IMG/VR virus record: IMGVR_UViG_3300018023_000032
Coordinates: 1 to 24,588 of that record
Direction: 5' to 3' (one strand)
Length of the DNA: 24,588 bases
Origin: a virus
Both the position numbers and the translations under genes were made by a program. Below the pieces are notes generated by a model. That model did not search any database. It saw only the letters and a program-made list of their open reading frames with translations, and was not told the DNA's origin. Below, piece after piece: positions 1 through 24,588 of the stretch (the stretch's first letter is position 1; each line of letters begins with the position of its first letter).

Positions 1-15
1 ATCAATCGGCATAAT

Positions 16-54
16 AAAAAGGATCACGCAGAGGAGCGAGGGGAGAGCTGCGTG
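16..54 (-). terminator. candidate intrinsic terminator after the DUF1353 gene
   Basis: On the minus strand CACGCAG (from 54) pairs perfectly with CTGCGTG (ending at 25): a 7-bp stem with a 16-nt unpaired loop. ATCC and a run of five T (20-16) follow. It lies 18 bases after the stop of the DUF1353 gene and could end the structural transcript. The loop is long and the T tract is short and set 4 nt from the stem, so this is a moderate call. An ATG at 12-10 (reading Met-Pro-Ile-Asp) might start a further gene that the window edge cuts off; it has no ribosome binding site and I do not call it. Confidence 0.42.
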
Positions 55-71
55 GCCTTGGAGAGATTCGA

Positions 72-596
72 TTAACCGTATTTAATGTTCGGCTCTCTGA
101 TTTGCTTTGCCCATTGCGGCCAGCGGATAATATCGCCGTTCATTTCGCAGAAGCCGTCGCTCTTTTTTTGCTTCGCATTGTTGCGCCAAGCGATACCGCC
201 GAAGTATTTAACTGCCAGATATATTACTCTGGCGGTAAGTTTCGGAGTGCCGGACATAATCATCAGCCGATAGAAAATCAGGTCCGCCCGCGCCTTCGGA
301 ATTTCAGTGAATTGCATCCAGTAGAGAAAATCGTGAACAACAGCCGCGAAACCATATTTGCCCCATCGGTCGAGTATCCACCAGAAAATCCGGGGGATTG
401 AAGTAAGGTCGGTTATGAATCCCCGCTTGACCACGATTGTCAGGCCATCGAGTCGGGCGATAAAATCTCTGGCAACGACAAAGTTTTTGCCGTCGCCCAA
501 TGGCGCAAGCATCAATTCTGTATCAAAAGGGCTAATTATTGTTGTTATGTTTCCGGCGGAGTATCGCTTGTCTGCCCTGTCCCTGTTGCATCCCAC
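72..596 (-). CDS. DUF1353 family phage protein
   Basis: The protein matches the DUF1353 pattern: a hydrophobic strand, then GFITDLTSIPR, a GKYGFAAVVHDFLYW block with a conserved His-Asp pair, and ARADLIFYRLM. DUF1353 proteins occur widely in tailed phages near tail or lysis genes and have no settled biochemical role. The start is uncertain. The first ATG (596) lies 52 bases inside the preceding 68-codon gene, has no ribosome binding site, and gives an Arg-rich first 16 residues that look like an out-of-frame reading of that gene. The family-like sequence begins near residue 20 (ISPFDTELML), and the next ATG is at 512. It is the last gene before the possible terminator. Family assignment is confident; function is unknown. 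Confidence 0.8.
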   Translation of the reverse strand: MGCNRDRADKRYSAGNITTIISPFDTELMLAPLGDGKNFVVARDFIARLDGLTIVVKRGFITDLTSIPRIFWWILDRWGKYGFAAVVHDFLYWMQFTEIPKARADLIFYRLMIMSGTPKLTARVIYLAVKYFGGIAWRNNAKQKKSDGFCEMNGDIIRWPQWAKQIREPNIKYG

Positions 597-751
597 GCCG
601 CTATTGCTTCGTTCATCGCTTCATTTGCCGCATCGACGGCCGCTTGCTCTTCTGGCGTCAATGGCACATCTGATACCGGCTGATTCTTCTGAAGCATTTG
701 GATAATCGTTGCCGCCGCCTGTGCCATTGCTACCCATTCCGCTATTTCCAT
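545..751 (-). CDS. hypothetical small Ala-rich phage protein (68 aa)
   Basis: I do not recognise a family. The start is well supported by TAGGAG eight bases before the ATG. The N-terminal 20 residues form an amphipathic helix (EIAEWVAMAQAAATIIQML). The rest is acidic and Ala-rich (LTPEEQAAVDAANEAMNEAI), with a probably disordered Thr/Ser/Pro tail. There is no signal peptide and no convincing transmembrane span. It is in the run of small genes after the fibres and overlaps the nominal start of the DUF1353 gene. A helical accessory or assembly protein is possible, but the sequence gives no direct evidence. Confidence 0.6.
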   Translation of the reverse strand: MEIAEWVAMAQAAATIIQMLQKNQPVSDVPLTPEEQAAVDAANEAMNEAIAAWDATGTGQTSDTPPET

Positions 752-792
752 TGCTATTTCTCCTATTTTTTATTTACGGTTTGAAAGTTTAG

Positions 793-1041
793 TTACATTC
801 CCTTTGGCCTCACATCGAGGCCTTTTTCTTCGAGGATTGCAATCACATCATCGACGTGCAAGCAATCACATATACAAGCGCCATTGACACTTGTATGAAT
901 GGGGGCAATCTGCCCATTGCAATAATCATTTCCGGGCGTTGCGTTGTGCAAAATACCAAGTGCTTCTATTTTCTTGGCACTTGGATTTAACATAATTACC
1001 GTATCGCCATTTTTTGCTTCACGTCCGTTTCGATAGTGCAT
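793..1041 (-). CDS. hypothetical phage protein (82 aa)
   Basis: The start has a clear ribosome binding site (AAGGAG, 7-nt spacing). The protein opens with MHYRNGREAKNGDTVIM and has an ATPGNDYCNGQIAP stretch and CICDC near residues 56-60. Short proteins with a GREAKNGD opening and a TPGNDYCNG motif occur as uncharacterised ORFs in phage genomes, which is my reason for accepting it as real. The opening looks like a small beta-barrel or SH3-like fold, but that is a guess. The four cysteines could bind metal. Function unknown. Confidence 0.65.
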   Translation of the reverse strand: MHYRNGREAKNGDTVIMLNPSAKKIEALGILHNATPGNDYCNGQIAPIHTSVNGACICDCLHVDDVIAILEEKGLDVRPKGM

Positions 1042-1065
1042 AAGATTTCTCCTTATTGTTCTTCT

Positions 1066-1188
1066 TTACCAGCTAATCAGTAGCGTCCCTATGTATAATC
1101 GCCGGTGAAGCAATCGCACAAACGACTGATTCCAATACGGCAAAACCCACAGGGGATACCAATAAAAATGTATGCTTTTATTTCCCAT
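1066..1188 (-). CDS. possible aromatic-rich micro-protein (40 aa)
   Basis: This ORF of 40 codons fills most of the 158-base gap between the lipoprotein gene and the 82-aa gene. It reads MGNKSIHFYWYPLWVLPYW, then NQSFVRLLHRRLYIGTLLIS and a final W. It is very rich in Trp and Tyr with a basic centre and a GTLLISW ending, like a small membrane-associated peptide. Its stop is 25 bases before the next gene's ATG, whose AAGGAG lies between. Against it: no convincing ribosome binding site before its own ATG, and the length could arise by chance. The lack of any other content in the gap is the main support. Confidence 0.4.
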   Translation of the reverse strand: MGNKSIHFYWYPLWVLPYWNQSFVRLLHRRLYIGTLLISW

Positions 1189-1199
1189 TTTTTACGATG

Positions 1200-1532
1200 C
1201 TATTTTGTGGCCTTGCCCTTTGACATCACCGCGAGTTCCGCTATCGCCTCGAGCGCGTTGTCGAGTCCGGGGTCAGGGCCAACAGGATTCTTGAGCCAGG
1301 CCGCTTCGGCGTTCAAGCACTTTTGCCCCGCGTGGATTATTATATTCGCATCAGCAATCTCCGCCGGCGTCAATGTCGACTTCAGGATTGTCGTAACCTT
1401 GACGGCCCCGGCGAAGGTGTAGTCGGTCGATTGCAGCAACTGCGCTTTCTGCGATAAGGTCTGATTGCCGCAGCCCCCTATCGACATCAGCATCGCCGAC
1501 AAAAACAGAATTGATAAAATGGTTCGCTTCAT
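1200..1532 (-). CDS. small phage-encoded lipoprotein (o-spanin-like candidate)
   Basis: The 110-aa product begins MKRTILSILFLSAML and reaches a lipobox-like SIGGC with the cysteine at residue 21, a standard Sec/signal-peptidase-II arrangement. The start has AGGAG seven bases before the ATG. The mature part is soluble-looking, helical and Ala-rich, with one further Cys (residue 72). It sits directly after two small membrane-protein genes, the place where many phages keep a lysis cassette, so an outer-membrane spanin subunit is a reasonable idea. It lacks the proline-rich character of Rz1, and the inner-membrane partner is not certain. Lipoprotein: fairly sure. Spanin role: speculative. Confidence 0.65.
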   Translation of the reverse strand: MKRTILSILFLSAMLMSIGGCGNQTLSQKAQLLQSTDYTFAGAVKVTTILKSTLTPAEIADANIIIHAGQKCLNAEAAWLKNPVGPDPGLDNALEAIAELAVMSKGKATK

Positions 1533-1598
1533 TTTGTCTCTCCTAAAAAAGTGGAATTAAGATGTTTTATCCGGTGCGACTATTGCTGCCGGAACGTT

Positions 1599-1886
1599 TT
1601 ATTTTGGCAGATTGTTTATCGCGTCCGCTTGCGAGTCGGTCTTCTTGCTCAGGTCGGGGTTTTTCCCTGTGAGCAGCATAGTCAGGGCTACGCTTACGCC
1701 GAGCAGGACTTTTGCGATTACCAGCAACGTCCACGGCAACGCTATTGCCCGGCCACTGATAACCTCGCCGTTGGTTGCTAAGATTGCGCCGCAGACAACA
1801 AAGACGACAGCGAATACTGATGTCGCCCTGTCTTTTACGTTCTCAGGGTTCGCCAAAAGTATTGTTGATAAGATTTTCGCTAACAT
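1599..1886 (-). CDS. two-TM small membrane protein (holin candidate)
   Basis: I place the start at the ATG at 1886 (MLAKILSTILLANP), because AAAGGGG lies five bases upstream and overlaps the stop of the preceding gene. The longer reading from 1937 overlaps that gene and has no ribosome binding site. The 95-aa product has two strongly hydrophobic spans, about residues 24-41 (VFAVVFVVCGAILAT) and 51-70 (TLLVIAKVLLGVSVALTML), a short loop, and a charged C-terminal tail (GKNPDLSKKTDSQAD). Size, topology and position after the last fibre gene fit a class II-type holin. No family-specific motif is visible, so holin is only the leading candidate. Confidence 0.6.
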   Translation of the reverse strand: MLAKILSTILLANPENVKDRATSVFAVVFVVCGAILATNGEVISGRAIALPWTLLVIAKVLLGVSVALTMLLTGKNPDLSKKTDSQADAINNLPK

Positions 1887-1896
1887 ATAGTCCCCT

Positions 1897-2184
1897 TTAC
1901 TTTCGCAAGTTTTGTATTTGAGCCGTAATCGCCACAAAACCGGCTGTTACTGTTCCGTCTAATTTGGTAATAGTTTCCTTCAAATTTTCTATCTCCGCCG
2001 CGACGCCCTTTTCTTTTTCATCACAGACATTCGAGAAAACAATGTCCCTCTTTTTGGCGTGTATATCTGGGTTTGATATATGGGCAGCGACAGTCAAAAA
2101 TGACGCCACAACAAGCGACGAAACGATAAGTGATGACACGCCCGCTACCCACTCAACCACTGAAATTTCTGCCAATAGTTGCAT
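1897..2184 (-). CDS. membrane-anchored coiled-coil protein (95 aa)
   Basis: The start is the ATG at 2184 (MQLLAEISVVEWV), with AAGGA seven bases upstream; a TTG at 2190 is less likely. One transmembrane span covers about residues 14-34 (AGVSSLIVSSLVVASFLTV). A charged linker with one Cys follows, then a heptad-like C-terminal half (EIENLKETITKLDGTVTAG and ITAQIQNLRK) that should form a coiled coil. N-terminal anchor plus coiled coil is the layout of inner-membrane spanins and of some holin-associated proteins, and its neighbours are a two-TM protein and a lipoprotein. It follows the collagen-like fibre gene by 10 bases. Family unknown. Confidence 0.6.
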   Translation of the reverse strand: MQLLAEISVVEWVAGVSSLIVSSLVVASFLTVAAHISNPDIHAKKRDIVFSNVCDEKEKGVAAEIENLKETITKLDGTVTAGFVAITAQIQNLRK

Positions 2185-2194
2185 AATCAATTCC

Positions 2195-3028
2195 TTACAT
2201 AAATGCTATAACCTTTACGGTGATATTGTAGCCCGTCGAGTTTACCGCGTGCTGAATCACTCCATTGCTGTCGGTCACGCAAACTAAGTACCCGTAAGTG
2301 TTCGCGGCATTCGGATTGAGAACAGCTGCTCCCATCGAAGCACCCGCCGCGCCATTATGTGCATTGCCTGCTCCACCATATCCTTTGGGTTTAACTATAT
2401 AATATGTGCCGGAAGATGCACATAAAACTTCAAGGTAAACAAAAGCAACTTTTTTTCCGACGACGCTTGATAAATCGAGGTCCTGGAAAGTATAAACTCC
2501 AGACAAATGACCATTGAAAACAACCGTCCCGCTCCCGCTTGTTGTGGGAGTCGCGCCCGCCGGACCTGTTGCGCCTGTTGCGCCCGTTGCCCCTGTTGCG
2601 CCCGTCGGACCCTGTGGCCCTTGTGTCCCTCTGTCGCCCGTATCGCCCTTTGCCCCCGGAATGCCCGATTGCGCGAATAACTTCCAGTAGTCGGCAGCGG
2701 TTGTGGGGTCTTGGTTCAAGCTGCCCTGTAACGCGACGTATATCTGGCTGTCGCTTCCCATTGCCAACGCGCCTGTAAGATATGTTGTAGAGGGACACCA
2801 CGCGAGAATACCCAATTGCTCAAGCTGTGCGAGTAAAGCGGAAATCTGCCGCAGGTATTCGTTGAAATCTTCAGACGTGACTATCTCATTAAATCGCCAG
2901 CCCGCGAGTATCCCGGGCGCATCAAGTGCATCGTTGCAATATGTCACCCCGGCAATTGGCGGGTTAGGGATAACGGTCTCGCCGGTCCTCGCCCATATTT
3001 CGAGAAGATGAATTGTCCTGTTATCCAT
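2195..3028 (-). CDS. collagen-like tail fibre protein
   Basis: This 277-aa protein has three parts. Residues 1-120 form an attachment-type domain with a helical EDFNEYLRQISALLAQLEQL segment followed by CPSTTYLTGALAMGSDSQIY, a pattern seen at the N-terminus of phage fibre proteins encoded just after baseplate genes. Residues 122-160 are 13 uninterrupted Gly-X-Y triplets, including four GAT in a row, which predict a collagen-like triple helix. Residues 161-277 form a beta-rich C-terminal head with a Gly/Asn/Ala-rich loop (GYGGAGNAHNGAAGASMGAA), probably the trimer tip that touches the host. The ribosome binding site is AAAGGGG. It follows the DUF2612 wedge gene, the usual place for a receptor-binding fibre. 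There is no signal peptide, unlike the other two appendage genes here. Confidence 0.85.
   Translation of the reverse strand: MDNRTIHLLEIWARTGETVIPNPPIAGVTYCNDALDAPGILAGWRFNEIVTSEDFNEYLRQISALLAQLEQLGILAWCPSTTYLTGALAMGSDSQIYVALQGSLNQDPTTAADYWKLFAQSGIPGAKGDTGDRGTQGPQGPTGATGATGATGATGPAGATPTTSGSGTVVFNGHLSGVYTFQDLDLSSVVGKKVAFVYLEVLCASSGTYYIVKPKGYGGAGNAHNGAAGASMGAAVLNPNAANTYGYLVCVTDSNGVIQHAVNSTGYNITVKVIAFM
2549..2665 (-). repeat. Gly-X-Y codon repeat of the collagen-like fibre
   Basis: Thirteen 9-base Gly-X-Y units lie in tandem. The left part is four near-identical units encoding Gly-Ala-Thr (about 2567-2602). Such short near-perfect units can expand or contract by replication slippage in 9-base steps without breaking the frame, changing shaft length. 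Confidence 0.85.
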
Positions 3029-3046
3029 AAATCGTTACCCCTTTAA

Positions 3047-3781
3047 TCATAATCCCATTGTCGGCAATCCTAACGGCAAAGAATCAATGCCAGGTATATT
3101 TGTCATTTCGGCTTCTCTTACTACAATACCCCTGATTCGTAAACAGGCCGGGTATGGCATATAGTAAGCATTATTTGCCGTGACTATCGGGTGCGTCAAT
3201 GTCAGAAAGCCCGTCTGAAAGGGCGTCGGCGTCTGATAAATGATTACGTCATAAGCCATTGGCTCATTCGGCACTGGCTCAAATGATATGCCGAGGCCGA
3301 GTACCTTCAAGGCCACGTCGATGAGATATGGTATCGAGGAGGTCTTATTCGCGTTGGCGAATATCCTGCCGAGAATCAGGTCTTTATACTGCGAGTCAAT
3401 CGCTGCCTGATTTACGCTAACTCGCCCTCCCCGGACATAAGCAAGCCCGACATCGGCGCCGAGGCCATCGTGGTCCGGCTGGAAATAAACATCGTTGAAC
3501 GTAGCGGCCTCGATATTTTCCCGCGGCTGCCCCACTATGCGACCGATAGCATCGAGATTTATGGTGTCTAAATTATTGCCTGCATCGTATAAGGTTCGCC
3601 GCTGTTCCAGCTTTATTATCTCATCGAGCAGCTCTTGAATCTCGTCGATGAAGCAATAGATTACATTTTTAAGGTTTGTCGAATTCTGGAATTGAGACAA
3701 CAGCCGGCTATCCGCCAGCGCCCGCAGGTCCGTCATCTTGCTCGAAAAGTCAATTTGATATGTTTGGTCCACGCCGGCCAT
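3047..3781 (-). CDS. DUF2612 baseplate wedge / tail protein I-like
   Basis: The 244-aa product is a DUF2612-type protein. It has an N-terminal helical part (KNVIYCFIDEIQELLDEIIK), then the characteristic LYDAGNNLDTINLDAIGRIVG, and a RVSVNQAAIDSQYKDLILGRI segment. These proteins take the place of P2 gpI / T4 gp53-like wedge components and sit directly after the baseplate J gene, exactly as here. It probably clamps onto the J-protein ring at the baseplate periphery and bridges to the fibre encoded next. The ATG at 3781 lies 7 bases after the stop of the J gene. No odd features. Confidence 0.85.
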   Translation of the reverse strand: MAGVDQTYQIDFSSKMTDLRALADSRLLSQFQNSTNLKNVIYCFIDEIQELLDEIIKLEQRRTLYDAGNNLDTINLDAIGRIVGQPRENIEAATFNDVYFQPDHDGLGADVGLAYVRGGRVSVNQAAIDSQYKDLILGRIFANANKTSSIPYLIDVALKVLGLGISFEPVPNEPMAYDVIIYQTPTPFQTGFLTLTHPIVTANNAYYMPYPACLRIRGIVVREAEMTNIPGIDSLPLGLPTMGL

Positions 3782-3788
3782 TATCTTA

Positions 3789-5015
3789 TTACGCCTTATT
3801 CACGGTTATATTGCCGAGGTCGAATTCAGCTACTTCATTCCAGTTGATAGCTATATCAGCCGCCGTCGCGCTTCCCCCGTGTTTGCATATCAGCAGCGAT
3901 GTTATGCTGAAGCCGGGCACGCTGTTAATCGGGGTATAAAGTTGAGACAGTATCACGCTTTGACCGGGCGGGAATCCGTCGCGGTCAAACTCGTCGGAAT
4001 CCAAAGCGGCGCCGCCCCTTGTGGAGTATGCCACTATCGCATTTTCAATAAGCTTATCAGACGCCCAATTGACCGGCAGAGTAATATCCGTCTGTGTGAT
4101 ATTCACCACAACGTCAATCAATACCGGCGTCGGGCGCCAGAATTTAACGGGGTATGTATCGCCCTGAGCGTCCGTCATAACGACGGTCGTATTGGCATTG
4201 CTATCATATCGCAACCCTGCCGGGGCCGCTGCGAAAATAGCCGCCGCGACATTTTCATCCGTGCCTCCAACGACAACGACCGCGATAGATATTGCCGGTA
4301 TGCCGTTGGTATCGGTAACAAGAGTATTATTAACATATACGCGGCAATAGGTTACGCCGACCACATTAGTCACCGCATCGAGTATCGCTTCAACCTGGCA
4401 TTTTGAGGTTAAGGCCGTCTCATTTTGCTGTCGCTCCCTAAGCTCGGCGTCGGTTTCCTCGGCAGCGCCTTGGACCAAGATTGATGTATTCGTTACGCCT
4501 GTCCAGCCGGATACAGGCGTTAGTATTGCGATAACGTCCGCTGGCTCAACAGTGGTCGGGCCTTTAGCGGTACAAGTGGCCGTCCCCGTTACCGTTCCAC
4601 CGCCTTCTACCGTCAGGTCATCATCGATTGAGAATCTTGTCAGGCCGTCAATCGTCGCTATGAGGGAGCCAGCAGGAATTATCGTAGCAGCGGTGCCGGC
4701 ACAGGTAATCGCTATGACCGCCGGATAACCGGCCCGGCGAATAATACCGTTAAGTTGGACAGTGCCCGATTGTCCCTGTCCTGAATTGTACCGCGGGTCA
4801 AATTGTAATGCCGCCGCCGCTGCCTCCTGCCATACTTCGCTGATTGCCTCCGCTATCGGCCCGCGAATGTTCGCAAGTATCGTTCCATCGTTGCTGTCAA
4901 CCTGGATACCCAGTGCGGCGAGATTAGCATCTATTCCCGCAACAATATCAGCGAGGCGCTTCGCGATAAAGCCCTGTGGAGTGTTTCCGTAGTCGGTTCC
5001 TAATATGGCAGACAT
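3789..5015 (-). CDS. baseplate J/gp47-like wedge protein
   Basis: The 408-aa product has the baseplate_J layout. It opens with TPQGFIAKRLADIVAGID, continues with a helix ending LQFDPRYNSGQGQSG, and then LNGIIRRAGYPAVIA. A central beta-rich region contains ETDAELRERQQNETAL, the typical motif for this family. The C-terminal part ends in WNEVAEFDLGNITV, where family members typically carry ...EIAVLGNITVT. It forms the wedge ring that opens on contraction and binds gp25-like protein on one side and DUF2612 on the other; all three genes are adjacent here. The start has AGGGAG eight bases upstream. Confidence 0.92.
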   Translation of the reverse strand: MSAILGTDYGNTPQGFIAKRLADIVAGIDANLAALGIQVDSNDGTILANIRGPIAEAISEVWQEAAAAALQFDPRYNSGQGQSGTVQLNGIIRRAGYPAVIAITCAGTAATIIPAGSLIATIDGLTRFSIDDDLTVEGGGTVTGTATCTAKGPTTVEPADVIAILTPVSGWTGVTNTSILVQGAAEETDAELRERQQNETALTSKCQVEAILDAVTNVVGVTYCRVYVNNTLVTDTNGIPAISIAVVVVGGTDENVAAAIFAAAPAGLRYDSNANTTVVMTDAQGDTYPVKFWRPTPVLIDVVVNITQTDITLPVNWASDKLIENAIVAYSTRGGAALDSDEFDRDGFPPGQSVILSQLYTPINSVPGFSITSLLICKHGGSATAADIAINWNEVAEFDLGNITVNKA

Positions 5016-5016
5016 T

Positions 5017-5574
5017 TTATTGGCTCCCTGAGACGGTTATCTGTTGCGGCTGCGAAGAAAAAATTGTCGTAAATGTCGCCGACATCGAAACCGTCCTTGC
5101 GCCTCTGTCGAAATTGATTGATATATCACTGATTTGGCTTACACCATAAACATTGCTCATTTCATTTCGCACGGCCAGCTTTATAGCGTTTACGCTTTTG
5201 CCGCCGAGAAGTCCAGCAAACCACGCCATACCCAGCGTCGTATTTAAGAACCATTCGCCGAGCAGCCGTTTCAGGTGAAGCTTAACACGCTGAGCCACTT
5301 CTACCGTATCGCTTACCTGCGCTATATGCCCGTCGATTATTACGAGGTCATTTATTACATTATCGAAGGCGAAATCGAGTTTACTATTTTGATTTACGGG
5401 GATAATCGAAGTCGATGAAATATCCGGCGTAAGGGCCGGGCCAGCCAATCCGTTAAGTATGCCCTGCAAGCGGGCTATTTCCGCCAGAAGTGCCGAGTTG
5501 TCACCACCGCCTCCGGTCTCCGGCATAACGCCGAACGTCGCCTGTCTTTTAATATCTTTCCCGGTCGTGGTCAT
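5017..5574 (-). CDS. gp25/gpW-like baseplate wedge protein
   Basis: Residues 70-185 match the gp25-like wedge family: VINDLVIIDGHIAQVSDTVE, then AQRVKLHLKRLLGEWFLNTT, then GMAWFAGLLGG. The LGEWFLNTTLG stretch is the usual signature of the family in phages of this kind. These proteins resemble a sheath C-terminal domain and nucleate sheath polymerisation on the baseplate. The N-terminal 70 residues are an extra, Gly-containing extension (MPETGGGGDNSALLAEIARL) with a short helix. The ATG overlaps the stop of the fibre gene (TAATG), and one base separates its own stop from the J gene start. Confidence 0.88.
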   Translation of the reverse strand: MTTTGKDIKRQATFGVMPETGGGGDNSALLAEIARLQGILNGLAGPALTPDISSTSIIPVNQNSKLDFAFDNVINDLVIIDGHIAQVSDTVEVAQRVKLHLKRLLGEWFLNTTLGMAWFAGLLGGKSVNAIKLAVRNEMSNVYGVSQISDISINFDRGARTVSMSATFTTIFSSQPQQITVSGSQ

Positions 5575-6860
5575 TATTTTACATCCATCAGTTTATATGG
5601 CGACGTTTCGCTTGAGGTTAATTCCGCGATTACGGTAGCCCGGTCATCGGCATCGAGAATTTGCACTACGCCGGGGGAGCCGGGTTTATCCTGCCACGTT
5701 CCAGCCATAACAGCCGCTTGAACCTTTAATGCCTTTGCGAGCGTCCATGTCCCGCCTGCTGTTACGCCCGTCGAATTCAATATCGCCGTTGCTATTCCGT
5801 TGGTGTCCCCGGTGATTGTTATGCCGCTGAAATTGAATGCCGCAAGAGCCAAGCCGCAGGCCGCCTGGACGCTGTTGTAATCGATACTGCTCCCGTTGTG
5901 ATTGCCGAGATAAACATTAACATCGCTAATCTGTCGCTGAATAGCTGCCTGATTCGCCAAAATGGTCGGCGTATTGTGGTCATTATTGTCGCGGGGTATC
6001 AAAGCCATTGCCGTCTGGGTTGCGGTATTTATGTCCCTTGCCTGCTGACCGTTGGCATCTATTTTGCCGTTTGTGTTTATGAAGTTGGCCTCGAAAGCCG
6101 TCCTGTTTGCCGCAACCGTTCCTATGACATTGCAGGCGTCGGTAACAGTGGAAGGATTAGCCGGTATCAGGTTCGTCTTATTCATTATCGTTGTCTGATT
6201 ACCAGCAATAACGGCATTCACATCTGATAATTTGATACTGACATTGGTATTCAGGGTAGCAACGTTGGTGTTGATTGTATTGATATTTAACCCATTATTG
6301 TCTATGGAGTTTTTCAAAGTGGTATTTACATCGGAAAGTTTCAAATTAACGTTTGAGTTTATGGTATTTATATTGAGGCCGTTGTTGTCGATAGATGATT
6401 TAAGTGTCGTCTGGTTTGCCACAATAATTGTCGGCGTAGCGGTCGGAGTAAAATTCGGCTCTGTAACCGTCAACGTCGTCGAACCATATTTCCAGTTCCA
6501 GTAAGTCGAGGAGACAACGCTTATGTCCCCCTTCCAGACGGGAACGCCATTTATATCGTTTACATCAATCCTGAGCCAGCCGAGAGTTCCAACATCGGTC
6601 GCACCAGTAAGCGGGCAGTTATAAACGCCTTGACCAAGATACGCGAGTCCGGCGGTATTTGCTTTCGCCGCTTGACTTGTTCCGCCATATTTTGTTAGCT
6701 TGACATTCGTATAGGGTATCGTCAGAGACGGCAGGTAGTTGGCGTTTGTATCAACGAAAGGCCCGATAGGGATATTAGCATCAACATTTTGCGGTATTTC
6801 TATGGCCTTTGCCGCCGTTATCATCAACAGGATTATCAGGAATATAATAAGCCGTTTCAT
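5574..6860 (-). CDS. exported coiled-coil tail fibre/appendage protein
   Basis: A Sec-type signal peptide is plain: MKRLIIFLIILLMITAAKA with an Ala-x-Ala site after residue 19. Residues 30-130 form a beta domain (IGPFVDTNANYLPSLTIPYT, later GVYNCPLTGATDVGTLGWLR) of a kind common in phage appendage proteins from environmental phages. Residues 150-330 are Asn/Thr/Ile-rich coiled coil with two tandem copies of a 29-36 residue unit (151-179 and 180-215), ending in the I(R/S)DVNVYLG pattern of fibre shafts. The C-terminal domain (QILDADDRATVIAELTSSET) also recalls fibre tips. The ribosome binding site is GAGG, 7-nt spacing. A cleavable signal peptide is unusual for a virion fibre, which assembles in the cytoplasm. 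Either the product is exported to the cell surface, or the hydrophobic stretch has another use. Appendage-type protein: likely; virion location: not shown. Confidence 0.75.
   Translation of the reverse strand: MKRLIIFLIILLMITAAKAIEIPQNVDANIPIGPFVDTNANYLPSLTIPYTNVKLTKYGGTSQAAKANTAGLAYLGQGVYNCPLTGATDVGTLGWLRIDVNDINGVPVWKGDISVVSSTYWNWKYGSTTLTVTEPNFTPTATPTIIVANQTTLKSSIDNNGLNINTINSNVNLKLSDVNTTLKNSIDNNGLNINTINTNVATLNTNVSIKLSDVNAVIAGNQTTIMNKTNLIPANPSTVTDACNVIGTVAANRTAFEANFINTNGKIDANGQQARDINTATQTAMALIPRDNNDHNTPTILANQAAIQRQISDVNVYLGNHNGSSIDYNSVQAACGLALAAFNFSGITITGDTNGIATAILNSTGVTAGGTWTLAKALKVQAAVMAGTWQDKPGSPGVVQILDADDRATVIAELTSSETSPYKLMDVK
6216..6410 (-). repeat. tandem intragenic repeat in the fibre coiled coil
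   Basis: Two adjacent units encode TTLKSSIDNNGLNINTINSN... and TTLKNSIDNNGLNINTINTN..., each ending KLSDVN. The second unit carries seven extra residues (about ATLNTNV). The DNA copies have diverged in third positions, so this is an old duplication rather than a recent slip. Confidence 0.75.
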
Positions 6861-6877
6861 TTAATCGCCTCTCGGAA

Positions 6878-8551
6878 TCAAATTATTTTATTTGTCGTGG
6901 TTGTCGTTCCGTTCGTTACTGCGTCTGTCTGGCAAGCCCCGATATTCATATTGTAAGTGCCGGTCAGTCCCGCATTGACGCTGTTCGGTTCAAGGCCGTT
7001 ATTGAAGCAGGGGCTATTAGTGGCGAGGGTGTAATCTTTGCCTTTGACAATGATGTAAGTGATGCTCGTTAAGGCGTTGCTTCCGGGCGCAGTTGCAAGA
7101 GTTATACTATTATTACTGTTTACCGCAGAAATTGCGTACACGCCCGTTGTTCCTGTCCCCGAACCTATGGCTACGATATTAACCGTATCGGTTGTTGCCA
7201 CGCCGGAAAACGGATTTGATGCAGCCCTTAATTCAAGATTAGAAGGAGAAGTGGCACTAACGTTACCATCCGCCCCAGTTACTATCGTCCCGTTCAGTTT
7301 CGGGTCTGAGGTTATATCGGTTGTTCCCTTAGAGCAGTAAGATGATACTATATCTGTATATCCTGAAATTGTGGAATTGTTCCAGCAGTTACAGGCAAGC
7401 AGTATATTCGTATTCGCCGATGGAAGGGAAAGGCCAATATAATTATCAGCAAAAATGTTATTTATAACACAATTTCCTACAGATGCAGTGGAATAATATA
7501 AAGCAGTTCCGTTGCCCCTGAATGTATTGCCGTAAATCCTGCTGAGCGTATCGATTGTGTGGGTTGTGGTTAGGTTGACGCCCGTTTTACAGGTGTCTAT
7601 GATACTGCTTATTACAGTTGCATAATCAATATCATACCCCGTAAAATATATTCCTGTCGCGCTGTCATATACATAGCAGCCAATAACGGTTTGCGGCGAT
7701 TTAATTGCATATCCATTAAGACAACTTGCTTGACAGTTATAGTAGTTGCCCAATGCGGTAGCAAACGCCGACGCCGTAGTGGTAGGATTAACAATAGAAC
7801 AATTTACCATTGTCGTCGTTGCGGCTGCCGGAACTACTCCGGTTTGGATGTTACTTGTCGAACCGGTAAATGACAGATTTTCTAATTGCCAGTAAGCAGG
7901 AAAAGTCCAATAACCATTTGTCGCGCCCGTAAAAGCGGGCCTGTCTGAACCGTAGGGAATCGTTGACCTGCTTGTAACATATCCGACGACCTTGATTATA
8001 CTGGCAAGTGTTCCAACATTGGTTGTAGTTGTTCCACTTGCCTGAGAATACGCGCCACTTTTGACATAGACAGTATTACCAGCAACGGGAGATGAAGTTG
8101 CTGTATTTAATAAAGTGGCATCAAGATTATTATATGCACCGCCAAGACAGGCAGTCCCGTTTACTTTTCCTGCCGTTCCGCAAGTCCTATCCAGCGTCGC
8201 CTCATTATTTCCATCAACAGCAATAATTTCATAAAAGCCGGTTGTGAAATTAGTGCCAGCGGTAATCTGCATAAAATTACCGACCATCGCAGTCGTTAAA
8301 TTATTAGTGGCAAACACTTTTGAAGAAGAAGAAGAATCAATACTCAGGGCGGTTGTATGAAATTGATTAGCATCTTGTTGAGAATAATCCGTGCCAACGC
8401 TTGGACAACAAGGGTCGAAGCCACCACCGTTTGCAGAACTTGCCCCGCCAGTACCATTAGACGGTCTTATCTCCCAAACAACACCAGCAGGGAAAGCCCC
8501 CCACACCGGCGAGCAGAAGATGAACAAAAGTAAAAGTAAAAGCTTTCGCAT
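6878..8551 (-). CDS. exported right-handed beta-helix (pectate-lyase-like) protein
   Basis: The 557-aa product starts with a strong Sec signal peptide (MRKLLLLLLFIFCSPVWG, cleavage before AFPAG). Next comes VWEIRPSNGTGGASSANGGG plus GTDYSQQDANQFHTTA, an opening typical of environmental phage and planctomycete beta-helix proteins. Residues about 160-400 contain short repeating strand units (NTVYVKSGAYSQ, LENLSFTG, IGCYVYDSATGIYFTG, RIYGNTFRGNGTALYYS, NCVINNIFADNYIGLSLP) that predict a right-handed parallel beta-helix of PbH1 type. The mature chain has 15 cysteines, which suits an oxidising compartment and supports real export. No catalytic triad is obvious. It sits between spike and wedge genes, so it may be a tailspike with polysaccharide-binding or degrading activity, or a secreted protein made during infection. 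Confidence 0.72.
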   Translation of the reverse strand: MRKLLLLLLFIFCSPVWGAFPAGVVWEIRPSNGTGGASSANGGGFDPCCPSVGTDYSQQDANQFHTTALSIDSSSSSKVFATNNLTTAMVGNFMQITAGTNFTTGFYEIIAVDGNNEATLDRTCGTAGKVNGTACLGGAYNNLDATLLNTATSSPVAGNTVYVKSGAYSQASGTTTTNVGTLASIIKVVGYVTSRSTIPYGSDRPAFTGATNGYWTFPAYWQLENLSFTGSTSNIQTGVVPAAATTTMVNCSIVNPTTTASAFATALGNYYNCQASCLNGYAIKSPQTVIGCYVYDSATGIYFTGYDIDYATVISSIIDTCKTGVNLTTTHTIDTLSRIYGNTFRGNGTALYYSTASVGNCVINNIFADNYIGLSLPSANTNILLACNCWNNSTISGYTDIVSSYCSKGTTDITSDPKLNGTIVTGADGNVSATSPSNLELRAASNPFSGVATTDTVNIVAIGSGTGTTGVYAISAVNSNNSITLATAPGSNALTSITYIIVKGKDYTLATNSPCFNNGLEPNSVNAGLTGTYNMNIGACQTDAVTNGTTTTTNKII

Positions 8552-8552
8552 A

Positions 8553-8741
8553 TTATTTCTTTGAGCCCTGCCCGCACCAGTAATCGGCTTTGGTTTTTAT
8601 TTCATATCGGGCATTGCTCGCGTTTATATGGCAAAGGTCTTCGATGATCTGTTCGTATGTCTGGCCCTTATCCTCTTCTGGCCCCCACCATATACACTCT
8701 TTGCAATGCACTCTTTCAGGTTGCTTTTTCGCCTTTGCCAT
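8553..8741 (-). CDS. small four-cysteine protein (zinc-binding candidate, 62 aa)
   Basis: The product reads MAKAKKQPERVHCKECIWWG, with a CxxC pair at residues 13 and 16, an Asp-Leu-Cys-His near 37 and a Trp-Cys-Gly near 56. The CKxCxWW ... C ... WCG arrangement is a familiar small-protein pattern in phages and bacteria and probably binds one zinc ion. The ribosome binding site is AAAGG, nine bases before the ATG. The stop is one base before the beta-helix start (8551), so the two are probably translationally coupled. Its role next to an exported beta-helix gene is unknown. Confidence 0.68.
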   Translation of the reverse strand: MAKAKKQPERVHCKECIWWGPEEDKGQTYEQIIEDLCHINASNARYEIKTKADYWCGQGSKK

Positions 8742-8755
8742 AATTCTCTGCCTTT

Positions 8756-9433
8756 CTATACCGTCGGCTGTGCTACCGAACCACCTTGCGGGTCAGCGTG
8801 AACGTGGTATCTTTCGCTGATTGTCGCCGCCTTCACATCGACCGTCGCCGCAACCGTTCCCGTTATATTCATATCGCCATTCCAGTTTAATGTTCCTTTG
8901 CCTTCTACTCTATCAGCGTATATCGACACAAAAACGCTGCGGTCTGTATTTCGGAGTTCTATCGCGTCCTGATTCCAGTTATCTATCGCATGCGCCATAG
9001 TGGTCAGGCCGGGTATGCAGAAGGGGTCTGTCAGGTCGTGGTGGCGGGGCGAAACATTCCGAAATCCCTCTGCTGTTACCCGCTGAATGCCGCCGGTCTT
9101 TACATATTCGTCCAGTGCTCTATCGGAGAAAACCAACAGGCAATCGTCGCCCGCCTTTATAGGCACGGTCATAAAAAGACCTGCCAGCCGAGAACGCGGC
9201 AGAGAGATACTGACGTTCTGTATGACTGGCAGGTTGACACAGTTAAAAGAAGAAGCCGATTTATCTGAATTCTGATTTTTAACTCGCATAGGAATCGCGG
9301 GCTGAACATCGGCAAGGTTTGTATCACTGTGAAATGCGACTATTACGCCCGGCGTCGCGGTACGTAGATTGAGAGCAAACCTGTCGAATTCTATTACTGC
9401 CTGATGCGATTTGTCCGCCGCCCTGGAATCCAT
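8756..9433 (-). CDS. Gp138-type baseplate central spike protein
   Basis: The protein fits the Gp138 N-terminal (OB-fold) spike family: RTATPGVIVAFHSDTNLADV, later LPRSRLAGLFMTVPIKAGDD and CLLVFSDRALDEY. The RHHDLTDPFCIPGL stretch is typical of spikes that go on into a beta-helical needle. The C-terminus carries YHVHADPQGG; a His-x-His near the tip (residues 210 and 212 from the chosen start) is the iron-coordinating motif of contractile-tail spikes such as P2 gpV and phi92 gp138. I chose the ATG at 9433, four bases after the hub stop, over the TTG at 9448 that overlaps the hub gene. The spike trimer caps the hub and pierces the outer membrane. Its presence supports a Gram-negative-type host. 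Confidence 0.88.
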   Translation of the reverse strand: MDSRAADKSHQAVIEFDRFALNLRTATPGVIVAFHSDTNLADVQPAIPMRVKNQNSDKSASSFNCVNLPVIQNVSISLPRSRLAGLFMTVPIKAGDDCLLVFSDRALDEYVKTGGIQRVTAEGFRNVSPRHHDLTDPFCIPGLTTMAHAIDNWNQDAIELRNTDRSVFVSIYADRVEGKGTLNWNGDMNITGTVAATVDVKAATISERYHVHADPQGGSVAQPTV

Positions 9434-9437
9434 TAAA

Positions 9438-10355
9438 TTAGCCCCCAAAATTCTTAAACGATTGAATCTCCATATCCCATTCGTTGCCGCCGGTATCGCC
9501 GTCGTAATTGATTGTGTGGCAGGTATATGTCCCGTCAGGATTAAAGCCGGAATTCAAATAGGCATTGACGGAGCTTTGCACTGATACCCTGTCGCCTGGC
9601 CATACGAACGGCTGAAGGATTGCCCGAATCGAAACGCCCGATTGAATCTGCGTCGGGCCTACAAGAATCGGCAGGATTTTCTTCAGCGTACTATTCGAGG
9701 AAAATAATGTTGCGGTAGTACTGAATCCTGCGTCGCCGTCTATTATCGCCTGAAATACGCCGAAATGAACGCTCCAGCTAAAGCCGTATTGAAGGGCCAG
9801 CTTATCGAGACAATCTTTCGACCTGCCGGCGACAACCAGTCCCTTGTAGCCCACCTTGTAATCGGGAATTGAAATGCGCTGCTCATCCCATTTTATATCG
9901 GGCAACGTGCTTACAACGTCTTCGAGCACGTTCTTAATCGGCATCCCCTCGGTATAAGAGTTCGCTATTGTGGAATATGTCATATCGCCAAGCACAGTTA
10001 GGGCCTTCACGGTTGTTATATAATCGGCGTTCTGCTTATCGGTTACGGCAGTCATAATCTGCCCGCGGAAAATATCGTACAGCCCGTAGTTCTGCCAGCC
10101 GACGCGCAAGCGGCAGCGCATCATAGCCGTCCTCAGTATCGCCTGAGTTTTATTCGAGAGATTATAAATGCTGATATCGCTGCAAATAGGGACGCCGAGA
10201 ATGCTTCGCTGAATTGAGAATCGAACGCGAAGGGTATTACGGCTGCCGTCCGCTAATATCTTAACCGCGTAATTTTCATCGGTGAGATTGGCGATGGGCA
10301 AAGAGGCGTCCCATACCATAAACTCTGCCTGCCGCATAAAGGGCCGCTCACTCAT
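9438..10355 (-). CDS. baseplate hub protein
   Basis: This 305-aa protein resembles the simple hub of small-baseplate myophages: an N-terminal tube-like beta domain (RNTLRVRFSIQRSILGVPI, then CSDISIYNLSNKTQAIL and LRVGWQNYGLYDIFRGQIM). It continues with GMPIKNVLEDVVSTLPDIKW and a KVGYKGLVVAGRSKDCLDKL LysM/hub-like segment. The hub joins the tail tube to the spike. It lies between the plug gene and the spike gene, as in phages with Pam3-type baseplates. The ATG follows the plug stop by 2 bases; the only ribosome-binding-like sequence is GGGGG inside the end of the plug gene. Confidence 0.82.
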   Translation of the reverse strand: MSERPFMRQAEFMVWDASLPIANLTDENYAVKILADGSRNTLRVRFSIQRSILGVPICSDISIYNLSNKTQAILRTAMMRCRLRVGWQNYGLYDIFRGQIMTAVTDKQNADYITTVKALTVLGDMTYSTIANSYTEGMPIKNVLEDVVSTLPDIKWDEQRISIPDYKVGYKGLVVAGRSKDCLDKLALQYGFSWSVHFGVFQAIIDGDAGFSTTATLFSSNSTLKKILPILVGPTQIQSGVSIRAILQPFVWPGDRVSVQSSVNAYLNSGFNPDGTYTCHTINYDGDTGGNEWDMEIQSFKNFGG

Positions 10356-10357
10356 AA

Positions 10358-10696
10358 TCAGCCCCCATAAATACTCGGTATGGTTTCGTCCGGGCCAAAC
10401 AGCACGAGCTGACAGTCGCCGCCTAAGCTGTCGGGGGTATTATTCTCTGCTCCGGTCTGCGAATAAACGCGAAGGGTATATCCATAAAGGGTATCACCCA
10501 TGCCCTTCAGGAGATTATCGAGCTTTGTTACAAGGGCCATACCACCGACAAGCAATGCGCCCGAGGCGTCAAAAATATCGCAAAACCACATCGACAGACG
10601 CGGCAGGTAGTATGTTCGGAAAGTCAAGGCCCCGGCGAGAGTAGTTATCGTCGCTCGTCTGCATCCATCATTTGTCATCGGTATAAATTGTGCCAT
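10358..10696 (-). CDS. baseplate plug protein (Pam3 gp18-like)
   Basis: A 112-aa beta-rich protein of the type annotated as cyanophage Pam3 plug gp18-like / DUF6983. Features are TFRTYYLPRLSMWFCDIFDA (a strand with Trp before a D-x-x-D-A-S-G turn) and LLVGGMALVTKLDNLLKGMG, the usual second strand and loop. The C-terminal half (TPDSLGGDCQLVLFGPDE) matches the family ending. The plug seals the baseplate channel between tube and hub. Its stop is two bases before the hub ATG. A TAGGA about ten bases upstream may serve as the ribosome binding site. Confidence 0.78.
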   Translation of the reverse strand: MAQFIPMTNDGCRRATITTLAGALTFRTYYLPRLSMWFCDIFDASGALLVGGMALVTKLDNLLKGMGDTLYGYTLRVYSQTGAENNTPDSLGGDCQLVLFGPDETIPSIYGG

Positions 10697-10708
10697 TATT
10701 TTTTATTC

Positions 10709-11362
10709 CTAAAATTGCTGAGGCGGTCCAAACATCGAAGAACCTTGAACCTGCAATCCCCTCCCGGCATTCATAATCGACATCGGCGGTATCGGGGTAT
10801 CGATGTTCTCTTCCAGGCCATCGGGACCGGGCGATAAAATTGTCTTCCAGTCAATAACCTTGACGGCCCCTGATACGCCTGCGCTTATCTCGCTCGATGC
10901 TTTTTTGCTTGTGCCGTCCTTTGCGAGTATCGATTCCGGTATCTTGACAACCGCCAGTTGCACTGAGTTTATCGCCTTCAGGGACGCGCTGAATTGCAAG
11001 GCCCCTTTCATCGGCGCGGTCTGCAAAGCGGATACGTTATCGAAAACCATGTGGTTATAGGTGTCGTGTTCCGTTACCGCCGTAACAAGCATTCTTGCCC
11101 GCTCGACATTTCGTATCTCCTGCCATACTTTTATCGCCCGCGCCAGCCCATCCTTCGTGTTGACCTGCTCAAAGATTATCGAGAGTTGCCGGGGCTTCGA
11201 GATGACGTGGTCGCTTACTACTGCGCCGCTTTCGAGGGTATGGTCCGTAACCTCTGAGGACAGGATATGATTATCGGATTTATGGACATCGACGGCGATT
11301 TCGCCCCAATCGACGTATCCCAATTCGTCGCCCACACCTTCGATTATAAACAAAATAGCCAT
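10709..11362 (-). CDS. Dit-like distal tail protein
   Basis: I start it at the ATG at 11362 (MAILFIIEGVG), because AGGTGA lies seven bases upstream; a GTG at 11386 would add eight residues but has no such site. The segment VHKSDNHILSSEVTDHTLES, with VVSDHVISKPRQLSI after it, is characteristic of the Dit-like N-terminal domain found just after the tape measure gene in this class of myophage. Dit-like proteins form the ring that joins tube, baseplate plug and hub. The C-terminal third (about residues 150-217) is Ser/Gly/Pro-rich and of less clear fold. Confidence 0.78.
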   Translation of the reverse strand: MAILFIIEGVGDELGYVDWGEIAVDVHKSDNHILSSEVTDHTLESGAVVSDHVISKPRQLSIIFEQVNTKDGLARAIKVWQEIRNVERARMLVTAVTEHDTYNHMVFDNVSALQTAPMKGALQFSASLKAINSVQLAVVKIPESILAKDGTSKKASSEISAGVSGAVKVIDWKTILSPGPDGLEENIDTPIPPMSIMNAGRGLQVQGSSMFGPPQQF

Positions 11363-11398
11363 TTTACAATCACCTATACGCGCCACAATGCCCGAATT

Positions 11399-11491
11399 TC
11401 AACGCACCTGCCAGAAATCAGGGGGGTTAGCCGCTAATTCGTCCCATAGCAGGGGGTAAATCAACGTGGGGCATTTTACGCAGTTTTTCAC
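11399..11491 (-). CDS. micro-protein with CxxC (30 aa), GTG start
   Basis: A 30-codon ORF lies between the tape measure stop and the Dit-like gene, a gap that otherwise holds nothing. It reads MKNCVKCPTLIYPLLWDE followed by LAANPPDFWQVR. AAGGA lies seven bases before the GTG, a stronger ribosome binding site than several larger neighbours have. The product has one CxxC pair and a Trp-rich tail. Two cysteines alone would not make a zinc site unless it dimerises or pairs with another protein. Composition and site argue for a real gene; function is unknown. Confidence 0.55.
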   Translation of the reverse strand: MKNCVKCPTLIYPLLWDELAANPPDFWQVR

Positions 11492-11501
11492 TTTTCAATC
11501 C

Positions 11502-13214
11502 TTACATACCATTCGGAGAAAAAGGCAGCTGAGACGGGTCCGACCAGTTAGGTAATCCCTTTTTCGCCATATCGTAGACCTGATACGCATCGGCAGCGGC
11601 AGCGTTTATATTGACATTGGTTTCGCTTCTTCGATTATCATTCACGACGGTCGATGTTTTATTCGAGACAGTGGAGGATGGGTTAGCTGGGACAATCGGC
11701 TTGCCTCGCACGGTCGGGCCAAGATTGGCTTTTATAGTATTCGCAAAATCGGCAACGGCATTAGGGTCAATCATAGCATAAATATCATTGAAGTCGTAAT
11801 TCTTGCTTTTGTCTTTTTCGCCTTCGCTGGCTTCTCGATTCCAATTATTTATAAGCGTCTGCCTTAAAGTGTATTTACGGTCTTTTCTGCCGCCCACTTC
11901 ATCTGCATATTGGGCTTCTGCTTTTGCGTAGGCCAGTATTTCGTCGCCGATACTAACATCAACCCCTTTTCGTCTGCGGTCTTTTGGATTGAGAAATTCG
12001 CGGGTTTGCTGGGGCATATTGGCGACATTTCCCACGAAGTTGGTTGTGGCAGCACCCAATCTAACGGCGAGAGCAGGAAATGCCCGAAGCAGGTCAATCA
12101 ATACCTGCACAGAATCCACTGCATCTGCTGCCGCAAGAGCAATGCCTCTGAAGAATTCGTCTATGACTCTGTGTTTATTCGCCGTTATGCCCATTATTGT
12201 ATCGAGGGCATCGGCAACCACCAAAATAGCAGCATAAACGAGAAGCATTTTAGCTCTATTGTAAGCCCACAAAACGCCCATAGCCGCCAGTCCCCATAAG
12301 GCCAGATTGATGAATTGCTCGGTTTTATCTTTCAAATTGCCGGTCAGCCCCAGCGCGTCTCCTATCGCCTTGACATACGGCTGCATCGATTGCCAGACCT
12401 TGCCCAGTTGATGATAAAACTTATCAAAGCCCGATACGATACCGAGTATAACCTGCTCTACTTTAAGAGCAATCCAGTTCTTATTGAGCGTTACCCAATC
12501 GCGGAATTTTGTAAGCAGCTCAGTCAATTTGGGCATAAGGCCAAGCCCTATTTTGTTTGATATGCCGCCCCAGACGCCCTCAATATCTCGCCAAACCTTC
12601 AGGAATTTAACAGCGCCCTCCTGCGCCCCTGTTGGTATTATCAGTCCCAAGCTCTCTGCCTGCTGCTGTAACGCCTTTATTCCTGCGCGGCCTTCGCGGA
12701 GAAGATTGATTGTGTCAACAGATATTCCGAGCCGGCTGCCCCATTGCAAAGCTTCAGTCATACTCATCTTGCCGAGCCGGGCAGACAAATCCTCCAGAAC
12801 ATCCGCTACATTGCGAATACCGCCGCCAAACTTATAAGCATTTATTCCCAATTGAGCAAGGGCGACATTGAATTCGCCCGGTACAGGGGAGGTCATCGAT
12901 TTGGTGAGGGACAACAAATCAGAGTTTAGATTCTTTGAACTGTAACCAAGCTGCTCTACGGCGTAATCCATCGCCTGAATTTTCTCTGAGGATACGCCGG
13001 TATTCTTCGCCAGCTTGAGCAAGTCCTCGGCGTTGGTCGCTATGCTCTTTATCCAGAATCCGAAGCCCGTAGAAAATGCCGCGATTGCAATAGTCGCCTT
13101 CTTGCCGACGGACTCGATTTTGTCAAGCCCCTCCTGCATCTTGTGCATTACGGCGATGGTCGTTGGGTCCACCTCGACGCCAAGGACGGTTATAAGCTCT
13201 GAAATCACAGCCAT
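11502..13214 (-). CDS. tail tape measure protein
   Basis: The 570-aa product has tape measure features. The N-terminus is helical (VMHKMQEGLDKIESVGKKAT) with a hydrophobic stretch. Long helices with Phe/Trp spacing follow, then two central membrane-type segments (about residues 301-317 and 322-340: FINLALWGLAAMGVLWAY and MLLVYAAILVVADAL) and a polar C-terminus. The KNTGVSSEKIQAMDYAVEQL segment is commonly found in tape measure N-terminal domains of this phage type. It follows the tail chaperone genes and precedes the Dit gene, the standard position. At about 1.5 angstrom per residue it would set a short tail of very roughly 85 nm. Its ATG overlaps the stop of the HNH gene (TAATG). Confidence 0.9.
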   Translation of the reverse strand: MAVISELITVLGVEVDPTTIAVMHKMQEGLDKIESVGKKATIAIAAFSTGFGFWIKSIATNAEDLLKLAKNTGVSSEKIQAMDYAVEQLGYSSKNLNSDLLSLTKSMTSPVPGEFNVALAQLGINAYKFGGGIRNVADVLEDLSARLGKMSMTEALQWGSRLGISVDTINLLREGRAGIKALQQQAESLGLIIPTGAQEGAVKFLKVWRDIEGVWGGISNKIGLGLMPKLTELLTKFRDWVTLNKNWIALKVEQVILGIVSGFDKFYHQLGKVWQSMQPYVKAIGDALGLTGNLKDKTEQFINLALWGLAAMGVLWAYNRAKMLLVYAAILVVADALDTIMGITANKHRVIDEFFRGIALAAADAVDSVQVLIDLLRAFPALAVRLGAATTNFVGNVANMPQQTREFLNPKDRRRKGVDVSIGDEILAYAKAEAQYADEVGGRKDRKYTLRQTLINNWNREASEGEKDKSKNYDFNDIYAMIDPNAVADFANTIKANLGPTVRGKPIVPANPSSTVSNKTSTVVNDNRRSETNVNINAAAADAYQVYDMAKKGLPNWSDPSQLPFSPNGM

Positions 13215-13957
13215 TATTTACCACCCTTTTTTAATTTATGACAATCAAAGCAAAGTGTTTGCCCGTTGTTAATATTCCAAAGCTCTTCGCAGGCCAACGC
13301 CTGCTCAAAAGAAAGTATTTTATATTCACTGAAGATAGAGGCGAAGCTTTTGGGTGCGTGATGGGCTTGTAGGTCGCCTCCGCGTTGTCCGCAATCCTGA
13401 CAAGTATAATTATCCCGCGTGAAAATATCAGAGCGCCATTGGCGATAACGAAAATCATTTCTAACTTTCGTCATCACCGGCGTTATGCCGCCCTTCCATT
13501 GTGGATTTTTTTCTTTAGCAAATGTGCCTTCCTTGATACGGGTGTCCGACATCTTTTTTTTAGCCGCTTCTGAATGTTTGTGGTATCTATTCTTAAAGCC
13601 CATTATTCGGGCCTGTTCTGTCAATTGTTTTTTTCGCTTCTCACTCAATACGAGCTTTTTCCCTTTATGTTTTTCGCTCATATTTTTAAGGTATTCGGGG
13701 GTTGCGTGCGTGCGACGCATTTTGAGTTTAGTTTCTTCGGTATGAGGTATGCCGAGACGGAGTTTATTGCCTTTCATTCTCGCGCTTTGCTCAGGGCATT
13801 TTTCGCCAAGGCGTTTCCCTTTTTGGGCTTCGCTCATATTGCGCAGATGTTCAGGGGAAAACTTCTTACCCTTCGACCAAGACGTGTGCCCTTTATTTGC
13901 TTCGCTCTGCTTCCGGCGAATTTCGGCAGTTCTTACATATATTCCAGGGCGTCCCAT
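13214..13957 (-). CDS. HNH homing endonuclease with NUMOD3 motifs
   Basis: Residues 1-150 are basic and contain several NUMOD3-type DNA-binding repeats: HLRNMSEAQKGKRLG, HTEETKLKMRRTHA, YLKNMSEKHKGKKL, HSEAAKKKMSDTRI. Residues 170-247 form an HNH nuclease domain: Cys186-x2-Cys189, His199-His200, Asn230/Asn231 and Cys236-x2-Cys239-His240, giving the His-Asn-His core and a structural zinc site. This is the usual make-up of free-standing phage homing endonucleases, which nick or cut alleles lacking the insertion and so spread. It sits between a hidden 57-codon gene and the tape measure gene, sharing a TAATG with the latter, so the insertion is neat and polarity-neutral. No intron ends are visible around it. 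Confidence 0.9.
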   Translation of the reverse strand: MGRPGIYVRTAEIRRKQSEANKGHTSWSKGKKFSPEHLRNMSEAQKGKRLGEKCPEQSARMKGNKLRLGIPHTEETKLKMRRTHATPEYLKNMSEKHKGKKLVLSEKRKKQLTEQARIMGFKNRYHKHSEAAKKKMSDTRIKEGTFAKEKNPQWKGGITPVMTKVRNDFRYRQWRSDIFTRDNYTCQDCGQRGGDLQAHHAPKSFASIFSEYKILSFEQALACEELWNINNGQTLCFDCHKLKKGGK

Positions 13958-13970
13958 TTATGCTTTATCC

Positions 13971-14144
13971 TTATCTGCAACGGGCATTTAATTTTCCTAA
14001 AATTATTGCCAGCTTTGTAGCTGTTAAATACGCTTCGGACATAAGTTTTTTAACCTCGCGCACGGCTTCAGCAGTGCCTTCAATTTTGATTGTCGCCACT
14101 AATTCCTTCGCCGGCTCCCTGTTGTCGTCATTCTTCTCTGGCAA
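13971..14144 (-). CDS. hidden 57-aa gene between tail chaperone and HNH (TTG start)
   Basis: This reading frame has no early ATG. With the TTG at 14144 it gives MPEKNDDNREPAKELVATIK, then IEGTAEAVREVKKLMSEAYL, then TATKLAIILGKLNARCR. The composition and the strand-helix-helix pattern look like a real small protein. The frame is open back to a TAG near 14193 and overlaps the end of the chaperone -1 extension by 17 bases. An AGGA lies a few bases before the TTG, so initiation is probably weak and may depend on coupling. It could be a further tail-assembly factor or an end piece of the chaperone reached by recoding. The start codon is the uncertain part. Confidence 0.5.
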   Translation of the reverse strand: MPEKNDDNREPAKELVATIKIEGTAEAVREVKKLMSEAYLTATKLAIILGKLNARCR

Positions 14145-14777
14145 TTTCCTGCTCTCTTTCCCTCGCCGCTTTCTCGCAAGAGTCCCGCCAATCTATCATT
14201 CGCAAAATCTCAAAAATGTCGTGTACTGAAAGCGGATTGATTTTGTCGGTCAGGTCTTTGTATCGCACTACGCCTGAGAAGCAGAGCTTGCTTCTGATGG
14301 CTGTGAGTTCGTTGTATCCGTCTGGCTGGCTGACACTGCCTTCGTCGTCTTCGTCGCCAATCCGAGTACGAAGGTACGCAGCCCGCTCGGTAAAAAATCT
14401 TTAGCCAGCGACCATATCGCCTTGAGCGTAACAAAATAAAGGTCTTCAGGATGGTCTTTGAACCACTGGTCGCGGTTCTCCGGGGTATTGAGAAGGATGC
14501 TATTTGGTGAGCGGACAAAATTCAGGGCGTAAAAAGCAACCGCTTTGAATCTCGCCGAGTTGAATCCGCCTGCTGCCGCCCCCAATATCGCCAGCCATTT
14601 GTCCTCCGGGGTCTTGCCCTGTAATTGGTCAGAGGTGACATTCCCGATGTTGCCGGCAAGAGGGGTTATCATTGCCGTCACGTCTATCCCGAAGCCCAAT
14701 GCCTCATCCGCCGACATTGGTTCGAGAAAATACGTATTACTGCCTACCGTGAAACTTTTGAGCTTGTCTGCCGTCAT
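14128..14777 (-). CDS. tail assembly chaperone, -1 frameshift fusion (GT-like)
   Basis: Joining the first 129 codons of the chaperone gene (14777-14391) to the -1 frame at 14391 gives a product of about 216 aa. The 87-residue extension reads TERAAYLRTRIGDEDDEGSV, then SQPDGYNELTAIRSKLCFSG, then VVRYKDLTDKINPLSVHDIF and a charged helical end (REREQEIAREE). It looks like ordinary protein and stops with TGA at 14130-14128. The -1 frame is closed by a TAA at 14403-14401, so it opens exactly at the slippery site. Paired chaperones made by a programmed frameshift just upstream of the tape measure gene are a conserved feature of long-tailed phages (lambda G/GT being the model). Here the extension would bind the tube protein while the common part coats the tape measure. 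Confidence 0.8.
14268..14777 (-). CDS. tail assembly chaperone, unshifted product (G-like)
   Basis: The zero-frame product is 169 aa from the ATG at 14777, chosen because AAAGGAG lies nine bases upstream; the TTG six bases earlier would be too close to it. Residues 1-129 are the folded part (VGSNTYFLEPMSADEALGFG, then GKTPEDKWLAILGAAAGGFN, then NRDQWFKDHPEDLYFVTLKA). After the slippery site the zero-frame tail turns low-complexity, rich in Ser/Thr/Ala (SQTDTTNSQPSEASSASQ), as expected for sequence whose real constraint is in the other frame. It lies between tail tube and tape measure genes. Confidence 0.85.
   Translation of the reverse strand: MTADKLKSFTVGSNTYFLEPMSADEALGFGIDVTAMITPLAGNIGNVTSDQLQGKTPEDKWLAILGAAAGGFNSARFKAVAFYALNFVRSPNSILLNTPENRDQWFKDHPEDLYFVTLKAIWSLAKDFLPSGLRTFVLGLATKTTKAVSASQTDTTNSQPSEASSASQA
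14391..14397 (-). promoter_or_regulatory. -1 ribosomal frameshift slippery heptamer T TTT TTA
   Basis: In the chaperone frame the codons are GAT TTT TTA, giving the heptamer T TTT TTA in the correct X XXY YYZ phase. This is a canonical slippery sequence, the same as that of HIV-1 gag-pol. A weak hairpin (CCGAG at 14390-14386 with CTCGG at 14366-14362, enclosing a short GTAC/GTAC pairing) follows, but it begins only one base after the heptamer, closer than the usual 5-9 bases. I do not rely on it. Confidence 0.78.
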
Positions 14778-14827
14778 GCTCAAACTCTCCTTTCTTCTTT
14801 TGCTGCCCTATTGACTTTTAAGATATG

Positions 14828-15289
14828 TTAAAGGCCGAGCGCCGCCGCTGCCGCTAATGCAGCACTTGCAACGTCAAGATTATTTTCCTGCAAATCGCCG
14901 CTTACGAACGTCCACTCCCGGGCGCCCATTTTCTTGTCGCCGGTAGTAAGCTCGCCGGGCCGCGATATCAAAGCACCGGTAAGCACATGGAGAGCGCCTA
15001 CGCCGCTTCGCACCGTAACCATAAAGCCGTCGTCGGAGGCCATGCCCTGCTCCTGTGCAATGCGCAAAGTCGACAAGTAGCTATGCGAGGTCGAATTCTC
15101 GCGGAGTCGCAGTTTGATTGTGCCGCCCTGATTCGTTGCCTGATTCGGGGAGCCGCCGTCCAGCCCCTCGGTCATTTCAACCTGACCGCCGACCGGCGTA
15201 ACAATAATACAGCCGCCGTCACTGAATCCCTGGATGCGAATACCGGCAACGTAAACGGACGCTTGTGATTGATTATATACTCGTCTCAT
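14828..15289 (-). CDS. tail tube protein
   Basis: A 153-aa beta-rich protein with the DUF3277-like tube pattern: YVAGIRIQGFSDGGCIIVTP, then QVEMTEGLDGGSPNQATNQG and TIKLRLRENSTSHSYLSTLR, ending in REWTFVSGDLQENN and an Ala-rich helix. Stacked hexamers of this protein form the inner tube through which DNA passes. The gene lies between the sheath and the tail chaperone genes, the standard place. AGGAG precedes the ATG by ten bases, a rather long spacing. Confidence 0.85.
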   Translation of the reverse strand: MRRVYNQSQASVYVAGIRIQGFSDGGCIIVTPVGGQVEMTEGLDGGSPNQATNQGGTIKLRLRENSTSHSYLSTLRIAQEQGMASDDGFMVTVRSGVGALHVLTGALISRPGELTTGDKKMGAREWTFVSGDLQENNLDVASAALAAAAALGL

Positions 15290-15307
15290 GGTTCTTTAGC
15301 TCCTATA

Positions 15308-16801
15308 TCAAACAATCGCATTGACGTTTATGTTGACGAAGTGAATAGCGTCTGAGAGATACCCGATTATCTGGACAGGCGGGGCTATCCTTGCCGCTCT
15401 GTCTGCCGCTGATACGCCGTAAATCGGCATCGGGATAACATCGAACGCTTTGAGGATTGTAAAGCCGCTCTGCGCGGTATCATCCGCAACCTGCCTGTCG
15501 GCAAAGGTGCCGTTGCGAATATAATTACTGCCGATAAGTTGGCACGCCTGACAGATAAGCGTTTGCCCGGCCACCGTGTAAGGCACTTTGCCATTGCGGA
15601 GGAACACATTGAAAACTTCCACCTTCAATTCGTTGATGAAGTTATGCAGATTCACCAGCATATCCGTAAACCAGGTATCCGCGGATTGCACGCCTTCACG
15701 ATAAACGTGAGCATTCGCACCCTGAAGGACAAGCGTATTTATCCTTCGGCCCGCGAGCAGAGCTAACTGCGTCTCGGTCAGCGGCGTAGGTGTGCAGCCG
15801 GAGAGATCTTTGAATTTGCCGGTAATTGTGGAATCGGCCAGTGAGTAATCGACCGACAGGAACATTGCCAGGGCGCTCACGTCGGGGTATTCCTGGGCAT
15901 TGTTTGAATAGACGACGCCGACGAATCGATTGTCGGAGTTGTTGGCATAGTAACCGATATTCGTCTCGTCAGCACCACTATAAGCGGTAACGTCATTTGA
16001 AGCGAGTATACTTATCGCCGGCTGATTATCGCTGTGGCCGCCAACCCAATCAGCGAAATCGCTCTGGTCTGATGTGTCGCGGTAATCGAGGTCGATGCAC
16101 CAGCCGTAAATCGGGTATCCGGCGTTTGTGCTTTCCTTCTGGACTTCCGCCGCTTCCACCGCGAGAGCGCCGTGTGTCCAGCCCTGCGATAAGACCGCAC
16201 CTGTCGCAGCGGTCAATCTTGCGACTGCGCTGATATCAGCACCCGCTATTGCCGTCGCGTAATCGATTGTCTCGGTCGCGCCAGTAGCCGAGCCGGTCGA
16301 TATTGTGATACTGCCATCATCATTTGCTACGCAGGTCGCGCCTGCCGGGAAATTCGTACCTGCCGCGATAGCTGCCGCAATCTTTGTCGCGGTATCTAAA
16401 CCTGTGAGAGCGATTGCTGTTATCGCTACGGGCGAGCCAGCGATGGGGATAGTCAATACGCCAGTGCCCTTTGCCTCAATTGCGGTAATGTCTGCGGCAC
16501 TCAAAGGCCCGCTCATTATCGCCCCCGGCTGGTTTGCTGTTGCAACAAGCCCGACGGCTAATCTTTTCGGCCTGCGAACCTGTGCAAAGAACGCCTGCCC
16601 CGCCCACCACTTTGCGGTCCCGGGCGCGTAGTCGGCCTCATATTCCGCCATAGTGAGATAATACTTTACGCGGTTCCACGAGAAAACCGTCGCCGATTTG
16701 AACAGCACGGCCATTAGCGACATATCCGTAGCCAGTAGCGTTTGCGCTACCGACACGCTCACGTTTACGTCTATATCCACTGGTATCCGCTGATTGCTCA
16801 T
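15308..16801 (-). CDS. tail sheath protein from internal start
   Basis: An ATG at 16801, in frame with the long ORF, is preceded by AAAGGA at eight-base spacing. It gives a 497-aa protein that matches the full length expected of a DUF3383 tail sheath. The sheath is needed in six copies per tube ring, so a dedicated start yielding the plain sheath is more plausible than a virion built only from 820-aa subunits. The A of the ATG is followed by TGA in one of the other frames (ATGA), the usual coupling junction between two separate phage genes. I therefore regard this as the main sheath product. Confidence 0.8.
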   Translation of the reverse strand: MSNQRIPVDIDVNVSVSVAQTLLATDMSLMAVLFKSATVFSWNRVKYYLTMAEYEADYAPGTAKWWAGQAFFAQVRRPKRLAVGLVATANQPGAIMSGPLSAADITAIEAKGTGVLTIPIAGSPVAITAIALTGLDTATKIAAAIAAGTNFPAGATCVANDDGSITISTGSATGATETIDYATAIAGADISAVARLTAATGAVLSQGWTHGALAVEAAEVQKESTNAGYPIYGWCIDLDYRDTSDQSDFADWVGGHSDNQPAISILASNDVTAYSGADETNIGYYANNSDNRFVGVVYSNNAQEYPDVSALAMFLSVDYSLADSTITGKFKDLSGCTPTPLTETQLALLAGRRINTLVLQGANAHVYREGVQSADTWFTDMLVNLHNFINELKVEVFNVFLRNGKVPYTVAGQTLICQACQLIGSNYIRNGTFADRQVADDTAQSGFTILKAFDVIPMPIYGVSAADRAARIAPPVQIIGYLSDAIHFVNINVNAIV

Positions 16802-17770
16802 TTGTGGTTTCCTTTCATTTTTTTTCGCCTGAAAATTGGCTTCAAGAGTATAATCGTCATTCATCGTCAAAAACGTTGATGCTGCCAACGGGTCATTCAC
16901 CGGAGCAGTGCCCGTCCAGACATCAAAGTCGTATTCGAGGTCTGCTTCTGCGATGACATTTACCTCTTCACCGTGATTGTAAACGTGCTGCCCCAAAAAG
17001 GGTTCTGAGACGAATCCGCCGAGGGATGATGATACGGTTAGGGTGTAAGTTGTGGGAGCTGGCGTGCCTGAGCTTCCAAAGCCATTCCCGAAAACTCCGG
17101 CTACCCTTGCCGACTGAGTGGCTACGTTACAAGTGCCGTCGTGTCCACCTACCGCCCCGGTATCAGCATAAGTATTACCGGAATTATTCTCATTAAAAGT
17201 CCAGTGATAATCGGGGGCAAGACCAGCCGTGGGGTCTATGGTTGCGGCCTGCAAAGCGGCAATCTGCCCGTCGCTCAGAGCCGACTTCCATATCATCAAT
17301 TCGTCAAGGGCAACATCAGATTGATTAGCTGTGGGTGGATAAGTATTGGCATTTATTAAATGTAAAGACGAATTAGAAGGACGGGGAAGACCTGAATCGC
17401 TTTCAACGTTTGGGCTAACAAGAATGCCGTCAATCCAAATCGAAATCGTTGGGGAGTTACTCTGTAAATTGATGCCCCTTATTTCTATTTCATGCCAGTT
17501 GCCATCGTCTATGATGTTTAAATTAAGTTGCGGTGAGGCTGTATTATACCGGCCTCCAAAGCCATAGGCATTATAGTACAAATCCAAGTATTTTGAACCA
17601 AAGTTGTGTGTCCCAATTTTCCAAAAATAATATGAGCTCGCAACAAACTGATTGTCCATTATGGCCGAGTTGCCTGAAGGTATCGGAGATAAGTATTTTA
17701 TCCGAAACGACCACGTCATATTACTGGCGTCGATATCCTGCCCATTCGGGATTGTAACTATATTCGCCAT
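15308..17770 (-). CDS. LamG + InlB-repeat + tail sheath (DUF3383) fusion protein
   Basis: The full ORF is 820 aa. Residues 1-175 form a laminin-G/concanavalin-like domain (GNWHEIEIRGI, ISIWIDGILV, then DVALDELMIWKSALSDGQIA), with a second LamG-like fragment at 186-231 (DYHWTFNENNSGNTYADTG). Residues 241-316 form a divergent InlB B-repeat (TYTLTVSSSLGGFV ... TMNDDYTLEANFQA). From residue 324 it is a normal DUF3383-type tail sheath: MSNQRIPVDIDVNVSVSVAQ, then YYLTMAEYEADYAPGTAKWW and VRRPKRLAVGL, ending in IHFVNINVNAIV. Sheath proteins of this class start near MSNQRIP; I know of none with this N-terminus. The join falls at an A8 run, and the sheath part has its own ribosome binding site. The gene starts next to the stop of the 73-aa gene (TAG then ATG). 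It may be a real fusion, a recoded gene pair, or two genes joined by a one-base sequencing error. Confidence 0.75.
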   Translation of the reverse strand: MANIVTIPNGQDIDASNMTWSFRIKYLSPIPSGNSAIMDNQFVASSYYFWKIGTHNFGSKYLDLYYNAYGFGGRYNTASPQLNLNIIDDGNWHEIEIRGINLQSNSPTISIWIDGILVSPNVESDSGLPRPSNSSLHLINANTYPPTANQSDVALDELMIWKSALSDGQIAALQAATIDPTAGLAPDYHWTFNENNSGNTYADTGAVGGHDGTCNVATQSARVAGVFGNGFGSSGTPAPTTYTLTVSSSLGGFVSEPFLGQHVYNHGEEVNVIAEADLEYDFDVWTGTAPVNDPLAASTFLTMNDDYTLEANFQAKKNERKPQMSNQRIPVDIDVNVSVSVAQTLLATDMSLMAVLFKSATVFSWNRVKYYLTMAEYEADYAPGTAKWWAGQAFFAQVRRPKRLAVGLVATANQPGAIMSGPLSAADITAIEAKGTGVLTIPIAGSPVAITAIALTGLDTATKIAAAIAAGTNFPAGATCVANDDGSITISTGSATGATETIDYATAIAGADISAVARLTAATGAVLSQGWTHGALAVEAAEVQKESTNAGYPIYGWCIDLDYRDTSDQSDFADWVGGHSDNQPAISILASNDVTAYSGADETNIGYYANNSDNRFVGVVYSNNAQEYPDVSALAMFLSVDYSLADSTITGKFKDLSGCTPTPLTETQLALLAGRRINTLVLQGANAHVYREGVQSADTWFTDMLVNLHNFINELKVEVFNVFLRNGKVPYTVAGQTLICQACQLIGSNYIRNGTFADRQVADDTAQSGFTILKAFDVIPMPIYGVSAADRAARIAPPVQIIGYLSDAIHFVNINVNAIV
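16818..16825 (-). repeat. A8 homopolymer at the LamG-InlB/sheath junction
   Basis: Eight A in a row on the coding strand, between the InlB-type repeat and the sheath start. With eight the frame continues into the sheath. With nine (or a -1 slip) the next codon after the Lys codons is TGA. With seven (or a +1 slip) the frame runs six more codons and stops at the TGA overlapping the sheath ATG. Such runs are prone to polymerase slippage and to sequencing error. Confidence 0.85.
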
Positions 17771-17992
17771 CTATCCGCACCCCATTACCGATTTCGCCCG
17801 GCCAAAAGATGTCCTGTGCCAGCCATTAAGCTCGCCAAAAACATCTTCCAGAACGCCCCGCTGCTTTACGGTCGTATGCTTTTCTCCTGCGAGCAAAACG
17901 TGAAGCCGGTTAATCTCTTGAACGTGCTGAGCTATTTCAGCAAAATGTCCCCGCCTTCGCTCTATTATTGCTTCATCGTTAGGATTGCTCAT
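17771..17992 (-). CDS. hypothetical 73-aa protein upstream of sheath
   Basis: The start is the ATG at 17992 (MSNPNDEAIIERRRGHFAE), fixed by GAGGAG five bases upstream; the longer reading from 18025 overlaps the preceding gene more and has no such site. The product is mostly helical and basic (HVQEINRLHVLLAGEKHTTV, then GVLEDVFGELNGWHRTSFGR), with one Cys near the C-terminus. It overlaps the tail terminator gene by 14 bases and abuts the sheath ORF. I recognise no family; a small tail-assembly or connector factor is possible. Confidence 0.65.
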   Translation of the reverse strand: MSNPNDEAIIERRRGHFAEIAQHVQEINRLHVLLAGEKHTTVKQRGVLEDVFGELNGWHRTSFGRAKSVMGCG

Positions 17993-18548
17993 TTCGCTCC
18001 TCGATTGCGCTGCTACCGTCCACAATCATATCGATATCCTGATTACCGGCAATCTGGATTCTCGCCTGCGTAAAGTAATCGACCGCAAATCTGACCTTGA
18101 CCATACAATAGAAGCTCACGCGGACAACCGCCTGCTCCAATATCCGGCTGAAATCCGGCTCTGGCACTGTGATATTCTGGATATTGCCTGTATCGGACAA
18201 GCCGATTAAATCGTATTTGTATAAGTCATCGTTTCGGGCGGAAGAGCGCAGGGACATACACAAGGCCGTCAAAACAGCGAATGCGCTTTTGCCCGTGACC
18301 TTTATGCGGGTAGTCATTACAGGTGTATCAATGATTACCTCAGTCGGGTCGCCCTCATACTCAAAGTCGGGATACTGCTGCCCATCGGCATCGAGCGCCA
18401 AATAGCTGATATAAGATTCGGCAACGCGGGGGCCGGGGTTTCGCTCGTTGACCGTCATCAGCCCAGTAATCGTCTGAAGGCAGTCGCATACCTTCTTATC
18501 GAAATCGTCAATCGTAATCTCAGTAGGTATTTCCGCCATTTGGCCCAT
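17979..18548 (-). CDS. neck/tail terminator protein (LIC_12616-like)
   Basis: The product fits the phage neck terminator (LIC_12616 / gp12-like) family: ITIDDFDKKVCDCLQTITGL, then a PGPRVAESYISYLALDADGQ strand region, then IDTPVMTTRIKVTGKSAFAV and LTALCMSLRSSARNDDLY, ending in strands (RVSFYCMVKVRFAVDYFTQA). These proteins cap the tail tube and bind the head completion complex. Three starts are close together (GTG 18551, ATG 18548, ATG 18539); none has a strong ribosome binding site, so the N-terminus is uncertain by a few residues. It overlaps the preceding gene by up to about 30 bases, suggesting coupling. Confidence 0.75.
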   Translation of the reverse strand: MGQMAEIPTEITIDDFDKKVCDCLQTITGLMTVNERNPGPRVAESYISYLALDADGQQYPDFEYEGDPTEVIIDTPVMTTRIKVTGKSAFAVLTALCMSLRSSARNDDLYKYDLIGLSDTGNIQNITVPEPDFSRILEQAVVRVSFYCMVKVRFAVDYFTQARIQIAGNQDIDMIVDGSSAIEERNEQS

Positions 18549-18996
18549 CACTCTCGTTTGAAATAAATCTTGTGCCTAAAAATGTAAAATGTTTCGCGTT
18601 CGAGGGTGAGGCATTTGCAACCACGCGATACGTTACGCCCCGCCATATTACAAAACTCTGCGAAGCCCTCAATGTTGTCTCGCCTTTTGAAGGTAATCCG
18701 CCCGGAAGGGAATTTATATCGGGCACGTTCTGCATTTGTGCGCCTTCGACCTGCGATTTAGTATCGAGGAAATAAAGCGTATCGGTCGTATGAATCGAAA
18801 TACCGCCGACACGAACCGCGCCGTCGGATAAAATCTTCATCTTCTGAGGGCTTGCATTAAGAATCACGGCCCTGATATTTCGTTCGGGCTGCTTGACCTG
18901 ATTCCAAAGATGGTCAACATATATACCGACGGTCTCATAGACCACAACCGTATCGTGGTATCGATTGAGCGTCCGTCGCATATCTATCGTTTTCAT
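18520..18996 (-). CDS. probable head-closure/neck protein (158 aa)
   Basis: I do not recognise a named family. The 158-aa product is beta-rich: RRTLNRYHDTVVVYETVGIY, then NIRAVILNASPQKMKILSDG, then SQSFVIWRGVTYRVVANASP. It lies between the HK97-gp10-like gene and the tail terminator gene, where a stopper or head-closure protein is expected, and its length and strand pattern fit that role. The start has GAGGT five bases upstream and overlaps the preceding stop by four bases (ATGA). The role is inferred mainly from position. Confidence 0.6.
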   Translation of the reverse strand: MKTIDMRRTLNRYHDTVVVYETVGIYVDHLWNQVKQPERNIRAVILNASPQKMKILSDGAVRVGGISIHTTDTLYFLDTKSQVEGAQMQNVPDINSLPGGLPSKGETTLRASQSFVIWRGVTYRVVANASPSNAKHFTFLGTRFISNESDGPNGGNTY

Positions 18997-19469
18997 GCTG
19001 ACCTCTTGCGGATAACGTAAGTAACCGACTGCATCATGTGGCCGGTATCAATCAGTGGATGAGCCGAACCTTTTTTGGCAATAGTACGAGGAGCATCCGG
19101 CGGACTGCTCGTATCAAGAATCGCCGCCTGAATGATTCCCTTTCCCATAACGCCCCAGTTGTTCATCATTTGCGTTACATCCAGCTTGCCCTGTAAGCAC
19201 AACCGAATATCGGCATCGGCAATCAGGCGAAGCTCTCGCTGAATCCGTATCGCTCCCAAATCAAAGAACGGCCTCGATGGTATTCGCCGCGTCCCGTAGT
19301 TATTCCAGATTGCAACCTGAAGGACCGATGCCCCGGATTTGTAATACGGCGTCCCTAACCCCTTGCCTGCCGGGAAGCCGACCGCGACTTCCTTCTTGCC
19401 CAGGGCGACTATTTTCTTTTCAAATTGCTTGAGCCAGTTTCTATTGGTTCGCCTGACTTCATTTCTCAT
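18993..19469 (-). CDS. HK97 gp10-like head-tail/minor structural protein
   Basis: The protein shows the usual gp10/neck signature: NWLKQFEKKIVALGKKEVAV and GFPAGKG, then VAIWNNYGTRRIPSRPFFDL, and near the end TIAKKGSAHPLIDTGHMMQS followed by VTYVIRKR. The NYGTxxIPxRPFF and HPLIDTGxMxxS blocks are diagnostic for this family, which acts in head-tail joining or as a minor tail component. The 158-aa length is typical. The nominal ATG at 19469 has no evident ribosome binding site. Confidence 0.85.
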   Translation of the reverse strand: MRNEVRRTNRNWLKQFEKKIVALGKKEVAVGFPAGKGLGTPYYKSGASVLQVAIWNNYGTRRIPSRPFFDLGAIRIQRELRLIADADIRLCLQGKLDVTQMMNNWGVMGKGIIQAAILDTSSPPDAPRTIAKKGSAHPLIDTGHMMQSVTYVIRKRSA

Positions 19470-19503
19470 GGCAGTATATTGGGGGTATTAGATTCTATAT
19501 TGC

Positions 19504-19905
19504 TTACATCGGTGATATAACCAGATAGCCCGGAACAACGCTCGTCTTAATCAGGGACAGAAGCTCCATGCCGTAATTCGTCCGGGCCAAGTCCGCCTCG
19601 AATGCGCTGGTGCTCGTGACCTGCGGAGCCGGAGTCATACCCTCCGACATGCCCCCGGTATCCTGCGATTGACTTGTGACTAAGGCCGGTGAGTCCTGCG
19701 GTAGCTCTTCATCAGTTGCGAATCGGAGTCGTAATCGATGGGCAGCGAGAAGATAAACGGCATGGTCACGCATATCCCCGAAGGCATTATCGCTTAGGAA
19801 ACTGTCGGCATTTGTTATCTGCGCCAATACTGCCGGCGACAATCGCGCATTAAGGGAAGTAAACTCCGGATACTCCGCCAGAAAATCTATTACGCTCACG
19901 CTCAT
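19504..19905 (-). CDS. DUF4054 head-tail adaptor protein
   Basis: A helical 133-aa protein with the DUF4054 pattern: VIDFLAEYPEFTSLNARLSP, then AVLAQITNADSFLSDNAFGD, then MRDHAVYLLAAHRLRL, ending in YGMELLSLIKTSVVPGYLV. It corresponds to the gp6-like adaptor that docks on the portal. The gene lies downstream of the capsid gene and before the gp10-like gene, in agreement. The middle (about residues 70-105) is polar and Gly/Ser/Thr-rich, an ordinary loop for this family. The ribosome binding site is GTGAGG with short (4-base) spacing. Confidence 0.82.
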   Translation of the reverse strand: MSVSVIDFLAEYPEFTSLNARLSPAVLAQITNADSFLSDNAFGDMRDHAVYLLAAHRLRLRFATDEELPQDSPALVTSQSQDTGGMSEGMTPAPQVTSTSAFEADLARTNYGMELLSLIKTSVVPGYLVISPM

Positions 19906-19922
19906 AATGCCTCACCGGATGA

Positions 19923-20426
19923 TTACCTTTTGTCGGCCTCTATTTCCTTCAAGCCCTGATTAGCGATAACGACTTCGCCCTCAGTGACTTGTTTTGTCAG
20001 CTTGCCGACCATGCCGCCTGACATTTCGACCTTTGCTTTTTCCGCCAAATCACCGGGGGCCTTCGGGGTCGATACCGTCTCTGCCGCCTCATCCGGCTCA
20101 TTCTTTATGCCGACGCGAAGATGCTTGAGGTCGAGCATGGCCTTAATTGCCGGCTGGACTTTCAATTTGTCCCATATCGCCTGCGGAATAACTATCGAGC
20201 CGCGGGCCGGGACTACGACTCTAGATGCGTTTGTTTTGTCAATCTTCGTCGGGTTGATAATCCGTGCGTTGTGCGGGGCGTGAGATAGCACCATCGGCGC
20301 AAGGGTGTTATTGTAAATCGCTACGTCCCCGGCTGATTTAAGGACGCCTGCCCCTTTTGGTTTTGCCTTGTTCTGCTGTCCCCCGATAATTCTAACCGGA
20401 GGCCTGTTCTGTTGATTCCCTGTCAT
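19923..20426 (-). CDS. hypothetical 167-aa protein after the capsid gene
   Basis: No family recognised. The N-terminal 30 residues are polar and basic (QQNRPPVRIIGGQQNKAKPK). A beta segment (VAIYNNTLAPMVLSHAPHNA) and VVVPARGSIVIPQAIWDKL follow. The rest is charged (EPDEAAETVSTPKAPGDLAE) with a helical end. Its place between the capsid and adaptor genes is often taken by small head proteins. The beta segment with SIVIPQAIWDKL resembles a small head-decoration domain, but I cannot show this. The gene follows the two hairpins downstream of the capsid gene. Confidence 0.6.
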   Translation of the reverse strand: MTGNQQNRPPVRIIGGQQNKAKPKGAGVLKSAGDVAIYNNTLAPMVLSHAPHNARIINPTKIDKTNASRVVVPARGSIVIPQAIWDKLKVQPAIKAMLDLKHLRVGIKNEPDEAAETVSTPKAPGDLAEKAKVEMSGGMVGKLTKQVTEGEVVIANQGLKEIEADKR

Positions 20427-20469
20427 TTTCCTAACCCTTAAAAGTAAATTGCTACTCTCCGATTATGAG

Positions 20470-20495
20470 CGTTGCCGGCTACATCACCGGCAACG
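20470..20495 (-). other. strong hairpin downstream of the major capsid gene
   Basis: CGTTGCCGG and CCGGCAACG form a perfect 9-bp stem with an 8-nt loop, about 50 bases after the capsid stop and 44 bases before the next ATG. No T tract follows on the coding strand, so it is not a standard intrinsic terminator. It may protect or help process the abundant capsid mRNA, or partly attenuate read-through. Confidence 0.7.
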
Positions 20496-20523
20496 ATTGA
20501 CTGCTTTGTTTTTATTGTCTCTC

Positions 20524-20544
20524 AAAGCCATATATACCGGCTTT
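20524..20544 (-). other. second hairpin at the capsid stop codon
   Basis: AAAGCC and GGCTTT form a 6-bp stem with a 9-nt AT-rich loop (ATATATACC on the plus strand), overlapping the stop codon of the capsid gene. There is no T tract. It probably acts together with the stronger hairpin 30 bases further on, if it acts at all. Confidence 0.45.
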
Positions 20545-21565
20545 AGATTCCGTCTGCGTAAATCATCGACAGCGGCTGCTTGACGCAGAACGGACCATGC
20601 TTCTGTTCTGCCGCGAAGTCAACGCCCAACGCAACCGGCACAGGGGCGCCGAGACGATAAGGCATCGGGAAGGGCATCATTTGATTTTCCGGGGTCTGCT
20701 CCATGCAAACCATTCTGTCAACGCCGCCGACGCCAGCGCCTGCCAGATAACGGTTCGAATAAATCGTAAGCTCTTTGTTGCGGAACGCCTTATAGATATT
20801 GCTCCGCTTCAGTGCGTCCAGTGCGAAGAATCCGCCGACCACGTTGTCGCCGCCGTTTGCTCCGAGTCCGTACGGTGTCGTTGCGAGCAGGCCAAGCTGA
20901 TGAGGCGGAAGATAAATCGTGCCGGGGCAGAATACCGTCCGCGTGCTGACATAGACGTAAAGAATTGCGGCGTTAATGTCCGCAATCATCTGCTGAGCCG
21001 TCTTATGATCCCATTCCGTATCGCTCCCGCCGTCCGTCGCTGCCGCTGCCGGCAACAGTGTTATGCCTGGATAGGACAGGAAGCCGCGGAAGTTGACACT
21101 CTCGTCACCGAAGTTGATACTGGCTTCGACAAGATTCATCATCACCTTCTGCATGACCTTTTGCAGGTCCATAGCAAGGTTTGATTTGAAGCCCATTGTG
21201 TACTGCCGTGCGTCCTCGTTGCTGATACCAGCCGCTACTGCCGACGCCTGAAGAGGCACAATACCGCCGCCAAACGAAACGCCGACGCGCGGGATATTGT
21301 TGCCGGTAATCTGGCTAAGCCATGCAGCCGCGCCTCGATAGTCCTGAATCATATAGACGTAGGACGTGGCGCCCGGGTTGATGTTCGTCTCACGCTGCTC
21401 AGGCGTGACGACTTTCGGGTATTCATAATCGGGGTACTTGACCTCTTCCCACTTCGCCTGAATCTGGGAATAAATCGAGTACATGATTTCGGTCGCCTGC
21501 ACTGCTGATTGCGGTCCGTATGTCGGGCCATCGTTAAAGCGCCTGACTTTAAGTAGCTTGCTCAT
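20543..21565 (-). CDS. major capsid protein (DUF2184, HK97 fold)
   Basis: A 340-aa DUF2184/encapsulin-like capsid protein. Visible elements: an N-terminal arm (SKLLKVRRFNDGPTYGPQSA), a long helix with QAKWEEVKYPDYEYPKVV, then GNNIPRVGVSFGGGIVPLQA, GFKSNLAMDLQKVMQKVMMN (spine helix), VNFRGFLSYPGIT, and a C-terminal MMPFPMPYRLGAPVPVALGV, the family's typical last beta block. DUF2184 proteins form the icosahedral shell and are always encoded after a DUF2213 protease and a cement gene, as here. I start it at the ATG at 21565, because GGAG lies eight bases upstream; an ATG six bases earlier is too near that site. Two hairpins follow. Confidence 0.9.
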   Translation of the reverse strand: MSKLLKVRRFNDGPTYGPQSAVQATEIMYSIYSQIQAKWEEVKYPDYEYPKVVTPEQRETNINPGATSYVYMIQDYRGAAAWLSQITGNNIPRVGVSFGGGIVPLQASAVAAGISNEDARQYTMGFKSNLAMDLQKVMQKVMMNLVEASINFGDESVNFRGFLSYPGITLLPAAAATDGGSDTEWDHKTAQQMIADINAAILYVYVSTRTVFCPGTIYLPPHQLGLLATTPYGLGANGGDNVVGGFFALDALKRSNIYKAFRNKELTIYSNRYLAGAGVGGVDRMVCMEQTPENQMMPFPMPYRLGAPVPVALGVDFAAEQKHGPFCVKQPLSMIYADGI

Positions 21566-21623
21566 TTTCATTTCTCCAAAAAACTGTTTTTCTGGTCGTT
21601 GCTTTTATTATTTATCGAACCGC

Positions 21624-22253
21624 TTAAATCGCGTCGGTAATCTCAATAGCAAGTAAGCACATCCCGGTTGTTGCGTTGTAATCCATTGCCCCGATGATTT
21701 TGGCAATCGTCGCAAGGGATACGGTACTGGTGATACCGCCGGCTGCATTCGAGAAGAATCCCGCTGTCTTCGTTGTGTCTGAGGTAATCCAGTAAATCGT
21801 ATCAGTGAGAGCGGGAAGGGCACTGCAATAGCACGGAACCCATACTCTTGCACCGGCCCGGAGTTTTCTTGCCACTGCGCCGACGGAGCAATAAGGCAGG
21901 AAGCCGGCGCCGTTTGAATCACTTTGCCCGGCTGCCGAGCGAAGCAGGATACCGTCGAAGTCGGCAAGTGCCGAGCCAACGGCAGGAAGTGTCGCTGCCC
22001 ACTGTGAAGCAGCAGGCCTCTTTGGCGGGCTGGATACAGGATATGCAGCCGCCGTCCAAATTGTATCGACACTGACCTTGCATACACCAGCGCCGAAGAA
22101 GATACCGGCGGACTCGCCGATAATCCGGCTGTCCACGTTCATAATGTCATTCGCGTAAACCTGGTCGCCGGCCAACGCAGACGCGCACTGGTCTTTAACG
22201 GATGAATTCACCGCACCGTAAGCGTTTCCTGCAAATCTTCCAGTAGGACTCAT
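21624..22253 (-). CDS. structural cement / head decoration protein (Gp24-like)
   Basis: The 209-aa product is Ala/Gly-rich and beta-rich, opening with MSPTGRFAGNAYGAVNSSVK and holding ILLRSAAGQSDSNGAGFLPY, then RAGARVWVPCYCSALPAL. It lies between the protease/scaffold gene and the capsid gene, where DUF2213/DUF2184 phages encode a structural cement protein of the Gp24 type that trimerises on the capsid surface and stabilises it. AGGAG precedes the ATG. Length and composition fit. The family call rests on pattern and position rather than on a unique motif. Confidence 0.72.
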   Translation of the reverse strand: MSPTGRFAGNAYGAVNSSVKDQCASALAGDQVYANDIMNVDSRIIGESAGIFFGAGVCKVSVDTIWTAAAYPVSSPPKRPAASQWAATLPAVGSALADFDGILLRSAAGQSDSNGAGFLPYCSVGAVARKLRAGARVWVPCYCSALPALTDTIYWITSDTTKTAGFFSNAAGGITSTVSLATIAKIIGAMDYNATTGMCLLAIEITDAI

Positions 22254-22334
22254 TTTCTTATCTCCTAAGTTTCAATCAGAGTTATTTACTTTTTGTTCGT
22301 TATTCGCTTTATCGTCAGCTATGGCGATTTTACT

Positions 22335-23066
22335 TTATGCGTGCTCTGCCGGCTGCATTGCCGGATGCTTGTTTGTGCTGGGCGTCGAATTGAATACAGG
22401 GACGCTTGGCAGCGAGTTCATTTGCTGGGCGCGGGCCGTGCTTTTCAGGACAGTCCAGGCGGCGGCTATCTCTTCGGGCTTGGCGTTTGTCAAGTCCACG
22501 TTGCGGGTCTTCATAATCCGCTTGGTCAGGAATTCGCTGTTGAATTTATGAAGGGGCATCGGCTTCGTTTTCGCCGTGGCGCAGTTTTGCTTGTGGACAT
22601 CGTAGCAGTTTTTCATTTCGGTCTTGACGCCCTCGCGTTCGCCCGGCTTGACTTCGGCCTTAACGACCGCCTCTTCATCGTTCTGCTGCTCTTTGCGGAC
22701 TTCGGTCTCGGATTCCATATTCTCTTCACTGGAGAACGCTTCCAGGGCTTTCTTTGCCTCGTCGAGAAGCTTTGTCGTTTCGGTCAGCTTGGCGATATGG
22801 CCGGTGATATCGTCATTGAGGGTCTTTACGCGGGCTTCCAAATCCTCCTTGCTCCGTTTGGTCTCGTCGTTTTCCTTTTTGACCTTCTCAATCTCTTCGT
22901 CCTTTTTCTTGGCCTCTTCGGTCTTCTCGTCGTTAAGCTTGCGGATCTTGGCCATCTCTGCCACGACCTCTTCGGTCAAAGTCGAAAGCCGTTTAAGCTG
23001 TCCGGCGTCACCAGTTACTTCGATTTCCTCGGCTACACCAACCGCATTCATTATTTTTACCTTCAT
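22335..23066 (-). CDS. nested in-frame scaffold from internal start
   Basis: At 23066 an in-frame ATG (MKVKIMNAVGVAEEIEVT) is preceded by AAAGGAG at 23079-23073 with six-base spacing, the strongest ribosome binding site in this gene. It would give a 243-aa protein made of the coiled coil and C-terminal part only, without the protease domain. This is the lambda C/Nu3 arrangement, where a scaffold is made in excess of the protease from the same gene. The site falls exactly at the border between the DUF2213 domain and the coiled coil. Confidence 0.75.
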   Translation of the reverse strand: MKVKIMNAVGVAEEIEVTGDAGQLKRLSTLTEEVVAEMAKIRKLNDEKTEEAKKKDEEIEKVKKENDETKRSKEDLEARVKTLNDDITGHIAKLTETTKLLDEAKKALEAFSSEENMESETEVRKEQQNDEEAVVKAEVKPGEREGVKTEMKNCYDVHKQNCATAKTKPMPLHKFNSEFLTKRIMKTRNVDLTNAKPEEIAAAWTVLKSTARAQQMNSLPSVPVFNSTPSTNKHPAMQPAEHA

Positions 23067-23657
23067 CGTATTCTCCTTTGAATTTTCATTGTCCGCATTC
23101 AGTATCCGAACATCCGGGCCGCATTTACCTTTTCTGCCGCTGCCCTCTTCGATAAGCAGGATATGATTCAATCGCAAATTGCGCTGAATCGCCTGGTATC
23201 GTTTGCCATTATATTCTCCATCGGCTTTTTCGAGGTCGGAGTCATAACCCGCCGAATTCTCTATAAGCTTTTTATTCTTTATCGCCTCGATTGCGCGGGC
23301 GTCGCGGATGATGTAATCGCAGAGAATGTCGTCGTTATCGACGCGGGGCGTTCCAGCTACACTGCCGACCTCTACTGACTGGCATTGCTCCGCTTTGTCC
23401 GGGGTCTGCCATTCGTGGGCATTTACGATAATCGGCTTGCCCTCATAGGAGCGCAGAAAGTCCGGGGTAAACTCTTCAGGGGGGATAAACTCGTCAATCT
23501 GCTCGGCCCCGCCAAACTCTGATAAGACCTCCGGGGGGTATTCGTCGGCCTTGTAATTGAAAACGCCCGCCTTCAAAGCGCGAGCAGTTACCCGTAAATT
23601 GCCGTCGGGGTCAATACGCCAATCGCCAAGCTGTATGTTGTTGGTGCGAAACCGCAT
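22335..23657 (-). CDS. DUF2213 prohead protease with fused scaffold
   Basis: Residues 1-180 are a DUF2213 domain: RVTARALKAGVFNYKADEYP, then the LRSYEGKPIIVNAHEWQ block with His81, and LIENSAGYDSDL with Ser135, placed like the His and Ser of phage serine proteases. Residues 220-340 are a long charged coiled coil (Glu/Lys heptads such as KKKDEEIEKVKKENDETKRS), typical of scaffolding protein. The C-terminal 100 residues include VDLTNAKPEEIAAAWTVLKS. The protease would cut the scaffold, and perhaps the capsid arm, before DNA packaging. The nominal ATG has only a weak ribosome binding site, while a stronger one drives an internal start. The gene is 58 bases downstream of the methyltransferase gene. 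Confidence 0.85.
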   Translation of the reverse strand: MRFRTNNIQLGDWRIDPDGNLRVTARALKAGVFNYKADEYPPEVLSEFGGAEQIDEFIPPEEFTPDFLRSYEGKPIIVNAHEWQTPDKAEQCQSVEVGSVAGTPRVDNDDILCDYIIRDARAIEAIKNKKLIENSAGYDSDLEKADGEYNGKRYQAIQRNLRLNHILLIEEGSGRKGKCGPDVRILNADNENSKENTMKVKIMNAVGVAEEIEVTGDAGQLKRLSTLTEEVVAEMAKIRKLNDEKTEEAKKKDEEIEKVKKENDETKRSKEDLEARVKTLNDDITGHIAKLTETTKLLDEAKKALEAFSSEENMESETEVRKEQQNDEEAVVKAEVKPGEREGVKTEMKNCYDVHKQNCATAKTKPMPLHKFNSEFLTKRIMKTRNVDLTNAKPEEIAAAWTVLKSTARAQQMNSLPSVPVFNSTPSTNKHPAMQPAEHA

Positions 23658-23715
23658 AGCTGTTAATTCGGCGATATGAGGGGGAATGCTTAATGTGGGG
23701 GTCGTAAAAGGTGGA

Positions 23716-24366
23716 CTACTTAATCGTTTTCAGGAATTGTTCTGCAATCCATTTTGAATATGAGGGTGGTATCGCCTGTTTAATTTCATCTCGTGTCATC
23801 CAGCCGATATCCATAGCGGTTTTCCATTGCGCAATTGTGCCTTTGCTTATCCCTTTATGGTTTGTTCCCCACGACCTCCACCGGCCGGCACCACCAGCAA
23901 TACTAAAATACTTTCCGTCGCCGATTTTGCCTTTATGCTTATCGTGGTGCGGAGACAACATACCCCAAGACAACTCGAAATATCTGTGCCGGAATACTCC
24001 CAGTCCAAACATTGTGCCGCACAACATTATTGGGTTTTGTAGGGGCGCGCCGCCCACATTTTCAATGGCATACGGGATGCCGCTTTCAATGAGCATATCC
24101 CGTGTTACGGCGACTAAATCAGGATACTTTTTGCCATTTTTCCGGTGAATTGCCGATGCAACTGAATACGCCTGACACGGCGGGCTTGCCCAGATAAAAT
24201 CGAATTGCCGGAGATATTTCAGTGTAACCGACAAGGCGTTTGATTGATGAAATTCAAAAGGGTAATGTCGCTGCGGATTAAGGTCTATACCGACAACCTC
24301 AAAGCCCGCGTCTACTACACCGCGACTCGCTCCACCGGCCCCGCAGAATAAATCAAGAGCTTTCAT
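23716..24366 (-). CDS. phage DNA (cytosine-5) methyltransferase, solitary
   Basis: From the ATG at 24366 the 216-aa product carries the C5-methyltransferase motifs: motif I ALDLFCGAGGASRGVVDAGF (cofactor binding), VVGIDLNP, motif IV SPPCQAYS with the catalytic Cys64, motif VI ENVGG, motif VIII FRHRYFE, and a C-terminal IPPSYSKWIAEQFL as motif X. At about 220 residues it is a compact phage type with a very small target-recognition region. No restriction nuclease is nearby, so it probably protects phage DNA from host restriction. Start choice: ATGs at 24390 and 24384 also lie in frame but inside the preceding gene; 24366 follows that gene's stop by one base (TAATATG) and matches the family's N-terminus. 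Confidence 0.92.
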   Translation of the reverse strand: MKALDLFCGAGGASRGVVDAGFEVVGIDLNPQRHYPFEFHQSNALSVTLKYLRQFDFIWASPPCQAYSVASAIHRKNGKKYPDLVAVTRDMLIESGIPYAIENVGGAPLQNPIMLCGTMFGLGVFRHRYFELSWGMLSPHHDKHKGKIGDGKYFSIAGGAGRWRSWGTNHKGISKGTIAQWKTAMDIGWMTRDEIKQAIPPSYSKWIAEQFLKTIK

Positions 24367-24367
24367 A

Positions 24368-24586
24368 TTACGTGAGCAATTCATCAACATTTGGATATTC
24401 GGCCCGGACGATGTCAGCGCACTGATTCAAAACTTTTGCTCTGGCATCAGCAGCAGCATCAGCAGCATCATCAGCAGCAGCAGCATCATAAGCAGCAGCA
24501 TCATAAGCAGCAGCAGCATAAGCAGCAGCAGCAGCAGCATCATAAGCAGCAGCAGCATCATAAGCAGCAGCATCATAAGCAGCAGC
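24368..24586 (-). CDS. Ala-rich repeat protein, C-terminal fragment (Imm-5-like candidate)
   Basis: Only the last 72 residues lie in the window. The visible part is Ala/Tyr/Asp repeats (AAAYDAAAYDAAAAYD and so on), then DARAKVLNQCADIVRAEYPN and VDELLT, then TAA at 24370-24368. Ala-rich YAAY/DAAA repeats ending in an R-x-x-x-L-x-x-CADIVR-x-x-YP tail are a recognisable phage and bacterial type, often annotated as a putative immunity (Imm-5-like) protein; no function is established in phages. The gene runs off the right edge, so its main domain is not seen. It is followed directly by the methyltransferase gene. Confidence 0.6.
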   Translation of the reverse strand, partial: AAAYDAAAYDAAAAYDAAAAAAYAAAAYDAAAYDAAAADDAADAAADARAKVLNQCADIVRAEYPNVDELLT

Positions 24587-24588
24587 AT
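24444..24588 (-). repeat. GCT/TAT/GAT codon repeat in the Ala-rich protein gene
   Basis: The coding strand is built almost only from GCT, TAT and GAT codons. The common unit is the 15-base GCTGCTGCTTATGAT, with variants of four or six GCT codons. The use of a single alanine codon shows recent growth by slippage rather than selection on protein alone. It reaches the window edge, so total length is unknown. Confidence 0.85.

Follow-up and report, generated by a model that had tools for sequence, protein, structure and literature searches.

A probable G/GT-type programmed -1 frameshift in the tail assembly chaperone gene of a distant uncultured phage

Introduction

A conserved frameshift in the tail assembly genes of dsDNA phages was reportedly described by Xu, Hendrix and Duda in 2004. 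A review of this frameshift covers the gpG/gpGT pair of lambda, whose G part binds the tape measure protein and whose T part binds tube subunits, their ratio being important (PMC5009743). In the Vandenendeviridae and Andersonviridae myophages, such as phage Adele, the corresponding products are TAC-N and TAC-NC, the 3′ end of TAC-N carries a polyT slip motif (GTTTTT), and the -1 frame runs uninterrupted up to the tape measure gene; the tree in that study was rooted on RHEph04 and Erebus (PMC12846349). Together with PMC5690320, these two papers form the literature that we count towards a frameshift reading of the locus described below.

The locus lies on the minus strand of the window, by which we mean the whole stretch of 24,588 nucleotides analysed here (IMG/VR record IMGVR_UViG_3300018023_000032). 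Judged from its sequence, it is very probably a programmed -1 frameshift of the G/GT type in a tail assembly chaperone gene. As in lambda gpG/gpGT, the chaperone gene is upstream of the tape measure gene, the proposed -1 slip falls near its 3′ end, the extension lacks a start of its own and two products would share one start. The lambda slip sequence differs from that of the window, and in the window the gene of a homing endonuclease separates the chaperone locus from the tape measure gene. With the Vandenendeviridae and Andersonviridae the window shares a contractile tail and a polyT slip site at the 3′ end of the chaperone gene, and relatives of RHEph04 and Erebus turned up in our searches; it differs from the Adele-type phages in the T_TTT_TTA heptamer and in a sheath protein only ~25% identical to those of the nearest isolates. 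Because a polyT slip site in chaperones of these two families has already been reported (PMC12846349), neither the mechanism nor the type of slip is new, and the recoding event itself is known and very widely conserved in phages. What is gained is a corrected annotation, in a distant uncultured phage, for a gene overlooked by callers that rely on start codons, and a likely identity for PHROGs families so far listed as of unknown function.

Results and Discussion

Anatomy of the slip site

The features of the locus and its neighbours are collected in Table 1. The heptamer spans the zero-frame codons GAT TTT TTA, which are codons 127-129 of 169 and thus near the 3′ end of the chaperone gene, and both its place and its phasing agree with the first-pass annotation. 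So do the -1-frame TAA, which closes that frame so that it can be entered only past this stop, and the Ser/Thr/Ala-rich stretch into which the zero frame turns after the slip site, PSGLRTFVLGLATKTTKAVSASQTDTTNSQPSEASSASQA. The 87-residue -1-frame extension was likewise recovered, giving a predicted fusion product of 129 + 87 = 216 aa, while what had been called the next 'small gene' is here taken as a candidate open frame. This small open frame, VATIKIEGTAEAVREVKKLMSEAYLTA..., occupies ~14152-13983 (minus strand) of the window, with the -1 extension on one side and the HNH gene on the other.

Table 1. Features of the chaperone locus and flanking genes (window coordinates).
Feature	Coordinates	Strand	Basis or detail
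Zero-frame tail assembly chaperone, predicted G-like short product, 169 aa	14268..14777	-	ATG 14777, TAG 14270-14268
Shine-Dalgarno-like AAGGAG of the chaperone gene	14787..14792	-	sequence; 9 nt upstream of ATG 14777
Slippery heptamer TTTTTTA, phased T_TTT_TTA	14391..14397	-	sequence; same position in homologues
-1-frame TAA stop just before the heptamer	14401..14403	-	sequence; one AGA codon separates TAA from slip site
-1-frame extension, putative T-like domain, 87 aa + TGA (14130-14128)	14128..14391	-	translation, codon usage, profile, predicted fold
Ser/Thr/Ala-rich zero-frame tail beyond the heptamer (40 codons and stop), coding in both this and the -1 frame	14268..14390	-	translation
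Tail tube protein	14828..15289	-	phrog_280 E 4.5e-18; tblastn to DUF3277 structural proteins
Tail sheath protein, DUF3383	15308..17770	-	PF11863 153 bits, phrog_205
Tape measure protein	11502..13214	-	phrog_2276/8125 E about 1e-30
HNH/NUMOD3 homing endonuclease, between chaperone locus and tape measure gene	13214..13957	-	PF07460, phrog_589

The extension might instead be a separate gene, translated from a ribosome binding site of its own inside the chaperone gene, and it is true that PHROGs lists extensions of this kind as free-standing short families (phrog_4364, phrog_16793 and phrog_4625) and that some annotators call small genes here, such as a 141-nt CDS after the chaperone. A scan of the -1 frame found no ATG, GTG or TTG in the first 41 codons of the extension, which bears out the earlier claim that the extension as a whole has no start codon of its own and that a simple ORF caller would miss it. 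The later candidates, GTG 14268 and TTG/ATG 14205/14199, have no clear Shine-Dalgarno sequence and would lose the dual-coded beginning of the frame and, with it, at least half of its length, and we consider a separate gene extremely improbable.

A model for the two products

We propose a model in which programmed -1 slippage yields two proteins from the single chaperone start. The majority of ribosomes would reach the TAG and release the 169-aa chaperone, and a minority would slip back by one base at T_TTT_TTA, as the tRNAs on Phe-UUU and Leu-UUA both re-pair with UUU UUU. Slipped ribosomes would read 87 further codons to give the 216-aa fusion as a minor product, and the rate of slippage would set the ratio of the 169-aa to the 216-aa protein. 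By analogy with lambda, the N-terminal part common to both products would coat the tape measure protein, and recruitment of tube subunits would fall to the C-terminal, T-like part. RNA folding downstream of the heptamer, limited to pseudoknot-free structures, gave z-scores of -0.64, +0.66, -0.19 and +0.78, and hence no stem-loop beyond chance. It is possible, if doubtful, that across the clade of myophages with a DUF3383 sheath the U6 heptamer and its flanking codons set the slip by themselves, without an RNA stimulator, the short:long chaperone ratio then being encoded only by the slip site.

Rarity and coding character within the window

Phased X_XXY_YYZ heptamers occur 35 times in the 7627 codon steps of the window genes, about one per 218, so that a phased heptamer taken alone has little meaning. 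Only one of these 35, that of the chaperone gene, opens a -1 frame reaching more than 100 nt past the zero-frame stop (137 nt, the runner-up reaching 29 nt). On a codon-usage score trained on the other genes of the window, the -1 stretch scores +0.054 bits/codon, below the genes themselves (+0.10 to +0.34, the lowest at +0.096) and above every one of 48 off-frame controls (-0.98 to -0.12 bits/codon). The portion of the -1 frame past the zero-frame stop scores +0.041 by itself, and the zero frame across the same stretch as the extension scores -0.30 bits/codon and contains stops.

Conservation in related loci

When viral contigs were searched with one protein at a time (chaperone, extension, tube or sheath), no close relative of the window phage came up, and a tblastn search of phages with the chaperone and the extension gave no match. 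Distant relatives were gathered by similarity of tube, tape measure and sheath, the heptamer playing no part in their choice. Of the 138 viral and genomic loci retrieved through sheath similarity, which are not independent of one another, 114 carry a phased heptamer followed by a -1 extension of 55-115 aa in the gene that follows the tube gene (a chance match elsewhere in one further locus, L069, was excluded); among other ORFs of the non-redundant loci, used as a control, 5 of 773 show this combination. A motif, RPV..x..L.DGT.SL.D...MNEALD, is common to these extensions, which run up to the tape measure gene or stop close to it. In most of the isolate phages examined the chaperone genes carry a phased T_TTT_TTN, C_CCT_TTT or A_AAT_TTT and then a -1 extension of 74-95 aa, the hosts being Rhizobium, Vibrio, Acinetobacter, Burkholderia, Erwinia, Pectobacterium, Aeromonas, Salmonella, Yersinia, Klebsiella and Edwardsiella. 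The absence of the heptamer and -1 frame from homologues had been named beforehand as grounds for rejecting the frameshift; both are present, at the same place, in most loci.

These loci also bear on whether the two frames are in truth one ordinary gene, broken by an assembly or sequencing error or by a genuine indel in the T6 run. The window is a contig of an uncultured virus assembled from a metagenome, it is the single contig of this virus seen, and homopolymers are prone to error. The same break nevertheless recurs at the same place in isolate genomes and in the 114 loci, and in the window the zero frame stays open and coding-like for 40 codons past it, which together make a broken gene very unlikely. 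Slippage of the transcript on the T6/A6 run, in place of slippage of the ribosome, would be another route to the longer product, and a run of six T could in principle yield transcripts longer or shorter by one. Some homologues, however, have C_CCT_TTT, A_AAT_TTT or A_AAT_TTG at this position, and these are heptamers suited to tandem slippage and not homopolymers; we give the transcriptional route only the slightest probability and retain ribosomal slippage as the preferred reading.

At the slip site most of the proteins read [DNG]FF or [DNG]FL, which raises the matter of how this motif is spelled in codons. Among chaperones selected for xFF, 46 of 49 spell it T_TTT_TT, as against 41 of 418 (9.8%) comparable F-F/F-L dipeptides in the remaining genes of these loci, shared ancestry being ignored in both counts. 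Since this difference exists although TTC outnumbers TTT among the Phe codons of those other genes (4766 to 3086), the heptamer is not a by-product of the protein motif, and the bias in spelling goes far beyond codon usage.

Individual isolates show the likeness more closely. Burkholderia phage Magia and Shewanella phage 1/41 have the gene order of the window, and a joined, frameshifted chaperone is already annotated in them; Magia differs in slipping at C_CCT_TTT. No heptamer of the strict type was found in the chaperone genes of Shewanella 1/41, the Pseudomonas KIL phages or Edwardsiella ZHS. The Vibrio phages PP270, XM1 and VBM1 share with the window a zero-frame stretch, F-DHP-D...FLP (32% over 50 residues), and place T_TTT_TTG at the same Phe-Leu at which the window has T_TTT_TTA, whereas similarity between the extensions is undetectable pairwise, BLASTP of the window extension against that of PP270 giving no match.

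The strict feature is missing from 24 of the 138 loci, four of which end too early. Of the others, most of those read by eye (for example L039, L047, L058, L070, L082, L112, L123, L134 and L140) have the same -1 extension and no X_XXY_YYZ that passes the strict, in-phase filter. As the extension is kept without a strict heptamer in, for example, L039 and L047, slip sites outside the X_XXY_YYZ pattern probably exist in this chaperone family.

Identity of the chaperone

That the zero-frame protein is a tail chaperone had earlier been deduced from position, and profile, synteny and predicted fold now back this. Its match to phrog_1613, 'tail assembly chaperone', has E 0.0019, and that to Phage_TAC_15 (PF21822) scores 15.5 bits, below the curated cutoff of 22; in the set of homologues, 34 of 37 match Phage_TAC_15 and 34 of 37 match phrog_1613. 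An AlphaFold2 model built on an alignment of syntenic homologues (mean pLDDT 83) is confident to about residue 130 and falls to pLDDT 56-69 beyond, which is to say just past the slip site. Its matches in BFVD (E 1.3e-4 to 1e-3, probability 1.00) include several proteins annotated as tail assembly chaperones. The protein thus resembles this family in both profile and predicted fold.

The chaperone model (14271-14777, minus strand) has one clear match in the PDB, 5ir0, which is ORF19 of a PICI-like element of Vibrio cholerae and has no known function (Z 8.3, rmsd 3.3 over 99 of 103 residues; the next PDB entry has Z 3.1). A search of the literature found no paper linking this ORF19 to tail assembly chaperones. 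The model comparison suggests that the satellite protein may have the fold of a tail assembly chaperone.

The extension and its family

The first-pass annotation had named a profile search of the 87-residue extension as a check, and its outcome was divided: Pfam gave no match and a profile of 20 extensions did not recover the window extension, while a larger profile gave a weak match in register. The latter was built from 91 other extensions left at 80% identity, isolates included, and against it the window extension ranks second among 712 window ORFs, profile positions 35-78 aligning to residues 36-81. As good a score was reached by 4 of 3000 shuffles (p about 0.001), a value that applies to a single predicted target and would miss significance in an open search. 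The hhalign probability against the family is low, at 8%, and the match to phrog_4625 has E 0.024. In the predicted structure the extension forms a helical domain, residues 28-87 being mostly above pLDDT 80, behind a disordered linker; Foldseek found no significant match for this model.

Free-standing families in PHROGs can be reassigned from the same comparison. The family phrog_4364 ('unknown function') is matched by 46 of 48 aligned extensions, but not by that of the window, and phrog_4364 and phrog_16793 correspond to the extensions of L005, L002, L014, L017 and others. These two families are best read as C-terminal chaperone parts made by frameshifting and not as free genes, and the same reading probably holds for phrog_4625.

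Gene neighbourhood

Profile matches of the neighbours put the tail tube gene on one side of the chaperone locus and the tape measure gene on the other. The G/GT-like position claimed at the outset therefore stands as regards the order tube-chaperone-tape measure, but the locus does not adjoin the tape measure gene, since the HNH/NUMOD3 gene intervenes. Rfam and tRNA scans of the window gave no match.

In the same cluster, the DUF3383 part of the sheath protein is preceded by an in-frame N-terminal addition of 320 aa, composed of a Laminin_G_3-like domain (below cutoff) and an InlB B-repeat (PF18998, 36.9 bits). The core of the sheath starts at an internal ATG near 16801 with GAAAGGAA a few bases upstream, and given this internal Met and the sequence preceding it, both a plain and a decorated sheath may be made from the one gene.

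Follow-up and report, generated by a model that had tools for sequence, protein, structure and literature searches.

In-frame fusion of a LamG-InlB module to a contractile tail sheath in an uncultured phage fragment, and the products its two candidate starts may give

Does a single open reading frame (ORF) of an uncultured phage encode a tail sheath with binding domains at its N-terminus, or does it join a plain sheath to an accessory gene that lies one base away from being separate? The question is raised by a locus in IMG/VR record IMGVR_UViG_3300018023_000032, a 24,588-base phage fragment with no host genome attached (the window, meaning the whole stretch of DNA analyzed here). The original prediction placed at 15308-17770 an ORF that runs from a LamG-like domain through an InlB repeat into a full DUF3383 sheath. 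The frame is open over all 820 codons, on the minus strand (17770→15308), which had been left unstated, and a Pfam search supported the proposed domain order, with LamG falling below threshold. The parts of the ORF are as follows:

15308..17770, minus strand: single 820-codon ORF combining a LamG-like domain, an InlB B-repeat, and a DUF3383 sheath (open frame, Pfam)
17258..17758, minus strand: LamG/ConA-like domain PF13385, residues 5-171 (sub-threshold Pfam match)
16823..17047, minus strand: divergent InlB B-repeat PF18998, residues 242-316 (Pfam; reaches model position 72 of 73)
15308..16801, minus strand: putative plain sheath of 497 aa from an internal ATG at 16801 (Pfam, phrog_205, fold, start signals)

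The C-terminal part matched the PHROGs tail sheath family phrog_205 (E = 1.5e-57), and residues 334-817 matched DUF3383 (PF11863) almost from end to end (model positions 4-492 of 493, 153 bits, E = 1.7e-44, above the Pfam cut-off). In a full-length AF2 model, pLDDT was mostly about 90 across the sheath, and the top PDB match of the predicted sheath fold was the XM1 sheath (7kh1; Foldseek E = 4.5e-27). A profile built from relatives matched the PDB sheaths of XM1 gp6 (7kh1), Pam3, and E217. As judged by sequence and predicted fold, this half is an XM1-type contractile sheath, with about 28% identity at most to its closest relatives. It has the same full-length domain, start position, and top fold match as known DUF3383/phrog_205 sheaths (XM1 gp6, 7kh1; Pam3, 8hdr; E217 gp31, 8env), and the methionine at 16801 aligns with the starting methionine of relatives.

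The surrounding genes are arranged on the minus strand in the order DNA methyltransferase, head protease, major capsid, neck genes, tail terminator, a 72-aa ORF, the fused ORF, tube, chaperone, HNH endonuclease, tape measure, hub, baseplate J, and fibres. Those referred to here are:

23716-24390, minus strand: DNA methyltransferase gene, adjoining the head protease gene at the contig end
17979..18551, minus strand: neck/tail terminator gene (PF23961), which in relatives lies immediately 5' of the sheath
17771..17989, minus strand: 72-aa accessory ORF with no family assigned, between the tail terminator gene and LamG, whose ATG directly follows the TAG of this ORF
14828..15289, minus strand: tail tube protein-like gene (phrog_280), 3' of the sheath
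13214-13957, minus strand: HNH/homing-endonuclease-like gene, between the tail chaperone and tape measure genes
2195-3028, minus strand: collagen-repeat tail fibre gene

The order terminator, sheath, tube is common to relatives and the window. The sheath is thus placed between the terminator/neck and tube genes, but about 1.2 kb is inserted after the terminator. On its sequence, the phage is a divergent XM1/DUF3383-type myophage; its baseplate J protein reaches 34% identity to MW202455 at best. Elsewhere in the window, the HNH/homing-endonuclease-like gene overlaps the start of the tape measure gene by 1 base. Two minus-strand ORFs in the baseplate/fibre region, of 557 aa (6878-8551) and 428 aa (5574-6860), begin with signal-peptide-like N-termini (MRKLLLLLLFIFCSPVWG and MKRLIIFLIILLMITAAKA, respectively), which is odd for virion proteins. 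Neither had a family match, and the 557-aa ORF was also without a match among phage records.

Within the N-terminal part, the InlB B-repeat is clearly above its Pfam cut-off (E = 3.7e-9; 36.9 bits versus 23.6). The LamG match (Laminin_G_3) covers model positions 7-151 of 151, with an E value of 4.8e-6 when searched alone and 1.3e-5 within the fusion, and its 27.2 and 25.8 bits, respectively, lie below the curated cut-off of 27.6; residues 5-171 are therefore best described as a probable, sub-threshold LamG domain. Between the two domains, residues ~183-230 (YHWTFNENN...GGHDGTCN...VAGVFGNGFGSSG; 17080..17224, minus strand) resemble by motif the beginning of a further, truncated LamG domain; they had no profile match. 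Residues 1-322 as a whole had no match in PHROGs. Two structure predictions were dropped as arguments for domain shape: a single-sequence fold of residues 1-322, which was uninformative (pLDDT 32), and the N-terminal part of the full-length AF2 model, which was of low confidence.

Composition sets this module apart from the sheath. Because GC3 is 0.46 in LamG-InlB (0.45 in the LamG part) versus 0.60 in the sheath, we infer that LamG-InlB is an acquired cassette, inserted between the terminator and sheath genes. The HNH and methyltransferase genes have GC3 values similar to that of LamG-InlB. A search for repeats flanking the insertion gave nothing above chance-like pairs. Only 6-7 residues separate the end of the InlB repeat from the sheath methionine, as would be expected for the C-terminus of a once separate gene.

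Which proteins would the present ORF yield? The sequence that had been proposed as a ribosome binding site for the sheath alone is present as described:

16810..16815, minus strand: Shine-Dalgarno (SD)-like AAAGGA (read 16815-16810), with an 8-nt spacer to the ATG at 16801

The predicted SD duplex at this start (-5.6 kcal/mol) is close to the mean for the annotated starts of the window (-5.5), and in its -30/+20 region this start is much more open than internal ATGs are. By consensus and energy measures only, one of 121 internal in-frame ATGs equalled 16801 in both SD and openness. A product from ATG 16801 would begin at the family start, free of the N-terminal domain, to which the 820-codon ORF adds 323 in-frame codons. 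Given the family start position, the typical SD, and the open start region, a plain 497-aa sheath is very probably made. The upstream ATG at 17770, next to the TAG of the 72-aa ORF, is preceded by an SD-like GGGGTG (duplex -8.4), and a product from this start is very probably made as well. The suggestion that one gene gives both plain and decorated sheath has thus gained a credible separate start for the plain form (family position, SD, and open mRNA); the 820-aa form is plausible as read from the DNA.

Whether the upstream product is fused to the sheath depends on the junction, where a feature absent from the original prediction was found:

16818..16825, minus strand: A8 homopolymer at the InlB/sheath junction
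Residues 310-335, across the InlB/sheath junction: QAKKNERKPQMSNQR

With eight A's (16825-16818) the frame continues into the sheath; with 6, 7, 9, or 10 it would meet a stop within 2-8 codons. The last residue of the InlB repeat, 316, is encoded within this run, and there is almost no linker. A single error, polymorphism, or slippage event at the A8 run is accordingly a live rival to a real fusion. On one such reading, the true or majority sequence would have 7 or 9 A's and encode two separate genes, with LamG-InlB (318-323 aa) ending at or just before the sheath ATG. The fusion would then be a one-base sequencing or assembly error or a polymorphism, and LamG-InlB would be either a free accessory protein or one attached to the virion. 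We regard this as possible, if doubtful. It is favored by the dependence of the fusion on an A8 run, of which the coding strand has only two in 24.6 kb (the other lies in the HNH ORF), and by the completeness of the InlB repeat right before the junction. With 7 A's, moreover, the upstream ORF would stop at a TGA that shares bases with the sheath ATG (ATGA). Junctions of this type are seen in ~7% of relatives, but every start of the form ATGA brings with it such a TGA in one of the other frames. Since only ~7% of relatives use ATGA, the overlap was rejected as a proof that LamG-InlB is a gene of its own. In the HNH ORF, the A8 run and both A7 runs are in frame, and no other gene in the contig looks broken; the contig is therefore not visibly prone to homopolymer error. 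Errors at A8 are also uncommon in short-read consensus sequences.

The same run could instead be a site of recoding, in which in-frame reading would give the fusion and transcriptional slippage or a -1 frameshift on A_AAA_AAT would give a nearby stop and unfused LamG-InlB. Stops directly after the A8 run in both other frames are consistent with this, as is the exponential increase of slippage on A runs with run length (PMC5574713). Precedents come from slippage in Thermus thermophilus dnaX (PMC5009743), where a single ORF encodes the long product and the other two frames are closed by stops; the locus recalls this arrangement, but its A8 run is shorter than the A9 of dnaX. Nonetheless, recoding as the explanation of the locus is quite improbable: the run falls short of A9 or longer, one reporter study detected no slippage of Escherichia coli RNA polymerase on poly(A) (PMC6260861), and A_AAA_AAT differs from the strong site A_AAA_AAG.

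To place the fusion among relatives, ~170 DUF3383 sheath loci were gathered from genomes, IMG/VR, and GenBank phages, and a few more from scans seeded with window proteins, giving ~180; the reach of this survey is that of relatives findable by short peptide patterns. Within it, none of the ~180 loci inspected carried an N-terminal sheath domain, in line with the earlier view that this N-terminus is unfamiliar and in agreement with the two-gene reading. In the great majority of surveyed loci, the sheath start is closely preceded by the end of a gene of 60 aa or more, and in relatives the neck gene lies directly next to the sheath. Upstream of the sheath, the open frame was short save in two loci (L078, 273 aa; L094, 139 aa), whose apparent fusions were rejected as out-of-frame, Arg-rich readings of the preceding gene. 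A search of 50,697 phage records with residues 1-322 gave no match (best E about 6), nor was there one in any of the loci fetched, and InlB repeats were found in none of 39 related records. IMG/VR pattern scans using the sheath, the N-terminal module, the capsid, or the 557-aa ORF alone found no relative, and L181, the closest record by baseplate J, gave no sheath match. A first sheath alignment of seven sequences was too diverse for scanning, and PF11863 surveys of bacterial phyla gave ~1% matches, too few to use. No open-access paper that we found combines a tail sheath with LamG. LamG proteins do occur in DUF3383-type phages, in L211 (550-aa ORF) and L212 (346-aa ORF), but in distal tail-fibre-like genes and not in the sheath operon. 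The sheath with an N-terminal fusion is a real, rare architecture, seen in one contig.

Could a fused subunit fit into a sheath? In XM1, the N-terminus of gp6 is a buried handshake strand, which pairs with the C-terminus of a neighbor and adds to the sheet of the ring below (PMC10457771). This disfavors decoration of every subunit. A 323-residue module with hardly any linker would be hard to place on all subunits, and a minority might be tolerated. A fully decorated shaft, in which all subunits are the 820-aa fusion, is highly improbable: the continuity of the ORF is the only point in its favor, and the SD, ATG, and family start kept inside the ORF speak against it together with the XM1 structure. 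The buried strand also bears on the view that a fusion truly present in the DNA is a tolerated accident, with an 820-aa product made at a low level, unincorporated or degraded, and without a role. The strong internal start and the lack of a conserved linker fit this view; nonetheless, both N-terminal domains, LamG and InlB, are intact within an open frame that begins at an SD-like start of its own, and we consider an accident unlikely.

Known systems offer partial parallels. SPP1 builds its tail tube from gp17.1 and gp17.1* at 3:1, and the frameshifted, FN3-bearing subunit is dispensable (PMC8718954). There, plain and decorated forms arise from one gene; SPP1 is the nearest functional precedent for the two products predicted from the fused ORF. 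The likeness, extending to lambda gpV and T5 pb6 (Fraser et al. 2006), lies in an accessory beta-rich module on a repeated tail subunit. In those phages, however, the modules are Ig/FN3, C-terminal, and on non-contractile tail tubes, often added via a frameshift or directly in frame, whereas the window module is LamG/InlB, N-terminal, on a contractile sheath, and bypassed by an internal start. Large-phage multi-domain sheaths (types 2 and 3) carry extra, often Ig-like domains suggested to serve adhesion or stability; these are positioned at a distance from the tube, and the two termini form the conserved core (PMC9230969). The window module, in contrast, precedes the whole core. The sheath could be a mixture of plain and N-terminally LamG-InlB-bearing subunits, made from one ORF with two in-frame starts and placing host- or surface-binding domains along the moving shaft; we hold this fuller version to be rather unlikely.

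Our tentative preference, at somewhat less than an even chance, is for an accessory LamG-InlB cassette upstream of a mostly plain sheath, with at most a minor fused form. A cassette of the 72-aa ORF and an adhesin-like LamG-InlB ORF would have been inserted between the tail-terminator and sheath genes and would now be in frame with the sheath. Initiation at ATG 16801 would supply the bulk of plain 497-aa sheath, ribosomes starting at 17770 would make some 820-aa LamG-InlB-sheath, and A8 slippage may release short unfused LamG-InlB besides. Against this reading, no surveyed relative has the fusion to suggest selection for it. A minor fused subunit in the tail is plausible from the sequence; if assembled, it would be in the minority among the subunits and would display a carbohydrate-binding-like module on the shaft, comparable in form to the Ig/FN3 minority subunits of siphophages. 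Adhesion along the shaft by LamG-InlB is speculation.

If the fused subunit is not incorporated, the locus would be a clean case of an accessory gene one base away from fusing with a structural gene. If it is incorporated, this would be, as far as could be found, the first contractile sheath with an N-terminal binding module. The handshake end of the sheath would then tolerate a fusion of ~320 residues, which would bear on shaft adhesion and on the use of sheaths as display scaffolds.
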